64,000 nt of DNA from Solirubrobacteraceae bacterium. Lineage in GTDB: Bacteria; Actinomycetota; Thermoleophilia; Solirubrobacterales; Solirubrobacteraceae. The notes beneath the pieces are model-generated. The model was not told the origin of the DNA, made no database searches, and worked only from the letters and a program-made list of their open reading frames with translations. Where the stretch lies: assembly GCA_030447505.1 (NCBI GenBank), contig JAUJOT010000007.1, positions 62,001 through 126,000 on the forward strand, in the 5' to 3' direction. Numbering within the stretch: position 1 is the first letter of the stretch; the number at the start of each line of letters is the position of its first letter. Below are positions 1-64,000 of the stretch, piece by piece. The position numbers and the translations under genes were made by a program.

Positions 1-455
1 CCGGCGAGGTACAGCAGCCAGACCGCGAGCGTCCCGCACAGCGCCGCGATCGTGCGGGAGATGATCCAGATCTGCGTCGGATCGGCGGCAAAGGAGTTCG
101 AGACCCCCGCGCGGCCGCCGTGCCAGACGCCGAGCGCGAGGTGCACGAGGTACGTGTACGCGGGCGGGTTGACGTAGTAGTTCGGGTCCCAGTCGTGGCC
201 GAACATCCCGATCGCCCGCGTCACGAAGTGCGCGTTCTCGTCCGCGTTGTAGGCGTACGGCAGCCCGTGGCCGACGCCCCAGACGCGCAGCCCGAACGCG
301 AGCAGCAGGACGGCGCCGATCGCCGAGCCCCAGATCAGCTTGTCGTCGCTCGGGCGGCGAAGGCTCAGTCCGGGCGCGGTGAGAAACGCCGTCAGGCCGC
401 TCTGCTCCGGCGCCGGCGCCTGCGCGTCGCGAAACTGGCTCTCAACAGCTGACAT
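1..455 (-). CDS. GT-C (GT39/PMT-like) membrane glycosyltransferase, N-terminal part
   Basis: The frame is open from an ATG at 455 to the left window edge, giving about 151 residues. After a polar N-terminus (MSAVESQFRD) there is a first membrane span, then a periplasmic loop with ADENAHF and NPPAYTYL, which resembles the acidic-pair loop of GT-C enzymes that use polyprenol-phosphate sugars. A second hydrophobic stretch precedes the edge. The start overlaps the 3' end of the upstream GT-C gene by 14 bp, so the two are probably co-translated. The acceptor and sugar are unknown. The C-terminal two thirds lie outside the window. Confidence 0.75.
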   Translation of the reverse strand, partial: MSAVESQFRDAQAPAPEQSGLTAFLTAPGLSLRRPSDDKLIWGSAIGAVLLLAFGLRVWGVGHGLPYAYNADENAHFVTRAIGMFGHDWDPNYYVNPPAYTYLVHLALGVWHGGRAGVSNSFAADPTQIWIISRTIAALCGTLAVWLLYLA

Positions 456-1992
456 AGGCGGCGTAGTACCGGCTCGTCGCGACGCGGACGAAGCCGGGCG
501 GCGGCAGGTTGTCGGCGGACTCGTCGTTGTCGGTCACGAACGCCTGCTTGAAGATCGCCGGGCGGTCGTGCACGAGGATCGCGACCCCGCGGCTGGGCGG
601 CGGAGGGTCGGGAACCTTCTGCGTCCGCAGGCTCGAGCGCGCGAGCACGTCCGACTGCGGCCGATCGAGGATCCAGCGAACATCCGGGATGAGCTTGTGA
701 TTTGGCACGTAGGCGGGTCCGCAGCGCAGCGCGCGGACGACTTCGGGGTCGTGCAGCACGCGCTCGAGCGCGACATGCGCGTCGCCGCGGAAGCGCAGCT
801 CGTTGCGCAGCTGCTCCAGGTTAACGCGCGTCGCGGTGAAGACGGCCCCGAAGATCACGATCGCCAGCGCTCCCGTCGCCCACAGCCGGCGCCAGCTCGT
901 GCCGCGCTCGAGCATCGTCCAGCCGGCGATGAAGACCGCCGCGAAGATCATCGCGCACAGCGACGGGACGAGCAGGTAGCGGTCGATCACCGACAGGCCC
1001 GCGACGCCGACGAGCGCGAACGTGCCCGCCCCGATCGCGAACAGCACGAGCGGCATCAGCGCCCGGCGCGGCGTCAACACGACCGCCAGCACGACGCCCG
1101 CGATGCCGGCGATCACGACCGGGAACTTCGCGAGCTTGACGAGGAAGGCGTACAGCGCCGCCGGGACGGCCGCGCCGCCCTTGTTGCGCCCGAGCTCCTC
1201 GGCGAGGTCCCGCGTTCCCGTCAACGAGTACAGCGGGTTGCCGGTGACGGCGAAGTCGACGGCGACCCAGACGAGCGGGCCGATCGCCGCCAGCGCGGCG
1301 TACAGCGCGCGCTGCTTCCACGTCGCGCGCGGCACGAGCCACAGCCAGTAGACGCCCGCCAGCAGCCAGGCCTCCGGCCGCATCAGCCCAGCCGCGGCCA
1401 GCAGCCCCAGCACGAGCAGCGGATGTCGGCGCGGCGCGCGCAGCTCGATCACGGCCGCCCAGACGACGACGGCGAGGTACGGGATGTCGATGTAGCCGCG
1501 TGCCGCGAGGAACGGGAAGTCGAAGCGCGTGACGAGCAGCACCGCCGCGACGGCGCCGACGAGCGGCGTGAACGCGGTCTTGCCGAGCGCGTAGAGCGCG
1601 GCGACGAGCGCGAGGAACGAGATCACGGTGCAGGCGACCAGCACCCGGTCGGCGCTGTCGCCCAGCGGCGTCAGCAGCGCGCCGAACGCGATCGCCAGCG
1701 GATGCTCGGTCGGCGCGCGATAGGCCTCGAAGGACAGCGCGTCAAGTCCGACGAGCTCGCGGCCCCACAGCAGCGAGTAGTACGAGTCGTAGTTGGGATA
1801 CGTCGGGTAGACGACGAAGCCGATCAGCGCGGCGAGCGCGAGAATGCCCGTGCCGAGGCGTTCGAGCACGGCGACGCGCACCGTCGGCACGCGGCGGCGC
1901 CTCTCGGAGGGAGCCTCGGCGGGCGACGGCGACGTGACGGCGGCCGGGCTGGCGGTCTCGGGCACGGATGACGCTGCGATGGCCGTTAGCAT
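442..1992 (-). CDS. polytopic membrane glycosyltransferase-like protein (GT-C type)
   Basis: 516 residues. A variable Pro/Ser-rich cytoplasmic N-terminus of about 40 residues is followed by roughly ten hydrophobic spans and a soluble C-terminal tail of about 110 residues. The first external loop contains PNYDSYYSLLWGREL and EAYRAPTEHP, in the position where GT-C transferases carry the catalytic Asp. This suggests transfer of a sugar from a lipid-phosphate donor outside the membrane. The open frame continues upstream, but the ATG at 1992 is chosen because it precedes the hydrophobic core and leaves 18 bp to the divergent GT2 gene. An internal start near the first span is possible. Family-level function only. 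Confidence 0.75.
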   Translation of the reverse strand: MLTAIAASSVPETASPAAVTSPSPAEAPSERRRRVPTVRVAVLERLGTGILALAALIGFVVYPTYPNYDSYYSLLWGRELVGLDALSFEAYRAPTEHPLAIAFGALLTPLGDSADRVLVACTVISFLALVAALYALGKTAFTPLVGAVAAVLLVTRFDFPFLAARGYIDIPYLAVVVWAAVIELRAPRRHPLLVLGLLAAAGLMRPEAWLLAGVYWLWLVPRATWKQRALYAALAAIGPLVWVAVDFAVTGNPLYSLTGTRDLAEELGRNKGGAAVPAALYAFLVKLAKFPVVIAGIAGVVLAVVLTPRRALMPLVLFAIGAGTFALVGVAGLSVIDRYLLVPSLCAMIFAAVFIAGWTMLERGTSWRRLWATGALAIVIFGAVFTATRVNLEQLRNELRFRGDAHVALERVLHDPEVVRALRCGPAYVPNHKLIPDVRWILDRPQSDVLARSSLRTQKVPDPPPPSRGVAILVHDRPAIFKQAFVTDNDESADNLPPPGFVRVATSRYYAAYVSC

Positions 1993-2010
1993 TCCACGCG
2001 GACCCGCCGC

Positions 2011-3072
2011 ATGAAGCTGATCATCCAGATCCCCTGCTTCAACGAGGAGCAGACGCTCCCGCTCGTGCTCGCGGATCTTCCGCGACGAATGGACGGCTTC
2101 GACGCGGTCGAATGGCTGATCATCGACGACGGCTCGTCGGACCGGACGATCGAGGTCGCCCGCGAGGGCGGCGTGCACCACATCGTGCGCCTGACGAACA
2201 ACAAGGGGCTGGCGGCGGGATTCCAGGCCGGCCTCGACGCCTGCCTGAAGCTCGGCGCGGACGTGATCGTCAACACCGACGGCGACAACCAGTACGACGG
2301 CAAGGACATCCCCAAGCTCGTCGGGCCGATCCTCGACGGCAAGGCCGACATGGTCGTCGGCAACCGCGAGGTCCACACGATCGAGCACTTCTCGCCGCTG
2401 AAGGTCACGCTCCAGCGGCTGGGCTCCTGGGTCGTGCGCCAGGCCTCCTCGACCGAGGTCCCCGACACGACGTCCGGCTTTCGCGCCTACAACCGCGAGG
2501 CCGCGATCCAGATGGCGGTCGTCTCGAAGTTCACCTACACGCTGGAGACGATCATCCAGGCGGGCAAGCAGCTCGTCGCGATCGACCATGTCGCGATCGG
2601 AACGAATCCCAAGACACGGGAGTCGCGCCTGTTTCCGTCGATGTGGTCCTACGTACGGCGCAACTCGGTCTCGATCTTTCGCATCTACTCGCAGTACGAG
2701 CCGCTGCGGGTGTTCATGACCGCGGCCGCGGTGGTCGGGCTCATCGCCATGATCGTCTGGGCGCGCTTCGCCTACTTCTACATCTTCGAGGACGAGGGCA
2801 AGGGCCACGTGCAGTCGCTGATCCTCGGCGCGGTGCTGTTCAATGCGGCGATGGTGCTCGCGGCGCTCGGCGTGATGGGCGACCTCATGTCGGCGCAGCG
2901 CACGATGATCCAGCGCACCTTCGAGCGCGTGCGGCGCATCGAGCTGCAACTCGGCGTCGCCCCGTCGCACTACGAGCCGGGCGCGACCCCCACCGGCCAG
3001 GCCCCGACGACCGGCGCGGCCGCGGGCGCCGCGACCGGCAAGACCGAGGAGCGCGACGTGGTGCGGTTGTGA
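2011..3072 (+). CDS. glycosyltransferase family 2, polyprenol-phosphate sugar synthase type
   Basis: 353 residues. The GT-A domain covers about residues 1-230, with IPCFNEEQTL at the N-terminus, the nucleotide-binding IIDDGSSDRT, and the metal-binding DGDNQYDGKD that resembles the DxD/QxxD region of DPM1-type enzymes. Two C-terminal membrane spans (about 235-260 and 275-300) anchor it, followed by an Ala/Gly/Thr-rich tail. Such enzymes load a sugar from a nucleotide donor onto polyprenyl phosphate, which would supply the GT-C transferases encoded just upstream on the other strand. It overlaps the next gene by 4 bp (GTGA). Confidence 0.85.
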   Translation: MKLIIQIPCFNEEQTLPLVLADLPRRMDGFDAVEWLIIDDGSSDRTIEVAREGGVHHIVRLTNNKGLAAGFQAGLDACLKLGADVIVNTDGDNQYDGKDIPKLVGPILDGKADMVVGNREVHTIEHFSPLKVTLQRLGSWVVRQASSTEVPDTTSGFRAYNREAAIQMAVVSKFTYTLETIIQAGKQLVAIDHVAIGTNPKTRESRLFPSMWSYVRRNSVSIFRIYSQYEPLRVFMTAAAVVGLIAMIVWARFAYFYIFEDEGKGHVQSLILGAVLFNAAMVLAALGVMGDLMSAQRTMIQRTFERVRRIELQLGVAPSHYEPGATPTGQAPTTGAAAGAATGKTEERDVVRL

Positions 3073-3704
3073 CGCCCGCCGCCCCGGACGTGACCGTCGA
3101 CCGCGAGGGCACGGTCACCGGCAACACCTACGACAAGTACGGCTCCGCGAACCCCGTCGTGCGGCGCCTGATGAGCGCCTTCCAGCGCACGCTCGACGAG
3201 CTCTTCGAGCAGGCCGACCCGCAGTCGCTGCTCGACGTCGGCTGCGGCGAGGCGGTGCTCACGCACAAGTGGGCGCAGCGGCTGGGCGGCCGCCGGGTGG
3301 TCGGGATCGACCTCGACGACCCGCAGCTGCACGCGCTCTGGGAGCAGCGCCGCGCGCCGAACCTCACCTACAAGGTGATGAAGGCCGAGAACCTGCCCTT
3401 CGACGACGGCGAGTTCGATGTCGCGACGGCGATCGAGGTGCTCGAGCACGTCCCCGACCCCGAGCACACGGTCGCCGAGATGGCGCGCGTCGCGAGCGGC
3501 CACCTGCTCGTGTCGGTGCCGCGCGAGCCGATCTGGCGCGCGCTGAACATGGCTCGCGGCGCCTACCTGAAGGATCTCGGCAACACGCCGGGACACCTCA
3601 ACCACTGGTCCAAGCGCAGCTTCCTCTCGCTGCTGTCCCGCCACGGCGACGTCGTCCAGGCGCGCTCGCCGTTTCCGTGGACCATGCTGCTTGTCCGCCT
3701 CTAG
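3069..3704 (+). CDS. class I SAM-dependent methyltransferase (type 11)
   Basis: 211 residues from a GTG at 3069 that overlaps the stop of the GT2 gene (GTGA). The SAM-binding motif I is LLDVGCGEAVLT, followed by VVGIDLDDPQ, AENLPFDDGEFDVAT and the EVLEHVPDPE motif typical of Methyltransf_11. The position inside a glycan operon suggests that it methylates a sugar or lipid carrier, which is inferred from context only. Its 3' end overlaps the flippase gene by 14 bp. Confidence 0.85.
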   Translation: MTPAAPDVTVDREGTVTGNTYDKYGSANPVVRRLMSAFQRTLDELFEQADPQSLLDVGCGEAVLTHKWAQRLGGRRVVGIDLDDPQLHALWEQRRAPNLTYKVMKAENLPFDDGEFDVATAIEVLEHVPDPEHTVAEMARVASGHLLVSVPREPIWRALNMARGAYLKDLGNTPGHLNHWSKRSFLSLLSRHGDVVQARSPFPWTMLLVRL

Positions 3705-4998
3705 TATCGGCGTCTCACCCCCGCGGTCGGGCTACGGGCGCGGCGCGCGGGTCCTCTCGATCGGGATCGCGACGACCGGCCTGGTCACGTTCGCGTACTT
3801 CGCGCTCGCCGCGCATGCGCTCGGGGACGTCGAGTACAAGCGCATCGCGCTCGTCTGGTCGATCATGTTCGTCGTCGCGTCGGTGATCTACCGCCCGATC
3901 GAGCAGCTGCTGTCGCGCACGATCGCCGACGGCCGCGCACGCGGCCACGGCGGCGGCCACAACCTGCGCGTCGCGCTGCTGATCCAGGCCGCGTTCGCGC
4001 TGACCTTCCTCGCCGTCGCGCTGGCTCTGCGCGACCTGCTGCAGAACGACCTCTTCGACGGCTCGGCGGCCCTGTACTGGGTGCTCGTCGTGGGCGTCCT
4101 CGCGTACGCGGCGAGCTACTTCGCGCGCGGCTTCCTGGCAGGCCACCAGCGCTTCGAGCTGTACGGCCTGCTGGTCTTCCTGGAGGCGATCTCGCGCGTC
4201 TGCTTCGCGCTGGCGGTCGTCGTCGGGGTCGCATCCGGGCAGTCGGCGGTGGCGCTCGGGATGGCCGCCGCGCCGCTTCTGTCGCTGCTCGTCGTGCCGT
4301 GGTTCTTCGCGCGCCGCGAGCAGCACCGGCCGCTCGACGTCAGCGCCGTCGAGAAGACCGGGGGCGGCCTGACACTGCGCCACGGCGTCCCGTTCGCGGC
4401 CGCGGTCTTCGGCGTCATGGTCGCCGAGCAGACGCTGCTCAACGCGGCGGTGCTGACCGTCGAGGGCACGTCTGCCGACGCCGCGCTGGCGGGCATCGTG
4501 TTCAGCGTGCTGCTCATCGCGCGGGCGCCGCTGCAGCTCTTCCAGGCCGTTCAGGGCTCGCTGCTGCCACACCTCGCGGGCCTGCACGCGACCGCGAGCG
4601 CGGCGGACTTCCGCCGCGCGATCCGCGTCACCGTGCTGGCGATCGGCGCCTTCGCGCTGGCCGTCGCGCTCGGGCTGTTCGCGGTCGGCCCGCCGGTCGT
4701 CGGCGGCCTCTTCGACATCGACCGCGACATCGGTCGCGGCGGCCTGGCGCTCGTCGGCCTCGGGATGGGCTTTCACCTCATCGCCGGGACCCTCAACCAG
4801 GCTGCGCTCGCGCGCGGGCAGGCGCTCGGCGCGGCGCTTGCATGGCTGTCGTGCGCAGGCGCCTTCGTGGCGTGGATGCTGAGCCCCGCGATCGACGACC
4901 AGCTGCTGCGCACGGAGGTCGGCTACTGCTGCGCGACGGCGCTGCTCGCCGTACTGCTCGCCGGGATCTATCGCGCCGGCGATCGCGCTACGGCGTAG
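3691..4998 (+). CDS. polysaccharide/lipid-linked sugar flippase (Wzx/MVF-like)
   Basis: 435 residues with about 12 hydrophobic spans spread over the whole length and short charged loops, as in the MOP exporter superfamily (Wzx, MurJ). The reading frame begins with TTG at 3691 (MSASSIGVSP) inside the end of the methyltransferase gene. It probably moves the lipid-linked product of the neighbouring glycosyltransferases across the membrane. The last 11 bp overlap the convergent DUF2149 gene. Confidence 0.8.
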   Translation: MSASSIGVSPPRSGYGRGARVLSIGIATTGLVTFAYFALAAHALGDVEYKRIALVWSIMFVVASVIYRPIEQLLSRTIADGRARGHGGGHNLRVALLIQAAFALTFLAVALALRDLLQNDLFDGSAALYWVLVVGVLAYAASYFARGFLAGHQRFELYGLLVFLEAISRVCFALAVVVGVASGQSAVALGMAAAPLLSLLVVPWFFARREQHRPLDVSAVEKTGGGLTLRHGVPFAAAVFGVMVAEQTLLNAAVLTVEGTSADAALAGIVFSVLLIARAPLQLFQAVQGSLLPHLAGLHATASAADFRRAIRVTVLAIGAFALAVALGLFAVGPPVVGGLFDIDRDIGRGGLALVGLGMGFHLIAGTLNQAALARGQALGAALAWLSCAGAFVAWMLSPAIDDQLLRTEVGYCCATALLAVLLAGIYRAGDRATA

Positions 4999-5344
4999 CG
5001 GTCGCCTTGCCTTCGACGTAGACGAGCCGGCCGTCGGCGAGGCGAAAGACCTCGCCGACGCGGCGACCGGAGCCGGTGATCGTCTTCTTGGAGAGCCGCA
5101 CCGTCCTGATCTCGTCGCCCTCCTTGACGATCAGCGTCTGGCTGTTGGGCTCTGTGCGCAGGATCGTGACGTTGGACTGCGTCAGCAGGTCGGTGAGGTT
5201 GACGGACTGCAGCGCGGCGAGCAGGAACGCGACGGCCAGCACGATCCCGAGGTCGAAGAGGTTGACCAGGCCGTCGAGCGGGTCGCCGCCGCGATCGCCG
5301 CGCCGCTGCGCCCGCGGCGTGACCCGGCTGCGCGCGATGCTCAC
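4988..5344 (-). CDS. DUF2149 protein, single-span ExbD/TolR-like partner
   Basis: 118 residues. A basic N-terminus leads to DPLDGLVNLFDLGIVLAVAF, one membrane helix with an Asp at its entry, as in ExbD/TolR/MotB. A periplasmic domain follows, ending with the DUF2149 hallmark GEVFRLADGRLVYVEG. DUF2149 proteins are usually found beside MotA/TolQ/ExbB proteins, and here the ExbB-like gene overlaps it by 4 bp. I infer that it is the small subunit of a proton-driven membrane complex; the role is unproven. Confidence 0.75.
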   Translation of the reverse strand: MSIARSRVTPRAQRRGDRGGDPLDGLVNLFDLGIVLAVAFLLAALQSVNLTDLLTQSNVTILRTEPNSQTLIVKEGDEIRTVRLSKKTITGSGRRVGEVFRLADGRLVYVEGKATATP

Positions 5345-5979
5345 CGCTCCTCCCGCGGTTCCAGCGCGGCCACGACGTACTCGAGGTCGGACAGGTCCTG
5401 CGCGTACAGGCGGTCGCGCACAAGCGAGATCGAGAACGCGACAGCGCCGATCAGCAGGCCCAGGACGGTGATGCTGAACGCCACGCGCAGGTTCTCCGAC
5501 AGCTGCGCGACGTTGCCGTCGGCGAGCCCCTCGAGCGCCGGCGACAGCGGGATCAGCGTCCCCATCAGGCCCAGCGCGGGACCGAAGCGCACGAGCATAC
5601 GGCTGCGCTCGAGCTTGCGCAGCGAGCCGAGGTCGAAGTCCGCCAGCGCCTTCGCGCGGCGCTCGTCGGCGCCTGGCTGCCCGTGCTGCGCGACGACCGT
5701 CGACAGCGTGTCCGCCATCTGCGCGCTCGACGCCAGCGGCATCAGCGCGCGCTCGGCCTCGGACAGGTCGCTGGACTCGAGCGCCGCCCGCGCGCTGGCG
5801 GTGGCCTGCGCGACGCGCTCGCCACCGTCGCTGCGGCCGCGCCGCAGCAGCTCGACGACGAACGCGCCGAGGTCCAGCAGCAGGAAGGCCAGCGCGGCGA
5901 TCGCGGCCGCGAAGACCGGGATCCGCAACGCGTTCGCGAGTTCGAAGAGGAGCTCCTCGATACCGGAGACGGCGATCAT
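5341..5979 (-). CDS. MotA/TolQ/ExbB proton-channel family protein
   Basis: 212 residues. There is one N-terminal span (about 18-40), a cytoplasmic Ala/Glu-rich segment, then RFGPALGLMGTLIPLSPALEGL and VAFSITVLGLLIGAVAFSIS, which match the conserved GxxxTLxPL and second/third helices of ExbB/TolQ. Both ends overlap neighbours by 4 bp (ATGA at 5976-5979 and 5341-5344), so it is tightly coupled to the PKD gene and the DUF2149 gene. Inferred to conduct protons and drive the partner protein. Confidence 0.85.
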   Translation of the reverse strand: MIAVSGIEELLFELANALRIPVFAAAIAALAFLLLDLGAFVVELLRRGRSDGGERVAQATASARAALESSDLSEAERALMPLASSAQMADTLSTVVAQHGQPGADERRAKALADFDLGSLRKLERSRMLVRFGPALGLMGTLIPLSPALEGLADGNVAQLSENLRVAFSITVLGLLIGAVAFSISLVRDRLYAQDLSDLEYVVAALEPREER

Positions 5980-7097
5980 GCGACGCGCAGTCTGACGCCT
6001 CGGCGCTCGCGCAGCGCGCCCAGCGAGAAGAAGGTCATGGCGAGCAGCCCGGTGAGGGGGATCTCGATGCCGCCGCCATCGCGGTCGTCGCCCGCCCTGC
6101 GCCTCCCGCCCGCGGGCGCACCGGCGGCCGTGCCGGTCGGCAGCTTGCTGATCGTCGTGCCGGGATCGTCGATGAGCAGGCCCGAGATCGTGACGCCGAA
6201 CGGCTTCTTCGGCTTCGGCTTCGGCTTGGGCTTGGGCTTGGGCTTCGGGGCGGCCGCCGGGCCCGACGTCCCGGACCGGTCGCTGCCCGCCCCGCTGCCG
6301 CCACCCGAGCCGCCCTGGCCGCCGGCACCTGCGCCGCCCCCCGATCCGGGCACCTGCGAGCTGCCGGCCCCGCTGCCGGGCGCCTGCGTGGTCGGTTGCG
6401 GCGGCGGGTCGCCGACGCTGACGTCGACGTCGTCGTGGCCGACGCAGGACGTCGCGCAGCGCCCGGTCGATCCGCCCGTCCCGGTGACCGTGACGCGCGG
6501 CGCGTAGTCGCCGCCAAGCTCGTAGACGTGCGTGACGACGCGGCCGCTCGCCGGCGCGCTGCCGTCGTCGAAGTCCCACTCGTAGCTGAGCTGCGCGCCG
6601 GGCGGCGAGAAGCGCACGCGGGCGCTGAGCGTGACGCTCTGGCTCGCCTCGATTCGGCTGCGGTCGACGGACGCGACGACGGTGACGTCGCCGCCGTTGA
6701 CGCTGACCTGTAGCGGCCCGGTGTCGGCCGTCGCGGAGATCGTGGTGGCGCCGTGCCTGAAGCGCGTCGTCGTCCCGTCGTCGGTGATGCGTTCGCCGAG
6801 CTCGCGCTGCGTGAGCGCGACCGAGCCGGCGTCCTCGCGCGTGATGTTCACGAACGTGACCGCGCTGGGATCGATCCCGTGCTGCTCGAGCAGCGACCGG
6901 ATCGAGAGGCCTCCCGCGAAGCGCGCGCCCGAGATCTCGATCGGCCGCGGCTCCGTGTTGAGGAAGAGCGTCACGCCGGGGCCGGCGGCCTGCGCCGCAG
7001 CCGGCAGCAGCCCGGCGAGCAGGCCGGCCAGCAGGAGCCCTGTGAGGATCGCGCGCAGGTCGCGGAAGCTACCTGACGCGGTCGCGCGAGTCGTCAG
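5976..7097 (-). CDS. secreted PKD-domain protein with (Lys-Pro)6 linker and C-terminal anchor; CTG start inferred
   Basis: 373 residues if started at CTG 7097. A signal peptide (RAILTGLLLAGLLAGLLP, then AAAQA) is in frame but has no ATG, GTG or TTG before it. The CTG overlaps the rpe stop as CTGA, matching the ATGA overlaps of this operon. The mature protein has an N-terminal domain, a PKD domain (LSYEWDFDDGS, about 165-230), a Gly/Ser-rich spacer, six Lys-Pro repeats, and a C-terminal hydrophobic anchor ending in Arg-rich residues. The Lys-Pro spacer recalls TonB. Without the CTG, the first usual start is GTG 6974, which removes the signal peptide. Sits upstream of the ExbB-like and DUF2149 genes. 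Confidence 0.75.
   Translation of the reverse strand: MTTRATASGSFRDLRAILTGLLLAGLLAGLLPAAAQAAGPGVTLFLNTEPRPIEISGARFAGGLSIRSLLEQHGIDPSAVTFVNITREDAGSVALTQRELGERITDDGTTTRFRHGATTISATADTGPLQVSVNGGDVTVVASVDRSRIEASQSVTLSARVRFSPPGAQLSYEWDFDDGSAPASGRVVTHVYELGGDYAPRVTVTGTGGSTGRCATSCVGHDDVDVSVGDPPPQPTTQAPGSGAGSSQVPGSGGGAGAGGQGGSGGGSGAGSDRSGTSGPAAAPKPKPKPKPKPKPKKPFGVTISGLLIDDPGTTISKLPTGTAAGAPAGGRRRAGDDRDGGGIEIPLTGLLAMTFFSLGALRERRGVRLRVA
6211..6246. repeat. six tandem 6-bp units encoding (Lys-Pro)6
   Basis: Six perfect or near-perfect copies of ggctt(c/g) encode the Lys-Pro linker of the PKD protein on the minus strand. Copy-number change by slippage would alter the linker by whole Lys-Pro units without breaking the frame. 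Confidence 0.8.
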
Positions 7098-7753
7098 CAG
7101 CCCGCCGCGGCGGCGATCTCGCGGAACGTGGCGGCCGGATCGTCGGAGCCGAAGATCGCCGAGCCCGCGACGAACCAGGTTGCGCCGGCCTCCGCGCAGT
7201 CGGCCGCCGTCTGCGGGTTGATGCCACCGTCGACCTCGACCGGGACGCCGTCGCCGAGCATCGCGCGCACGCGGCGGATCTTCTCGAGCTGGTTGCGCAG
7301 AAACGGCTGCCCGCCCCAGCCCGGGTTGACGGTCATGATCAGCGCGAGGTCGAGCTCGGCCTGGCCGAAGTGCTCGGGCGGCGTGGCGGGGCAGACGACG
7401 AGGCCCGCCTTGGCGCCCGCGTCGCGGATCGCCGACAGCGTGTAGTCGATGTGCGGCGTCGACTCGGCGTGGATCGTGATCCCGTCCGCGCCGGCCTTGG
7501 CGAACTCGGCGACGTGCTTCTCGGGGCTCTCGATCATGAGGTGCACGTCGAGGTATGTCTCGTCGGGCAGCGCATCGCGCAGCGCCGAGACGATGATCGG
7601 GCCGAAGGTGATCGGCGGGACGAAGTGACCGTCCATGACGTCGCAGTGGATGACGCGCGCGCCCGCGTCCATCACCTCGCGCACCTGGGCGACAAGGTTG
7701 GCGAAGTCGGCCGACAGGATCGACGGCGCGACGTGGCGTTCGGTGAGGGGCAC
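7094..7753 (-). CDS. rpe: ribulose-phosphate 3-epimerase
   Basis: 219 residues, the usual size. Interconverts ribulose 5-phosphate and xylulose 5-phosphate in the pentose phosphate pathway. Motifs in order are APSILSADFANL, HCDVMDGHFVPPITFGP (metal ligands and the second catalytic Asp region), DVHLMIESP, MTVNPGWGGQPF and EVDGGIN. The GTG at 7753 is chosen because it lies just before the conserved N-terminus; the open frame extends upstream into non-homologous sequence. Starts 5 bp after the zinc-ribbon gene and ends in a CTGA overlap with the PKD gene. Confidence 0.95.
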   Translation of the reverse strand: MPLTERHVAPSILSADFANLVAQVREVMDAGARVIHCDVMDGHFVPPITFGPIIVSALRDALPDETYLDVHLMIESPEKHVAEFAKAGADGITIHAESTPHIDYTLSAIRDAGAKAGLVVCPATPPEHFGQAELDLALIMTVNPGWGGQPFLRNQLEKIRRVRAMLGDGVPVEVDGGINPQTAADCAEAGATWFVAGSAIFGSDDPAATFREIAAAAGC

Positions 7754-7758
7754 GTTCC

Positions 7759-7977
7759 TCAGATCTCCCGCAGCATCGAGGCTGAGCAGGCGTTGCAGGA
7801 CATGATCGCGGTCTTCGACATCCGCACGATCGTAGAATGCTCGCCGCAGTCGGGGCACAGCGAGCACAGCTCGAAGCGGTGCAGGCAGTACACGCAGCGG
7901 TAGCGCCCGGGCAGATTCGCGGGCCGCAGCCAGGGCTCCTTGCAGTTCGGGCACGTCATGCCGATCTCGCTGGTCAT
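7759..7977 (-). CDS. small zinc-ribbon protein (YfgJ-like)
   Basis: 72 residues with four Cys pairs: CPNC, CVYC, CSLCPDC and CNAC. The arrangement, with two zinc knuckles around a central LCPDC, resembles the YfgJ zinc-ribbon family. The ATG overlaps the rsmB stop (ATGA), and rpe follows after 5 bp. The function is unknown; the location in a translation-associated operon is the only hint. Confidence 0.8.
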   Translation of the reverse strand: MTSEIGMTCPNCKEPWLRPANLPGRYRCVYCLHRFELCSLCPDCGEHSTIVRMSKTAIMSCNACSASMLREI

Positions 7978-9224
7978 GGGCTGCTGAGGCGGGCGATATA
8001 GAAGCCGTCGGTGCGGTCGCGGTGGGGCAGCACGAGGCGCTCCGACTCTACCTGCAGCCCGGAAGCTCCGACGATTGCCTCGTTCTCGCTCGGCGACAGC
8101 GTGCAGGTGGAGTAGACGAGCGCGCCGCCGGGCCTGAGCGCCGCCCGCGCCGCGTCGAGGATCGCAGCCTGGGCGGCGGCGAGCTGCGCGATCGCCTCCG
8201 GCGTCATGCGCCAGCGCAGGTCCGGGTGGCCCTGCAGGGTGCCGAGGCCGCTGCACGGCGGGTCCAGGAGCACGCGGTCGAAGGGCTGCCGGGTGGTGAA
8301 CCGCCGCGCATCGCCCGTCTCGATCCGCACGCTCGAAGCCCGCATCCGCTCGCACGCGCGCGCAAGCGCCTGCGCGCGCTTGGGGTGACGCTCGACGGCG
8401 ACGATCTCGCCGCGGCCGTCCATCAGCGCGGCGAGGTGCGTCGTCTTGCCGCCGGGGGCCGCGCACAGGTCGAGCACGCGCTCGCCGGGCTGCGGGTCGA
8501 GCGCGCGCGCGACGAGCATCGCGGCGCGCGACTGGGCGACGTACGCGCCCTGCCAGTAGAGCGGGTGCGCGTGGGCGTCGAAGGCGCCCTGCACGACGAG
8601 CCCCTCGGGCAGCTCCTCGCCGGCGCCGCTCGTGGGAACGTCGAGCTGCTGCGCGACGTCGGCGGGCGAGGCCGTCAGGGTGTTGACGCGCAGCGCGAGC
8701 TCGCCCGGCTCGTTGCCGGCGCGCAGCAGCGCGCGCGTCTCGTCGGGCCCGAAGCGCTCCCACCACAGCTCGACGAGCCAGGGCGGGTAGGAGTGCGCGA
8801 TCGCGGCGCCCTGCGGGGTGTCGTCGTCGGGCAGCGCCGGCATGCCTTCGCGCAGCGCGCGCCGCAGGACGGCGTTGACGAGCGCATGTCCCCCCTTGCG
8901 CCCCTTCGCGAGCTCGACGCTCTCGCCGACGACCGCGTGCGCTGCGGCGTGGTCGAGGAACGCGAGCTGGTAGAGCCCGAGCCGCAGTGCCGCAAGCGTG
9001 GAGGGATCGAGCTCGTCGACGGGCCGCGCGAGCTGCTCGATGACGTGGTCGAGCGTCAGCCGGCGCTGGACGGTGCCGTAGGCGATCCGCATCGCCAGCG
9101 CGCGCTCGCGCGGATCGAGCCCGCGCGCCTCCCCGTGCAGTGCGCGGTCGGCGTACGCGCCCTGCTCGAAGACGCGCCGGACGACGGCGTAGGCGACGCG
9201 CCGCGCGGACGTGACGCCGGTCAT
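7974..9224 (-). CDS. rsmB: 16S rRNA (cytosine-967-C5)-methyltransferase
   Basis: 416 residues. The N-terminal NusB-like RNA-binding domain (about 1-140) precedes the Fmu-type SAM domain with LCAAPGGKTTHLAALM (motif I), the release Cys in DPPCSGLGTL and the catalytic Cys in YSTCTLSPSENE. Methylates C967 of 16S rRNA in E. coli. It overlaps fmt and the zinc-ribbon gene by 4 bp each, so it is translated as part of the def-fmt operon, as is common in bacteria. Confidence 0.93.
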   Translation of the reverse strand: MTGVTSARRVAYAVVRRVFEQGAYADRALHGEARGLDPRERALAMRIAYGTVQRRLTLDHVIEQLARPVDELDPSTLAALRLGLYQLAFLDHAAAHAVVGESVELAKGRKGGHALVNAVLRRALREGMPALPDDDTPQGAAIAHSYPPWLVELWWERFGPDETRALLRAGNEPGELALRVNTLTASPADVAQQLDVPTSGAGEELPEGLVVQGAFDAHAHPLYWQGAYVAQSRAAMLVARALDPQPGERVLDLCAAPGGKTTHLAALMDGRGEIVAVERHPKRAQALARACERMRASSVRIETGDARRFTTRQPFDRVLLDPPCSGLGTLQGHPDLRWRMTPEAIAQLAAAQAAILDAARAALRPGGALVYSTCTLSPSENEAIVGASGLQVESERLVLPHRDRTDGFYIARLSSP

Positions 9225-10099
9225 CGACCGAGCTTGCGCCCGCGCAGGTAGGCCGCCGCGTCCATCGGGCGCCCGCCTGCGGGCTGAACCTCCAGCAGCT
9301 CGAGCCCGCCGAGCACCAGCCGCTCGCCGTCGGCGCGCAGCTCGCCGGCCTCGCCGGGGGCGCGCACCGCCGCCCGCAGGACACCGAGGAACGAGCCGTC
9401 GGTCAGCTCGACGCGCGCGCCGATGTGGGGGCTGAGCGCGCGCACGACGCGGTCGTTGACCGCGGCCGGCGCGCTCGGGTCGAGCGTGCGGTCCGCGGCC
9501 GTGATCTTGTCGGCGTAGGTGATGCCCTGCTCGGGCTGCTCGGCTGCCGCAGGACGCGCGTCGAGCGCGCGCAGGAGCAGGTCGGCGCCAAGCTCCTGCA
9601 GGCGCGGCGCGAGCGTTCCGTAGGTGTCGTCGGGCGCGATCGGCTCGCGACCCTCGAGCAGGACCGGGCCGCTGTCGAGACCCGCCGTCAGGCGGATGAT
9701 GCAGACGCCCGTCTGCTCGTCGCCCGCCATGATCGCCCGCTCGATCGGGGCCGCGCCGCGCCAGCGCGGCAGCAGCGACGGGTGGACGTTGAGGATCTCG
9801 TGGTCCGACAGCAGCGGCTCGCGGATCAGCGCCCCGAACGCGCAGACGACGACGGCGTCGGGCTCGGCCGCCGCGATCCGCGCGCGCGCCTGCTGCTCGT
9901 TGACCTTCTCGGGCTGGAAGAGCTCCAGGCCCAGCGCATGCGCCGCCTCGGCGACCGGCGGCGCCGAGATGCTGCGCCCGCGTCCGGCGGGACGGTCCGG
10001 GCGCGTCACGACGAGCTGCGGGCGGTGCGGGCTGTCGGCGAGCCGGTCGAGGACCGCGGCCGCGAAATCCGATGTGCCGAGAAAGACGCTCCGCGCCAC
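9221..10099 (-). CDS. fmt: methionyl-tRNA formyltransferase
   Basis: 292 residues. Formylates initiator Met-tRNA using 10-formyl-tetrahydrofolate. The N-terminus VFLGTSDFAAAVLDRL, the catalytic region NVHPSLLPRWRGAAPIERAI and the Asp-containing TAGLDSGPVL are clear, followed by the C-terminal OB-like tRNA-binding domain. The common HASLLPRWRGA appears here as HPSLLPRWRGA. Nine bp downstream of def, and overlapping rsmB by 4 bp. Confidence 0.95.
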   Translation of the reverse strand: MARSVFLGTSDFAAAVLDRLADSPHRPQLVVTRPDRPAGRGRSISAPPVAEAAHALGLELFQPEKVNEQQARARIAAAEPDAVVVCAFGALIREPLLSDHEILNVHPSLLPRWRGAAPIERAIMAGDEQTGVCIIRLTAGLDSGPVLLEGREPIAPDDTYGTLAPRLQELGADLLLRALDARPAAAEQPEQGITYADKITAADRTLDPSAPAAVNDRVVRALSPHIGARVELTDGSFLGVLRAAVRAPGEAGELRADGERLVLGGLELLEVQPAGGRPMDAAAYLRGRKLGR

Positions 10100-10108
10100 G
10101 AGCGACTG

Positions 10109-10705
10109 CTACGCCACGCTCGCTGCGGCCTGCTCGGCCTCGCGCAGCGCGCGCATCGCGGCCTTGCGCTGCTCGCGCGACGTGCGGTCCAGGATCAGGA
10201 TGCCGTCGAGGTGGTCGATCTCGTGCTGGATGACGCGCGCCTCCAGGCCGGTCGCCTCGATCACGAGCTCGTCGCCGTGCTCGTCGCGCGCGCGCACGAG
10301 CACCGCGACCGGGCGCTCGACCTCGACGTGGATCAGCGGCAGGCTCAGGCAGCCCTCCTCGGAGATCTCCTCGTCGCGGCTCGACCACTCGATCTGCGGG
10401 TTGACGAGCGCCGCCGTCGGGCTGTCGGGCTCGACGCGGTAGACGAGCACGCGGTGCGAGATGCCGACCTGCGGCGCCGCCAGGCCGATGCCCAGCGCGT
10501 CGTGCATGAGGACCGCCATCCGCGCGACCTCCTCACGCAGCTCGTCGTCGAAGCGCTCGACCGCGCGCGCCTTCGTCTTGAGGATCGGATCCCCCAGGAT
10601 GCGCACGTGGCGCAGCGCGGCGTCGCGGCGCGCGCGCACCTCGGGATCCAGCGGCGGCGGCGCGTGGCGCTCCTCCTCGGTCTGTTCGACGACGTCGCCG
10701 GCCAT
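10109..10705 (-). CDS. def: peptide deformylase
   Basis: 198 residues. All three metal/catalytic motifs are present: GIGLAAPQVG (motif 1), EEGCLSLP (motif 2, Cys ligand) and QHEIDHLDG (motif 3, HEXXH). It removes the formyl group from nascent N-termini and is paired with fmt in the same operon. A charged N-terminal extension of about 30 residues and a basic Ala-rich C-terminal helix flank the core. Confidence 0.95.
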   Translation of the reverse strand: MAGDVVEQTEEERHAPPPLDPEVRARRDAALRHVRILGDPILKTKARAVERFDDELREEVARMAVLMHDALGIGLAAPQVGISHRVLVYRVEPDSPTAALVNPQIEWSSRDEEISEEGCLSLPLIHVEVERPVAVLVRARDEHGDELVIEATGLEARVIQHEIDHLDGILILDRTSREQRKAAMRALREAEQAAASVA

Positions 10706-10743
10706 GCGGCCCAGTCTAGATGGGGCTACCGGCGATCCAGCGG

Positions 10744-12822
10744 CTACTGCGGGTCGACGTCGACGCTGAACGCCACGCCGCGCCTGGTGCGGTCGCCCGC
10801 GACCTCCGCCACCGCCGCGCCGGCGGCGCCGATCGCCGGCCCCCGCTGCGAGCCCTTGATGACGAGCTGCGCCCGCTCGCGGCCGCGCAGGCGAAAGAGT
10901 GGCGCCGGGCCGAGCACGATCGCGCCGGGGATCTCTCCGAGCGCCGCGCGGATCGCGCCAACCGCCTCCCCCACCGCCTGTCCCTCGCTCGCAGAGCAGA
11001 CGATCCGGATCAGGTGCGAGAACGGCGGATAGCGCAGCGCCTGCCGGCGGCCGAGCTCGGCGGCGAGGAAGCCGTCGGCGTCGTGGCGCGCGGCGGCGAC
11101 GATCGAGGCCGCCTCGGGCGCCATCGTCTGGACGAGCACGCGCCCGCCGCCCGCGCCGCGGCCGGCGCGGCCGGCGAGCTGTGCGACGAGCGCGAACGTG
11201 CGCTCCTCGGCGCGGAAGTCGGGAAAGCGCAGCGTGCTGTCCGCGTCGACGACGACGCCGAGCGTGACGTCCGGGAAGTCGTGGCCCTTGGCGACCATCT
11301 GCGTCCCGAGCAGGATGCCCCGCTCGGAGTGCTCGAAGCGGCGCAGCAGCAGACCGGGATCGCGGACCTCGGCATCGAGGCGAAAGACGTCGTGACCGAT
11401 CTGCGCCAGGTCATGCTCCAGCCGCTCCGTCCCGGCGCCGTGGCGCGCGACGGAGATCGAGCCGCACGTGACGCAGCGCTCGGGCACCGGCTCGCGATGG
11501 CCGCAGTGGTGGCAGGCGAGGTGGCGCTGCGCGCGGTGCAGCACGAGCGCCACGTCGCACTGTGGGCACGTCCAGGCGTGCCCGCACGAGCGGCAGTCGA
11601 CGAAGTTCGACCAGCCGCGGCGGTTGAGCAGCACGATCGCCTTGCGCGCGTCGACGAGCGCGTGGCTCGTGTCGGGGTGAAGCGGCCCTTGGCGCTCGCG
11701 CATGTCGACGATCCGCACCGGCGCAAGCGGCCGTCCGTCGACGCGCGCGGGCAGCCGCAGGCGGCGCAGCGCGTGGACGCTCTCGGGTCGCGGCGTCGCG
11801 CTGCCGGCGACGAGCAGCGCGCCCGCCTGCTGCGCGCGGCGCGCGGCGACGTGGCGGGCGTCGTAGCGCGGGTCGCCCTCGTGCTTGTAGGAGGAGTCGT
11901 GCTCCTCGTCGAGCACGATCAGGCCGAGCCCCTCGATCGGCGCGAAGACCGCCGAGCGCGGGCCGACGCAGACGCGCGCCGCGCCGCTGCGCAGGCGCGT
12001 CCACTCGTCGTGGCGCTCGCCGGGCGACAGCTTCGAGTGCAGGACGGCGACGGTGTCGCCGAAGCGGTCGACGAAGCGGCTGACGATCTGCGGTGTGAGC
12101 GCGATCTCCGGCACGAGGACGATGACGCCTCGCCGCTGCGCGAGCGCGGTCGCGGCGGCACGCAGGTAGATCTCCGTCTTGCCCGAGCCGGTCACACCGT
12201 GCAGCAGCAGCGGCTGCGGCCGGCTGTCGTTCAGCGCGCTGTCGACGTCGGCGAGGACGCGCGCCTGGTCGGCCGTGAGCGGTGGCGGCTGCGCGCGGCG
12301 CGCGCCGACCGACGCGTGCTCGACGTGGCGGCGGGTGGCGCGCCGTTGGAGCCGCACGAGCCCGCGCGCCTCGAGCCGGCGCAGCGCGGGCAGATCGGAG
12401 CCCGCGGCGCGCGGAAGCTCGGCGAGCAGCGCGCGCTGGCGCGCCGTCGGCCGACGGCCGCGCGGCGCGCCCGCCACGGTCGCGCTCGCCCACCACGTCA
12501 GCTTCGCGCGACCTCGCGGCGGCGGCGACACGAGCGCGAGTGCACGCGCGAGCGTCGAGCAGTACTGCTCGGCGATCCAGGCGGCGAGCTCGACGAGGTC
12601 CGGCGGCAGGTCGTGGTCGAGTACGCGGCGCGGTGCGGCGAGCCGCTCGTCGGGCAGATCCGAGGAGTCCGCGAGGCCGACCACGACGCCGACGACGTCG
12701 CGGTGGCCGAAGGGCACGACGAGCACCGAGCCGATGTCGACGCCGTCGGGGCGCAGGTAGTCGAACGGCCCGCGCAGGGCGCGGGCCGTCGTAATCGGCT
12801 CGACCTTCGCAACCGGCGGCAC
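10744..12822 (-). CDS. priA: primosomal protein N' (replication restart helicase)
   Basis: 692 residues from a GTG at 12822. The open frame extends upstream without an ATG and with unlike sequence, so the GTG that precedes KVEPITTARALRGPFDYL is preferred. The DNA-binding N-domain is followed by Walker A GVTGSGKTEIYL, the DEEHD box, the Cys-rich zinc insertion (CGHAWTCPQC, CHHCGHREPVPERCVTCG) and helicase motifs GTQMVAKGHDFP and QLAGRAGRG. Many actinobacterial PriA proteins have eroded helicase motifs, but this one looks intact. Heads the def-fmt-rsmB block. Confidence 0.93.
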   Translation of the reverse strand: MPPVAKVEPITTARALRGPFDYLRPDGVDIGSVLVVPFGHRDVVGVVVGLADSSDLPDERLAAPRRVLDHDLPPDLVELAAWIAEQYCSTLARALALVSPPPRGRAKLTWWASATVAGAPRGRRPTARQRALLAELPRAAGSDLPALRRLEARGLVRLQRRATRRHVEHASVGARRAQPPPLTADQARVLADVDSALNDSRPQPLLLHGVTGSGKTEIYLRAAATALAQRRGVIVLVPEIALTPQIVSRFVDRFGDTVAVLHSKLSPGERHDEWTRLRSGAARVCVGPRSAVFAPIEGLGLIVLDEEHDSSYKHEGDPRYDARHVAARRAQQAGALLVAGSATPRPESVHALRRLRLPARVDGRPLAPVRIVDMRERQGPLHPDTSHALVDARKAIVLLNRRGWSNFVDCRSCGHAWTCPQCDVALVLHRAQRHLACHHCGHREPVPERCVTCGSISVARHGAGTERLEHDLAQIGHDVFRLDAEVRDPGLLLRRFEHSERGILLGTQMVAKGHDFPDVTLGVVVDADSTLRFPDFRAEERTFALVAQLAGRAGRGAGGGRVLVQTMAPEAASIVAAARHDADGFLAAELGRRQALRYPPFSHLIRIVCSASEGQAVGEAVGAIRAALGEIPGAIVLGPAPLFRLRGRERAQLVIKGSQRGPAIGAAGAAVAEVAGDRTRRGVAFSVDVDPQ

Positions 12823-12909
12823 GGGTTCAAAGCATGGCGCACGTCGCGGCGCCGGCTCTGGTGGGGTTCTTGCCCGCCCGCGTCCGGGCACGTGCCTACC
12901 ATCGTCGGC

Positions 12910-13479
12910 ATGTCGACGCCGCGATCCTCCGAGTCGGTTGCGTCCACGGCGCGGCATGTCGAGCAGATCGTGCAGGCCGCCGAGCGCGCCGCCGAGGAGC
13001 TGCGCGTGGAGGCCGAGCGACGGGCGGCCGAGCGGATCGCGGAGGCCGACCGAGCGGCCGAGCTGCGTATCAGGGCCGCCGACGAGGAGGCCGACGAGGT
13101 GCGCTCGGAGGCCGTCGCGGCGGCCGAGGGCCTGCGCGACGAGGCAGCCGAGGCGGCGGCCGAGGCCCGCCATCAGGCCCAGGCGCGCGCGCGCGAGCTG
13201 ATCGCCGAGGCGCGCGCCGTCGCGCGCGAGGTGCTGCGCGAGGGCGAGACGCTGAGCGGCCACCTGCGCGAGCTGTCGGACTCGCTGCGCGTCAACGCCG
13301 AGCGCCTGCTGCGCGACGTCCGCGACGCGCACTCCCAGCTGACCGCCCGCCTCGACGGCGCCGATCCCGACCGTGCCGCCCATCGCTCGCCTTCCGCACG
13401 GGACGGCCGCGCGCCCTCGACGTCCTCGGCGTCGGCCGAGCCCGAGGTGCCGGAGTTCATCCCGCGGCGGCCGCGCTGA
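12910..13479 (+). CDS. Ala/Glu/Arg-rich coiled-coil protein
   Basis: 189 residues. Residues about 10-145 form a continuous, highly charged alpha-helical coiled coil (for example EELRVEAERRAAERIAEADR), followed by a Pro/Ser-rich tail ending in EFIPRRPR. It resembles DivIVA-like or ATP-synthase b-like rods in composition only, and no family can be named. Divergent from priA with 87 bp between starts, so the region between probably holds both promoters. Confidence 0.7.
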   Translation: MSTPRSSESVASTARHVEQIVQAAERAAEELRVEAERRAAERIAEADRAAELRIRAADEEADEVRSEAVAAAEGLRDEAAEAAAEARHQAQARARELIAEARAVAREVLREGETLSGHLRELSDSLRVNAERLLRDVRDAHSQLTARLDGADPDRAAHRSPSARDGRAPSTSSASAEPEVPEFIPRRPR

Positions 13480-13510
13480 CGTTCCGTCCGATAGGCGAAC
13501 TAGCGTTCGC

Positions 13511-14041
13511 ATGGTGACCGAGCTGACATCGAGCCAGAAGGGCGGTCTCGCCGAGCTGAAGATCGCTGCCGCCGCGGCGAATCTCGGGATCGGAGTGCTT
13601 CGTTCGATGACGGATGGGCTTCGTTACGACCTCGTCTTCGACGTCGAGGGACGGCTTCTGCGCGTCCAATGTAAGTGGGCGCAGCGCAAGGGCGACGTCG
13701 TTTCGATCTCGTTACGGACGAGCCGCCACACGCCCAGCGGGTACGTTCGAACGCGGTACAACGACGATGAAATCGACGGCTTCGCTGCCTATTGCCGAGA
13801 CTTCGATCGCTGCTTCTTCCTGCCTATCGACGAGTTCAACGGACAGACCCATGCGCACCTGCGCTTGGGGCCCGCTCGGAACGGCCAGCAACTCGGTGTT
13901 AAGATGGCCGACGATTACCTGCTTGGGGCTGTAGCTCAGCTGGGAGAGCGCCTCGCTGGCAGCGAGGAGGTCAGGGGTTCGAGCCCCCTCAGCTCCATTT
14001 CGCCGGAACCTAGGTGTCGACGTTCGAACCGCGGCCGCTAG
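13511..14041 (+). CDS. PD-(D/E)XK endonuclease-like protein whose ORF reads through tRNA-Ala
   Basis: 176 residues from ATG 13511. The nuclease-like core matches the group-I-intron-endonuclease type PD-(D/E)XK family: GGLAELKIA (Glu), RYDLVFDVEGRLLRVQCKW (Asp and the QxK variant of ExK), then YNDDEIDGFAAYC. The last 39 codons are read from the tRNA-Ala gene on the same strand and the bases after it (GAVAQLGERLAGSEE and onward). The stable protein may therefore end with tRNA-derived residues or be cut when the tRNA is processed. Short residence downstream of a coiled-coil gene; likely a selfish or accessory nuclease. Confidence 0.8.
   Translation: MVTELTSSQKGGLAELKIAAAAANLGIGVLRSMTDGLRYDLVFDVEGRLLRVQCKWAQRKGDVVSISLRTSRHTPSGYVRTRYNDDEIDGFAAYCRDFDRCFFLPIDEFNGQTHAHLRLGPARNGQQLGVKMADDYLLGAVAQLGERLAGSEEVRGSSPLSSISPEPRCRRSNRGR
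13925..13997 (+). tRNA. tRNA-Ala (anticodon GGC)
   Basis: A 73-nt cloverleaf. Acceptor ggggctg pairs with cagctcc, the anticodon loop is CTGGCAG (GGC), and the T-arm is intact (ggttcgagcc). CCA is not encoded. It lies entirely inside the 3' end of the endonuclease ORF on the same strand. Confidence 0.95.
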
Positions 14042-14268
14042 TTCGTCGACTTGTTGTCTCGGTGCGGACCGAACCACCAACATGGATCTTGCCGGTCGCC
14101 CCGTCCGTATCGTCGTGAAAGTGGATGTGGGGAGACGGGCTCCCGCCTTTCTCCAGCTCGCTGTGCGCAGGCATGTAGTCGCATGGCTCGCGGAAGGCGG
14201 CCTCGCTTTGCCGAGATCGCGCAGGACGCTTCGTCCGCATCTCCAGTGGAACGGGAATAGGACTGCTA

Positions 14269-14535
14269 CTAGATCTCGTCGTCGGGCCGCGGCAGCTCCG
14301 GACGCACCGCGTTGCCGCCGGGCTCTATCTCGCGTACACGAGCTGCGCCCTCTGGGAAATCGCGCTCGAGCTCCAGCACCTTGCGGCACAGTTCGATCTG
14401 ATGGTCCGCGTCCTCGTGGCGGCGCCGCTGCGCGGCGTCGAGCTCGTCCGAGTTCCAGCCCCAGCGAACATCAGCGAGCAGGCCACGAAGCGTTCTGCCG
14501 CCGAACATAAACACGATCGCCGCCACGTCACCCAA
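14269..14535 (-). CDS. hypothetical protein, 88 residues
   Basis: The start is TTG at 14535, overlapping the end of the upstream helix-turn-helix-like gene by 8 bp. After a short hydrophobic N-terminus there is a charged helical segment (DELDAAQRRRHEDADHQIEL) and an acidic Pro-rich end. No family is recognised. It is called on its position in a two-gene unit and its plausible composition, so it could still be spurious. Confidence 0.45.
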   Translation of the reverse strand: MGDVAAIVFMFGGRTLRGLLADVRWGWNSDELDAAQRRRHEDADHQIELCRKVLELERDFPEGAARVREIEPGGNAVRPELPRPDDEI

Positions 14536-15094
14536 CGTCGGCGACGGCGTTCGTCAAATGATGGACCTCGGCCGACTTGCGCGGCCGTCCACGCCGTTTA
14601 GCCGGTACGGCGCCGCGGTTGGCGCGCCTCCGAAACGCGTCCAACCTGACGTTCAAGTCCTCGGTGACGTCAATGACAACGAGGGCGCGACCCGCCGCCG
14701 TCCCACGGACTGCGGCGATCAGCTGGTCGTCGTCGACGGCCGCCGTGACCTCGAGCGTCGTCTCGTCGACCACGATCTCGAGCCGGCGCCGGGCTGGCTC
14801 GATGGCGGCCCGCTCGAGAATGGCGTCGACGGCGCCCTCCTCGCGCAGCGCTTTCCACGCGTTGCCCCAGTCGCCGGCGCGATGACCGGGCAGCGCGCGG
14901 ACACGCTTGGCGATCGTCCCCTCGACGATGTCGCGCTCGCGAAAGATCCCATCCAGCGCCGGGCGCAGCATGCCTTGCGCGGCGAGGTCACGGCCCGCGC
15001 CGCGCGACAACCCGAGCACGGCGAAAGCGGCGTCCTCGGGCATCCAGGGGGTCGTGTCCGACAGCTGTGCCATCGTGCTGGTATTTTGGCGCAT
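14528..15094 (-). CDS. hypothetical protein with MerR-like helix-turn-helix N-terminus
   Basis: 188 residues. Residues about 20-65 (AVLGLSRGAGRDLAAQGML, then FRERDIVEGTIAKRV) look like a MerR-type winged helix. The rest is alpha/beta with a basic tail (PAKRRGRPRK) resembling an AT-hook. It may be a regulator on a small accessory island next to tRNA-Ala. ATG 15094 gives the full frame, and an internal ATG at 15073 is possible. No Shine-Dalgarno is obvious at either. Confidence 0.6.
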   Translation of the reverse strand: MRQNTSTMAQLSDTTPWMPEDAAFAVLGLSRGAGRDLAAQGMLRPALDGIFRERDIVEGTIAKRVRALPGHRAGDWGNAWKALREEGAVDAILERAAIEPARRRLEIVVDETTLEVTAAVDDDQLIAAVRGTAAGRALVVIDVTEDLNVRLDAFRRRANRGAVPAKRRGRPRKSAEVHHLTNAVADVG

Positions 15095-15327
15095 TAGTCA
15101 AACCCGAGGAGGAAAACGAGCCTAGACGTCGACGGTGTCGAGAAGACGCGGTCCACCCTGACCAGTACCGAAGCCCAGGGGCACGGTGAAATCGGGTACG
15201 GCATCAGGAGCTGTTTAGTTGCCGGCGGCCTCACCAATCGTCTGTTGATGCAGACGGCTCAACGCCTGCTGCCTGGAGGCTCGCGTTTTGCGCTCGCCGA
15301 CGGCCGCGTCGGCCGCCGTGACGGCGG

Positions 15328-15990
15328 TTGACGAGCGCCGAGAGTGGGAACGAGACCGCTGTGGCGGTTGACGCAAGCGATTTCCTTCCCGAGCAGCTCG
15401 ACCTCGAGGCGCTGCGCGAGGCCGCGCGGGACTGCCGCGGATGCGACCTCTGGAAGCCGGCGACCCAGACCGTCTTCGGAGAGGGTCCGCAGGACGCGGC
15501 GATGGTGCTCGTCGGCGAGGTTCCGGGCGATCGCGAGGATCGCGAGGGACACCCGTTCGTCGGACCTGCCGGGCGCGAGCTCGGCAAGGCGCTGGAAGCC
15601 GTCGGGATCGAGCGCGGCGAGGTCTACATCACGAACGCCGTCAAGCACTTCAAGTTCGAGGAGCGCGGCAAGCGGCGCATCCACCAGCGCCCGGACGCGA
15701 AGCAGGTCAAGGCGTGCCGGCCGTGGCTGCGCGCCGAACTCGACGCCGTGCGCCCTGAGGCGCTCGTGATCCTCGGCGCGACCGCCGCCAAGACGCTGCT
15801 CGGCAGCGCCTTCCGGCTGATGGCCCAGCGCGGGCAGCCGCTGGAGTCCGACCTCGCCCCCTTCGTCGTCGCGACGATCCACCCCTCGGCGATCCTGCGC
15901 GGCTCCGACAGCGACTCGCGCCAGGCGCAGCGCGAGCTGCTGACGGAGGATCTGCGCGTCGCTGCCGAAGCGATCGCGGCGCGCCGTTGA
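15328..15990 (+). CDS. UdgX-type uracil-DNA glycosylase / uracil-DNA crosslinking protein
   Basis: 220 residues from TTG 15328; GTG 15361 would give 209. It belongs to the uracil-DNA glycosylase superfamily: Cys-rich CRGCDLW near the N-terminus (Fe-S type), motif A GEVPGDREDREGHPFVGPAG, and motif B IHPSAILRG. The insertion GKRRIHQRP is the diagnostic R-loop of UdgX, whose His forms a covalent bond with the uracil-excised sugar in the mycobacterial enzyme. It should act in uracil repair or tolerance. Stands alone on the plus strand, tail to tail with rsfS. Confidence 0.88.
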   Translation: MTSAESGNETAVAVDASDFLPEQLDLEALREAARDCRGCDLWKPATQTVFGEGPQDAAMVLVGEVPGDREDREGHPFVGPAGRELGKALEAVGIERGEVYITNAVKHFKFEERGKRRIHQRPDAKQVKACRPWLRAELDAVRPEALVILGATAAKTLLGSAFRLMAQRGQPLESDLAPFVVATIHPSAILRGSDSDSRQAQRELLTEDLRVAAEAIAARR

Positions 15991-16015
15991 CCCGAGGTCC
16001 CCGCCGGCGCGCGCA

Positions 16016-16372
16016 CTACGCCTCGGCCGGCTGCATCGCCCGCGCCGGCACCTCGCCCCACAGCTGCTCGAGGCGGTAGAAGTCGCGCGCCTCGGGCGTG
16101 AAGATGTGGACGACGACGTCGAGGTAGTCCATCAGGATCCAGGTCGCCTCGCGGACGCCCTCGACGCGCCGCGGCAGCACCCCGTGCTCGTCCTTCAGCG
16201 CCTGGTGGATGCCGTCGTGGATCGCCTTCGTCTGCCGCGCCGTGTTGCCCGAGCAGACGAGGAAGAAGTCCGTGTAGTCCAGCACCCCGCGCACGTCGAG
16301 CTCGACGATCTCGATCGCCTTCTTGTCGGCCGCCTGTGCGGCGATCGTCTGTGCGAGCTGCTCTGACGTCAT
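16016..16372 (-). CDS. rsfS: ribosomal silencing factor RsfS
   Basis: 118 residues. The family core is visible: DYTDFFLVCSGNTARQTKAI, then ATWILMDYLDVVVHIFTPEARDFY and the following LW segment. RsfS binds ribosomal protein L14 and blocks subunit joining when nutrients are low. Its ATG overlaps the stop of nadD by 4 bp, the usual nadD-rsfS pairing. Confidence 0.95.
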   Translation of the reverse strand: MTSEQLAQTIAAQAADKKAIEIVELDVRGVLDYTDFFLVCSGNTARQTKAIHDGIHQALKDEHGVLPRRVEGVREATWILMDYLDVVVHIFTPEARDFYRLEQLWGEVPARAMQPAEA

Positions 16373-16968
16373 CGATACAGCCTTTCGCGAGCGATCTGCT
16401 CGGCAACGAGATCGGGTACGAGATAGCGGATCGGGCGCCCCTCCGCGATACGGCGCCGGATCTGCGACGAGGAGATGTCAAGGCGCGGCATCTCGAAGAA
16501 GGCCGCCGGCGGCGCGTCCGGAAAGCCCTCGGCCAACCGCTGCGCGACGTCCTTGCGAGCTGCGCCCGAGCGCTCCGCGACCGCAAGCCGTGCAAGACCG
16601 AGGACCGCCTCGGGCTCGTGCCAGGTCGGCAGTCCGAGGGCGATGTCGCCCCCGACGATGAAGGTCAGGTGATCCTCCGGCGTGCGCGCATGCAGCTCCC
16701 TCAGCGTATCGACGGTGTACGACGGTCCGCCGCGCAGCACCTCCAGATCGCACACGCCCAGCCGCTCGTCGCCGCCGACCGCCAGCCGGCACAGCTGCAG
16801 CCGCTTGTGCGGTCCGGGATCGCGCTCGGCGTCCTTGTGCGGCGGCGCGGCGACAGGCGTCAGCAGCACCCGCTCGAGGTCGAGCTGCGCCGCCGCCTCC
16901 GACGCGCAGACGAGGTGGGCGAGGTGCGGCGGATTGAACGACCCGCCGAGGATGCCGATCCTGGCCAC
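16369..16968 (-). CDS. nadD: nicotinate-nucleotide adenylyltransferase
   Basis: 199 residues. The nucleotidyltransferase motifs are GILGGSFNPPHLAHL at the N-terminus and DISSSQIRRRI near the C-terminus (the ISSTxIR motif). Makes deamido-NAD from nicotinate mononucleotide and ATP. Lies 9 bp after proA and overlaps rsfS by 4 bp. Confidence 0.95.
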   Translation of the reverse strand: MARIGILGGSFNPPHLAHLVCASEAAAQLDLERVLLTPVAAPPHKDAERDPGPHKRLQLCRLAVGGDERLGVCDLEVLRGGPSYTVDTLRELHARTPEDHLTFIVGGDIALGLPTWHEPEAVLGLARLAVAERSGAARKDVAQRLAEGFPDAPPAAFFEMPRLDISSSQIRRRIAEGRPIRYLVPDLVAEQIARERLYR

Positions 16969-16977
16969 GCAACGCGG

Positions 16978-18297
16978 CTACGGGCGCACGTGGCCGTCGC
17001 CGGCGACGACGTACTTGAACGTGCACAGCTCGCGCACGCCGATCGGCCCGCGCGCGTGGAGCTTCTGCGTGGAGTTGCCGATCTCGGCTCCCATGCCGAA
17101 CTCGCCGCCGTCGGTGAAGCGCGTCGACGCGTTGACGTATACGCAGGCGGCGTCGACGCCGCGCTCGAACGTGCGCGCCGAGCCCGCATCGTTCGTCACG
17201 ATCGCCTCCGAGTGGCCCGAGCCGTACTCGTTGACGTGCTCGATCGCCTCGTCGATCGAGTCCACGACGCGGACCGCGAGCACCGGGGCGAGGAACTCGG
17301 TGGCCCAGTCCTGCTCGGTCGCGTCGGCGAGCGCCGGCGCGACCGAGCCCGCGAGGGCCCGCGTGCGCCCGTCGACGCGCAGCTCGACGCCGGCAGCGCG
17401 CAGCGCGGCGAGCGCGCGCGGCAGGAACACGGGCGCGGCTGTCGCGTGCACGAGCAGCGTCTCGGCGGCGTTGCAGACGCCGGGCCGCTGCACCTTCGCG
17501 TTGAGGATGATCGCCTCGGCGGCGTCGAGGTCGGCGCAGGCATCGACGAAGACGTGGCAGTTGCCGGACGCCGCATAGATCACCGGCACGGTCGCGACCG
17601 CCTTCAGCGCCGCCTTGAGACCCTCGCCGCCGCGCGGGAAGATCAGGTCGACGACGCCGTCCTGCGTGGCGAGCTCGGCCAGCTCCTCGCGCCCGCCGCC
17701 GGCGACGAGCCCGATCGCGCCGTCGGGCACGCCCGCGCCGATCGCCGCCTCGGCGGCGATCGTCGCGAGCACGGCGTTGGAGTGCATCGCAGACGACGAG
17801 CCGCGCAGCACGACCGCGTTGCCCGACTTCAGGCACAGCGACGCGGCGTCGATCGTCACGTTCGGCCGCGCCTCGTAGACGACCGCGACGACGCCGAACG
17901 GCACGCGCAGCTTGCGCACATCCAAGCCGTTGGGCAGCCGCCTGCCCTCGACGACCTCGCCGACGGGGTCTGGCAGCGCCAGGATCGCGCGCGAGCCGGC
18001 CGCGATTGCCGCGATCCTTGCGGGATCGAGGGCGAGCCGGTCGAGCAGCGCCGCGTCGAGCCCGTTCGAGCGCCCCGCCTCCATGTCGCGCGCGTTGGCC
18101 TCGACGATCTCTTGCGTCCGCTCGATCAACGCCTCGGCGATCGCCTGCAGCGCGGCGTTCTTCGTGTCGGTGTCGAGCGTCGCGAGCGTGCGCGCCGCAT
18201 CGCGCGCCGCCAGGCAGACGTCTGCGACGGTGCCTCCAGGATGGCCGGCAGCCGGCTGCTGCGGGCGTAGGGGGGCGAAGCCCTCGTGGATCGCCAT
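16978..18297 (-). CDS. proA: glutamate-5-semialdehyde dehydrogenase (gamma-glutamyl phosphate reductase)
   Basis: 439 residues. Second step of proline synthesis, the NADPH-dependent reduction of gamma-glutamyl phosphate. The family is shown by FGVVAVVYEARPNVTIDA, the catalytic-Cys region QRPGVCNAAETLLVH, and EFGMGAEIGNSTQKLHARGP. It begins 28 bp after the proB stop and forms a proBA unit that continues into nadD. Confidence 0.95.
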   Translation of the reverse strand: MAIHEGFAPLRPQQPAAGHPGGTVADVCLAARDAARTLATLDTDTKNAALQAIAEALIERTQEIVEANARDMEAGRSNGLDAALLDRLALDPARIAAIAAGSRAILALPDPVGEVVEGRRLPNGLDVRKLRVPFGVVAVVYEARPNVTIDAASLCLKSGNAVVLRGSSSAMHSNAVLATIAAEAAIGAGVPDGAIGLVAGGGREELAELATQDGVVDLIFPRGGEGLKAALKAVATVPVIYAASGNCHVFVDACADLDAAEAIILNAKVQRPGVCNAAETLLVHATAAPVFLPRALAALRAAGVELRVDGRTRALAGSVAPALADATEQDWATEFLAPVLAVRVVDSIDEAIEHVNEYGSGHSEAIVTNDAGSARTFERGVDAACVYVNASTRFTDGGEFGMGAEIGNSTQKLHARGPIGVRELCTFKYVVAGDGHVRP

Positions 18298-18325
18298 CGC
18301 CGAAGGGTAGATCAGTCGTCGCCGA

Positions 18326-19417
18326 TCAGCTCAGGACGAAGTAGTCGCGGTGGATCGCCTCGTCGGTGGCGCGCGGCATCAACTCGCGCACGGCGGCGGA
18401 CTTCATGCCCTTGACCCTGACGAGCTCGTCGGCCGCGTAGTTGCAGATCCCCTTGCCGATCACGATCGCCCCGTGCGCGACCTGGACGGCGTCGCCCGCG
18501 CCGAACGACCCCCGCACCTCGGTCACCCCGACGGGCAGCAGCGACGTGCCGGCGTCGCGCAGGGCCCGCGCGGCGCCCGCGTCGACGACGACCGTCCCGT
18601 GTGAGGGCTTGGCGTACTTCAGCCACAGCTTGAACGACGAGTAGCGCGTCTCGCGCGGCGCAAAGCGCGTGCCGGCCGGCTCACCGTCCAGCGCAGCGCC
18701 GAGCGCGCCCGCGCGCAGGCCGCTGCAGATCACCGTCTCGACGCCGCCGGCCGTCGCCATCTCGGCGGCGACGACCTTCGAGCGCATCCCGCCCGTTCCC
18801 AGCGGCGACGTCGTATGGCCGATCGACAGCGCCCCGAGCGCGTCGAAGTCCGTCACCCGCGGGACGAGCTCGGCGGCCGGATCGATGCGCGGGCTCGCGG
18901 TGTAGAGCCCCTCGACGTCGGTCAGCAGAACGAGCAGATCGGCCCCGACGAGCAACGCGACCTGTGCGGCGAGGAAGTCGTTGTCGCCGAAGGAGATCTC
19001 GTCGGTCGTCGTCGTGTCGTTCTCGTTGATGACCGGCAGGACGCGCCACTCCAGCAGCTTGCCGAGCGTCTGCCGCGCGTTGAGGTAGTGCGTGCGCGCG
19101 CTCATGTCGAAGAACGTCAGCAGCACCTGCGCCGACGTGATCGCATGCGCGCGCAGCAGCTCGTCGTAGACGCGGTACAGCTTGCCCTGCCCGACCGCAC
19201 TGGCGGCCTGCAGATCCTCGATCGCGCGCGGGCGCAGCGGCAGCTCCATGACGCGCATCCCGCGCGCGATCGCCCCGCTCGTCACGAGCACGACGTCGTC
19301 GCCGCCGGCGTGGCGCGCCGCCGCCTCGGCGCAGATCCGCTCGATCACGTCTGAGCGCAGCTCGCCGTCGTCCTCGGCGACGATGCTCGATCCGAGCTTG
19401 ATGACGTAGCGGGCCAT
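18326..19417 (-). CDS. proB: glutamate 5-kinase with C-terminal PUA domain
   Basis: 363 residues. The amino-acid kinase domain (about 1-255) has KLGSSIVAEDDGE, NENDTTTTDEISFGDND and GTGGMRSKVVAAE. The PUA domain fills the C-terminal 80 residues (GAGDAVQVAHGAIVIGKGI). Feedback inhibition by proline acts on the kinase domain in characterised homologues. A strong hairpin lies just upstream of its start and may insulate it from the glycosidase gene. Confidence 0.95.
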   Translation of the reverse strand: MARYVIKLGSSIVAEDDGELRSDVIERICAEAAARHAGGDDVVLVTSGAIARGMRVMELPLRPRAIEDLQAASAVGQGKLYRVYDELLRAHAITSAQVLLTFFDMSARTHYLNARQTLGKLLEWRVLPVINENDTTTTDEISFGDNDFLAAQVALLVGADLLVLLTDVEGLYTASPRIDPAAELVPRVTDFDALGALSIGHTTSPLGTGGMRSKVVAAEMATAGGVETVICSGLRAGALGAALDGEPAGTRFAPRETRYSSFKLWLKYAKPSHGTVVVDAGAARALRDAGTSLLPVGVTEVRGSFGAGDAVQVAHGAIVIGKGICNYAADELVRVKGMKSAAVRELMPRATDEAIHRDYFVLS

Positions 19418-19433
19418 CGGCCGCTCAGCTTAT

Positions 19434-19460
19434 GCGCCTGAGCGCGACGCGCTCAGGCGC
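19434..19460 (-). terminator. perfect 12-bp stem hairpin between glycosidase and proB genes
   Basis: gcgcctgagcgc and gcgctcaggcgc are perfectly complementary around a 3-nt loop. It lies 10 bp after the glycosidase stop and 17 bp before the proB start, so on the minus strand it would end the glycosidase transcript. There is no T-tract, as is common in GC-rich actinobacteria, so it could instead be a processing or regulatory hairpin. Confidence 0.55.
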
Positions 19461-19469
19461 TGCTGCTGG

Positions 19470-21086
19470 TCAGAGCGTGGTCGGCAGCGAGGAGTGCGTG
19501 ATCTTGCCGTTCCCGGGGTTGACGTACACGGCGCGGTACTCGCCGCCGACGCCGGGCAGCGGGACGGTGCCGTTGAAGTAGCCGCGCGGCGACGTCGGCG
19601 CCGGCTCGCCGATCTGCGTCCACCGTGTCTTGGCGTTCGGGCGCCACATCAGGACCGCGATGTCCTGCGCCCCGTTGGGACGGAAGCGCAGCTGACCCCA
19701 GAAGCCGACGATGCCCTCCCCGGCGGGGAACACGACCAACGGCAGGGCGTAGGCGAAGACGGCCGGCTTCGAGCGGCCGGCGTTCGTGACGAGGCCGGAC
19801 TGGTAGGTGAACCAGTACAGCCGCGAGCCCTTCGGGTAGCGCTTCAGCGGCGCGACGTCGCGCAGCAGGAAGTGCGTCGTGGCCTGCACGCGCGGCTCGT
19901 TGTAGGCGAGGAACTCGGCGAGCTGGTTGAACTGCGCCTGGCGCGCGTACGAGATCCCGTTGCGCGGGTCGGGCGGGTTCGATTCATAGCCGAACTCCGT
20001 CAGCACGATCGGCATCCCGGACGGGATCTTGCCGCCCGACTGCGCCGAGAGCGTGTCCAGCAGCGGACCGAGCGTGCCGACGTTCGCGATCGTGATCTCG
20101 TCCGGGTTGGCGGGCGCCTTCGTCGGCGCGACCTTCTTCGTGTACGGATGATGCGCGAACGCGGTCGCCTTGAGCGGGCCGCTCTTCGCGAAGTCGTCGC
20201 AGTCGCGCCGCGCCGCATCGGGCCCCGCGTAGGAGCTGCCGTCGGCCTTCAGGCAGAGCAGCTCGCGCAGGAACGGCGCCGGCCGCATCCCGTTGCGGGC
20301 GCCCTGCTGGTCGGAGCCCAGCGACGCGGTCTCCCCGATGAAGATGCCGTCCGCGGTGAGGTTGTGGCCCGACCGCTGCAGCCCCTGCACTCCCGCCTGG
20401 TAGAGCTTGCGATAGAGCGCGGGCGCGGCCGGCACGACCTGGCCGTCGCGCTTCTCGTACTGCGGCGTCAACCAGCCCGGCTGGTTGGGCTCGTTCCAGA
20501 TCGACCACAGCGAGACGCGCGGCAGCCTGCGCTTGACGCCGTTCTCGTCGCGGCTGTTGCCCGAGTAGCGCCGGCCGACCGCCTGCACGAAGTCCCTGAA
20601 GCGGGTCGGGAAGGGCTTGTACGTGCCCGCGTTGCTGCGCTGGCTCGGCGGCGCCTTGCGATGGGCGTACGAGGGGCCGGGGCCGGTGATCGTGAAGTAC
20701 ACGCGCAGGCCGAACTTCGCGGCGTCCTTGACGAGGTTGTCGTAGCGATCCCAGTTGCGCGTCGGGTAGGTCCGCGGATCCTTCGCCTTGAAGCGGGCGC
20801 GCTGCTTGCGGGCGCGCTGCTTGAGCTTGTCGCCCTTCAGGCGGCTGATCTCCTTGTTCGTCAGCGACGCGCCCTCGGCGACGGTCTTCCACAGGACGGT
20901 CGCGCGCACGACGTCCACCCCGAGCGACCGCATCTGCACGAGCGTGCGGCCACGGATGTTGTCGCTGCGGTACAGCAGCTGGTCGTCGTCCATCATCACG
21001 GACACCTGATCGGGTGACGCGTGGGCCGCGGGCACGGACAGCATCACGAGCATCAGCGTGGCGAGTGCGATCGTTCGGAGTCTCAT
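19470..21086 (-). CDS. secreted glycoside hydrolase-like protein (clan A TIM barrel)
   Basis: 538 residues. A signal peptide (TIALATLMLVMLSVPAAHA) is followed by a TIM-barrel domain. The acid/base Glu sits in SLWSIWNEPNQPGW and the nucleophile Glu in MPIVLTEFGYESNP, the pattern of clan GH-A enzymes (GH5/GH39-like). A beta-rich C-terminal domain of about 120 residues follows. The substrate is unknown; a polysaccharide or cell-surface glycan is likely. It is inserted between obg and proB, which are neighbours in many actinobacteria. Confidence 0.75.
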   Translation of the reverse strand: MRLRTIALATLMLVMLSVPAAHASPDQVSVMMDDDQLLYRSDNIRGRTLVQMRSLGVDVVRATVLWKTVAEGASLTNKEISRLKGDKLKQRARKQRARFKAKDPRTYPTRNWDRYDNLVKDAAKFGLRVYFTITGPGPSYAHRKAPPSQRSNAGTYKPFPTRFRDFVQAVGRRYSGNSRDENGVKRRLPRVSLWSIWNEPNQPGWLTPQYEKRDGQVVPAAPALYRKLYQAGVQGLQRSGHNLTADGIFIGETASLGSDQQGARNGMRPAPFLRELLCLKADGSSYAGPDAARRDCDDFAKSGPLKATAFAHHPYTKKVAPTKAPANPDEITIANVGTLGPLLDTLSAQSGGKIPSGMPIVLTEFGYESNPPDPRNGISYARQAQFNQLAEFLAYNEPRVQATTHFLLRDVAPLKRYPKGSRLYWFTYQSGLVTNAGRSKPAVFAYALPLVVFPAGEGIVGFWGQLRFRPNGAQDIAVLMWRPNAKTRWTQIGEPAPTSPRGYFNGTVPLPGVGGEYRAVYVNPGNGKITHSSLPTTL

Positions 21087-21201
21087 CGGACGGGAACGGT
21101 AGAGGGTCGAGCCGCTGCCCGCCTTGGTGCCCTCTCGTCGTGCTCGTTGCGTTGCCGCACAGAATCCTCCCCTGGTCGTTGCCCGCGCCTTGGCGACAAC
21201 A

Positions 21202-21228
21202 CGGCCGCAGCCGCGAAGGTTGCGGCCG
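21202..21228 (-). terminator. GC-rich hairpin just after obg
   Basis: cggccgca pairs with tgcggccg across an 11-nt loop, 6 bp beyond the obg stop. It is a plausible factor-assisted terminator; no T-tract follows. Confidence 0.45.
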
Positions 21229-21233
21229 CGGTT

Positions 21234-22532
21234 CTATCCGGGGTGAAGCTCGAACAGCACGCCGGCGATCTCGACGTCGTCGCCCGGCTCGAAGCCCTGC
21301 GCCTCGAGCGCGCTGATGACGCCCATCCGGCGCAGGCGGTTCTCGATGTGGGCGAGCGCCTCGTCGTTGTCGAGATCGTGGCGCGCCAGCAGGCGCTCGA
21401 CGCCGTCGCCGTCGACGCGAAAGACGCCGGCGTCGCTGCGCTGGACGCTGAAGCCGCGGCCCGCGGCGGGCCGGAAGACGCGGTGCTCGACGACCGGCAC
21501 ATGCTCCAGAGCGATCGCGTCCTCCCGGCACGCGGCGGCCGACAGCGGCACGCGGCGGACAAGCTCGAGCGAAAGCTCCTCCAGGCCCTGGCCGGTCGCC
21601 GCCGACGTGACGAAGACCGCCACGCCGTCACCCAGGCGCTCGCGCCACTCGCGCGCCGCCCGCTGCGCCTGCTCTGCGGGCACCAGATCGGCCTTGGAGA
21701 GCGCGAGCAGGCGCGGCAGCTGCGCGAGCCGGCGGTCGTGTGCGTGCAGCTCGGCCTCGATCGTCGCGTGATTGGCCACCGGGTCGGAGCCGTCGACGGG
21801 CGCGATCTCGAGGACGTGGACGAGCAGGCGCGTGCGCTCGACGTGGGCGAGGAAGTCGTGGCCGAGGCCGGCGCCCTCGCTCGCGCCCTCGATCAGCCCC
21901 GGGATGTCGGCGATGACGAGCTGGCGCTCGGCGCCCTCGAGCGTGCCGAGCACCGGCTCGAGCGTCGTGAACGGATAGGCGGCGATCTTCGGCGCGGCAC
22001 GCGTCATGCGCGCCAGCAGCGACGACTTGCCGGCGTTGGGCAGCCCCACGAGCCCGACGTCGGCGAGCAGCTTGAGGCGCAGCTCGATCCAACCCTCCTC
22101 GCCCGGCAGGCCCTTCTCGGCGAGCCGCGGCGCCTGGCGGGTCGAGGTCGCAAAGCGCTTGTTGCCGCGCCCACCGGCGCCCCCGCGCGCGACGACCACG
22201 CGCTGGCCGGGAACGACCAGGTCGTGCGTGCTGCCGTCCCAGGACGCGAGCTGCGTGCCCGGCGGCAGGCGGATCTCCAGCAGCGGGCCGTCGGCGCCGT
22301 GGCGCAGCGCGCCCTCGCCGTGCGCCGCCCGCTTGGCCTTGTAGTGCGACCGGCGCTTGAAGGACTGCAGGTCGCGCAGCGAGTCGTCGCAGACGACGAC
22401 GACGTCGCCGCCGTGCCCGCCGTCGCCGCCGTCGGGCCCGCCGTGCGGGACGTGCGCCTCGCGGCGGAAGCTCAGGCAGCCGTCGCCGCCGCCGCCCGCC
22501 TGGACCCAGATTCGCGCCTTGTCATAGAGCAT
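21234..22532 (-). CDS. obg: Obg/CgtA ribosome-associated GTPase
   Basis: 432 residues from ATG 22532. The glycine-rich Obg fold is at the N-terminus (QAGGGGDGCLSFRREAHVP, GGDGGHGGDV). The G domain has GLPNAGKSSLL (G1), DIPGLIEGA (G3) and SKAD in place of NKxD (G4). A C-terminal OCT domain covers the last 80 residues. Acts in 50S assembly and stress control. Divergent from the SDR gene with 44 bp between starts. The longer frame beginning at 22574 lacks the conserved N-terminus and was not used. Confidence 0.95.
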   Translation of the reverse strand: MLYDKARIWVQAGGGGDGCLSFRREAHVPHGGPDGGDGGHGGDVVVVCDDSLRDLQSFKRRSHYKAKRAAHGEGALRHGADGPLLEIRLPPGTQLASWDGSTHDLVVPGQRVVVARGGAGGRGNKRFATSTRQAPRLAEKGLPGEEGWIELRLKLLADVGLVGLPNAGKSSLLARMTRAAPKIAAYPFTTLEPVLGTLEGAERQLVIADIPGLIEGASEGAGLGHDFLAHVERTRLLVHVLEIAPVDGSDPVANHATIEAELHAHDRRLAQLPRLLALSKADLVPAEQAQRAAREWRERLGDGVAVFVTSAATGQGLEELSLELVRRVPLSAAACREDAIALEHVPVVEHRVFRPAAGRGFSVQRSDAGVFRVDGDGVERLLARHDLDNDEALAHIENRLRRMGVISALEAQGFEPGDDVEIAGVLFELHPG

Positions 22533-22576
22533 CGGGTACCAAGGTAGCCCGAAGCTGGTCGACCGAAGGAGCACGC

Positions 22577-23266
22577 ATGGCAGACGACCCCGTCTTCCTC
22601 ATCACCGGCGCCTCGAGCGGGATCGGCGCCGCGACCGCGCGCCATGCCGCCGGCGCCGGCTACCGGCTCGTGCTCGCCGCCCGCTCCACCGACAAGCTGT
22701 CGGCGCTGGCCGAGGAGCTCGGCGCGGACGAGCGCGCGATCGCGGTCACCTGCGACGTGACGGACTTCGCGCAGCAGGAGGCGATGGTGCAGGCCGCCCT
22801 GGATGCCTTCGGGCGGATCGACGTCGCCTTTGCGAATGCCGGCTTCGGCGCGGCGCGCGGCTTTCTGAAGGAGACGCCGGAGCACTGGCGCGAGATGGTG
22901 CTCACGAACGTGCTCGGCTGCGCGTTCACGATCCGCGCGACGATCGCCGCGCTGAAGGACTCGACCGGGCACCTGCTGCTGACGAGCTCCGTCGCCGGGC
23001 GCCGCGCGCTGCAGGGCTCGCTCTACAGCGCGACGAAGCACGCCGTCACCGCGATGGCCGAGTCGGCGCGCCAGGAGCTCAACGACAGCGGCGTGCGCGT
23101 CACGTCGATCGAGCCGGGGATGGTCGACACGCCGTTCTTCGACAGCCCCGTCTCAAACGCGCTCGAGCCCGACGACATCGCGCGCGCCGTCATGTACGCC
23201 GTCCAGCAGCCACCGCACGTCGACGTCAACGAGATCCTCATCCGCCCGGTGAGCCAGCCGCTCTGA
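22577..23266 (+). CDS. short-chain dehydrogenase/reductase
   Basis: 229 residues. Classical SDR with the cofactor motif TGASSGIG, the structural ANAG (FANAGFG), the catalytic Ser in LLTSSVAG and the YxxxK motif YSATK. The C-terminal PGMVDTPFF fits NADP-type enzymes of the YdfG group. A Shine-Dalgarno aaggag lies 5 nt before the ATG. The substrate is unknown. It interrupts the usual rpmA-obg neighbourhood. Confidence 0.9.
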   Translation: MADDPVFLITGASSGIGAATARHAAGAGYRLVLAARSTDKLSALAEELGADERAIAVTCDVTDFAQQEAMVQAALDAFGRIDVAFANAGFGAARGFLKETPEHWREMVLTNVLGCAFTIRATIAALKDSTGHLLLTSSVAGRRALQGSLYSATKHAVTAMAESARQELNDSGVRVTSIEPGMVDTPFFDSPVSNALEPDDIARAVMYAVQQPPHVDVNEILIRPVSQPL

Positions 23267-23326
23267 CCGGTGTGCCATCCTCGCCGGATCGATCAGGAGC
23301 GCTCGCAGCCCGAGACGGTCAAGCCG

Positions 23327-23569
23327 ATGGACGCGCCACGGCGCGTGCTGCTCAGCGAGCGGCTGCTCGTCGAGTGGGTCGCGCAGGCGAAGGTCGGCGA
23401 TCCGTTCCCCGAGCCGTGGTCAAACGCGCGCAACCCGAGCGAGTCGATCATCCGTACGCTCGTCCAGCTCGGCGTGATCGCCCACCCCGCGCCGGACGCG
23501 AGCATCGCGTCGATCGCGCACGATGCGAGCCCCGCGGCGCGCGCCTGGCTGCGGGAGCACCCGGCCTAG
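23327..23569 (+). CDS. hypothetical protein, 80 residues
   Basis: The ATG at 23327 gives MDAPRRVLLSERLLVEWVAQ. The open frame extends a further 19 codons upstream, but that part is unlike protein. The sequence is amphipathic and could be a small winged-helix or regulatory peptide (NARNPSESIIRTLVQLGVI). It follows the SDR gene by 60 bp on the same strand. No family is recognised. Confidence 0.5.
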   Translation: MDAPRRVLLSERLLVEWVAQAKVGDPFPEPWSNARNPSESIIRTLVQLGVIAHPAPDASIASIAHDASPAARAWLREHPA

Positions 23570-23701
23570 CGGGCCCCGAACGCGCCCCATGCGCCGTTCT
23601 CGGCTCGGCGCTGGAGCTGGGGGCGCGAAGGGGGTGCTCTGCTCGGGGTGAGCAGCGGCCGCTACCACTGCTGATAGCGGGTGCTGCTCGTGCTCGACCG
23701 C

Positions 23702-24103
23702 TCAGGCGATCGCGTCGGTGCGTTCCGGCGGTTCGGCGGCGATCGCTCGCGCCGCCCCGAGCTGGGCCGCGGCGGCGGCGCCCGCCAGCGCCGCGATGAG
23801 CGGGCGGCGGTAGGCGGGCAGCGCGCGGCGGGCGGCGATCGTCGCGAGCAGGTCGACGCCGTCGCAGGCGGCCAGCGCGCGCAGCCAGCGGGCGCCGACC
23901 TGCGGCCTGTCGAGCGTGTGCAGCAGCATCGCGCCGAGCACGACCTCGCGGATGCCCAGCGCCCGGCCGACGGGCGCGACGGCGCGATCGGCGGCGTCGC
24001 GACCGATCCACATCGCCAGCGAAATCCGCGGGACGGCGAGCAGCCCGGCGCCGATCGCGATGCGACCGCCGGCGAGCACGCGGGCGACGTCGCGTGGTGA
24101 CAT
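23702..24103 (-). CDS. small integral membrane protein, 133 residues
   Basis: Three or four hydrophobic segments (about 8-30, 45-65, 80-95 and 100-120) with short Arg-rich loops, for example GGRIAIGAGLLAVPRISLAM. The pattern resembles DUF4267-type membrane proteins, but the assignment is weak. It ends the rplU-rpmA transcription unit, starting 5 bp after rpmA. Confidence 0.65.
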   Translation of the reverse strand: MSPRDVARVLAGGRIAIGAGLLAVPRISLAMWIGRDAADRAVAPVGRALGIREVVLGAMLLHTLDRPQVGARWLRALAACDGVDLLATIAARRALPAYRRPLIAALAGAAAAAQLGAARAIAAEPPERTDAIA

Positions 24104-24108
24104 CGGTG

Positions 24109-24369
24109 CTACTCGGCGACGGGCGGCGCGATCGAGACGACGCGCTTGCCGCGCTGCATCCCGAAGACGACGGTGCCCGGCGAGCGCGCATAGAGCGTGT
24201 CGTCCTTGCCGATGCCGACGCCCTCGCCGGGATGGAAGCGGGTGCCGCGCTGGCGCACGATGATCTCGCCGCCGGAAACGGCCTGGCCGGCGAACGTCTT
24301 GACGCCGAGGCGCTGCGCATTGGAGTCGCGCCCGTTGCGCGAGGAGCCGAGGCCCTTCTTGTGTGCCAT
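24109..24369 (-). CDS. rpmA: 50S ribosomal protein L27
   Basis: 86 residues. It starts [20 protein letters not shown], the invariant N-terminus that reaches the peptidyl-transferase centre, followed by [21 protein letters not shown]. There is no Firmicutes-type N-terminal extension. Lies 25 bp downstream of rplU. Confidence 0.97.
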
Positions 24370-24394
24370 CAGTGGTTGCTCCGGTACGTCAGCA

Positions 24395-24703
24395 CTAGCC
24401 CCTCACTTCCGTGATCTCCAAACGCGTCAGCTCCTGGCGATGCCCGGTGGTCCGCTTGTAGCCGCGCTTGGGCTTGAACTTGAACACGCGCAGCTTCTCG
24501 CCGCGCTCGTGGCCGACGACGCGCGCCTTGACGGAGACCTGCTTCAGTCCGTCGGCATCGAAGACCGCCTCGTCGGCGGCATACAGCAGCGGCTGGAGCG
24601 CGACGGTCGCGCCCTCCTCGTCGGCCAGCCGCTCGACGAGCAGGGTCTGGCCCTCCTCGACGCGGTACTGCTTGCCGCCGGTCTTGACGATTGCGTAGGG
24701 CAT
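24395..24703 (-). CDS. rplU: 50S ribosomal protein L21
   Basis: 102 residues from ATG 24703 ([18 protein letters not shown]). The C-terminal signature [16 protein letters not shown] is present. It starts 14 bp after the end of the ribonuclease gene, in the conserved rng-rplU-rpmA order. The much longer open frame upstream is a shadow of the ribonuclease tail. Confidence 0.97.
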
Positions 24704-24717
24704 GGTGAAGGAGTGGT

Positions 24718-26637
24718 TCAGCTTTCCGGGGCAGGTGTCGCGCCGGACTCGGCCGTGGCGCGCGAACGGCGCCGTCCGCCTCTGCGGCCGCGGCGCCGTG
24801 CCGCCGATTCTACGCCATCGTCGCCGTCGTCGTTCTCGGCCTCCTTCTGCGCCTGCTCCTCCTCCGGCGCGTCGAGCATCGTCGCCGTCGCCGACGTTCG
24901 CCCGGCGTGATCGATGCGCACGAGCCGCCTCGCTCCGACGAACCGGCCGCCACCGCTGACGGAGATGATGTAGCCGTCGATCTTGGCGACCGCGTCGTCG
25001 ACGTCGTACATGTGCGGCTCGACGATGTGGACGAGCACCTCGTCGCCCTCGCGGAACGGGACCGCGCGCTCCTGGACCTCCTCCCGCGAGCCCTCCATCA
25101 CGATGTCGAAGTGGTCGACCGGCAGCCCCTCCGAGCCGGTGAAGTGAAAGCGCCGGCCGGTCTCCTCCTCGAGCGCGCGCAGCACGCGCTTGGCGTTGCC
25201 GGTGAAGACCTGGCTGACGCGCGGGTTCATCTGCACGAGGAACGCCTCGTGCTTCTTGGGCGCCTTCTTGGAGACCACCCGCAGCCGGCGCTCGAACTCG
25301 ATCGCGATCGTCTCCTCGGACTTGATCACGCCGTCGCCGTGGCACGTCGGGCAGGGCCGCGAGATGATCTCGCGCACGCCCTCGGTGACGTTCTGGCGCG
25401 TCATCTCGACGAGGCCGAGCTTGGAGATCTCAGCCGTGAACGTCTTCGTGCGGTCCTCGTCGAGCGTCTTTCGAAGCGTCTTGAGGACGGCGTCGCGGTT
25501 GCGCGCGCGGGACATGTCGATGAAGTCGATGACGATGATCCCGCCGATGTCGCGCAGGCGCAGTTGGTTGACGACCTCCTCGGCGGCCTCGAGGTTCGTC
25601 GTCGTGATCGTGTCCTCCAGGCGCGCGCCCTTGCCGCGGCCGATGAACGAGCCCGAGTTGACGTCGATGACGGTCAGCGCCTCGGCGTAGTCGATGATCA
25701 GGTAGCCGCCGCTGGGCAGGTCGACGCGGCGGGTCATCAGGCCGTCGATGACCTGTTCGACGCCGTAGGCCTCGAACAGCGCCTGCTTCTCCTCGTAGAG
25801 CTCGACGCGGTCGACCAGCTCCGGGGCGGTGCGCGTGAAGAACGAGATCAGCCGCTGGTGCTGCTTGGGATCGTCGACGATCGCGCGCTCGAAGTGCTCC
25901 GAGAAGATGTCGCGCACGACGCGCACGGAGAGGTCGGCCTCCTGGAAGACGAGGCCCGGCGCGGGCGTCTCCTCGACGCGCTTCTGGAGGACCTCGTGGA
26001 GCTTGAAGAGGTACTGCAGCTCGCGCTCGAAGTCCTCGCGGCCGGCGCCGCTGGCCGCGGTCCGGATGATCGCCCCGCCGCCGCGCAGATCCAGGCCCTT
26101 CGTCTCGCGGCGCAGACGCTCGCGCTCGCGATCGTCGAGCCGCCGCGAGACGCCGATGCCCTCGCCCATCGGCGCGTAGACCATGTAGCGCCCGGCGACG
26201 GTGAGCTCCATCGACAGCCGCGCCCCCTTGCTCTTCAGCGGGTCCTTGACGACCTGCACGACGATCTCCTGGCCGGGCTTGATCAGCTCGGTGATCTTCG
26301 AGCTGCTGCCCTCCTTGCCGCGCCCGCGGCGGCCGACGTCGACGCCCGGCACGACGATCTCGTCGACGTGCAGGAAGCCGTTCTTCTCCAGTCCGATGTC
26401 GACGAACGCCGCCTCCAGGCCCGCGAGGACGTTGTCGATCTTGCCCTTGTAGATGTTGCCGACGATCGAGCGCGCGCCGCGGCGCTCGAAGTACAGCTCT
26501 GCGACGCGGTATCCCTCGGCCGGATCGACCTTCTTGGACCGCGTGGTCTTCTTCGCAGCGCCCGGGTGACCGGTCGCTTCCAGCAGCGCGACACGTGTCT
26601 CCCCACGGTCGACGCTGACCAGCACTTGCTTCTTCAT
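24718..26637 (-). CDS. rng: ribonuclease E/G family with C-terminal TRAM-like domain
   Basis: 639 residues. An S1 domain is at the N-terminus (NIYKGKIDNVLAGLEAAFVD). The catalytic DNase I-like domain has VIDVNSGSFIG and IIVIDFIDM, and the zinc-link is CPTCHGDG. Unusually, residues about 535-600 (FREGDEVLVHIVEP, then IDGYIISVSGGGRFVGARR) read like a TRAM RNA-binding domain. A Glu-rich, then Arg-rich tail (RRGRRGGRRRSR) ends the protein. Role in rRNA and mRNA processing. rodA lies 18 bp upstream. Confidence 0.9.
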   Translation of the reverse strand: MKKQVLVSVDRGETRVALLEATGHPGAAKKTTRSKKVDPAEGYRVAELYFERRGARSIVGNIYKGKIDNVLAGLEAAFVDIGLEKNGFLHVDEIVVPGVDVGRRGRGKEGSSSKITELIKPGQEIVVQVVKDPLKSKGARLSMELTVAGRYMVYAPMGEGIGVSRRLDDRERERLRRETKGLDLRGGGAIIRTAASGAGREDFERELQYLFKLHEVLQKRVEETPAPGLVFQEADLSVRVVRDIFSEHFERAIVDDPKQHQRLISFFTRTAPELVDRVELYEEKQALFEAYGVEQVIDGLMTRRVDLPSGGYLIIDYAEALTVIDVNSGSFIGRGKGARLEDTITTTNLEAAEEVVNQLRLRDIGGIIVIDFIDMSRARNRDAVLKTLRKTLDEDRTKTFTAEISKLGLVEMTRQNVTEGVREIISRPCPTCHGDGVIKSEETIAIEFERRLRVVSKKAPKKHEAFLVQMNPRVSQVFTGNAKRVLRALEEETGRRFHFTGSEGLPVDHFDIVMEGSREEVQERAVPFREGDEVLVHIVEPHMYDVDDAVAKIDGYIISVSGGGRFVGARRLVRIDHAGRTSATATMLDAPEEEQAQKEAENDDGDDGVESAARRRGRRGGRRRSRATAESGATPAPES

Positions 26638-26655
26638 TGGGAACGAATCCTTTGA

Positions 26656-27822
26656 TCAGAATGGGAGGCTGCGGCGTTTCGTCGCAGCCGCCGAGCGCCC
26701 TTGCGCGTAGATCGACTGCAACAGGCCGATGGCCAAGAGCGTGGAAAGCACCGAGCTGCCGCCGTACGAGAGCAGCGGCAGCGGGATGCCGGTGATGGGC
26801 ATGATCCCCACGTTCATGCCGACGTTGATGAAGACCTGAAACAGGAGCATGGCCACGATGCCTCCGGCGATCAGCGCGCCGTAGAGGTTCTTGGCCACGG
26901 TGAGAATCCGTAGGCCGCGCCACACCAGCAGCGCGTACAGCGAGAGGACGAGACCCGCTCCGGCAAAGCCCCAGCGCTCGCCGACGACGGCGAACGCGAA
27001 GTCCGTGCGGTCCTCGGGCAGGAAGTTCAGCGGCGACTGGGTCGCCCGATCGCCGCGGCCGGTCTTCTGGCCCGAGCCGATCGCGATCCGCGACTGGTTC
27101 TGCTGATAGCCGGCGTCGCCCGCGACGGCGGACGGCTCCAGAAACGACGTCAGGCGCTCGACCTGGTACTTCTCGAGCACGGTCACCCCGAGCGCCGGCG
27201 CCGCGACGAGCACGAGCGTGACCGAGACGGCGCCGAGCGTCAGCAGCCCCGCGAAATGCCGCCAGGAGACGCCCGCGACGAACAGCACGGCAAGGAGGAT
27301 CGCGATGTAGACGAGGCCGGAGCCGAGGTCGGACGTCATCACGAAGATCGCCGGCAGCATCGCCAGGAGCACGAGCCGCGCCGTCGTGTCGCGCTCGCCC
27401 AGGCGCCGTGAGCGATCGACGACGAAGCCCGCCAGCGCGACGACGAGCAGCACCTTGCCGAGCTCCGATGCCTGCACCTCGAAGAACGGCAGCTGGATCG
27501 CGCGGCGCGAGCCGCGCGTGACGCCGCCGAAGACCGCGACGAGCAGCAGGCCGCCGATCATCAGCGCGTAGATCCCGTACTTCAGCTCGCGCAGCCGCGA
27601 GTAGTCGATCCGGCTCAGGACGATCGCGAGCAGCGTGCCGACGACGAAGAACACGCATTGCCGCGTGACGTAGTAGTGCGGGTCGCCCGGGACGTCTGTG
27701 CTCGTCGATGCGTTGAGAGTAACGAGCGACGCGGCCATCAGCCCTACTGCGGCCAGCGCGAGCAGCGGATCGAAGGGCAGGCGCAGGCCTGCGGGCAGGC
27801 GCGTGGCGGGCGGCTCGTTCAT
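26656..27822 (-). CDS. rodA: RodA, SEDS peptidoglycan glycosyltransferase
   Basis: 388 residues with about ten membrane spans. SEDS signatures are visible: RGSRRAIQLPFFEVQASELGK, the catalytic-Asp loop LPEDRTDFAFAVVGERWG, and the C-terminal PITGIPLPLLSYGGSS. Polymerises lipid II for lateral wall growth together with the PBP2 encoded immediately upstream, whose stop it overlaps by 4 bp. Confidence 0.95.
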   Translation of the reverse strand: MNEPPATRLPAGLRLPFDPLLALAAVGLMAASLVTLNASTSTDVPGDPHYYVTRQCVFFVVGTLLAIVLSRIDYSRLRELKYGIYALMIGGLLLVAVFGGVTRGSRRAIQLPFFEVQASELGKVLLVVALAGFVVDRSRRLGERDTTARLVLLAMLPAIFVMTSDLGSGLVYIAILLAVLFVAGVSWRHFAGLLTLGAVSVTLVLVAAPALGVTVLEKYQVERLTSFLEPSAVAGDAGYQQNQSRIAIGSGQKTGRGDRATQSPLNFLPEDRTDFAFAVVGERWGFAGAGLVLSLYALLVWRGLRILTVAKNLYGALIAGGIVAMLLFQVFINVGMNVGIMPITGIPLPLLSYGGSSVLSTLLAIGLLQSIYAQGRSAAATKRRSLPF

Positions 27823-29894
27823 TGCGTCGCGGACTCGCCGCGGGCGCAGCCGGCGCTCTCGACGTCATAGAAGTCCGCGAGCATGCGGCAGGCGATCGGG
27901 GCCGCGGTCTCGGCGCCGAAGCCGCCCCGCTCGACCGTCACGGCGACGACGATCGGACGCTTGGGAGCGGGGACGTAGGCGACGTACCAGGACTGGTCGC
28001 CCTTCGGCGTCTGCGCGGTTCCGGTCTTGCCGAAGACGGGAAGCTCGCCGTGCGGCCAGCCGGCGAAGACGTCCGTCGAGGTTCCGCCCGGCTCGCCCGC
28101 CGCGCGCCGCAGTCCCTCGGCGACCGACTGGCGGTCCTCCTCGTCGATCTTGATCCTGCGGGCCGGATCGCGCTCGATGCGCTGCACGAGCTCGCCGTTG
28201 GCGCGCTCGATCTCCAGCCCGAGGTGCGGCACCACGACGCGGCCCTTGTTCTGGATCGCCGCGTAGGCGACCGCGAGCTGCAGCGGCGTCGCCTGCAGGT
28301 CGCCCTGGCCGATCGCGATGTTGACGGTGTCGCCGAGGTTGTAGTCGCGGCCGTCGGCGATCCCGCAGCCGGCGGCGCCCGCGGCGAAGACGTTGACGCT
28401 CTGCGAGATCTTCTTGCGCTTGCGGCACTCGACCTCGGCCCTGTTGCGCTCCTCGCGCCACTTCTTGTCGGGGACGACGCCGCTGTCCTCGCCGGGGAGG
28501 TCGATGCCGGTCGGCTTGCCGAAGCCGAGCTTGCGCGCGTAGCGCTGGATGACGACGTCGCCGCGGTCGCCGTTGTTGTAGTAGGCGTTCATGCCCAGCT
28601 TGTAGAAGTAGATGTCCGAGGAGACCTGCAGCGCGCGCGAGAGGTCGACGGCGCCGTAGCGCTGCTTCTTGGCGTTGCAGCGCTCGATCTCGCCGACCTG
28701 GATGCAGCCCTCGTCGCTGATCACCGCGCCGGGCGTGATCAGGCCCTTCTCCAGGCCGGCCAGCGCCGTGACGGCCTTGAACGTGGAGCCGGTCGGGTAG
28801 CGGCCGGAGATCGCCCGGTTGAACAGCGGCCCGACGCCGCCGTTGCCGAGCAGCTGCTCGTAGCGCTCCTGCGTGAACGGCTTGGTCAGCACGGCGGGAT
28901 CGAAGCTCGGGTAGGAGCCCATGCCGAGCACCTGGCCGTCGCGCGGGTCCAGCGCGACGAACGCGCCCGGCCTGCCGCCGCCGACGTTCGCCACAGCGCG
29001 CTGCCCGGTCGCCTGCAGCGCGAGGTCCAGCGACAGGCGCAGGCGCTGGCCGGCGATCGGCTCCTCGCGCTTGAGGGCGCGGTTGGGAACCGGCCGGCCG
29101 AACGCGTCGACCTGCACGCGCTGGACGCCGTCGACGCCGCGCAGGTAGCGGTCGTACGTACGCTCGAGGCCGTCGCTGCCGATGACCGTGCCCTGCTTGA
29201 CGCCGCGATAGCGCGGGTCCTTGAGCTGCTCGGGGCTGATCTCGTTGACGGTGCCGACGATCTGCGCGGCGAGCTGGTCGTGCGGGTAGGCGCGCAGGTA
29301 GGTCTTCTCGACCTTGACCCCGGGAAAGCGCGCGGGCCGCTCGGAGATGTAGGCCAGCACCGACTCGCGCACGTCGGTCTTGATCCGGATCGCCGAATAC
29401 GGGACGAGCACGAGCGAGCGCACGACCTCGCGGTGGATCTGCTTTGCCGACTTGCCGACGACGGCGCCGAGCCGGCGGTAGCGCGTCGCGAGCGCCTTCG
29501 TGGCGATCGGCGGGTAGGGCACCGGGTCGCCGCGCTTGCCCTTCGGCCTGGCGGCCCGCTCGCCGGCCTTCTTGCCCCATTCGGCGGCCGCCTCGCGCTC
29601 CGCGTCGGGCAGCTTGGCCGGATCGAGCTCGACGACGACGGCCTGGCGGTTGCGGACGATGACCTTGCCGGTGCGGTCGACGATCTTGCCGCGCGGCGCC
29701 TGGATGCGCAGCTCGCGGACGCGGTTGCTGCTGGCCTGCGCCAGGTACTTGTCGCCCGACAGCACCTGCAGGTACCAGAGACGGAAGAAGACGATCGCAA
29801 ACAGCGCCAGCGCGACGCCGCCGAAGAGCGCGACGCGCAGCGCGAGCTGCGGGGTGATCGGCGGGCGGCGCTCGCCGCTGGGCTCCATCATCAT
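27819..29894 (-). CDS. mrdA: penicillin-binding protein 2 (class B transpeptidase)
   Basis: 691 residues. A single N-terminal membrane anchor is followed by the dimerisation/pedestal domain and the transpeptidase. The active-site motifs are GRYPTGSTFKAVTA (SxxK), SSD in QVSSDIYFYKLG (SxN variant) and FGKTGTAQ (KTG). Crosslinks the wall as the partner of RodA. The start is one of three consecutive ATG codons; the first, at 29894, overlaps the mreD stop as ATGA. Confidence 0.95.
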   Translation of the reverse strand: MMMEPSGERRPPITPQLALRVALFGGVALALFAIVFFRLWYLQVLSGDKYLAQASSNRVRELRIQAPRGKIVDRTGKVIVRNRQAVVVELDPAKLPDAEREAAAEWGKKAGERAARPKGKRGDPVPYPPIATKALATRYRRLGAVVGKSAKQIHREVVRSLVLVPYSAIRIKTDVRESVLAYISERPARFPGVKVEKTYLRAYPHDQLAAQIVGTVNEISPEQLKDPRYRGVKQGTVIGSDGLERTYDRYLRGVDGVQRVQVDAFGRPVPNRALKREEPIAGQRLRLSLDLALQATGQRAVANVGGGRPGAFVALDPRDGQVLGMGSYPSFDPAVLTKPFTQERYEQLLGNGGVGPLFNRAISGRYPTGSTFKAVTALAGLEKGLITPGAVISDEGCIQVGEIERCNAKKQRYGAVDLSRALQVSSDIYFYKLGMNAYYNNGDRGDVVIQRYARKLGFGKPTGIDLPGEDSGVVPDKKWREERNRAEVECRKRKKISQSVNVFAAGAAGCGIADGRDYNLGDTVNIAIGQGDLQATPLQLAVAYAAIQNKGRVVVPHLGLEIERANGELVQRIERDPARRIKIDEEDRQSVAEGLRRAAGEPGGTSTDVFAGWPHGELPVFGKTGTAQTPKGDQSWYVAYVPAPKRPIVVAVTVERGGFGAETAAPIACRMLADFYDVESAGCARGESATQ

Positions 29895-30475
29895 CGCCGG
29901 ATCTCGATTCCGCGCGAGAGCGGGCTCAGGCCGCCGGTCGTGTAGGCGCGGCGGCGCCGGCGACGCGGGTCGTCGGGCAGCGCGGCCTGCAGGCAGCGCC
30001 GCACGAGCGCGTAGACCGGCAGCGCGAGCAGCGTGTTGATGACGAGCGTCGCCAGCAGCTGGCGCAGCAGCGCCCAGCTGACGGGCGCGTCGACGCCGAG
30101 CAGGAACTGCAGCAGCGCGAAGCCGATCCCGAACGCGAGCGTCGCCGCTGCGCCGACGGCGATCGGCACGAGCGTGCCCTCCGGATCGCGCGCCTCGCGC
30201 AGGCGTCCGGCGCCGTAGCCGACGCCGAGCAGCACGAGCGAGGAGACGCCGAGCGTCTGCAGCGCGACGACATCGGCGAACAGCCCCACGCCGAAGCCGA
30301 AGCTGCCGCCTGCCAGGGAGCCGCACAGCAGCCCGACCGCCATCACGAGCAGCGGCGACAGGTCGGCGCTGGCGCCGGCGACCGGCAGCTGCGAGACGGC
30401 CGCCGTCTGCACGACGACGCCGAGCACGCCGAGTGCGGCGAGGCGCGCGAGCAGCTGCGGAGTCGGCGCGGTCAT
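29891..30475 (-). CDS. mreD: rod-shape determining membrane protein MreD
   Basis: 194 residues with five or six membrane spans. It is recognised from its place between mreC and mrdA and from the hydrophobic profile with GSFGFGVGLFADVVALQTLG near the centre. A basic cytoplasmic tail (DPRRRRRRAY) follows. ATG 30475 is chosen; the longer frame upstream belongs to sequence opposite mreC. Confidence 0.88.
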   Translation of the reverse strand: MTAPTPQLLARLAALGVLGVVVQTAAVSQLPVAGASADLSPLLVMAVGLLCGSLAGGSFGFGVGLFADVVALQTLGVSSLVLLGVGYGAGRLREARDPEGTLVPIAVGAAATLAFGIGFALLQFLLGVDAPVSWALLRQLLATLVINTLLALPVYALVRRCLQAALPDDPRRRRRRAYTTGGLSPLSRGIEIRR

Positions 30476-30512
30476 CCGTGGTCCGTCCAGTGCTGATCTG
30501 CGCGACGGGCCA

Positions 30513-31376
30513 CTACTCGTCCCCGCGCGGATTCGTGAGGATCTGGACGAAGTCCACGCTGCGGATGTCGGCGTACGGCCGCAGGTGGATCTCCTGCGTG
30601 TCGGTGCCCTCGTTCTCGATTCGGGTGACGCGGCCGATCGGCAGGCCGACGGGGTACAGCGACTCGCCATGGTCCTCGGGCTCGGTGCCGCGCGTGACGA
30701 CGCGGTCGCCGGTGCTGATGCGCGCCCCGGGCTTGGTGAACTTCATCACGAGATCGTTCGGGTTGCCCGCGCTCGACGGCTCGACGATGCCGAACTCACC
30801 GCGCGGCCCGACGCGCGCCGGCACCTTCATCGTCGTGTCGGTGATCAGCGTCACCTGCGCGGAGCCGCCGAAGACCGCGGTCACGCGGCCGATCAGGGCC
30901 TGTTCGTTGATCACGGGATGTCCGACACGCACGCCGTCGTCCGATCCCTTGTCGACGCGGACGGTGGCATACCAGACGGTCGGCGACTGGAAGATCACGC
31001 GGCCGGTCTTGGGACCCATCTTTTGCAGGCCGAGCGCGCCGTCGAGCTCGAGCATCCTCGCGAGCCGGCCGTAGTCCGCGCTTCTGACCTCGTTGGTGAG
31101 CACCTCGCTGCGCAGGCGGTCGCGCTCGCGGCGCAGTTCCTCGACCTGGCCCTTGGCGGCGATCGTGTCGCCGAACCAGCCGAACAGATCGCGGACCGGC
31201 TTCAGCGCGCGGCTTGCGCCCTCCTGGATCGGATTGAGCACCTCGCTCGTGCCGCGCTGCACGCCGTGCAGGGCGCCGCTGCCGGTCTCACCGAAATAGG
31301 CGGTGAGCAGGATCAGGGAGCAGGCGACGAGCAGTCCGAGGACTGAGCGGCGCCGGCGGACCGTTTTGTCATACAC
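30513..31376 (-). CDS. mreC: rod-shape determining protein MreC
   Basis: 287 residues from a GTG. A membrane anchor (LGLLVACSLILLTAYF) is followed by a coiled coil (about 75-110, VEELRRERDRLRSEV) and the double beta-barrel domain with GHPVINEQALIGRVTAV and GNPNDLVMKF. It scaffolds MreB, MreD, RodA and PBP2 on the periplasmic side. Begins 20 bp after mreB. Confidence 0.93.
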   Translation of the reverse strand: MYDKTVRRRRSVLGLLVACSLILLTAYFGETGSGALHGVQRGTSEVLNPIQEGASRALKPVRDLFGWFGDTIAAKGQVEELRRERDRLRSEVLTNEVRSADYGRLARMLELDGALGLQKMGPKTGRVIFQSPTVWYATVRVDKGSDDGVRVGHPVINEQALIGRVTAVFGGSAQVTLITDTTMKVPARVGPRGEFGIVEPSSAGNPNDLVMKFTKPGARISTGDRVVTRGTEPEDHGESLYPVGLPIGRVTRIENEGTDTQEIHLRPYADIRSVDFVQILTNPRGDE

Positions 31377-31396
31377 GCGGTGTCGACTCCAAAGGG

Positions 31397-33132
<1,736 letters not shown>

Positions 33133-33137
33133 CGCCC

Positions 33138-33542
33138 CTACTCCTGCGGGAAGTAGATCGCGATCTCGCGCTCCGCCGACTCTCGCGAGTCGGAGCCATG
33201 CACGAGGTTGCGCCGCGTCTCGAGCGCGTAGTCGGCGCGGATCGAGCCGGGCGCGGCGTCGATGCCGTTCGTCGCGCCGATCAGCTGGCGCGCGGCGTCG
33301 ATCGCGTTGGGGCCCTCGACGATCATCGCCACGAGCGGGCCGGAGGTGATGAACGCGACGAGGCCGTCGAAGAACGGCTGACCCTCGTGCTCGGCGTAGT
33401 GGCGCCTGGCGGCGGCCTCGTCGAGCGTCATGAGCTTCAGCGCGCTGAGCTGCAGGCCCTTGCGTTCGAAGCGGGCGATGATCTCGCCCGTCAGGCGGCG
33501 CGCGAACGCGTCCGGCTTGACCAGGATCAGGGTCCGGTCCAT
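33138..33542 (-). CDS. ndk: nucleoside diphosphate kinase
   Basis: 134 residues. N-terminal [14 protein letters not shown] and the phosphohistidine region [18 protein letters not shown] are intact. Balances NTP pools by transferring the gamma-phosphate from ATP. It ends 5 bp before the maf start, the common ndk-maf pairing. Confidence 0.96.
33141..33145 (-). promoter_or_regulatory. Shine-Dalgarno of maf deciding a CTG start
   Basis: AGGAG on the minus strand sits within the last codons of ndk, 8 nt before the CTG at 33132. No other start codon is at a useful distance. Confidence 0.65.
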
Positions 33543-33567
33543 CGGTCGGTCTCCTCGAAGAGTCGGT

Positions 33568-34044
33568 TCAGGCTTCGGAGCGCAGCCGCGGCTGACGCGA
33601 CACGTCGCCGAGCTCTGCCTCGCAGTACGGGCAGAGCTTCCAGGTCGGGTCCAGCGGGCGCGCGCAGCTCGCGCACGGGTCGCGCAGCTTGCGCGCGCAA
33701 CTCGGGCAGCGGAGGAAGTCCTCCTTGACCTCGTGGTCGCAGTGCGGGCAGAGCATGTAGTTGAGCTCGTGCAGGCGCGCCTCCGCGGCCTGCATCTCGA
33801 GCTCCCGCTCGCGGACGTCGTCGAGATACTCCGGTGGCCGGACGATCACGTACAGGATCGTCCCCACGAACGGAAACAGCGACGCCACCGTCGCGCAGAT
33901 GACGAGCGTCGGATCCTCGATCCGCCTGATCGCGTCCATGTACGTCCAGTACACGAGCGCCAGGTAGATGACGACGAGAAACAGGATGAGCATGTTGACC
34001 GCAAGGTTCAGCCCATCGCTGTTGATGCCGAAGACTGCTAGCAC
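33568..34044 (-). CDS. membrane-anchored double zinc-ribbon protein
   Basis: 158 residues. Two membrane helices (about 12-35 and 48-70) are followed by a helical linker and two zinc ribbons: CPHCDHEV with CPSCARKL, and CASCARPL with CPYCEAEL. The double zinc-ribbon module faces the cytoplasm. The function is unknown; it is placed between ndk and folC in the same direction. Confidence 0.8.
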
Positions 34045-34103
34045 GATCGGCGCAGCTTATCCGTCGGAGGGGACGGCGGCATAGTGGGTGCCACGTCCAC
34101 GCC

Positions 34104-34220
34104 CTACAGGAAGATCCGGCCGAGGACGTAGCCGACCGCGAAGAACACGAGGATGACGAGCGCGACGATCAGCGCGACGACCGCGATCAGCGCCGGCGCC
34201 GATGGTCCCTCACGGTTCAT
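34104..34220 (-). CDS. 38-residue single-span membrane protein
   Basis: MNREGPSAP leads to one strongly hydrophobic helix (ALIAVVALIVALVILVFFAV) and the end GRIFL. Its ATG overlaps the folC stop by 4 bp (ATGA), which supports translation. No family is recognised. Confidence 0.6.
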   Translation of the reverse strand: MNREGPSAPALIAVVALIVALVILVFFAVGYVLGRIFL

Positions 34221-35518
34221 AGCGTCGATGCGCGGCCGGCTCGACGCGGTCGCACGAGGTCGGCGACGAGGTAGATCGAGCCGGTCGCCAGCACGACGCC
34301 GTCCGGGCCGGCGAGCTCGTCGGCCAGCGCGACGGCGCGGCGCGGATCGGATTCCAGGCAGGTCGTGGGCGGCGCGCCGACCTGTCCGGCAAGCGAGCCG
34401 AGCGTCGCGGGCGACAGCGCGCGCGGGTTGGCGTTGGACGTGAAGACCGCCGCCGCGCACAGCGGCAGCAGCGCCGCGAGCATCGCGGCCGCGTCCTTGT
34501 CGTCGAGCACCGACAGGACGGCGACGAGCGGCCGGCCGGCCAGGAACTCGGGCAGTGACTCGGCGAGCGCCGCGATCCCGCTCGCGTTGTGCGCGCCGTC
34601 GAAGACGACCTCGGCCCTCCCCTCGCCGCCGGCCACGACCTCGAAGCGCCCGGGCACGACGGTCGACGCGGCCGCCGCGCGCAGCGGCCCCGGCTGCAGT
34701 TCTCCGAGGTAGGCCCGCGCGGCGGCGCAGGCGACCGCGAAATTGCGCCGCTGGAAGATCCCGCGCGCGACCAGCTCGTCGCGCAGCCCGGCCGGCGGCT
34801 CGGCGGGAGCGCGCACGATCGTCGCGCCTTGGCGCTCCGCGACGACCTGCGCCTCGCGGTCGGCGTCGGGCTCGAGGCCGGGGCCGAGCACGAGCGTCGC
34901 GCCGGGCGTCACGACGGCGAGCTTCTCGCGCGCGATGTCCTTGACGGTCGGGCCAAGCCAGCGCGTGTGCTCGAGTCCGACGTTCGTCAGCACCGCGACC
35001 TCGGCGCCGATGACGTTCGTCGCGTCCCAGCGCCCGCCGAGCCCGGCCTCGACGACGGCGACGTCGACGTCCGCATGCGCGAGCTGCGCGTAGGCCGCCG
35101 CGGTCAGCGCCTCGAACTGCGTGACGCGGTCGTCCTCCTCGAGCGTGCGGTCGACGAGCTCGGTCGCGCGGCGCGCGCGAGCGACGGCGGCCGCGAACTG
35201 CTCCTGAGAGATGTCGGCGCCGTCGACGCGGATGCGCTCGGCGAAGGAGACGAGGTGCGGCGAGAGGTAGGCGCCGGCGCGCACGCCGTGGTGGTGCAGC
35301 AGCGCCGCGATCATCCGCACCGTCGAGGACTTGCCGTTCGTGCCGACGACGTGGATCGAGCGAAACGCCTCGTTGGGCGAGTGCAGCGTCGTCATCAGCC
35401 GGCGCATGCGATCCAGTCCGAAGCGCATGCCGAACAGCTCGAGCGACAGCAGCCAGCGCTCTGCGTCCTCGGCGCTCCAGGCCTCGGTGGCGCCGGCCTC
35501 GAGGCCGACGGCTGTCAT
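34217..35518 (-). CDS. folC: bifunctional folylpolyglutamate/dihydrofolate synthase
   Basis: 433 residues from ATG 35518. The P-loop is VVGTNGKSSTVRMI, followed by the Mur-ligase-like GLGGRWDATNVI and DGAHNASGIAAL. Adds glutamate to folates. Downstream of valS, as in many actinobacteria, with a 55-bp gap, and overlapping the 38-codon gene at its end. Confidence 0.95.
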   Translation of the reverse strand: MTAVGLEAGATEAWSAEDAERWLLSLELFGMRFGLDRMRRLMTTLHSPNEAFRSIHVVGTNGKSSTVRMIAALLHHHGVRAGAYLSPHLVSFAERIRVDGADISQEQFAAAVARARRATELVDRTLEEDDRVTQFEALTAAAYAQLAHADVDVAVVEAGLGGRWDATNVIGAEVAVLTNVGLEHTRWLGPTVKDIAREKLAVVTPGATLVLGPGLEPDADREAQVVAERQGATIVRAPAEPPAGLRDELVARGIFQRRNFAVACAAARAYLGELQPGPLRAAAASTVVPGRFEVVAGGEGRAEVVFDGAHNASGIAALAESLPEFLAGRPLVAVLSVLDDKDAAAMLAALLPLCAAAVFTSNANPRALSPATLGSLAGQVGAPPTTCLESDPRRAVALADELAGPDGVVLATGSIYLVADLVRPRRAGRASTL

Positions 35519-35573
35519 CGCGACTCGCGGCGTCGACGCTCCGCGCATGCCTCCGCACAGCGGTGACGCGCTG

Positions 35574-38207
35574 TCACACCGCCTCCAGCTCGCTGCGCAG
35601 GCGCTCGAGCTTGACGCGCTCGGCTTCGACGACCGCCGCCGGAGCCTTTGCGACGAACCCCTCGTTGCAGAGCTTCTTCTGCGCGCGCTCGATCTCCTTG
35701 CGCAGCGTCGTGCGCCGCTCCTGCAGGCGCCGCTCGGCAGCGCCGACGTCGACGTCGGCGGACTCGAGCACGGCGACGCTCCCGCCCGGCACGCCGATCG
35801 TCGCGACCTCGCCGGCGTCGGCGCCGGCGGCCGTCGCCGGTCTGAACGCAAAGCGCGCGAGCGCGCCGACGCGGTCCGCCGTCCTCTCGTAGCCCTCTGC
35901 CTGGAGCAGCGCCGGCACGATCGCGCCGGGCCGCACCCCGACGAAGTCGCGCCAGCCGCGCAGCTGGCGCACGGCGTCGATAGCGCGACCCATGGCCAGC
36001 TCGGCAGCGGGGTCGCTGAGCGTGCTGTCGGGCGCGGGGAGCGAGCTCGTCGCGAGCTGGCCATCGGTTCCCGGCAGCAGCCCCCACAGCTCCTCGGTGA
36101 CGAACGGGATCACCGGATGGGCGGTCGCGAGCGTCTCGCGCAGCACGTGCAGCAGCGTCGCGCCGAGCGTCGCGCGATCGTCGGGGTCGGCGTCCTGCGC
36201 CAGGCGCGGCTTGACGATCTCCAGGTACCAGTCGCAAAGCTCGCCGTAGATGAAGTCGTAGAGGCCGAGCGCCGCCTTCGCGAAGTCGAAGCCGTCGACG
36301 CGCGCCTGCGTGTCGCCCTTGATCGCCTGTAGGCGAGAGAGGATCCAGCGGTCCTCGACGGTGCGCGGCTGTGGCGCAGCGGCGGCGTGATCGCCGACGC
36401 GCAGCACGACGAAGCGGGTCGCGTTGTAGAGCTTGTTGGCCAGCGCCTGGCCCTGCTGGACCTTCTCCTCGCTGAAGCGCACGTCCTGCGTCGAGGACAT
36501 CGCCAGCAGACCGAAGCGCACGGCGTCGGCGCCGTAGGCCGGAAAGTCGCCGGGCGCGCGGGAGGAACTCGCATAGACCGGCGGCCGCGGCCCGCCCTCG
36601 ACGAGCGCCAGCGGGTCGATTCCCGTGCCGAGCGACTTGCTCATCCGGCGGCCGTCGGGCGCCTGGATGATCGAGTGCACGTATACGTGGTGAAACGGGA
36701 TGTCCTCCGCGAAGCGCAGCCCCATCATCACCATCCGCGCCACCCAGAGGAAGAGGATGTCGCGGCCCGTCGAGAGCACGTCGGTCGGATAGAAGGCCTG
36801 CAGTTCGCGGGTGCTCTCGGGCCAGCCGAGCGTCGCGAACGGCCACAGCGCCGAGGAGAACCACGTGTCGAGCACGTCGGGGTCCTGCTCCCATCCCTCC
36901 CCTTCTGGCGCCGTGGCGCCGACGTACGTCTCGTCGCCGCGATACCAGACCGGGATCTGGTGACCCCACCACAGCTGACGCGAGATGCACCACGGGCGGA
37001 TGTTCTCCAGCCAGTCGATGTAGCGCCGCGACTGCGAATCGGGGTGGATCTGGACGTGGCCGCAGCGCACCGCGTCGATCGCCGGCCTGGCGAGCTCGTC
37101 CATGCGCATGAACCACTGCAGCGAGATGAGCGGCTCGATGCGCTCGCCCGAGCGCTGGCTGAAGGGCACGGTGTGGACGTACGGCTCGCGCCCGCGGATC
37201 GCCTCGAGCTGCTCGAGGTCGGCGACGACGCGATCGCGCGCCTGGAGTGCCGTCAGCCCCGCGTAGCGCTCTCCGGCGGCGGCGGTCATCAGCCCGTCCT
37301 CGCCGATCACGCCGATCTCGTCGAGGCCGTGGCGGCGGCCGATCTCGAAGTCGTTGGGGTCGTGGCCGGGCGTGATCTTCAGCGCGCCCGTTCCGAAGTC
37401 GCTCTTGACGTAGTCGTCGGCGATCAGCGGCAGGCGGCGGCCGACGAGCGGCAGCACGACCTCCTGGCCGACGAGCAGCGCGTAGCGCTCGTCGTCGGGA
37501 TGCACGGCGACCGCGGTGTCGGCGAGCATCGTCTCCGGGCGCACCGTCGCGACGACGACCTCGCCGTCTCCGGAGGCCAGCGGGTAGGCGATCGAGTACA
37601 GCGTGTCGACGACGCCCTCGCGCTCCTCGACCTCGAGCTCTGAGATCGCAGAGCGCAGGCCGGGGTCCCAGTTGACCATGTAGTTGTCGCGGTAGATCAG
37701 GCCCTGCTCGTACAGATCGACGAAGACCTTCAGCACGGCCTCGACGTACTGCGCGTCCAGCGTGAAGCGCTCGTCCTCGTAATCGCAGGTCGCGCCGAGG
37801 CGCTTGAACTGCTCGATGATCTGGCCGCCGTACTTCTCGCGCCATTCCCAGACGCGCTGCACGAACTGCTCGCGACCGATCTCCGCGCGCGACGTCCCCT
37901 CGGACTCGAGCAGCTTCTCGACCTGGCGCTGCGTCGCGATGCCGGCGTGATCGGTGCCGAGGATCCACTTCGCGCGGCGCCCGCGCATGCGGTTGATGCG
38001 AACGAGGGCGTCCTGGATCGTGCAGTTCAGCGCGTGGCCCATGTGCAGCGCGCCGGTGACGTTCGGCGGCGGGATCGCGATCGAGAAGTTCTCGCCGGCG
38101 GTCCCGGCCGGCTCGGGATGCACGAAGCCGGACTCCAGCCAGCGCGCGAGGATCCGCGGCTCGACCTCGGCGGGCTCAAAGCGCGTGCGTTGCTGAAGAT
38201 CCGCCAT
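35574..38207 (-). CDS. valS: valyl-tRNA synthetase
   Basis: 877 residues. Class I motifs are PPNVTGALHMGHALN (HIGH) and RRMSKSLGTGIDP (KMSKS), with the editing domain between them and the anticodon domain after. The C-terminal tRNA-arm coiled coil (AERRLQERRTTLRKEIERAQ) is present. A short insertion (PRPPVYASSSRAP) follows KMSKS. Charges tRNA-Val. Confidence 0.96.
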   Translation of the reverse strand: MADLQQRTRFEPAEVEPRILARWLESGFVHPEPAGTAGENFSIAIPPPNVTGALHMGHALNCTIQDALVRINRMRGRRAKWILGTDHAGIATQRQVEKLLESEGTSRAEIGREQFVQRVWEWREKYGGQIIEQFKRLGATCDYEDERFTLDAQYVEAVLKVFVDLYEQGLIYRDNYMVNWDPGLRSAISELEVEEREGVVDTLYSIAYPLASGDGEVVVATVRPETMLADTAVAVHPDDERYALLVGQEVVLPLVGRRLPLIADDYVKSDFGTGALKITPGHDPNDFEIGRRHGLDEIGVIGEDGLMTAAAGERYAGLTALQARDRVVADLEQLEAIRGREPYVHTVPFSQRSGERIEPLISLQWFMRMDELARPAIDAVRCGHVQIHPDSQSRRYIDWLENIRPWCISRQLWWGHQIPVWYRGDETYVGATAPEGEGWEQDPDVLDTWFSSALWPFATLGWPESTRELQAFYPTDVLSTGRDILFLWVARMVMMGLRFAEDIPFHHVYVHSIIQAPDGRRMSKSLGTGIDPLALVEGGPRPPVYASSSRAPGDFPAYGADAVRFGLLAMSSTQDVRFSEEKVQQGQALANKLYNATRFVVLRVGDHAAAAPQPRTVEDRWILSRLQAIKGDTQARVDGFDFAKAALGLYDFIYGELCDWYLEIVKPRLAQDADPDDRATLGATLLHVLRETLATAHPVIPFVTEELWGLLPGTDGQLATSSLPAPDSTLSDPAAELAMGRAIDAVRQLRGWRDFVGVRPGAIVPALLQAEGYERTADRVGALARFAFRPATAAGADAGEVATIGVPGGSVAVLESADVDVGAAERRLQERRTTLRKEIERAQKKLCNEGFVAKAPAAVVEAERVKLERLRSELEAV

Positions 38208-38324
38208 CGACTCCGCAGGAGTCTATGGAGCGCCGACGAGCACCGACCTCGCAGGCTCGAGGACGACGCCCGATGAGACCACCGCGCGCAGAACGCCGCT
38301 CGCTCGCGCGCGCCCGCGCTGGCG

Positions 38325-38591
38325 TCAGAGTCGGCGCCGGCCTCGCGCACGCCGGCCGATCGGCACGACGCTGCGCGCGATCTGCCCCGGCTCGAGCTTG
38401 GCGACGAGCCGCCGAACCCTCGTGCGCTCACTGGCGTTCAGCCGTGACGGACGACCCTGCGACTTGCGGATCAGCTCCGCGAGCTCGGCGCGCTCGCCGG
38501 GCTCCAGGCGCTTCCAGTGCCTGCGCAGCGTGACGGCAAGCTCGAAGACCATGATCCACGGCATCGCGCGAACGCGGGTGAGGGTGGGCAT
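38325..38591 (-). CDS. small basic protein, 88 residues
   Basis: MPTLTRVRAMPWIMVFEL begins a helical, Arg/Lys-rich protein (RRHWKRLEPGERAELAELI) that ends in RRARGRRRL. An internal ATG (MPWIMV) would give 79 residues. No domain is recognised; it is possibly nucleic-acid binding from charge alone. Lies alone between clpX and valS. Confidence 0.6.
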   Translation of the reverse strand: MPTLTRVRAMPWIMVFELAVTLRRHWKRLEPGERAELAELIRKSQGRPSRLNASERTRVRRLVAKLEPGQIARSVVPIGRRARGRRRL

Positions 38592-38656
38592 GGGCGGGAT
38601 GCTACCCGTCGCGCTGCGGGTTCCGAGCCGGTGGATCGGGAGCGCCGCGGCCGCCG

Positions 38657-39931
<1,275 letters not shown>

Positions 39932-39936
39932 GAGGC

Positions 39937-40521
39937 TCAGTGCTGGTGGATCACCCGGTCAATGATGCCGTAGTCCTTGGCCTCATCGCTGCTGAGGAAG
40001 TAGTCGCGCTCGGTATCCGTACGGACCTTCTCGTAATCCTGGCTGGTGTGCTTGGCGATGATCTCGTCCAGTCGTCGCCGGATGTCGATGATCTCCTTGG
40101 CGTGGATCTCGATGTCCGTCGCCTGACCCTGGAAGCCGCTCGACACCTGGTGGATCAGGATCTTCGCGTTCGGAAGCGCCATCCGCTTGCCCTCGGCGCC
40201 ACCCGCCAGCAGCAGCGCGCCCATCGACATCGCGATGCCGACGCAGATCGTCTGCACGTCGGGCTTGATGAACTGCATCGTGTCGTAGATCGCGAGGCCT
40301 GCGTAGACCGAGCCGCCCGGCGAGTTGATGTAGAGCGAGATGTCCTTGTCGGGATCCTCGGACTCGAGGTGCAGCAACTGGGCGACGATCAGGTTCGCGA
40401 TCTGATCGTCTACGGGCGTCCCCAAAAAGACGATCCGCTCGTTGAGCAGGCGGCTGTAGATGTCGAAGGCGCGCTCGCCTCGCGACGTCTGCTCAACCAC
40501 CATGGGGACAAGGGGGCTCAT
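39937..40521 (-). CDS. clpP: ClpP serine protease subunit
   Basis: 194 residues from ATG 40521. The catalytic Ser is in [14 protein letters not shown] and the His in [10 protein letters not shown], with the Asp of the triad following at [11 protein letters not shown]. The usual short N-terminal propeptide region is present. Works with ClpX. 131 bp separate it from tig. Confidence 0.97.
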
Positions 40522-40652
40522 GGTCCTCGCTTCAGTTAGGCGTCGTCTGCGGAACTCCTGCCGGGGGAGCCTAGCAATCGGCCGGCTGCCGTCCGGACGC
40601 TGCTGACGGTCTCTACACACGGCCCCCCCCGCAGGACCTGCGCAGGCGTGGA

Positions 40653-42146
40653 CTAGCCGCCCGGCGTCCAGAGCTTGCCCTTGGCGGCCGCGCCAGCAGC
40701 CTCCTCGTCGGGCGTCCACAGCTCTTCGCTCTTGTCGCCCTGCGTCTTGACGGGCGCCTTCTTCTTCGCCGCGGGCTCCTTCTTGGCCGCGGACGCCTTC
40801 TTCTTCTCGGCGGCCTTCGGCTTCTTCTCCTCGGCGGCCTGCGGCGAGACCGGCGTGGCGGTCTTGACGACGAGATCGATCGCCTGCTCCGCCGCGATCT
40901 CCTTGGCGAGGATGTCCACGCGGCCCGCGGAGCGCAGACGGTCAAGCAGCTTCTGGCGCGACATCTGCTCCTTCTCGGCCGCACCCTCGAGCGCGTCGAG
41001 CAGCTGCGCCTCGGTCGGCTCGATCTTCTCGGCGTCGATGATCGCCGTCAGGACGGCCTCGCGCCGCAGCGCGATCTCCGCGTCGGGCTTTGACTCCTCG
41101 ACGAGCTCTTCCTCTGTCTTGCCGGAGATCTGCAGGTAGTGGGCCTTGGAGATGCCCTGATGGCTCAGCGAGTGCATCATCCGATCGAGCAGCTCCTGCG
41201 CGCGCGCGGTGACCAGCGCCTCGGGCACGTCGACGGTAGCATCGGCGACGGCGGCGTCCAGCGCGGCGGCGCGGAACTCGTTCTCGACCTGCTTCTCGTC
41301 GTGCTCGAGCAGCTCCTTGGCGATCAACTCGCGCAACTCGTCGAGCGTGTCGTAGCCCGCCGCGTCGGAGGCGAAGTCGTCGTCGAGCTCCGGGAGGTCC
41401 TTGTGCTTGACCTCCTTGACGCTGAACTGGAACTGCGCGGGCTTGCCGGCAACGTGCTTGGCGCCGTAGTCCTCGGGGAACGTCGCGTCGACGGTCTTGG
41501 TCTCGCCCGCCGAGAGGCCCACGAGGCCTTCCTCGAAGCCGTCGATCCGCAGACCGGCGCCGATCTCGACGAGCTGGTCGCGCCCCTCGCCGCCCTCAAA
41601 CGGCTCGCCGTCGATCGTGCCGACGAAGTCGAGTAGCACGAAGTCGCCGTTCTGGGCGGGGCGGTCGACGACCTCCAGGCGCGCGAAGCGCTCGCGCATC
41701 TCCTGGATCTGGTCCTCGACGACCTGCGGGGCGACGACCGGCTCGCGCTTGGTGACCTCGAGCTCGCGATACCTGCCGAGCGTCGCGGTGGGGCGCACGC
41801 CGACCTCGAAGGAGAACGTCAGCGGCTTGCCCTCGTCGGGCAGCTTGCCGAGGTCGACGTCGGGGTCGCCGACGGGGGCGATGCCGGACGCGTCGACCGC
41901 CTTCATGTACCAGTCGGTGAGGCGGCCGCGGACGGCCTCGTCGAGGATCGGCTCGCGCCCGATGCGCTGGATGACGACGGCCGGCGGGATCTTGCCGGTG
42001 CGGAAGCCCGGAACCTTCATCTCACGCCCGAGCTTGCGCGCCTGGGTCTCCAGCGAGCGCTGGATCTCCTCGGCGGCGACCTCGACGCTCACGCTGACGC
42101 GCGACTCGGGCAGCTCGGTGACGGTGGTGGTGACTGCGGTGGCCAT
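40653..42146 (-). CDS. tig: trigger factor with Lys/Ala-rich C-terminal tail
   Basis: 497 residues from ATG 42146 (a GTG at 42155 is in frame; AAGGTGG is better spaced for the ATG). The ribosome-binding domain has [18 protein letters not shown], the FKBP-type PPIase [18 protein letters not shown], and then the chaperone C-domain. About 70 extra residues follow, a histone-H1-like Lys/Ala/Pro tail ending in two LWTP motifs (EELWTPDEE and KGKLWTPGG). Upstream of clpPX as usual. Confidence 0.93.
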
Positions 42147-42169
42147 GCGCTCCACCTTATCGTCAGCTC

Positions 42170-42313
42170 ATGCGCAGCCGTCGGCCACCGCACGAGGTGC
42201 TCGCCGCGTGGATCGTCACGGGGCCGATCGGCCACCTCTACGCGGGCGTCGCCGACTGGGCCGCGGTGCTCGTCCGCTACGTGCGCGCGCGCGGGCGGCT
42301 GGAGCGGATGTAG
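42170..42313 (+). CDS. 47-residue small protein divergent from tig
   Basis: MRSRRPPHEVLAAWIVTGPI opens a compact peptide with an amphipathic Trp-containing helix (YAGVADWAAVLVRYVRARG). It starts 23 bp from the tig ATG on the other strand. The regular composition and defined start and stop make it more likely real than chance. No family is recognised. Confidence 0.5.
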   Translation: MRSRRPPHEVLAAWIVTGPIGHLYAGVADWAAVLVRYVRARGRLERM

Positions 42314-42595
42314 GAGCGCGGCCGTGGTGCGTCGTCGGTCGTGCCAACGCTGCGCGTCGTCGTGCAGCCGGCGTACGTGAACGGCGTCGACGAGGCAGAA
42401 GGCGGGAGCCGCTCGCCCGGGGGGCGGGCGCGCGTCGCCGGCGTTCTTCGAGGCCGGGTCGAGTTGTCCCTGCCAGGCATGCATAGATCGCCCCGACGGC
42501 TCCCCGCCGCCCGGTCGTGGCACCTGTGCAGCGTCATGCGCGGCAGATACGCCACGAGCGCTGGTGACGCCGACGCCGGCAGCAGCGGACGAGCG
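42314..42595. other. gene-free stretch between the 47-codon ORF and BI-1
   Basis: No frame here has convincing protein character on either strand. With the hairpin that follows, the interval to the BI-1 gene is about 330 bp and holds nothing else that I can support. Confidence 0.5.
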
Positions 42596-42618
42596 CCGGG
42601 CGCCCATAAGGCGCCCGG
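42596..42618 (-). terminator. perfect 9-bp stem hairpin downstream of BI-1 gene
   Basis: ccgggcgcc and ggcgcccgg flank a 5-nt loop, 24 bp beyond the stop of the BI-1 family gene. It is terminator-like without a T-tract. Confidence 0.55.
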
Positions 42619-42642
42619 TCTGCCCCCGCCGGCGGCGGCTGC

Positions 42643-43296
42643 TCAGTCGCTGAAGATGTTCAGCAGCGAGAGGAAGATGTTGACGATCGAGACGAAGATC
42701 CCGGTCGCGATCCACACGGCGTCGTCGGCGGTCCCGTGCTTTCGCAGGTAGTTGAAGTTGACCGCGATCAGCAGCGACGAGACGATCGCGATCGCGCCGC
42801 TGATGATCGGGTTGCCGCCGCTGAGGAACAGCAGCATCACGAACGACACCGCGACGAGGCCGAGGATCAGGAACGACAGCGGCCGCATCCAGCTGCGCAG
42901 GTCCCTGCTGAGCGCAAAGCCACCGGCGCCCATGCCGAGCGTGATCAGCGCGGTCGCGCCGGCCGCCTGCGTGACCGCAGCCGGATCGTTCTGGATGAAG
43001 TAGCTCAGCGCGGGCCCGATGCCGATGCCGATCAGCAGCGCGATCGCGTACAGCCAGCCGATCGCGAACGTCCCGACCCGCAGGCGCTCGACGAAGCTCT
43101 GGGCGATCAGCATCCCGAAAGCGACGAGAAACAGGATGAACGCCGTGCCTGAGGCCAGATCACGCCCGATGTAGCTGCCCGCAACCGCGAACCCGAGCGC
43201 GATGGCGACGAGGAACATGACCTGCCCGAGCAGCGTGGCGGTGCTGATCTCGTCGCGTGCGCCCGCGCGCGCGACGTAGCCGGTATGCGTGTCCAT
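42643..43296 (-). CDS. Bax inhibitor-1 / YccA-family membrane protein
   Basis: 217 residues with seven hydrophobic spans. Family features include GTAFILFLVAFGMLIAQSF, the long central GIGPALSYFIQ segment and the C-terminal SIVNIFLSLLNIFSD, which matches the conserved end of this family. These are proposed proton- or Ca-leak channels. Divergent from the secreted-protein gene. Confidence 0.88.
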   Translation of the reverse strand: MDTHTGYVARAGARDEISTATLLGQVMFLVAIALGFAVAGSYIGRDLASGTAFILFLVAFGMLIAQSFVERLRVGTFAIGWLYAIALLIGIGIGPALSYFIQNDPAAVTQAAGATALITLGMGAGGFALSRDLRSWMRPLSFLILGLVAVSFVMLLFLSGGNPIISGAIAIVSSLLIAVNFNYLRKHGTADDAVWIATGIFVSIVNIFLSLLNIFSD

Positions 43297-43380
43297 GCGT
43301 TGTGCCTCCTTGATCCGACGGAAGAGATGAGACTAACGGTGAGGCGCACGCGCGCCAACAACCATCTAGGGTGCCCGGGC

Positions 43381-44256
43381 GTGCGCACCACTGCGATTCT
43401 ATGTGCGGTCACCGCCACCTTCGTCGCCGCCACGGCCGCGACCGCCGACGCGCCCGAGTTGCCGCGCGGAAACTTCGGCGGCGGCGCTCTCGTCGCCGCG
43501 CCGAAGGACATCTTCGGCGCGGGTAACGCCGTCATCGGACTGCGTCTGCTCGACGAGCGCCGGCTGGAGATCGAGGCGACGCTCCGCGCCAAGTGCACCG
43601 GCGGCGACATCACCGCCGCGATGAAGGTCGCCGAGGACGGGACGTTCCGCGCCCGCGGCAGGGCGACGCAGGAGCCGAACCCGAACGAGAAGGTGACGAC
43701 GACGTACAGGCTGTCGGGCGCGTTCACCGGCCCGAGCACGGTCGCGGGCACGGTCTCGGCGACGTTCAGGCGCTTCGCGAACGGCAGGACGCAGCGCTGC
43801 AGGACCGGCGACGTCGCGTTCGCCGCTCGCCGCCCGAGCGGCAGGATCGGCAAGCGCGGCGCCGCGCGGGGCGCGCGCTACTACGGGATCACCGCGCAGC
43901 GCGGCGTCGGCCCGCGGCGCCCGATCGTGCTGCGCGTCTCCGGCGACGGGAAGCGCATCTCGCGCGCCCTCTTCGGCGAGCAGGTGAAGTGCAGCGACGG
44001 GACGCGCTCGATCGGGATCGAGGCGCCGAGTACGAACATCGCGATCGGCCGAAACGGCCGCGTACGGGATCGCGAGAAGTACACGATCGACAACGGCGCG
44101 ACGCGCACCTACGTCGAGGACAGGTTCAGCGCGGTCGTCGGGCGCGCGGGCGCGAAGGGCACGTTCTCGCTGAGCGACCGGACGGTCGACAAGGCAACCG
44201 GCAACGTCATCCAGACCTGCAGGTCAGACAAGGTCAAGTGGAAGGCCGCGCCGTAG
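43381..44256 (+). CDS. secreted hypothetical protein, 291 residues
   Basis: The GTG at 43381 places a signal peptide at the N-terminus (RTTAILCAVTATFVAATAAT). An ATG at 43327 would put 18 extra residues before it. The mature part looks like two related beta-rich halves, each with a Cys pair and similar end motifs (KCTGGDI and QRCRTGDVAF; KCSDGTRS and QTCRSDKVKW), so an internal duplication is likely. No family is named. Confidence 0.75.
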   Translation: MRTTAILCAVTATFVAATAATADAPELPRGNFGGGALVAAPKDIFGAGNAVIGLRLLDERRLEIEATLRAKCTGGDITAAMKVAEDGTFRARGRATQEPNPNEKVTTTYRLSGAFTGPSTVAGTVSATFRRFANGRTQRCRTGDVAFAARRPSGRIGKRGAARGARYYGITAQRGVGPRRPIVLRVSGDGKRISRALFGEQVKCSDGTRSIGIEAPSTNIAIGRNGRVRDREKYTIDNGATRTYVEDRFSAVVGRAGAKGTFSLSDRTVDKATGNVIQTCRSDKVKWKAAP

Positions 44257-44259
44257 CGG

Positions 44260-45487
44260 CTGCCCGCCCTGCCGCGCGCAGGCGACGATCCACAGCCCCA
44301 CGCCTGACTGCATAGTAAGTCGCAGCAACGACCTGAACCTGCGCGGTAGGGACACACGAACGACGTGGATTTGGGATTCGTCGGGGAAGGTCTCGCCCTC
44401 GAAGCCTCGAGGCCAACGTGCATCGCGGTCGATCGATGCCACGCAGCGACGTCAGCGGCCATGAGCCGAAGCGCCTTGCCGAGGCACATGCGATCGAGGA
44501 GGTCCTCCATCCCGAGAGCGAAGAGCAGAGCGATCCAGTGCGCTCGCGCGCGGTTCCACGCCCCGGCCAGCGCGTTCCACGTCGACGAGTCGTCTCCGCG
44601 CTTGACGATCATCGTCGCAACGTTGAAGTCGTTCGCGTCCCACACGTCGCGCATGAGGCCGGCGAGCTGGTGCAGTTCGTCGAGCCATGTCGCCAGTAGC
44701 TGACCCTTCTGCTCCTCGGAGAGGTGGCTCAAGACGTCGTGGTCGGGATACACGTGCGCGATCGCCCACCAGTTCGGCGAGCCATCGCTCTGGGCGCGCT
44801 TGAGGAGCGCCTCGCAGACGACGTCGAACGGACGCTCCTGGCTCTCGTTCGTGAAGACCGACCGCATGTTGCAGCGGGCCGTGTAGTAGGCGACGAAGGC
44901 GGCAGAGGCCTCGTCGCGGGAGAAGTCATCCCACGTGATGCGTGAGGCGAGCGCCGACTTCGCGTGAAATGGCGCCGCAGGATCTCGCGCTCCAGCCGCT
45001 GCTGCTTGCCTTCCAGCCGTGCCAGGAGCCGGAACCGCTTGTTGTACTGGCGCCGCGAGAGATCCGCCAGCCCCGCCTGCCGGCGCGCTTCCCTGTTGAG
45101 GCGATCGTCCTTGAAGTCAGAGGCGCCGGGTGTCTTCCCGATCTCGCCCGACGCGCGGGCGACGAAGTGAGCGATCGAGTCGGGATCGGCACCGTCGATG
45201 TCGGACGCATCGGCCCCGAAGAGCTCTGAAGCCACGGCGAGCTGCTTCGAAGCACCGACGGGACGGGCGAAGTCGCTGCTCATCGACGTCTCGAACCACG
45301 ACGCGATGCCGCGGTGTGCCTTGCGCAGCTTCGAGGTCAGCAGGCGACGCTCGCCGCGGCTGAGGCGATCCCCGCGCGACTCGACGATGAGCTCAGCGAC
45401 ATCTTCCGGTCGTCTGCGCTCGTCGAGCGACCGGAACAGGTCGCGAAGCTCTCCTCTGGACTGACTGTCCCCGGCTTCAGGTGCCAT
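44260..45487 (-). pseudogene. frameshifted hypothetical gene
   Basis: The frame from ATG 45487 (MAPEAGDSQSRGELRDLFRS) runs in natural sequence to about 44970, where EREILRRHF is followed by poor sequence. Natural sequence resumes one frame over (SRITWDDFSRDEASAAFVAY and MRSVFTNESQERPFDVVCEA) and continues to about 44450. A further shift near 44440 is possible (GFEGETFPDESQIHVVRVSL in the third frame). The N-terminal third is charged and helical, the rest alpha-helical with many Trp. No family is recognised. The single-base shifts may be real decay or sequencing errors. Confidence 0.6.
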
Positions 45488-45503
45488 CCGAGCAGGGACC
45501 GTA

Positions 45504-45812
45504 CTAGCGATCAGCCTTGTGGCGCGTCGGCTCCGCCGCAGGTTCGAACCGCCGCCGCTCGCGGCGGAGAGCGCGAGCACGCTCCCGACCCCGCTCGTAG
45601 CCGCCATGCCGCTCCAACCGCAACGGCGCGGGGAAGTCGGGCTCGCCTGATCCGAAGGCGCCGTAGCCGAGCTGCGTCGGCTCCTGCCGGCCCGGCAGCG
45701 TGTCCCAGTACGCGAGGAGTCGCGCGCAGACGTCGACCGACGCCGCACGACGGACTTCCATGACGCCCTCCGGGCTCGCGGGGAGTGCGACGGGCCGGTT
45801 CTTCGAGAACAT
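45504..45812 (-). CDS. hypothetical protein, 102 residues
   Basis: ATG 45812 gives MFSKNRPVALPASPEGVMEV, followed by a Cys-containing helix (VDVCARLLAYWDTLPG) and an Arg/Glu-rich tail. It begins 16 bp to the left of the tRNA-His fragment and ends 17 bp before the frameshifted gene, so the two may form one unit on the chromosomal side of the integrated element. No family is recognised. Confidence 0.5.
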   Translation of the reverse strand: MFSKNRPVALPASPEGVMEVRRAASVDVCARLLAYWDTLPGRQEPTQLGYGAFGSGEPDFPAPLRLERHGGYERGRERARALRRERRRFEPAAEPTRHKADR

Positions 45813-45827
45813 GATGGAACTCTGGAA

Positions 45828-45871
45828 GGGTGAGCGACGCGACTTGAACCCGCGACCGCCTGGACCACAAC
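45828..45871. repeat. left attachment-site repeat (tRNA-His 3' half fragment)
   Basis: 44 bp identical to 58947-58990 except one base (45840 c, 58959 g). It covers the 3' end, T-arm and anticodon-loop part of tRNA-His but lacks the 5' half, as left behind by integration into the tRNA. Confidence 0.85.
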
Positions 45872-45890
45872 TCGAACCCCTTGGCATCGC

Positions 45891-45914
45891 TCGACTCCTC
45901 GACTCCTCGACTCC
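45891..45914. repeat. three tandem copies of tcgactcc
   Basis: Perfect 8-bp unit repeated three times directly before the IS21 left end. One copy of cgactcc also follows the right end. Confidence 0.85.
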
Positions 45915-46010
45915 TGACGGCGGCCATGGGAATCTCCCCGTAGGCGGCCATCGGATCTCCCCGCTGGCGGTCGCTGGATCTCCCCGCCCGTGGCCATCGG
46001 TTCTCCCCAC
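45915..46010. repeat. IS21 left terminal repeat array
   Basis: Four imperfect units ending in tctcccc, at about 25-bp spacing. They mirror the array at 48643-48738. Confidence 0.75.
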
Positions 46011-46079
46011 GATTCTGTCCTGATCGGCCGGTACTGACCGGCGCGTCCTGTCATCGACGCGCGTGCGGGAGGGTCCGGC

Positions 46080-47573
46080 TTGAAGAGCTCGGAGGAAGTG
46101 ATGGAGATCCTGGAGGCGTTTGATTTGACCGGCACGCTGCGTGGCGCTGCGGAGCTGGCGGGCTGTGATCACAAGACGGTCGCGCACTGGGTGCGCGCTC
46201 GTGACGAGGCCGGCGGCGGGCTGCCCGTGCCGACGCGGCCGCGGCCGCGCATCGACGCGTTCGCGGAGAAGATCGAGGAGTGGGTGGACCGGTCGCGCGG
46301 GAAGATCCGCGCGGACGCGGCGCATCAGCGACTGGTCGCGATGGGCTACATGGGTTCGGAGCGCACGACGCGCCGCGCGGTCGCTGAGGCGAAGCGACGG
46401 TGGCGCGCCGAGCACGGGCGCCGCACGAGGCCGTGGGTCGTCGAGCCGGGCTTGTGGATGCAGTGGGACTACGGCGACGGGCCGGTCGTCGAGGGGCGCT
46501 CGACGGTGTTGTTCTGCGCCTGGCTTGCGTGGTCGCGCTACCGCGTCGTGCTGGCGTTGCGTGATCGCACGATGGCGTCGGTGGTGATGGCGCTTGACCG
46601 CTCGTTGCGGGCGTTCGGTGGCGCGCCGACGTACGCGCTGACTGACAACGAGAAGACGGTGTCGGTTGATCATGTCTGCGGGATCGCGGTCCGCAACGCG
46701 ACGATCGTGGCGGTTGGCCGCCACTACGGTCTGACGATCGCGACGTGCGTGCCGGCGGACCCTGAGAGCAAGGGTGGCTCGGAGGCGACCGTTCGGATCG
46801 CCAAGGCCGACCTCGTCCCGACTGATCACAACCTGCGCGACGCCTACGCGTCCTTCGGCGAGCTTGAGCAGGCGTGCGCCGTGTTCTGTGAGCGCGTCAA
46901 CACGCGCGAGCACCGGATCACGCGGCGCGCGCCGGCGGTGATGCTCGCCGAGGAACGCGACAGGTTGCACCGGCTGCCGACGATGGCGCACACGGTCTGC
47001 TTCGGTGAGACGCGCAGGGTGTCGTGGCAGTCGACGATCAGTGTCGGCGGCGCGCTTTACTCCGTCCCGTCGACGCTCGTCGACGAGCGGGTGTGGGCGC
47101 GCGCTGAGGGTGGCAAGCTCGTCGTCGTTTATGCCGATGGCGAGGCGGGGTCGCGTGAGGTCGCGCGGCACGCGTTGACGACGCCGGGCCAGCCGAGCAT
47201 CGACCAGCGCCACTACCCGCCCAGGCCTGCGGGCGCGATCGAGCGCAAGCCGCGCGCGCGCAGCGCCGACGAGGAGGCGTTTCTTGCGATCGGATCGGGC
47301 GCGGAGGCGTGGCTGATCGCCGCCGCCGCGGCCGGCGCGAGCCGGGTGCGGCGCAAGCTCGCCGAAGCCGTCGACCTCGCCAAGCTCCACGGCTCGGGCC
47401 AGGTCGACGAGGCGCTGCGGGCCGCGGCGGATGCCGGGCGCTTCGCTGACGGCGATCTCGCCGCGATCCTCGCCCACCACGACAGCGCGAAGGTGATCGC
47501 GTTTCCTGCCAAGGCCAGCGAGCAGCAGTCGCTGCAGCGCTCCACGGCGGCGTGGGAGGGCTACGGGCGATGA
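46080..47573 (+). CDS. istA: IS21 transposase IstA
   Basis: 497 residues from TTG 46080 (ATG 46101 is also in frame). The N-terminal helix-turn-helix is LRGAAELAGCDHKTVAHWV. The DDE catalytic core has the first Asp in MQWDYGDGPV, the second in YALTDNEKT and the Glu in PESKGGSEATVRIAK. A C-terminal beta-barrel (ISVGGALYSVPSTLVDERVW) follows. Appears intact. The stop overlaps the next ORF (ATGA). Confidence 0.92.
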   Translation: MKSSEEVMEILEAFDLTGTLRGAAELAGCDHKTVAHWVRARDEAGGGLPVPTRPRPRIDAFAEKIEEWVDRSRGKIRADAAHQRLVAMGYMGSERTTRRAVAEAKRRWRAEHGRRTRPWVVEPGLWMQWDYGDGPVVEGRSTVLFCAWLAWSRYRVVLALRDRTMASVVMALDRSLRAFGGAPTYALTDNEKTVSVDHVCGIAVRNATIVAVGRHYGLTIATCVPADPESKGGSEATVRIAKADLVPTDHNLRDAYASFGELEQACAVFCERVNTREHRITRRAPAVMLAEERDRLHRLPTMAHTVCFGETRRVSWQSTISVGGALYSVPSTLVDERVWARAEGGKLVVVYADGEAGSREVARHALTTPGQPSIDQRHYPPRPAGAIERKPRARSADEEAFLAIGSGAEAWLIAAAAAGASRVRRKLAEAVDLAKLHGSGQVDEALRAAADAGRFADGDLAAILAHHDSAKVIAFPAKASEQQSLQRSTAAWEGYGR

Positions 47574-47800
47574 CCGACTACTACTCCAGCATCCGTGTGC
47601 TGATCGATCCCGAGCAGTCTGACCCGTTGCCCGACGGGGGCCGCCGCCAAGATGTCAGCGTGATCCTCACCGACGCTTCGCGCGGCGACCGGGCGTTGCG
47701 CCCGGCGGCGGTCGCGCTGTTGGTCTGCCAAGCCAGGGCACTGGCGTTCGAGTTGCTCGAGGTCGCCGAGCACGCCGACCGCATGAGGACACCGCGATGA
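47570..47800 (+). CDS. 76-residue protein between istA and istB
   Basis: MTDYYSSIRVLIDPEQSDPL opens a small acidic protein with a helical C-terminus (CQARALAFELLEVAEHADRM). It overlaps istA and istB by 4 bp at each end, so it is translated with them. Classical IS21 elements have only the two large genes. The function is unknown; it may be an accessory or regulatory subunit. Confidence 0.75.
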   Translation: MTDYYSSIRVLIDPEQSDPLPDGGRRQDVSVILTDASRGDRALRPAAVALLVCQARALAFELLEVAEHADRMRTPR

Positions 47801-48579
47801 GCGTCAAGACGCCGATCGCTCCGCCGCTGCCCGCCGAGATCGACCGGCTGCTGCGCCGGCTGCGGATGCCCTACGTTCGCCACGCGGCCCCCGAGGTCCT
47901 CGCGACAGCCAAGTCGCAGCGCTGGGATCCCGCCGAAGTCCTGCGCGTCCTTCTGGTCGAGGAGGCGGCCGGTCGTGACCGCGCGACGATCCGGATGCGT
48001 CGCCGAGCGAGCGGGTTGCCGGCCGGCAAGACGTTCGACGCGTGGAAGGAGAACGCCTCACCGATCCCACAAGCCACCCAGCAGGCGCTCAGGACGCTGG
48101 AGTGGGTCGCCCGGGCGGAGAACCTCTGCATCTGCGGACCGTCGGGGACCGGCAAGAGCCACCTCGCCGAAGCGCTCGGGCACGCCGCGATCGACGAGGG
48201 CAAGACCGTCGCGTGGCACACACTGGAGAGCCTCGCGACGCTGCTGCGACGCCACCGCGCCGACGACAGCGTGAACAAGGCGATCGGCCGGCTGATCCGC
48301 GCCGACCTGATCCTGATCGATGACGTCGGGATGCTTCCCGTCGCCGCCGACGCCGCTGAAGCGTTGTTCCGCGTCGTCGACGCCGCCTACGAGAAGCGCT
48401 CGATCGCCCTGACCAGCAACATCCACCCCGCCGGCTTCGACGAGCTGATGCCCAAGACCCTCGCCGCGGCGACCGTCGACCGGCTGCTGCACCACGCGCA
48501 TGTGCTGCTGACCGACGGGACGGACTCCTACCGCTTGGCGCAAGCAACCGCCGGCAAGGGGGTGAGGCCCCTGACCTGA
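47797..48579 (+). CDS. istB: IS21 helper ATPase IstB
   Basis: 260 residues, DnaC-like AAA+. The Walker A motif is CGPSGTGKSHLAEALG and Walker B is LILIDDVGMLP, with the sensor region SIALTSNIHP. It selects the target and activates IstA. Intact length for the family. Confidence 0.93.
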   Translation: MSVKTPIAPPLPAEIDRLLRRLRMPYVRHAAPEVLATAKSQRWDPAEVLRVLLVEEAAGRDRATIRMRRRASGLPAGKTFDAWKENASPIPQATQQALRTLEWVARAENLCICGPSGTGKSHLAEALGHAAIDEGKTVAWHTLESLATLLRRHRADDSVNKAIGRLIRADLILIDDVGMLPVAADAAEALFRVVDAAYEKRSIALTSNIHPAGFDELMPKTLAAATVDRLLHHAHVLLTDGTDSYRLAQATAGKGVRPLT

Positions 48580-48642
48580 CGCGCGCAGCGCGCTATCGCC
48601 GCTCGCCTCGCCCTACGGGCTCGGCTTCGCGACGACAGCGCG

Positions 48643-48738
48643 CTGGGGAGAACCGATGGCCACCAGTGGGGAGACAACGTGTCCGCCAATGGGGGGAACC
48701 GATGGCCGTAGCTGGGGAGAAACCGATGGCCGTTGACG
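48643..48738. repeat. IS21 right terminal repeat array
   Basis: Four units of the type ctggggagaaccgatggcc, inverted relative to the left array. Confidence 0.75.
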
Positions 48739-48862
48739 ACTCCGCCTATTTGCTGGTCTTTCGTAGTTCTCGATGCGTTGCGTTTCCGCTCAGATTGATG
48801 CCTCAATTGATGCCTCGGGATCCATCCGGCAAGCCGACATGGGCGCGGGCATCATGTAACCG

Positions 48863-49561
48863 GTGGACATCGAGCTTGGAATCGGTCCGTTCGATCGTGA
48901 GGAGGAGAAGCTCGCATTGAGCGCCGACGCCGACCTCCCCACCATCGGCGTACTACGTCTCGCTACCGATCGTCTCGGATGGGTGCTCCAGCACGCTGGC
49001 TTCGAGGCCACCGACAAGGACCCACCGCCCGCTTCGTACGTCCGTGCCAAAGCCCTGATGTACATGGGCGTCCTTGCGGTGCGTGCGGCCCGCGCCGCGA
49101 TCGCCGTACTCCGCGTCGGCTATGAGGCGGAGGTTCTTCCGTACAAGCGGATGCTTCTGGAACTACACAGCCGCACCCAGCGTGTCGTGGACGACGAGTC
49201 CGGCGAATACGCCCGACAGTGGCTGACCAACCGAGCCGGGAAGCCGGCCCGCTCGCTTTGCGACGTTCCCGACGGACTGTGGGACGTGCTGTCGAACTCG
49301 TCGCACGCTGATGCACGTGCGGTCGAGAACTTCCTTGTCTCACACGAGGACGGCGCATCCTTGGTCGTGCTCCCCGAGAGACGGCCCGACTTCAGCAACG
49401 GGACGCTCGCCATGATGGCGGGCGAAGTCCGAGACATCGCAGTAATCATCGCGCGCGAGCACGAGCTGAAGATCCCCAACCGTCCTCACCTCGACGGGCT
49501 CGTGCGTTGGGCGTTCGAGAACCATCTTCCGGAGGGCCAGGAGGACCCTGACGGCTCGTAG
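48863..49561 (+). CDS. hypothetical protein, 232 residues
   Basis: The GTG at 48863 gives MDIELGIGPFDREEEKLALS. The body is largely alpha-helical with YEAEVLPYKRMLLELHSR, and it resembles DUF5677-type proteins in general layout. That similarity is weak and unverified. Plus-strand cargo between the IS21 copy and the PIN gene, with which it converges (12 bp apart). Confidence 0.65.
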   Translation: MDIELGIGPFDREEEKLALSADADLPTIGVLRLATDRLGWVLQHAGFEATDKDPPPASYVRAKALMYMGVLAVRAARAAIAVLRVGYEAEVLPYKRMLLELHSRTQRVVDDESGEYARQWLTNRAGKPARSLCDVPDGLWDVLSNSSHADARAVENFLVSHEDGASLVVLPERRPDFSNGTLAMMAGEVRDIAVIIAREHELKIPNRPHLDGLVRWAFENHLPEGQEDPDGS

Positions 49562-49573
49562 CCGCACGTCCGG

Positions 49574-50026
49574 TCACCGCGGGGCCGGCAGGTGCACCAC
49601 CTCGACCGCCGGATCGTCTATGCGCGCTTGATCAGCGTCGCACGTCACGAGCGCGTGGCCGCGGGCGCTCGCCGTCGCGGCAATCCATAGGTCGTTGTCA
49701 GCGACGTTCCACCCGTTCTGCCTGCTCAGGACCTTCAGGCGCGCCCATTCGTCGACGATCGTCAGGTCGAGCGGGATCTGAAGGAAGCCGGCGAGCCGGC
49801 GCTCCTCGCGTTCGACCCGGGCGGGGCCCCAGCCGGCGTTCAGATACCCGTAACGAGCCTCGGCCAAGGTAATGACGCTGATCGCGAGGATCGCGGCGTC
49901 GATCCGGTCGAGGGTCTGCTTCGGCCAATCCGAGAAGCGGTCGGGCTGCGCTGAGCGCTTTGCGGTCGCCCCCACGAAGCTCGTGTCGCAGACGAGCCGC
50001 TCCGGCGGCAACGCTGAGACACTCAC
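49574..50026 (-). CDS. PIN-domain ribonuclease (VapC-like)
   Basis: 150 residues from a GTG that overlaps the upstream stop (GTGA). PIN-domain acidic residues are visible: VCDTSFVGA (Asp 1), ITLAEARYGYL (Glu), NDLWIAATA preceded by VAD (Asp) and LVTCDADQ (Asp). Similar VapC toxins cut tRNA or rRNA. The upstream partner is not a typical short VapB, so this may be a toxin with an unusual antitoxin, or a different nuclease module. Confidence 0.8.
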   Translation of the reverse strand: MSVSALPPERLVCDTSFVGATAKRSAQPDRFSDWPKQTLDRIDAAILAISVITLAEARYGYLNAGWGPARVEREERRLAGFLQIPLDLTIVDEWARLKVLSRQNGWNVADNDLWIAATASARGHALVTCDADQARIDDPAVEVVHLPAPR

Positions 50027-50913
50027 TTGCTCAGGAGCGCGGCGAGGTAGGCGTCGTCGGTCTCGTCATCCCATTGCGGATCCGAGAGGGCGTCGAGTCC
50101 CTGCGGCGCGTCGATCCCCTGCCTGGCGAGCAGTTCGTCCTCATCGACTGGCGAGGGGGTAAAGAGCGCGGACTGCTCGGTGTCCACGGGCTCGATGCGC
50201 TCGATCGCCATCGAGCCGCGGAGCGGGCTGGTCAGCTTGCCGCTCCCCTCGACCCAGACGATGCGGTCGAGCAGGCTCTTGACGTGCTCTTCGAGCGCTT
50301 CGGGGTACTTGCACGACCACTCGACGCCGCCCGCAGTTCGGATCCCGAGACGGTCCGGTTCGAGGTCCAGGAGGTGAAGCCTGCCCGAGACGGACCGGAC
50401 CTCCTCATTCGCGACGGCGTTGCGCGCCAGCGCCACACGATCGAGCAGACCGCTGTCGACGACGATCGGCTCGGTGGCTGCGGCTCCGATCGCGATCGCC
50501 ACTGAGCCGTCCGCCCCGACCGAGCGGCACGCCTTGCCGAGCGCATCGAGGACGGGCTCTGGCACCGAGCGCTCGGCCGCGAGATCGTCGGCGAGCGCAC
50601 GGAGCGTGGCGAGCGACAGCGGAACATCGTCAACGGGCAGCTGATCGTCGTCAGCACTGACGAGCTCCGGCTCGATCGTCGCAACCCCACTTCCGGTGTG
50701 GAACCGCACGAGCCGGAACGCCGTCACGGCCTCGGCGCGTCGGTCCGGATGGCCGGACTTTCGGGTCGGCTCGCCGCGGCCGGCACGGTCGTAATCGCGC
50801 AGGGCGGCGAGGAAGTTCTCGATGAACGACTCGAAGTCGGACAGGCTGACGCCACGCTCGGCGCGAGCGCCCTTGATCGTGAGCGTGATCTGGTTGTCGT
50901 TGACCTCGGTCAT
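50023..50913 (-). CDS. hypothetical partner of the PIN protein, 296 residues
   Basis: ATG 50913 gives MTEVNDNQITLTIKGARAER. An N-terminal alpha/beta domain of about 190 residues is followed by a beta-rich part (RLHLLDLEPDRLGIRTAGGV) and an acidic tail (DPQWDDETDDAYLAALL). It overlaps both the integrase gene and the PIN gene by 4 bp. The family is unknown. Its coupling to the PIN gene suggests an antitoxin or immunity role, which is inference. Confidence 0.7.
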   Translation of the reverse strand: MTEVNDNQITLTIKGARAERGVSLSDFESFIENFLAALRDYDRAGRGEPTRKSGHPDRRAEAVTAFRLVRFHTGSGVATIEPELVSADDDQLPVDDVPLSLATLRALADDLAAERSVPEPVLDALGKACRSVGADGSVAIAIGAAATEPIVVDSGLLDRVALARNAVANEEVRSVSGRLHLLDLEPDRLGIRTAGGVEWSCKYPEALEEHVKSLLDRIVWVEGSGKLTSPLRGSMAIERIEPVDTEQSALFTPSPVDEDELLARQGIDAPQGLDALSDPQWDDETDDAYLAALLSK

Positions 50914-52102
50914 CGCCTCATCGCAGTGTTCGTCGTATCGCCCCTCTGTCCTATCGTCGCACCGTCGGCGAACGCCCGCTCGACGAGCTCGCGCTCGTGT
51001 GCGATCGGCGCGTAGTCGGCGTAGATGAGCGTCGTCTTGTGGTCGCGATGGCCCATCCATTCCTGAAGCGTCCGCATCGGCACACCGGCGGCCGCCATCC
51101 GGGTGCGGAACGTATGCCGGAGGTCATGGAAGCGCACGTCGCGAATCCGGCAGTCTTCGCCGCGGCCTTGTAGCGCTTCAGCAGCCGCGAGCGCTCCAGC
51201 GGCGTGCCGAGGTGCGGGTGGCCGAAGACGAGGTCGTCGTCGGCGCCGTACGTGGTGGCGCGGTGATGGGCGTCCAGCTCGGCCGCGACGCGGTCGGCAA
51301 GCGGGACCGAGCGCGACGACCGGTGGGACTTGGGCGTCCCGAACTCGCCGCGTACGAAGCTGCGGCGCACGCGGAGCCGGCCGGCGAGCCAGTCGACGTC
51401 GCGCCAGCGCAACGCGAGCAGTTCGCCCTGGCGCAGGCCGGTCATCGCCGCGGTCAGCCACATCACGGTCGACGCGGCCCAGGTCGGCGTCCGGCGCGGC
51501 GTGCAGCAGCGCCTCGAGCTCGGGCTGATCGAGAAGCGGATGTCGGCATCGGTCGCGCTCGCGCGCGGCTTGTCGACGAGCTTGCACGGGTTCGCCACGT
51601 TCCAGCCGCGGCGCCGGCCGAACTCGAAGATCGAGTGCAGCAGCCCGAGGTAGTTGAGGATGCTCTTGGACGCACGGCCCTCCCGGCGCTTGGCTGCGAC
51701 GAACGCCTCGACGTCGCGCGGCTCGATCCGGTGAAGCGGCTTGGCGCCGAAGAACGGCGCGAGGTGGACGCGCAGGTGTGACTCGTAATCCATGAGCGTC
51801 GATCGCTTGCGCCCGACGCCGGCGAGGTGGTCGAGGTAGCGGCGGCCTGCGTCCTCAAGCGAGGGGCGCTCGTGCGCGGAAGTCATCGGGCGCTCTGCCT
51901 CGATGCGGCGTCGAAGCTCCGCTTCGGCCTGTGCCTTGGTCATGCCGCGGCGCTCTCCCGCCCGGCGCTTCTCGCCGAGCTTGCGTTTGACGACAGCGTC
52001 GCCGGCGCGCCACTGGCCGTACCACGCCTCGCGGCCGGCGGCGTCGACGCGCACGAACAGCGATCCGGTTTCGTACGAGCGCTTGGCCATGTCGGTGATC
52101 AT
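50910..52102 (-). pseudogene. int: tyrosine recombinase/integrase with three frameshifts
   Basis: Starts at ATG 52102 (overlapping the excisionase stop). The N-terminal arm-binding and SAM-like domain is intact to RASATDADIRF at about 51540. A shift leads to LDQPELEALLHAAPDADLG. A second, near 51470, restores the first frame (AAMTGLRQGELLALRWRD, catalytic Arg). A third near 51150 leads to FHDLRHTFRTRM and MGHRDHKTTLIYADY (HxxR, His and Tyr). All catalytic residues survive but lie in different frames. At least one shift looks like a lost C in a run. It presumably catalysed integration at tRNA-His. Confidence 0.85.
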
Positions 52103-52299
52103 CGCGCGTTCTCCGGCGGCCGCCGCTCGATCTGCGCCATCCACGCCTCGGTCGCGGTGCGGCGATAGCGGACGTAGCGGCCGAGGCGGAGGTGCGGGAT
52201 CGCGTTGCGGCGCGTCTCGGCACAGACCCAGGCGCGGGTGACGCGCATGAGGTCTGCGACGTCGTCGGCGGTCAGCAGCTTGTCGTCGGCCGTAGTCAT
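52099..52299 (-). CDS. xis: excisionase / MerR-like helix-turn-helix protein
   Basis: 66 residues from ATG 52299. LLTADDVADLMRVTRAWVCA is a winged-helix excisionase fold, followed by the wing LRLGRYVRYRRTATEAW. Overlaps the coupling-protein stop and the integrase start by 4 bp each. Intact, unlike its neighbours. Confidence 0.85.
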   Translation of the reverse strand: MTTADDKLLTADDVADLMRVTRAWVCAETRRNAIPHLRLGRYVRYRRTATEAWMAQIERRPPENAR

Positions 52300-53717
52300 A
52301 GGCGGATCGGTCCTTCGGGCTCGGGCTCCTCGGGCACCGGCTCGGGCGGGGCGAGGACGTCTTGTCCAGCGGGCGGTGCGTCGTGGCGTGGTGGCGGCGC
52401 GATCTGGACCTTCTGTCCTTTGCAGTCGCCGATGACGAAGCACATGCCGGGCGCCGGGCGCCGGACCTCGTTGGGGTCGACTCGCAGCTGGTGCTGGCTG
52501 CGGGTCGAGCCGACGTCGGTTGACAGCCCGCGCTCCTGCTGCAGGCTCCATTCGGTCGCCATCCGCGTGCCGGCGGCCTTGACGATCGGCTCGGGCTCGG
52601 GGACCGCGTGCAGGATGATCGTGTGGGCGGAGTTGAGGATCCGCGCGGATGCCTCCGGTCCGCCCAGCCCGTCAAAGCGCTGCGGGGCGAGGACAACGGC
52701 GGCGCCGTAGGAGCGGACCACTTCGACCATCCGCGCCGTGCGTTCGCCGTCGGCGATCGCGGAGAACTCGTCGACGATCAGCAGGACCTGTCGGCGACCG
52801 GGGTTGCCCGGCGAGGTACTGCTTGAAGTCCTCGACGAGCAGCCGGGCGACCTTGCCGGTCTCTTCGGTGTAGAGCACCTCGTTGAGCAGCGACGTAGGC
52901 GCAGTCGGCATCCTCGTACGCCCACGAGCCGTCGAGCTGACCGGCGGCGGCGTCGAAGAAAGAGCGGTAGCGCTGGCGGCAGGCGTCGATGTGCTCGTCG
53001 CGGAACCGCTCGATCTCGCCGGCACGGGCATGGCCGGCCCACGAGGTCATGAGCTCTGTCTTGTCGAGTCGGCGTAGCAGCTCGTCCGAGCAGCGCGGCG
53101 GGCCGCCCGGGCCGGTGCAGGCGAGCCGGACGAGGTTGACCGAGAGGTCGCGGAGTAGGCGCCCCCGCCCTCGTCGGCCCAGTCGATGAGCTGGACGAGG
53201 CGGTTGGCGATCTCGCGGCCCGTGCCGCGCCATGCGTCGTAGCGCTCCTGCGGGAACAACCTCACGCTGCGGCCAGCGCGACGCATGCTCTGCGCGAACG
53301 CGGCCCGGGTGGCTGGGTCGCCCTTGGCGTCGATCACGACGATCTGCCACTCGCTCGTGGTCGCGACACCGTAGGCGAGGCGGCCAAGCGTGACGGTCTT
53401 GCCCGCGCCCGGCGCGCCGATCACCAGCAGCATGCGGCCGAGGCGCGAGCGGCATCAGCACCGGCCGCGCTTGACCTTCAGCACGGCGTCGCCGGCGACG
53501 TGACGACCGAGTTCGAAGACGCGCTCGCGCGTGCGCGGGTGGGGAGCCCGGCGGCGCGGCGGGCCTTGCGCTCAGCCCGCTCACGGGAGTGCTCGGCGCG
53601 GCGCTCGTCGCGCTCGCGCAGTTCCTCGACTGACCGTCGGCGAAAGGTGGCGATGGCCAGCGCGACGGCGAAGCACAGCGGCGCCGCGAGCAGCCACCAA
53701 GTCCGGATGTCGGCCAC
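52296..53717 (-). pseudogene. TraG/VirD4-like coupling ATPase, multiply frameshifted
   Basis: Begins at GTG 53717 with a membrane helix (WWLLAAPLCFAVALAIATF) and an Arg/Glu coiled segment. Recognisable pieces follow in different frames: MLLVIGAPGAGKTVTLGRLA (Walker A, about 53433), LSVNLVRLACTGPGGPPRC, RYRSFFDAAAGQLDGSWAYE, LLNEVLYTEETGKVARLLVE, and VLLIVDEFSAIADGERTARM (Walker B, about 52790). The last is followed by an intact C-terminus. At least four single-base shifts are needed. It would pump DNA during conjugal transfer. Confidence 0.75.
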
Positions 53718-54627
53718 GCCGCCTGAAGCGATTCCCCGGGGTGCATGAACATCCCATGCCGGTGGCCGGCCCGCTGCCCGCGTTGCATCTCAAGCTCGAT
53801 CCGCGCCCACCACAGCCACACTCATCCGGCTCCTGCAATGCGAGCGCGGCGAAGGCAAGCGTCGCCCGCCGGGCGATCCGCGCAAGCCCGATCCCGACGA
53901 GCAACGCCGGCGCGCTGAAGAACAGGCCGGCCGCCATCGCGAGCATGCCGAGATATGGCGTCGGGTCGGCATCGAGGACCTGGACGCGTTCGCGACGATC
54001 TCGGCCGCGAGCCGCTGAAGGGCGCGGCGCGGCGCGGGCGCGGCGAAGTACGTGACCGAGCCGTAGCGGGCGACGAGCTCGCGCATGATCTGCTCGATCC
54101 GGGCTCGGCGCTTGAGCGTCAGCTCGACCTCGACGGCGACCTCGCGGCCATCGATCACGACGAGCCGTCCGGCCGGTGGCGCTGACGCCGCCCGGCTCGC
54201 TCGCGAGCTCGCGGTGCAGCTCGCGCTCACACACCCACTCCGCGCCCGGGTGCCGGTCGAGGACGTGCAGCCGCACGTCGGTGACGGCCGCGATGTGCGC
54301 GAGCATCCCGCCGTTCGGGCGCCAGACCGAGTAGTCGATGCCGGCCAGCGACTGCCCGCGCCGAGTAAGCCACACGAACACCGGCTCGCCGACGAGCAGC
54401 GCGCGGCCACGAGCCCAGCCCGCGCGCTCCCATCGCGACCGGAGCCAGCGCGCCGCGTGCGGGGAGCAGCGCATCATGCGAGCGAGCTGCGTCACCGTGT
54501 ATCGCTCGCCGACGACGCGCAGCAGCTCGAGGTCGCGGCCCGAGCAGCGCAGCGTGCCGGCGTCCGAACGCCGCGCGCGAGCCGGGCGTTGCGGCCCGGC
54601 GTGATCGCTTGTCGAACTCAAAGTCAT
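53716..54627 (-). pseudogene. replication-relaxation-like protein, frameshifted, plus a hydrophobic segment
   Basis: From ATG 54627, the winged-helix part reads RDLELLRVVGERYTVTQLAR, then VFVWLTRRGQSLAGIDYSVW, typical of the replication-relaxation superfamily. After about 54190 the sense sequence moves frame (RLVVIDGREVAVEVELTLKR, ELVARYGSVTYFAAP). Near 53990 it returns to the first frame with a hydrophobic region (LFFSAPALLVGIGLARIARR), and shifts again near 53820 (WARIELEMQRGQRAGHRHGM). The last part may be a separate small membrane protein gene. Confidence 0.6.
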
Positions 54628-55114
54628 ACGCCTCGGACAAGAGGGAGAACTCCGGGAACTGGCCCCCACCAATTCCGCCTCCGCGCGCGCCCACCGGCGC
54701 CGCCGCTCCCGGCCTCGTCCTGCACGCGCTTCTCGCTGAAAACGTAGACACCTCACTTATGAAGAGCCACGAGCCCGAGAACTGGCCCCCTTGCCCGACC
54801 CTCCACGAGCCTCGACACATGCGCCCCCGCCGCCCTCCCTGCCGTTCCTCGTTCGCCCGCCCCGGCCTCCTTGCGATGTCCAGCCCACCACGCCTGCCGG
54901 CCGGTCCGTCCCCTCAGTCGAAGCGAGGCGAGAGGGGCCGGACCGGCCGGTGTGGCGCGCCTGCTGGCCATACCGCGCGCCGACGGCCGCCTGCGGGAGC
55001 AGCATGCGACCTCGCAACCGATGCGGGGCGGTAGACCAGTCGCTGCGTGCAATCTCGCTTGTCCGCAAGCCTGGACCTGTCGGATGTTCGCGCCGCGGGG
55101 GCGCGATGAGGTGC
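54628..55114. other. 487-bp gene-free stretch with repeated aactggccccc
   Basis: No convincing reading frame on either strand. The word aactggccccc occurs twice (near 54656 and 54780), and a palindrome-like gagaactccgggaactgg lies beside the first copy. The position directly upstream of the replication-relaxation gene would suit an origin or promoter, but nothing proves it. Confidence 0.4.
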
Positions 55115-56907
55115 CTACTGTTCGGCGCTCACGGCGCCGCGCAGCTCCTGCATCAGATGCTCGAGCCCTCCCTCCGCGAGAGGCCCGATCCGGCGACGAC
55201 CGCGATCGAGGGTGTCCCGGACCTCACGGCGGACAACGTGCTCTGCCAGCGCGTTCATCCTCGCGCGCACCCCTTCGGCGGCGTCCAGGAGTTCCGTCGG
55301 GAGGAGGTCAAGCGGAGTTAGGTCGGAAATCGAGAGAGGCAAGCCCGCCTCCGTGGCCTTCTCGATGCGATTTCGCACCGGGCCGATCGCGAGGTAGTTG
55401 ACCATAAAGTCGGGGCTTAGCACCGGCGAATCCGGTACGTCTGCCGCCGGCAGATGTTCCGAGATCCTCCTCCGGACCTTGTACGCGGTTCGATCGAGCG
55501 TTAGCCACCAAGTCGTGTAGCCGAACGGTGAATCGCGCTCACGACGGCGGCGCCGCACGACGCCGAGGTAGTTCTCCACGTCGTGGTCGACCAGCCGGGC
55601 GGTTGTGTTCGCATCACCCACGTAGACCCCCTGCCCTCGGCGACGCTCGTGCGCCTCGTGCCAGACCTCCTGAACAGCCCCTCGGAGCTCCACAGATGCG
55701 CGGTCCGCGTCATCTTCCAAACTGCTCACGTGGATTCCGTAGTTCTCGCGTAGGTACTCGGCGATGTCGTCCTGTGGCCGAGCGCTCCCGCGGAAGCGCT
55801 CCAACCAGGTGGGAAGCTCGCCACGCGCCCGACCCGTGAGAGCGAAGGCCGCCGACAGGAACGGCACGCGTCCCTCCCACTGTGTCCCGGCGTGTGTCGT
55901 GTACGCAAGGCAACGCCGCATGTGCGAGTCGAGTTCCTCGAGCACGCCGAGCGTAATGAAGATATTCAGTCCTGCCTGAGCAGCTGCACCAAGGAGATTC
56001 GTGTAGAGCCTCCGCGTCGAGTCATCGACAAGCTCCTCCGCGAATAGAGGCAGCGCGACCGTGGTATCAAGCCATACTTCCCCCGTCGCAAACATTTTTA
56101 CGACCGCGGCCTGGACGTCCGGCGTCTCGCGCATGAACGCGAACAGCGTGTATGCGTCTGCGAAGCTTCGGAGGTACTTTTGAATCTGCGTGCTCGGCTC
56201 AGTGAGCGCCGACTGGGCCGAGGCAACCAGAACCTGATGGATCCTGTTGTCGACGGTCGCAGGATTCTCGCCAATCGTGCGTGCTACCGATCGGGCGACG
56301 TCAACGAGGTCGGGATATTCGACGTCTGTGGTTCCGCGCTGCACCGCGGCCGCAAATACCTCTCCGCGTTGCCAGAGCACCTGGTCGATCACGAGCCTCG
56401 TGCCCTGGGCGAGTTGATCCGCGTCGACGGGCAGCTGAGACGGAACCAGACTGCAGGCTTCCACCACGAGCTGGCGTAGCGCTACTCGTAGATCGTTGTC
56501 GCCGATTTCAACGTCGGCGAGTCGATCCCGGATCCGGACGCGCTCGTCATGGGTGAGGCAGAACTCGTCTTCCTTACGGTAGAATCGCAAGACGCGCTTA
56601 TTGAGGTGGGACAGCGCCGAATCTGTATACCGGTCGGCCAGATGCTCAGGATGGGCGGGAAGCAGTTGACGAACGCGCTCCCGGATGACATCCCGCGATA
56701 GGCGATTCTCGGGGTGGGTGTCGCGCAGAACCGACCGAACCAACGCCTCAAAGCACAAACGGGTGAGCCCCTTTTCGCGAGTATCGTCTTCCCATTGCAG
56801 GGCGAGATACACACAGCCGGCCCGCGCCTCAGACGATGTCAGCGCCTGCGCCTTGTGCTCGATCACGCCCGCGCTTGCGAGGAACGGATCGACGATCTCG
56901 ACGGCTA

Positions 56908-56936
56908 GTGGACCCATCCGCAAGTTCGTCGGGTTA
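56908..56936. repeat. IS630 left inverted repeat
   Basis: Begins gtggacccatccg; pairs with 58117-58145 at 23 of 29 positions. Confidence 0.85.
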
Positions 56937-56974
56937 TTAAAGGAGGATGCGGGCCCGGTGTCGAACGTGAGATC

Positions 56975-58119
56975 GTGGCCCGGACCAGCCGCTACCCGAT
57001 CGAGCTTGGCGAGGCGGATCGTGATGAGCTTGCGCGGCGCGCGGGGACGCCGACGCTCGCGTATCGCGATGTTCAGCGCGCGCGGATGATCTTGTACGCA
57101 GCCGAGGGTCTGGCCGACAAGGAGATCGCGGTGCGCTGCGATTGTCATCCGGATGTCGTCAGCAAGTGGCGACGAAGATTCTGTGAGCAGGGCATCGAGG
57201 GGCTGACCGACAAACCACGCGCGGGCCGCCCGCGCCGTTTTCCCCGCAGCAGGTCGCCGACGTCGTCGCCGTCGCGTGCGAGCTGCCGGTCAAGCACGAC
57301 CGGCCGCTGGGACGCTTCTCGCGCACTGAGCTGCATCGCCTCGTCATCGAGCAGGGCGTCACCGAGGCATCGGCGACGACGATCTGGCGCTGGCTGCATG
57401 ACCGCTCTTTAAAGCCGTGGCAGCAGCGCTCGTGGATCTTTCCGCGCGACCCCAACTTCCAGCCGAAGGCGGGCCGCGTCCTGGATCTGTACGCGCGCCG
57501 CTTCGAAGGCCGGCTGCTGCATCCCGGCGAGTACGTCATCTGCGCCGACGAGAAGTCTCAGCTGCAAGCGCTCGCACGCCGCCACGAGACGGTTGCACCA
57601 ACGCCCGAGCACCCCGCGCTGGTTGAGTTCGAGTACAAGCGCGGCGGCACACTGGCCTACCTCGCCGCGTGGGACGTCCATCACGCCAGACTCTTCGGGC
57701 GCTGCGAGGCGAAGACGGGGATCGAACCGTTCAGACGGCTCGTCGAGCAGGTCATGAGCAGCGAGCCCTACAAGTCGGCCAAGACCGTGTTCTGGATCGT
57801 CGACAACGGCTCAAGCCATTCCGGCAAGACCTCGATCGCCCGCATGCAGGACACCTACGCCAACGCACGCCTGATCCACCTGCCGGTCCATGCCTCGTGG
57901 CTGAACCAGATCGAGATCTACTTCTCGATCCTGCAACGCAAGGCGCTGACACCCAACGACTTCGCAGACCTCGACGCGCTTGCCGCGCGCATCACGGCCT
58001 TCGAGGAGCACTACCGCCAGATCGCCAAGCCCTTCGATTGGACCTTCACCCGCGCCAAGCTCGACGACCTCCTGGCCCGCCTCGCCGACCGCGAGCCGCA
58101 CCTCAAGCTCGCGGCCTAA
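56975..58119 (+). CDS. IS630 transposase, two frames joined by a putative -1 frameshift
   Basis: From GTG 56975 the helix-turn-helix part (DKEIAVRCDCHPDVVSKWRR) ends in AGRPRRF. At cgt ttt ccc c (about 57235-57245), a -1 shift leads into SPQQVADVVAVACELPVKHD and a clean frame to 58119. The DDE triad is complete: ICADEKSQLQAL, FWIVDNGSSH and SWLNQIEIYFS. The joined protein is about 381 residues. IS630 relatives are known to use programmed frameshifting; a plain mutation is the alternative. The stop lies inside the right inverted repeat. Confidence 0.8.
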
Positions 58120-58145
58120 CCCAACGAACTAACGGACACGTCCAC
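58117..58145. repeat. IS630 right inverted repeat
   Basis: Inverted partner of 56908-56936, ending gtccac before the TA duplication. Confidence 0.85.
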
Positions 58146-58577
58146 TAGTGCCTCTGCTGCGGCCTCCCGCGTGCGAGAGGAGTTCACCCGTTCCAAGAGC
58201 CAGTTCTGATCGCAGATGTCGACGTAGACCTGATGTTCCTTCCGGATCGTCTTGACCTGCTCGTCGCCCGCCGCCCCAATGACCTGGTTCGTCGCATAAA
58301 CGAGCGACCGCGCCTCCGGAAAGTTCTTCTTCATGGAGGCCACGGTTTCGTTGATCTTGGCGGCCCAGTCCTGTCGTACCGAGTACTGAATGACGACGTC
58401 CTCGTCGCCAGCCGGCGACCAGAGCTTCGCGTCGCGGCCACGGTCGCCAGACGGCGCGGCCGTGGTTCGGAGGCCCGGGTAGTCGTCGATCAGGAATTCC
58501 GACGCGAGTTCCTCGAAGCGTTCCCACTGCGCGGGCCGAAGTTGCTCCAGAGCGAGACGAAACCTGTTCCGGTTCAC

Positions 58578-58946
58578 GGCGCGAAGCTACCACGGCGACC
58601 ACGGTCGACGGCGCCGCTCTCCTTCGATTGGATTCTGCGGCTCAGCCCAACGTATTTCCCCCGCTCCGGCGCCGAGAGCGGCGTGTCAGCGAACGAAATT
58701 TGGACCGCAAAGGACCCCGTGGGCAGCGGTGACACGACCTCCGCAGCAGAAAGGCCTGCAAACGCGACCTGTCTCGCAACTGGAAGGCAGGATTTGAACC
58801 CTGCGACCGCCATCCCCCGAGGGATGCGCACGGACGACAGGCCGCGACACGAATTGATGCCCTATTGGTGCCTTGGCCACTCCCCGACAGCCTTCGCCGC
58901 GGCCCAACCAGACCAGAAAGCAGCGTAACTGCAGGTACTTCCCTCA
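58578..58946. other. gene-free right end of the element with a tRNA T-arm-like remnant
   Basis: No convincing gene. On the minus strand, around 58785-58815, the sequence gcagggttcaaatcctgc forms a perfect tRNA T-arm preceded by a variable-loop-like ggtc, but no anticodon arm is present. It may be a fragment left by an earlier integration. Confidence 0.5.
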
Positions 58947-58990
58947 GGGTGAGCGACGGGACTTGAACCCGCGACCGCCTGGACCACAAC
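58947..58990. repeat. right attachment-site repeat inside tRNA-His
   Basis: The 44-bp partner of 45828-45871. It runs from the 3' end of tRNA-His to its anticodon loop. Confidence 0.85.
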
Positions 58991-59021
58991 CAGGAGCTCT
59001 ACCAGCTGAGCTACGCCCACC
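58948..59021 (-). tRNA. tRNA-His (anticodon GTG)
   Basis: Full cloverleaf with anticodon loop TTGTGGT, an extra G at -1 opposite discriminator C (the histidine identity pair), acceptor gtgggcg with cgctcac, and an intact T-arm. Its 3' half was supplied by the integrated element. Confidence 0.95.
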
Positions 59022-59070
59022 GTGCGGCGTTGAATCTAGCAGCGAGGATCGTGCCTGGGATGATCCGGAC

Positions 59071-59601
59071 ATGAGCTTCGAACTCGGCGATCTCGTCCCG
59101 GCCTTCGCGCTGCCCGACACGGAGGGCCGCACCCACAGCCTGCCGGTCGACCCGGCGCCACCGGCGACAGTGCTCGTCGTGAGCTGCAACCACTGCCCGT
59201 ACGTCATCGCCTGGAACCCCCGGCTGCGCGTCGTCGCCGAGGACTACGCTCCGCGCGACGTGCGCTTTCTCGCGATCAACGCCAACGACGCGTCGCGCTA
59301 CCCGGCCGACTCGCCCGACGCGATGGCGCGCTTCGTGCGCGACCAGTGCTGGCCGATCCCCTACCTCTACGACGAGACCCAGGAGGTGGCGCACGCGCTC
59401 GACGCGCAGGTGACACCCCACGTCTTCGTGCTCGACGGCGACCAGCGCCTGCGCTACCGCGGCGCTCCAGACGCCGACCACCGGGACCCGTCACAGGACG
59501 CCCGCTACCTGCGCGACGCGCTCGACGCCGTCCTCGCAGGCCACGAGCCCGGGACCGCCGACACCCGCCCGCGCGGGTGCTCGGTGAAGTGGAAGGCCTG
59601 A
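59071..59601 (+). CDS. thioredoxin-fold redoxin (AhpC/TSA-like)
   Basis: 176 residues. FELGDLVPAFALPDTEGRTH opens a redoxin domain with VVSCNHCPYVIAWNPRL, where CNHC replaces the usual WCxxC, followed by FLAINANDASRYPADSPDAM and the cis-Pro TPHVFVLDGDQRLRYRG. Likely a cytosolic thiol reductase or peroxidase (no signal peptide). Starts 49 bp from tRNA-His, outside the element. Confidence 0.88.
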   Translation: MSFELGDLVPAFALPDTEGRTHSLPVDPAPPATVLVVSCNHCPYVIAWNPRLRVVAEDYAPRDVRFLAINANDASRYPADSPDAMARFVRDQCWPIPYLYDETQEVAHALDAQVTPHVFVLDGDQRLRYRGAPDADHRDPSQDARYLRDALDAVLAGHEPGTADTRPRGCSVKWKA

Positions 59602-59608
59602 CAGGAAC

Positions 59609-59701
59609 GTGAAGCGAAAGCTCCTGATCGGGCTGGCCGTCGCCGCGCTGGTCGCCGCGGCGGCTGCGCTGCACCGGCTGGTCACGCCCGTGCCGTCGTA
59701 G
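59609..59701 (+). CDS. 30-residue hydrophobic peptide
   Basis: GTG 59609 gives MKRKLLIGLAVAALVAAAAA and ends LVTPVPS. It is a single-span or secreted peptide 7 bp after the redoxin gene. agga lies too close (2 nt) to the start, so translation is uncertain. Confidence 0.35.
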   Translation: MKRKLLIGLAVAALVAAAAALHRLVTPVPS

Positions 59702-59734
59702 CACGGCCCGCTCGCCAGCAGGCGGTTGCAGGAG

Positions 59735-59808
59735 CGCCCCGGGCTGGATTCGAACCAGCGACCTGCGGATTAGAAGTCCGCTGCTCTATCCAGCTGAGCT
59801 ACCGGGGC
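59735..59808 (-). tRNA. tRNA-Arg (anticodon TCT)
   Basis: 74-nt cloverleaf. Acceptor gccccgg pairs with ccggggc, anticodon loop CTTCTAA, T-loop ttcgaat. CCA is not encoded. Confidence 0.95.
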
Positions 59809-59835
59809 CCGCGCCGGACCTTTGCGTCCGGCCAG

Positions 59836-59909
59836 TCGGGATGGCCGGATTCGAACCGACGACCCCCGCGTCCCAAACGCGGTGCTCTACCAGGCTGAGC
59901 TACATCCCG
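59836..59909 (-). tRNA. tRNA-Pro (anticodon TGG)
   Basis: 74-nt cloverleaf with cgggatg/catcccg acceptor, anticodon loop TTTGGGA and discriminator A. CCA is not encoded. Separated from tRNA-Arg by 27 bp. Confidence 0.95.
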
Positions 59910-60049
59910 TTGCGTGCTGAACGGTAGGGCCTGCGCCGAGCGGGCGCGCGAGCACGCGTCGGGTTGCACCCCCAACGCGCAGATCGACCGTCCGTCCAGA
60001 TCGCGCGCGCTGCGTCGTGTGACGAGCGCGGGAGCGTCGATGGACGCGC

Positions 60050-60610
60050 ATGACCCGGATCGCCAAGCTGCTCTCACCACTGCTGGTCACCTGCATCGCG
60101 CTGGCGCTGCCGGCCGCTGCCTCGGCTGGCGCGTGCGCGAACGCCGAGATCGTCCCCGCCGCCGACAACCTCGCCCAGGTGAGGTCGGCCACGCTGTGCC
60201 TGCTCAACGTCGAGCGCACCAGCCGCGGGCTCGGCCGGCTGACCTCCGAGCGTCAGCTGCGCAAGGCGGCCCAGCGCTACAGCGTCAAGATGGTTCGCGA
60301 GCGCTTCTTCGATCACGTCAGCCCGGCCGGCTCGACGCTCACCAGCCGCGTTCGCGGCGGCACGAGCTACCTCCGCGGCCGCGTCAGCAGCTGGTCGCTG
60401 GGCGAGAACCTCGCCTGGGGCTCGGATGATTTCGCGACGCCGAGCAAGATCGTCCGCTCGTGGATGAACTCGCCGGGCCACCGGCGCAACATCCTCAACA
60501 GGCGCTTTCGCCAGATCGGCATCGGCGTCGCGATCGGCGCGCCCGACGACGTCCGGGGCCGGCCCGCCGCGACGTACACGACGAACTTCGGCTCGCGCGT
60601 ACGTCGCTGA
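60050..60610 (+). CDS. secreted CAP/SCP-domain protein
   Basis: 186 residues. A signal peptide (LLVTCIALALPAAASA) precedes a CAP domain with the ligands and motifs FFDHVSPAGSTLTSRV, SLGENLAWGS, IVRSWMNSPGHRRNILN and YTTNFGSRV. CAP proteins in bacteria are extracellular, with roles from lipid binding to wall-associated functions. The precise role is unknown. Confidence 0.9.
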   Translation: MTRIAKLLSPLLVTCIALALPAAASAGACANAEIVPAADNLAQVRSATLCLLNVERTSRGLGRLTSERQLRKAAQRYSVKMVRERFFDHVSPAGSTLTSRVRGGTSYLRGRVSSWSLGENLAWGSDDFATPSKIVRSWMNSPGHRRNILNRRFRQIGIGVAIGAPDDVRGRPAATYTTNFGSRVRR

Positions 60611-60660
60611 GCAGCGGCGCAGCGCCGACCCTGCTGGAGACGGTTTAGTCTCCCGCGCCG

Positions 60661-61938
60661 ATGGCCCGTATCGAGCCGCTTCGAGCCCTGCACTACGACG
60701 CCGCCGTGGCGGGGCCGCTGCAGAACCTCGCGGCGCCGCCCTACGACGTCATCGACCCCGACCAGCGCGCCGAGCTCGCCTCGCGCGCGCCGCACAACGT
60801 CGTCTCGATCGACCTGCCCGAGGATCCCGAGGGCGGCGACATCTATGCCCACGCCGCGGCGCTGCTGGACGCGTGGCGCGAGCAGGGCGCGGTCGTCCAG
60901 GACGACGAGCCCGCGCTGTGGGCGATCGTCCAGGACTACACGGGACCGGATGGGCGCAGCCTCACGCGCAACGGCTTCTTCGCGCGCGTGCGCGTCGAGG
61001 ACTACGGCGCCGGCGCGATCCGCCCGCACGAGCGCACGCACCCGGGACCCAAGGAGGACCGCCTGCGCCTGACCCGCGCGACCCAGGCCAACCTGTCGCC
61101 GATCTTCTCGCTGTACTCCGACCCTCAGCTGAAGGCCTGGCGCGCGCTCGAGCCGGCGACAGGCGGCGAGCCGTTCGCCGAGGTCAGCGATGCCGACGGC
61201 ACGCGCAACCGCCTGTGGCGCGTCGCCGACCCCGACGCCGTCCAAGCCGTTCAGGACGCGATCGCCGACGCCGAGCTGCTGATCGCCGACGGCCACCACC
61301 GCTACGAGACCGCACGCGTGTACGCCGAGGAGATCGGTGGCGAGGGCCCGCACCGGTACGTGCTCATGTGCCTCGTCGCGCTGCAGGACGAGGGCCTGAC
61401 GGTGTTTCCGACGCACCGGCTCGTCAGCGGCCTGAAGGACACCGACAGGCCCGAGGCGCTGGCGGCGACGCTGAAGAGGTGCTTCGACATCGAGGAGATC
61501 GCGGTCGAGGACCTCGTCCCGCCCGGCGAAGGCGACGGGACGATCCAGATCGGCTACATGGACAGCCACTTCAAGCGGGCGTTCCGGCTGACGCTCAAGG
61601 ACCAGGCGATCGCCGATGACGCGCTGGCCGGCATGCCCGAGCCCTACCGACGGCTGGACACGGCGGTGCTCGAGGCGCTCGTGCTGAAGGGACCGCTGGG
61701 GCTCAGCGAGGACGACATCTCCCACCTCAACGGCCTTGGCTACGCGCGCTCCTTCGAGGAGGCGCGCGAGCTCGTCGAGTCGAGCACGTTCGACGCCGGC
61801 TTCTTTCTGCGCGGCATCCCCGTCACGCAGATCCAGGAGATCGCGGCGGCGGGCGTGAACATGCCGCCGAAGTCGACCTACTTCTTTCCGAAGGTTCCGA
61901 CCGGGCTGCTCTTCAACCCGCTCAGCGAGCGACGCTAG
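60661..61938 (+). CDS. DUF1015 family protein
   Basis: 425 residues. The family is recognised from NLAAPPYDVIDPDQR near the N-terminus, RPHERTHPGPKEDRL, and LLIADGHHRYETARVY in the middle. It is soluble and conserved in many bacteria, where it often sits near serine or one-carbon metabolism genes, but the reaction is not established. Begins 50 bp after the CAP gene. Confidence 0.9.
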   Translation: MARIEPLRALHYDAAVAGPLQNLAAPPYDVIDPDQRAELASRAPHNVVSIDLPEDPEGGDIYAHAAALLDAWREQGAVVQDDEPALWAIVQDYTGPDGRSLTRNGFFARVRVEDYGAGAIRPHERTHPGPKEDRLRLTRATQANLSPIFSLYSDPQLKAWRALEPATGGEPFAEVSDADGTRNRLWRVADPDAVQAVQDAIADAELLIADGHHRYETARVYAEEIGGEGPHRYVLMCLVALQDEGLTVFPTHRLVSGLKDTDRPEALAATLKRCFDIEEIAVEDLVPPGEGDGTIQIGYMDSHFKRAFRLTLKDQAIADDALAGMPEPYRRLDTAVLEALVLKGPLGLSEDDISHLNGLGYARSFEEARELVESSTFDAGFFLRGIPVTQIQEIAAAGVNMPPKSTYFFPKVPTGLLFNPLSERR

Positions 61939-61948
61939 CATCCCGCCC

Positions 61949-62353
61949 ATGCATGCATCAGCGCGACGCATCAGCGGTTATCGGCACGTCGTCAAGGTCC
62001 GCCAGCACCGGCTGAACTGCGACGAGCTGACTGCCTCCGGCGGCAATGACGCCGCCCCCTCGCCGCAGGAGCTGCTGGCGGCGAGCCTCGCGTCCTGCAC
62101 CGCGGTGACGATGGAGATGTACGCCGCGCGCAAGGGATGGGACCTGCGCGACGTCGAGGTCGAGTGCGAGTACACGCCCGCCGAGCGCGGCTCCCCGACG
62201 AAGTTCACGCTGACGCTGCGGCTGCCTTCGAACCTGTCCGACGAGCAGGTCCAGCGCCTCAAGGTCATCGCGACGAAGTGCCCCGTGCACCGCACGCTCG
62301 ACGGCGAGGTCATGTTCGACGAGCGTGTCGAGCGCACGCAGCTCGCTGCCTGA
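61949..62353 (+). CDS. OsmC-family redox protein
   Basis: 134 residues. The two reactive Cys lie in SLASCTAVTMEMYAARKGWD and KCPVHRTLDGE, as in OsmC/YhfA peroxidases that detoxify organic hydroperoxides. It starts 10 bp after the DUF1015 stop and overlaps the Nudix gene by 29 bp. Confidence 0.92.
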   Translation: MHASARRISGYRHVVKVRQHRLNCDELTASGGNDAAPSPQELLAASLASCTAVTMEMYAARKGWDLRDVEVECEYTPAERGSPTKFTLTLRLPSNLSDEQVQRLKVIATKCPVHRTLDGEVMFDERVERTQLAA

Positions 62354-62924
62354 CGCGCTGCGCGCGGTCCTGCTGGACCCCGCCGACGCCGCCGCCGTGG
62401 AGGTCCACGGCCGCACGAAGGCCGCGGTGCTGATCGCGCTGTACGTCGACGAGGGCGAGCTGCACGCCGTCTTCACCCGCCGCCGCCACGATCTGCGCAG
62501 CCACGCCGGTGAGATCTCCTTTCCCGGCGGGCGCCGCGACCCGGAAGATGCGAGCCTGCTCGAGACGGCCCTGCGCGAGACCGAGGAGGAGATCGGGCTG
62601 CCGCGCGCCGCCGTACGGGTCCTCGGCGCGCTGCCGCCGACGCCGACCGTGGCCACGAACTACGGCGTCTATCCGTTCGTCGGGCTGATCGACCCCGGGC
62701 AGCTCTGGACGCCGTCCGCCTGCGAGGTCGACGAGGTGCTCGAGCTGCGGCTCAGCGACCTGCGCGCCGCGCGCACCCGCCGCCGGCTGCTGCATCGGGG
62801 GATCCCGTTTCGCAGCGACGTCTACGACGTCAGCGAGCAGGCCATCATCTGGGGCGCGACGGCGCGGATCGTCGGCGACCTGCTCGGCCGCGTCGATCCC
62901 GTGCTCGACGGAGCGAGCGTCTAG
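62325..62924 (+). CDS. Nudix hydrolase, CoA-pyrophosphatase type
   Basis: 199 residues from GTG 62325, inside the end of the OsmC gene. The Nudix box is GGRRDPEDASLLETALRETE, continuing EEIGL, and it is preceded by HAGEISFPGG, the signature of the CoA pyrophosphatase (UPF0035) group that cleaves CoA to phosphopantetheine and adenosine 3',5'-bisphosphate. Ends directly before pcm. Confidence 0.9.
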   Translation: MSSARSSLPDALRAVLLDPADAAAVEVHGRTKAAVLIALYVDEGELHAVFTRRRHDLRSHAGEISFPGGRRDPEDASLLETALRETEEEIGLPRAAVRVLGALPPTPTVATNYGVYPFVGLIDPGQLWTPSACEVDEVLELRLSDLRAARTRRRLLHRGIPFRSDVYDVSEQAIIWGATARIVGDLLGRVDPVLDGASV

Positions 62925-63542
62925 GTGGAAGGCGGGATCGAGCGCGAGCAGCTGCTTGGCGAGCTGCGCTCGCGCGTCGCCGACGAGCGCGTGATCGCCG
63001 CCGTCGCCGCGGTGCCGCGCGAGCTGTTCATCGCGCCCGCGCTGCAGCGCTTCGCCTACGTCGACCGGCCGCTGCCGATCGGCGGCGGGCAGACGATCTC
63101 CCAGCCGTCGCTCGTGGCGCACATGTGCGAGCTGCTCGAGCTGTCCGCCGACGACGTCGTGCTCGACGTCGGGACCGGATCGGGCTACCACGCGGCGCTG
63201 CTGTCGCGGCTGTGCCGGCACGTGTACGGCGTCGAGCTCGACGTCGAGCTCGCCGAGCAGGCCGCCCGCTCGCTCGAGCTGGCGGGGATCGAGAACGTCA
63301 CCGTGGTGGCGGGCGACGGCGGCGCCGGACTGCCGGAGCACGCGCCGTTCGACGCGATCAACGTCGCCGCGACGGCGACCGGGGAGGTGCCCGCGCCGCT
63401 CGAGGAACAGCTCGCGATCGGCGGCCGGCTGATCGCGCCGGTCGCCCGCGACGGCCAGGAGCAACTCGTGCTCGGGCGTCGCCGGCCGGGTGGCGTCGAG
63501 CGCACGCTGCTGGACCCCGTGCGCTTCGTCCCGCTGCGCTGA
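62925..63542 (+). CDS. pcm: protein-L-isoaspartate O-methyltransferase
   Basis: 205 residues from GTG 62925, immediately after the Nudix stop. The motifs are DRPLPIGGGQTISQPSLVAH (substrate loop), VLDVGTGSGYHAALLSRL (SAM motif I) and VYGVELDVELAEQA. Repairs isoaspartyl residues in aged proteins. Confidence 0.94.
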   Translation: MEGGIEREQLLGELRSRVADERVIAAVAAVPRELFIAPALQRFAYVDRPLPIGGGQTISQPSLVAHMCELLELSADDVVLDVGTGSGYHAALLSRLCRHVYGVELDVELAEQAARSLELAGIENVTVVAGDGGAGLPEHAPFDAINVAATATGEVPAPLEEQLAIGGRLIAPVARDGQEQLVLGRRRPGGVERTLLDPVRFVPLR

Positions 63543-63621
63543 GCGACGGGCCGACCTTTCTCGATCCGAACCTCGACGTTGGTCGGGGGACAAGCGTCCG
63601 CCGTGAGAGCAAGACTGCCGC

Positions 63622-64000
63622 ATGCACTCGAAGACGCCGTCGGATGCGCAGACGCAGCCCGGGTCGGCCGCCGCGGACTCGCTGGCGCCGGTCATCCGGC
63701 TGCTCCCGATCCGCACGCTCGTCGTCAGCCCCGATCTGACGTATCGCGACCGGGCGCGGACGGTGCTGTGCGAGCTGGGTCCCGTCAGCTTCGCCGTCAC
63801 CTCGCTGTTCCAGCCAGACGACGTCGCGAGCCTGCTGCAGGACGAGGACGCCGACGTCCTGCTGCTCGACGCGACCGGCTGTGAGACCGCCGCGCGGAAG
63901 GTCATCGAGACGCTCGCCGGCTCCGCGCCGCGGACGGGGATCGTCGTCGTGTGCCACCACTGCACCGAGGCCGCGCGCGAGCTGCGCGCGCTGCCGAAGT
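63622..64000 (+). CDS. receiver-like domain protein, cut by the window edge
   Basis: The first 126 residues from ATG 63622. After a Ser/Ala-rich lead, RTLVVSPDLTYRDRARTVLC starts an alpha/beta fold like a response-regulator receiver, with a possible phospho-acceptor Asp in DADVLLLDATGCE. The usual acidic pair after the first strand is reduced to one Asp, so it may be a pseudo-receiver. No output domain is visible. Confidence 0.6.
   Translation, partial: MHSKTPSDAQTQPGSAAADSLAPVIRLLPIRTLVVSPDLTYRDRARTVLCELGPVSFAVTSLFQPDDVASLLQDEDADVLLLDATGCETAARKVIETLAGSAPRTGIVVVCHHCTEAARELRALPK

What the first reader, a model, noticed from the sequence alone, without database searches (positions are those of the whole stretch)
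4988..7097. Candidate TonB/ExbB/ExbD-like force-transducing complex in an actinobacterium
Three genes chained by 4-bp overlaps encode an ExbB/TolQ-type channel, a single-span DUF2149 protein with an Asp at its membrane entry (like ExbD/MotB), and a secreted PKD protein with a (Lys-Pro)6 spacer next to a C-terminal membrane anchor. TonB uses Glu-Pro/Lys-Pro spacers to cross the periplasm. A Gram-positive-type envelope has no outer-membrane receptor to drive, so the target of such a machine would be new. Seen: the motifs, spacer and overlaps. Known: ExbB/DUF2149 association. Inferred: that the three form one complex.
Basis: partly seen in the sequence, partly recalled or inferred. Interest (0 to 1): 0.75.

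Follow-up and report, generated by a model that had tools for sequence, protein, structure and literature searches.

The report
Proton-driven motor serving actinobacterial nutrient importers
A bacterium with no outer membrane carries a three-gene, TonB-like proton-driven motor, and its relatives build the same motor into the operons that import scarce metals and metal cofactors, which suggests that single-membrane bacteria may also spend membrane energy outside the cell to take up nutrients.

Summary
The three genes are real: a secreted PKD protein with a C-terminal membrane anchor, an ExbB-family channel, and DUF2149. The last two joints are 4-bp overlaps. The motor looks intact: the pore threonines matching E. 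coli ExbB T148 and T181 are invariant in 93 aligned relatives, and DUF2149 places an invariant Asp where ExbD has Asp25. The genome has no ExbD, no TonB-dependent receptor and no BamA. The PKD partner lies next to ExbB in about half of 97 distinct relatives. In 151 genomes its N-domain co-occurs with DUF2149 (21 of 23 genomes, P = 4e-11). The anchor carries a Gly...Glu motif at the cytoplasmic end in 39 of 41 PKD partners and in 8 of 9 unrelated toroid partners. In relatives the trio or its partner sits in operons for tungstate, haem-type, Zn/Mn and cobalt-type importers. It works like a TonB system but is not one: topology is inverted, the His dock is absent, and the Lys-Pro run is limited to the closest relatives. 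I read it as a proton-driven accessory that helps a capture protein hand ligand to an importer; the mechanical step is inferred. In the window's genus the trio is an orphan, substrate unknown.

The parts
5976..7097 (-). PKD partner gene: signal helix, N-terminal domain, PKD domain, Pro-rich spacer, C-terminal membrane anchor; true start between 7097 and about 7056
6687..6989 (-). N-terminal extracytoplasmic domain (residues 37-137), the domain specific to this partner family
   Evidence: AlphaFold pLDDT mostly above 85; profile A7 finds it in 23 of 151 genomes of the order
6453..6686 (-). PKD domain (residues 138-215)
   Evidence: Pfam; structural match to collagenase PKD domains, Z 12.2, rmsd 1.6, 85 aligned
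6210..6245 (-). (Lys-Pro)6 spacer
   Evidence: sequence; KP run of 4 or more only here and in the closest relative L034
5982..6056 (-). C-terminal membrane anchor (residues 348-372) with conserved Gly360 and Glu364 (Glu codon 6006-6008)
   Evidence: helix predicted; Gly360 invariant and Glu364 at least 90% in 46 relatives; motif test
5341..5979 (-). ExbB/TolQ/MotA-family channel; Thr141 (5557-5559) and Thr171 (5467-5469) match E. coli ExbB Thr148 and Thr181
   Evidence: Pfam; alignment with 93 rows plus E. coli ExbB
4988..5344 (-). DUF2149 protein, single transmembrane helix (residues 22-47) with Asp31 (5252-5254), ExbD/MotB-like
   Evidence: Pfam; model; profile alignment places Asp31 on ExbD Asp25

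Best explanation
The trio is a proton-motive-force-driven motor with a new kind of transducer. ExbB (probably a pentamer) and DUF2149 (probably a dimer, in the place of ExbD) form the motor. The PKD protein is secreted, captures or positions a ligand outside the membrane, and is tied to the motor by its C-terminal helix. Proton flow moves the DUF2149 axle, and this pulls or distorts the partner so that ligand is released or handed to a membrane importer (ABC or ECF), as TonB does for an outer-membrane receptor and as HmuUV is suspected to do for HmuS. Shown: gene linkage, intact motor residues, absence of an outer-membrane target, a shared anchor motif on unrelated ectodomains, and importer context in relatives. 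Inferred: physical assembly, the force-driven hand-over, and the substrate at this locus, where no importer is adjacent.
For: Partner next to ExbB with a 4-bp overlap in 29 of 47 pairs, and ExbB-DUF2149 overlap in 75 of 97. Of 97 distinct ExbB-DUF2149 loci, 53 have a PKD-type, 13 a toroid and 3 a CobN/HmuS-type partner. N-domain and DUF2149 co-occur in 21 of 23 genomes (expected about 7), P 4e-11; one of the two exceptions has a DUF2149 found by my own profile and the other hit runs into a contig end. Genomes whose ExbB-DUF2149 pair is unlinked carry the partner elsewhere in an HtaA/FecCD operon, still with the Gly...Glu tail (L255). Anchor motif in 39/41 PKD-type and 8/9 toroid-type partners against at most 3/16 other C-anchored proteins, one of which is itself a truncated partner. 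Motor residues T148/T181/R200 equivalents are 100% in 93 rows. Asp31 aligns with ExbD Asp25. No ExbD in 61 family genomes; a single MotA/ExbB in this genome; no BamA in 41 genomes and no plug domain here. Importer operons: TupABC in 22 of 97 loci, HtaA+FecCD, ECF with CbiQ and DUF4430, anchored-repeat Zn/Mn ABC. Precedent: HmuU=ExbB and HmuV=DUF2149 with the HmuS de-chelatase, which has a C-terminal membrane helix (PMC12583661, PMC13227078).
Against: No importer is adjacent in the window genus, and TupA is absent from all 7 genomes searched, so the role at this locus rests on relatives. Complex formation was not modelled (no multimer tool). The DUF2149/ExbD link is a short profile match (hhalign probability 45%). 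The anchor motif is short and the control set small. Roughly a quarter of the ExbB-DUF2149 loci show no partner within the stretch read, some of them at contig edges.
Confidence: 0.52

Rival explanations
1. A TolA-like wall machine: the motor moves the PKD protein to act on peptidoglycan or surface polymers; the neighbouring importers are incidental or share regulation.
For: PKD domains are often adhesive; the partner is long with a Pro-rich spacer; the window trio sits by a polysaccharide flippase-like gene and no importer.
Against: Four importer types recur next to the trio or its partner; the flippase-like gene is convergent and not shared with more distant relatives.
Confidence: 0.18
2. 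A sensor: proton flux through ExbB-DUF2149 reads the state of the loaded capture protein and signals inward, without doing work on it.
For: No force-bearing receptor is known in a single-membrane envelope; the partner tail ends just inside the membrane.
Against: No conserved signalling gene was recognised near the trios; the motor residues match force-producing 5:2 motors.
Confidence: 0.12
3. The PKD protein is just a co-transcribed, membrane-anchored surface protein and does not bind the motor.
For: No structure of the complex; a C-terminal helix plus basic tail also occurs in sorting signals.
Against: The conserved part is the Glu on the cytoplasmic side, shared by unrelated ectodomains; no NCBIfam sorting-signal model matched; the tail is kept even when the gene is unlinked.
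Confidence: 0.13
4. A vestigial, non-functional Ton remnant, as proposed for incomplete Ton systems in monoderms (PMC12204202).
For: No receptor and no ExbD in the genome.
Against: Pore threonines and arginine invariant in 93 diverged proteins; operon integrity kept across families; no sign of decay except one interrupted partner (L036).
Confidence: 0.04

Closest known systems
HmuSTUV of Bacteroidota (HmuU ExbB-like, HmuV DUF2149, HmuS CobN-like haem de-chelatase)
   Same: Same ExbB-DUF2149 motor pair with an extracytoplasmic protein that has a C-terminal membrane helix; nutrient acquisition (PMC12583661, PMC13227078). CobN-type loci were also found in Actinomycetota here (L082-L084)
   Different: Partner here is an N-domain/PKD protein, not a chelatase; no HmuT, HmuY or HmuR; single-membrane envelope
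TonB-ExbB-ExbD
   Same: ExbB-family channel with pore threonines; single-span Asp protein; Pro-rich spacer on a third membrane-anchored protein
   Different: Anchor is C-terminal and out-to-in; no SHLS/His motif; ExbB TonB-dock residues S34, W38, P190 not conserved; no receptor or outer membrane
vWA force transducers next to TolQ/TolR-like motors (PMC12204202)
   Same: A non-TonB ectodomain placed on a 5:2-type motor
   Different: Those have a TonB-like tethering helix with the SHLS motif, or insert into the pore; described in diderms
Corynebacterial-type HtaA-HmuTUV haem uptake
   Same: HtaA domain and FecCD/PBP2/ABC importer genes occur next to the trio in relatives
   Different: Corynebacterial systems are not known to me to use an ExbB motor

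Membership tests
MotA/TolQ/ExbB family | Pfam PF01618 above curated cut-off | tested here: met
   31.9 bits against 22.9
MotA/TolQ/ExbB family | Pore threonines (E. coli ExbB T148, T181) | tested here: met
   100% of 93 aligned rows
MotA/TolQ/ExbB family | Pentamer around a dimer | not testable with these tools
   no multimer prediction available
DUF2149 (HmuV) | Pfam PF09919 above curated cut-off | tested here: met
   76.4 bits against 27.1
ExbD/TolR | Pfam PF02472 match | tested here: not met
   no PF02472 match listed for any of 86 DUF2149 rows at E 0.1; PF02472 search finds nothing in this genome
ExbD/TolR | Proton-binding Asp at the start of the single transmembrane helix | tested here: met
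   Asp31 aligns with ExbD Asp25, P 2e-4, probability 45%
ExbD/TolR | ExbD-type periplasmic fold | tested here: inconclusive
   DUF2149 model pTM 0.35
TonB/TolA | N-terminal transmembrane anchor with SHLS/His motif | tested here: not met
   anchor is C-terminal, residues 348-372, with no His; motif described in PMC12215075
TonB/TolA | Matching dock on ExbB (S34, W38, P190) | tested here: not met
   replaced by Leu, aliphatic and Val/Ile/Leu
TonB/TolA | X-Pro spacer | tested here: inconclusive
   (KP)6 here, but only Pro-rich in most relatives
TonB system | TonB-dependent receptor in the genome | tested here: not met
   no plug domain in G000; 1 of 41 family genomes, a 79% complete, 6% contaminated assembly
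Hmu haem system | CobN-like HmuS partner | tested here: not met
   partner has only PKD domains by Pfam
Oxidored_molyb (molybdopterin-binding) fold | N-domain homologous to PF00174 | tested here: inconclusive
   hhalign P 0.002, probability 14%; Pfam no hit

The most novel reading that the evidence does not exclude
Single-membrane bacteria possess a general proton-driven machine acting outside the membrane, in which one ExbB-DUF2149 motor powers interchangeable, C-terminally anchored capture proteins (PKD, intrinsic-factor-like toroid, chelatase) that feed different metal and cofactor importers.
Probability: 0.4. Interest if true: 0.85.

Novelty: new variant of a known kind. Interest (0 to 1): 0.68.

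Why it matters
Uptake across a single membrane is thought to be powered by the importer alone. A conserved proton-driven motor built into tungstate, haem-type, Zn/Mn and cobalt-type importer operons would mean an extra energised step on the outside. It would also give a role to ExbB-like genes in monoderms that have been called vestigial, and offer a cleaner setting to study how HmuUV works with HmuS.

Tried and rejected
Riboswitches near the loci: none in 20 loci, and the window gave only tRNAs. Viral contigs: no relatives. Fold search of the PKD model: only the PKD domain was matched; the N-domain was not tested alone and no further prediction job was available. DUF4430 as the N-domain: no similarity. 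My first run of that comparison used some wrong-strand sequences and was repeated. TupA in the window genus: absent. The FecCD genes of this genome lie in an unlinked cluster that looks like siderophore synthesis and uptake (my reading of the sequences). One row of A7 was mistyped by a few residues; it served only as one of 15 rows in the profile. The first background test for the anchor motif was contaminated by ExbB and partners and was redone.

Full report
What is there. On the minus strand downstream of rpe lie three genes: a secreted protein with an N-terminal domain, a PKD domain, a Lys-Pro spacer and a C-terminal helix; an ExbB/TolQ/MotA-family channel; and a DUF2149 protein. The joints PKD-ExbB (5976-5979) and ExbB-DUF2149 (5341-5344) are 4-bp overlaps. 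The reported start at 7097 is a CTG. The closest relative (L034) starts at a TTG where the window reads TTC at 7067, so the true start is open.

Is the motor intact? ExbB aligns with E. coli ExbB. Thr148, Thr181 and Arg200 equivalents are invariant in 93 aligned rows. In the Ton and Tol structures the pore threonines face the ExbD/TolR aspartate, and ExbB Arg200 bonds to ExbD (PMC12215075). DUF2149 keeps an invariant Asp31 that profile alignment places on ExbD Asp25, though the match is short (P 2e-4, probability 45%), and its model is one helix (22-47) plus a small strand domain of low confidence. The family has no ExbD in 61 genomes, and this genome has one single MotA/ExbB protein, so DUF2149 is the only visible axle.

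Is there an outer-membrane target? No. BamA is absent from 41 family genomes, and the TonB-receptor plug is absent here; the one hit among 41 is in a 79% complete, 6% contaminated assembly.

Do the three belong together? In 40 regions of the order and 80 named loci, the gene before exbB is usually a secreted, C-terminally anchored protein. Among 97 distinct ExbB-DUF2149 loci I labelled 53 PKD-type, 13 toroid, 3 CobN/HmuT and 28 without a visible partner, some of these at contig edges. In 151 genomes the N-domain occurs in 23, of which 21 have DUF2149 by Pfam (46 of 151 overall), Fisher P 4e-11. One exception has a DUF2149 by my own profile, and the other hit runs into a contig end next to an HtaA gene. 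Eighteen of 24 N-domain hits lie within about 6 kb of a DUF2149 gene. In genomes where the ExbB-DUF2149 pair stands alone by a metH-like gene (G095, G098), the partner sits elsewhere, in an HtaA/FecCD operon.

The anchor. Gly360 is invariant and Glu364 at least 90% conserved in 46 partners. A Gly-x(1-4)-Glu at the cytoplasmic end of the last helix is found in 39 of 41 PKD-type and 8 of 9 toroid-type partners (Prenyltransferase toroid), proteins with unrelated ectodomains. Among 16 other C-anchored proteins in the same loci 3 match, one of which is a truncated partner. One exception, L036, has a TAG stop at the Glu codon. TonB instead uses Ser16/His20 of an N-terminal helix against ExbB Ser34, Trp38 and Pro190 (PMC12215075). 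None of these is kept here, while ExbB TM1 has an always acidic residue at 36 and invariant Gly38 and Glu43. I infer a different dock at the same membrane level.

What does it serve? In relatives the trio or its partner sits with TupABC genes (22 of 97 loci; TupA by NCBIfam E 4e-25, below that model's strict cut-off), with periplasmic-binding/FecCD/ABC genes and the haem-binding HtaA domain, with an ECF set (CbiQ, ECF ATPase, S component) plus DUF4430 and a toroid protein, and, for the partner alone, with an anchored-repeat Zn/Mn ABC transporter (TIGR03770 and TIGR03772 over cut-off). Deep-branching members of the phylum have the CobN-HmuT-ExbB-DUF2149 form, in at least one case beside a FeoB-like gene. 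On an ExbB tree the labels are strongly clustered (25 changes against 59 in shuffles), and the window clade falls in a broad group with Tup-linked trios, though that fork is only 88/88. In the window genus no importer is adjacent and TupA is absent.

Comparison. HmuSTUV shares the motor pair and a partner with a C-terminal membrane helix; its motor role is itself only suspected (PMC12583661, PMC13227078). A survey of force transducers called incomplete Ton systems in monoderms likely non-functional (PMC12204202); the conservation here argues otherwise for this family. A full-text search for ExbB, tungstate and Actinobacteria together found nothing, and DUF2149 occurs in five papers, so I found no earlier description, within an open-access library only.

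Limits. No complex was modelled, no experiment exists, the N-domain fold is unresolved (weak hint of the molybdopterin-binding fold, P 0.002), and substrate assignments are by family annotation of neighbours. The mechanical hand-over is an inference by analogy with TonB.

Noticed in passing
window 7056-7097: PKD gene lacks a standard start: TTC stands where the relative L034 has TTG, and the only nearby candidates are CTG codons; two distant relatives (L037, L038) also lack an in-frame ATG/GTG/TTG before the signal peptide.
   Followed up: partly
L036:5431-5482 (same locus as L103): The conserved anchor Glu codon is a TAG stop, with the rest of the tail still readable after it; exbB then starts 26 bp downstream of the stop.
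   Followed up: partly
L041, L042, L046, L049, L051-L053, L055, L057-L060, L063, L064: A clade of Solirubrobacterales has the ExbB-DUF2149 pair without partner, mostly in a conserved neighbourhood with a gene that looks like B12-dependent methionine synthase; no riboswitch found in five of them.
   Followed up: partly
L152:5950-7276: Two ExbB-DUF2149 pairs in tandem after an ECF set and a toroid protein in Patulibacter.
   Followed up: no
L068, L070, L146, L161: ECF importer operons that encode a DUF4430 lipoprotein and an alpha-alpha toroid protein, the two folds of vertebrate intrinsic factor/transcobalamin (from memory), on separate chains, with the motor.
   Followed up: partly
L253:5095-11196: PKD partner inside an anchored-repeat Zn/Mn ABC operon while the only DUF2149 found in that genome is on another contig: possible use of one motor in trans.
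   Followed up: partly
L099, L100: Divergent partners with only a weak profile match but the same anchor ending (GLSGAVREWINP, GLTGGVREWMNP).
   Followed up: no
window 50951-59909: Integrase-like gene and a transposase-like fragment near a tRNA cluster: probable integrated element (my reading, no family search).
   Followed up: no

What the first reader, a model, noticed from the sequence alone, without database searches (positions are those of the whole stretch)
13511..14041. Endonuclease ORF whose C-terminus is a tRNA gene
The PD-(D/E)XK ORF runs through the whole tRNA-Ala on the same strand. Transcripts must serve both as mRNA and as tRNA precursor, and tRNA processing would cut the message before its stop codon. 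This could limit nuclease expression or mark a selfish gene parked at a tRNA.
Basis: partly seen in the sequence, partly recalled or inferred. Interest (0 to 1): 0.5.

Follow-up and report, generated by a model that had tools for sequence, protein, structure and literature searches.

The report
Selfish DNA-cutting gene fused to tRNA
A small DNA-cutting gene of a selfish family sits so tightly against an essential tRNA gene that its last codons hold what looks like the tRNA's own promoter and then the tRNA itself; nearly all relatives found also sit at tRNA genes, and the tRNAs beside them often have unusually changeable anticodon stems, as if each cutter travels with a tRNA copy that it cannot cut.

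Summary
A PD-(D/E)XK nuclease ORF (13511-14041, +) reads in frame through the whole tRNA-Ala(GGC) gene (13925-13997) and stops 44 nt beyond. [quoted passage not shown] The read-through looks like a tolerated by-product: the fold is complete before the tRNA, the tRNA-encoded tail is modelled with low confidence, and relatives stop before, inside or beyond the tRNA. The adjacency is no accident: 101 of 105 family matches lie within 500 nt of a tRNA gene, and one more overlaps a group I intron that splits a tRNA. The nuclease tree follows tRNA identity, and empty, decayed and occupied versions of this locus exist in one genus. A -10-like box lies inside the nuclease's last codons, so the tRNA need not depend on the nuclease transcript. 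In family f6 the anticodon stem of nuclease-bearing tRNA-Ala(GGC) is hypervariable with pairing kept, while tRNA-Ala(TGC), without a nuclease there, varies far less; some other comparisons are not significant. Best reading: a free-standing homing endonuclease that cuts tRNA genes and is linked to a copy it does not cut, possibly a natural cleave-and-rescue element. Mobility and cleavage are inferred, not shown.

The parts
13511..14041 (+). nuclease ORF (176 aa), PDDEXK_5 / I-Ssp6803I family, reading through the tRNA; start codon not verified
13532..13921 (+). PDDEXK_5 domain, complete before the tRNA
   Evidence: G000:C1:75532-75921 = window 13532-13921; AlphaFold mean pLDDT 92 for residues 131-140, then 56, 45, 53, 59 for the blocks behind
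13900..13905 (+). TAAGAT, candidate -10 box of the tRNA, inside nuclease codons G-V-K-M-A
   Evidence: the 13-mer 13895-13907 (GGTGTTAAGATGG) also precedes tRNA-Ala(GGC) in nuclease-free genome G059 (L194)
13925..13997 (+). tRNA-Ala(GGC), the only Ala-GGC gene among 45 tRNA genes found in the genome
13951..13967 (+). anticodon stem-loop (27-31 CCTCG, 39-43 CGAGG); part of the putative recognition site; stem allele CCTCG found in none of the 5 other congeners read
13998..14041 (+). C-terminal tail and stop codon beyond the tRNA; not conserved among relatives
13481..13896 (+). segment of 416 nt that corresponds to 21 nt in congener G051 (empty allele)
13501..13506 (+). TAGCGT, possible -10 box of the nuclease (weak; by eye)
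   Evidence: inference
12910..13479 (+). upstream neighbour: coiled-coil protein; also upstream of the tRNA in four congeners (G018, G036, G051, G064)
15328..15990 (+). downstream conserved neighbour, named uracil-DNA glycosylase-like from recall (no family search run); found in G036, G064 and G084 loci

Best explanation
[quoted passage not shown] It lies directly 5' of that gene because homing copies it to the side of the gene that it cuts. Its reading frame ends in DNA that belongs to the tRNA: the last domain codons contain the tRNA's -10-like box, and the tRNA, open in that frame, supplies a dispensable tail; in sister lineages the tRNA's conserved T8-A9-G10 supplies the stop codon. Steps shown by sequence: family membership, tRNA adjacency, box inside the ORF, empty/decayed/occupied alleles, excess anticodon-stem diversity beside nucleases in family f6 and for Ala-TGC in f1. 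Steps inferred: that the box is the working tRNA promoter; that the nuclease recognises the anticodon stem-loop region (as I-Ssp6803I does in tRNA-fMet); that its own tRNA copy is spared because its stem differs; that repair of a cut recipient copies nuclease plus tRNA; that the read-through itself has no selected role.
For: Family and fold: (2ost, E 1.5e-11). tRNA adjacency: 101 of 105 matches within 500 nt, 68 within 100 nt; chance about 1.7% and 0.8%. The one of 14 sampled relatives with a group I intron (L073) has it in a tRNA gene, as I-Ssp6803I does. Six of six phage relatives examined, out of 21 records with duplicates, have a tRNA within 200 nt; two overlap it. Tree: tRNA labels need 10 changes (8 without unlabelled rows), shuffles 34.8. 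One locus with intact (G000), frameshifted (G018, G036), 3' remnant (G064) and empty (G051, G084) states. Stems in family f6: 17 alleles in 20 occupied loci, 6 in 21 unoccupied, permutation 0 of 10000, 99 of 100 stem pairs standard; Ala-TGC in f6: 6 alleles in 38. The mirror case for Ala-TGC in f1: 5 alleles in 5 occupied genomes, none CCTGC, against 47 CCTGC in 60 unoccupied loci.
Against: No cleavage, homing or expression was measured. Permuting occupancy within genera is not significant (481 of 5000 in f1; 505 of 5000 in f1 and f6). In family f2 unoccupied Ala-GGC loci are as diverse as occupied ones (8 stems in 9 against 4 in 5, my count of the listing); in f1, 11 stems in 64 unoccupied and 10 in 21 occupied. 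Past exposure may explain this but is not proven. Some occupied tRNAs carry the commonest local stem (G544, G604: TCTGG), and CCGCC of occupied G008 Ala-TGC is also in 10 of 60 unoccupied loci. G036 (frameshifted nuclease) shares the stem of empty G051. Remnants were looked for in most f1 loci but hardly in f6. G000 has the only intact Ala-GGC nuclease among the seven genomes of its genus searched. No relative was found in plasmids or viral contigs, so the vehicle between bacteria is unknown. The tree has few columns; 41 of 77 forks are open.
Confidence: 0.68

Rival explanations
1. The overlap is regulatory: RNase P cuts nuclease messages at the tRNA 5' end, leaving stop-less mRNA whose product is tagged and destroyed, which keeps nuclease levels low.
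For: The domain ends at the tRNA border and 28 of 44 relatives have no stop before or inside the tRNA. At other tRNAs 12 of 32 codirectional loci also end inside or beyond the tRNA (my count).
Against: Ten of 44 stop inside and 5 before tRNA-Ala(GGC); 20 of the 32 codirectional loci at other tRNAs stop before it (my count). The tRNA has its own -10-like box, so no coupling is needed.
Confidence: 0.12
2. The tRNA-encoded residues are a functional C-terminus of the nuclease (true dual coding).
For: The tail is read in one frame by 28 of 44 relatives; the model draws a helix at 138-155.
Against: Mean pLDDT of the tail is 45-59 per block. The tRNA is open in that frame in any case. Relatives lack the tail and post-tRNA residues are not conserved.
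Confidence: 0.05
3. The nuclease is a domesticated, vertically inherited neighbour with a tRNA-related or defence job; stem diversity is drift.
For: The locus is orthologous within the genus; a PADLOC profile named homing endonuclease matches; unoccupied f2 loci are diverse too.
Against: Patchy presence (29 of 101 family genomes); frameshifts and remnants; eight tRNA species within 300 nt and several orientations; in f6 the occupied tRNA varies and its unoccupied paralogue far less, and the mirror case in f1.
Confidence: 0.13
4. It is a fragment of an integrase-borne island that uses the tRNA as attachment site.
For: Islands favour tRNA genes (general knowledge).
Against: Upstream of the tRNA, occupied and empty alleles differ by about 416 nt of nuclease gene at the 5' side. 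No second tRNA copy lies nearby in the window.
Confidence: 0.03

Closest known systems
I-Ssp6803I, group I intron homing endonuclease of Synechocystis tRNA-fMet
   Same: Same Pfam family and fold. It acts at the anticodon region of a tRNA gene (reference title seen in the list of PMC1995217, passages). L073 in this survey shows an intron arrangement like it.
   Different: No intron found here. The gene is free-standing, overlaps a -10-like box and the tRNA, and is linked to an uninterrupted tRNA.
T4-type SegB and other free-standing homing endonucleases beside phage tRNA genes
   Same: Free-standing nuclease associated with tRNA genes and thought to move them (PMC13096335, section 10 read, and passages; PMC6409571 passages).
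   Different: SegB is of another nuclease fold (GIY-YIG, recalled). It is in phages, without isotype preference by that paper; here clades are tied to one tRNA in bacterial chromosomes and often overlap it.
HNH endonuclease genes within mycobacterial tRNA arrays
   Same: Homing-type nuclease genes among tRNA genes of Actinomycetota (PMC6582537 and PMC5966550, passages).
   Different: Another nuclease family; extra tRNA clusters of likely phage origin, not a single-copy chromosomal tRNA.
Synthetic cleave-and-rescue gene drives
   Same: Works like it, if the inference holds: nuclease against an essential gene, linked to a spared copy (recalled; of the eight papers listed one holds the term, not read).
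   Different: Engineered, in eukaryotes (recalled); not a homologue.

Membership tests
PDDEXK_5 / I-Ssp6803I family | Profile match over the curated cut-off | tested here: met
   106.4 bits against 26.1
PDDEXK_5 / I-Ssp6803I family | I-Ssp6803I fold | tested here: met
   Foldseek best hits 2ost_A-D, E 1.5e-11 to 1.2e-8
PDDEXK_5 / I-Ssp6803I family | Active-site residues (E, D, Q, K; set recalled) | tested here: met
   D40 and Q53 invariant, E15 and K55 at 90% or more in 36 sequences, all four present in the window ORF
PDDEXK_5 / I-Ssp6803I family | Gene inside a group I intron (typical of the named enzyme, not of the family) | tested here: not met
   No intron model matches window 12800-15200 or 13 of 14 relatives searched; L073 does
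Free-standing homing endonuclease (intronless homing) | Occupied and empty alleles at one locus | tested here: met
Free-standing homing endonuclease (intronless homing) | Site-specific cleavage of the empty allele and not of the occupied one | not testable with these tools
   Only the stem divergence is indirect support
Free-standing homing endonuclease (intronless homing) | Horizontal movement (tree conflict with hosts) | tested here: inconclusive
   G011 and G047 (one genus) and G007 and G029 (one genus) fall in different pairs with 83-86% SH-aLRT support; no formal test
tRNA-targeted integrative element | Integrase and attachment-site repeat | not tested
   Only indirect evidence against it

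The most novel reading that the evidence does not exclude
A natural cleave-and-rescue gene drive in bacteria: the nuclease destroys the host's single-copy tRNA gene and, fused to it through shared promoter and coding sequence, brings a replacement tRNA whose anticodon stem has been rewritten, pair by pair, out of the nuclease's recognition. Recurrent sweeps of such units would make a core tRNA evolve fast in just the lineages and the tRNA species that are attacked.
Probability: 0.33. Interest if true: 0.85.

Novelty: new variant of a known kind. Interest (0 to 1): 0.62.

Why it matters
It would link a whole nuclease family to tRNA genes outside introns, show a protein gene that ends in a tRNA promoter and a tRNA, and offer a cause for fast evolution of a part of tRNA that is nearly fixed in related families without the nuclease. 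The claim is testable with one enzyme and a few tRNA alleles.

Tried and rejected
Read-through as the main point: rejected, because relatives stop before, inside or after the tRNA and mechanical read-through ORFs occur at other tRNAs. The idea that empty alleles G051, G084 and L071 keep nuclease-derived promoters: dropped, because nuclease-free genome G059 carries the same GGTGTTAAGATGG (L194). Within-genus permutation of stem diversity: not significant, reported as such. A tRNA-Tyr control failed: the pattern was mis-specified (0 of 199 genomes, the window's own included), so Tyr and Thr-TGT stems (15 alleles in 19 loci, 10 in 10) have no unoccupied control. Searches for a vehicle: plasmids none, viral contigs none. 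Genome-contig scan: only two relatives. One search used the wrong strand for some loci and was replaced. NCBIfam gave nothing; the PHROGs match has no known function.

Full report
Observation. The ORF 13511-14041 (+) and tRNA-Ala(GGC) at 13925-13997 (+) overlap in frame as described. The ORF is a PDDEXK_5 nuclease (PF11645, E 1.6e-30), the family of I-Ssp6803I (2ost, E 1e-13 by sequence; the four best fold matches). The host is probably a Solirubrobacteraceae bacterium: two genomes of its genus have contigs of the same length as the named records L032 and L033. The tRNA is the only Ala-GGC gene among the 45 tRNA genes found. Below, f1 is the window's family and f2 to f7 are other families of its class, as the tool numbers them.

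Is it more than chance? A mechanical ORF of 100 codons or more runs through 6 of 45 tRNA genes of this genome, this one included, so the overlap alone is unremarkable. The nuclease family is the informative part. In three overlapping surveys (29 of 101 genomes of the family; 34 of 396 of the phylum; 40 of 199 of the class) I examined 105 matches over the Pfam cut-off, pieces of one broken gene counted once. Of these, 101 have a tRNA gene within 500 nt of the domain match, 96 within 300, 89 within 200 and 68 within 100 (six matches below the cut-off dropped, of which four also have a tRNA within 500 nt). For a random gene at this genome's tRNA density about 1.7% would be expected within 500 nt. 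Eighty have the tRNA downstream on the same strand, 11 are divergent, 6 convergent, 4 have it upstream. Eight tRNA species occur within 300 nt: Ala-GGC, Ala-TGC, Tyr, Thr-TGT, Thr-CGT, Arg-CCG, Arg-TCT, Ser-TGA. Of the four matches without a tRNA, two run off their contig (L011 reads in frame into a partial tRNA-Ala; L023), one (L134) has none, and L073 overlaps a group I intron (RF00028, 63.7 bits) that splits a tRNA gene; ARAGORN calls it Ser(cga), the exon ends look to me like tRNA-fMet.

Read-through. Among 49 loci with tRNA-Ala(GGC) downstream, 44 have a domain end within 100 nt (five dropped: L022, L024, L025, L095, L130; of these L025 and the second piece of L024 do read through). Of the 44, 28 read through the whole tRNA, all in one frame (mostly GAxAQLGER); 7 stop at the tRNA's own T8-A9-G10; 3 stop at position 43; 5 stop before the tRNA; 1 runs off its contig. 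Sequence behind the tRNA is not conserved. At other tRNAs, of 32 codirectional loci 20 stop before the tRNA, 7 inside it and 5 read through (my count). AlphaFold (36 sequences) gives mean pLDDT 92 for residues 131-140 and 45-59 for the blocks behind, which the tRNA encodes from residue 139 on. I conclude that the tail is tolerated, not needed.

Promoter. A TAnnnT hexamer lies 10-22 nt before the tRNA in 44 of 49 loci; the background rate in the same genes predicts 0.96. It falls in different codons in different clades (V-K-M here; A-A-T-L in class-mates). Most nuclease-free loci of f1, f6 and f7 also have such a box, usually 10-13 nt before the tRNA, but the 17 loci of f4 and a few of f1 do not. 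L194, of nuclease-free genome G059, carries the very 13-mer GGTGTTAAGATGG that encodes the nuclease's G-V-K-M. So the nuclease's 3' end carries what looks like the tRNA's promoter element. This is a consensus match, not a mapped start site.

One locus, several states. In this genus the tRNA-Ala(GGC) locus is orthologous: priA and the coiled-coil gene lie upstream in G018, G036, G051 and G064 as in the window, and one or more of the window's downstream genes in all five congeners read, G084 included. The nuclease is intact in the window, frameshifted in G018 and G036 (sequencing error in those assemblies not excluded), reduced to a short 3' remnant in G064 and not detected in G051 and G084. G084's contig starts 414 nt before the tRNA; I recognise the end of the coiled-coil gene there by eye. 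Against G051, 416 nt (13481-13896) correspond to 21 nt.

Specificity. In a tree of 80 of the 105 nucleases (short or broken ones left out) the tRNA labels need 10 changes, against 34.8 on shuffling; 39 tRNA-Ala(GGC) nucleases form one group with 99% SH-aLRT support, four others lie outside. The label of L011 was set by hand. The tree rests on 134 columns and 41 of 77 forks are open. Six phage and archaeal-virus relatives, examined out of 21 records that include duplicates, all have a tRNA within 200 nt, some of them in tRNA-dense regions; Pectobacterium phage My1 overlaps tRNA-Ile by 7 nt and cyanophage Sf-FR1 ends inside tRNA-Val.

Anticodon stems. In family f6, 20 occupied tRNA-Ala(GGC) loci have 17 different stems, 21 unoccupied ones 6 (permutation 0 of 10000), with 99 of 100 stem pairs standard, so the changes are compensated; tRNA-Ala(TGC) of f6, beside which I found no nuclease, shows 6 stems in 38 loci. 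Four families without any PF11645 match have, by my count of the listing (which is cut short), 1 stem in 17 loci (f4), 2 in 18 (f5), 2 in 34 (f3) and 2 in 8 (f7). In f1 the mirror case holds: genomes with an Ala-TGC nuclease have 5 Ala-TGC stems in 5 genomes, none the usual CCTGC, against 47 CCTGC of 60 unoccupied loci (G046 was added; the pattern matched 63 of 101 genomes).

Results that do not fit so well. In f2 both kinds are diverse: 4 stems in 5 occupied and 8 in 9 unoccupied Ala-GGC loci (my count). In f1 there are 10 stems in 21 occupied and 11 in 64 unoccupied genomes. Over f1 and f6, pairs within a genus differ in 24 of 24 cases if both are occupied, 51 of 64 if one is, 59 of 153 if none is, but permuting occupancy within genera does not reach significance (505 of 5000; f1 alone 481 of 5000). 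Genera with at least three loci: none of 12 with an occupied member is uniform, 4 of 6 without one are (Fisher 0.005). The two exceptions, g13 and g25, hold remnants or an occupied genome that the pattern missed, and moving them gives 0 of 14 against 4 of 4 (0.0003); that regrouping was made after seeing the data, it disregards a distant weak hit in g2 (L288), and the upstream regions of g297 were not fetched. Pooled over loci the 27-31 entropy is 1.37 bits in occupied, 1.08 in unoccupied f1 and f6 loci, and 0.42 in 25 loci of f4 and f7. Occupancy and stem diversity go together by family, genus and tRNA species in most but not all of these comparisons; which causes which is inference.

Mechanism. 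The likeliest account is intronless homing: the nuclease cuts the tRNA gene of a recipient, and repair from the donor copies the nuclease together with its adjoining tRNA. [quoted passage not shown] A nuclease that sits beside an uninterrupted target must spare its own copy; the altered anticodon stem would do that. If so the linked tRNA is the rescue allele. None of this was measured.

Novelty. Held papers describe homing nucleases near tRNAs: SegB (PMC13096335, section 10 read, and passages), HNH genes in mycobacterial arrays (PMC6582537, PMC5966550, passages), virus tRNA clusters (PMC6409571, passages), and two reviews of group I introns and homing endonucleases (PMC3984707, PMC3943268, passages). 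Ten searches, on PF11645, I-Ssp6803I with tRNA, tRNA-overlapping ORFs, anticodon stem with homing endonuclease, PDDEXK_5 and related words, listed no paper whose title or abstract start describes this arrangement or the stem diversity; I opened passages of seven of the listed papers, and most subscription papers, including the 2007 structure paper of I-Ssp6803I, are not held, so it may be in print elsewhere. I rate it a new variant of a known kind.

Noticed in passing
L021, L084, L105, L116, L122, L132, directly 3' of tRNA-Ala(GGC): The nuclease frame runs on behind the tRNA into a Phd/YefM antitoxin-like sequence (PF02604, E 8.6e-8 and 1.7e-9 for the L021 and L122 pieces; the other four by eye); perhaps a second resident of the same tRNA.
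   Followed up: partly
L036 (G031) and L038 (G010): Two PDDEXK_5 genes in tandem before one tRNA-Ala(TGC).
   Followed up: no
G601 (L118, L124) and G623 (L128, L130): Genomes with two tRNA-Ala(GGC) genes, each with its own nuclease and a different anticodon stem; contamination of the assemblies not excluded.
   Followed up: no
L034, L104, L120, L121: Ala-TGC nucleases in convergent orientation, facing the tRNA's 3' end; the L034 ORF runs antisense into the tRNA.
   Followed up: no
L117 (G507): A family member beside tRNA-Ser(TGA), ending inside it; a further tRNA species.
   Followed up: no
window 14528-15094 (-): ORF of 188 aa 3' of the tRNA without a Pfam match.
   Followed up: no
L174 (G000:C10:361452, tRNA-Ala(CGC)): A mechanical ORF of 454 codons also reads through this tRNA.
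   Followed up: no
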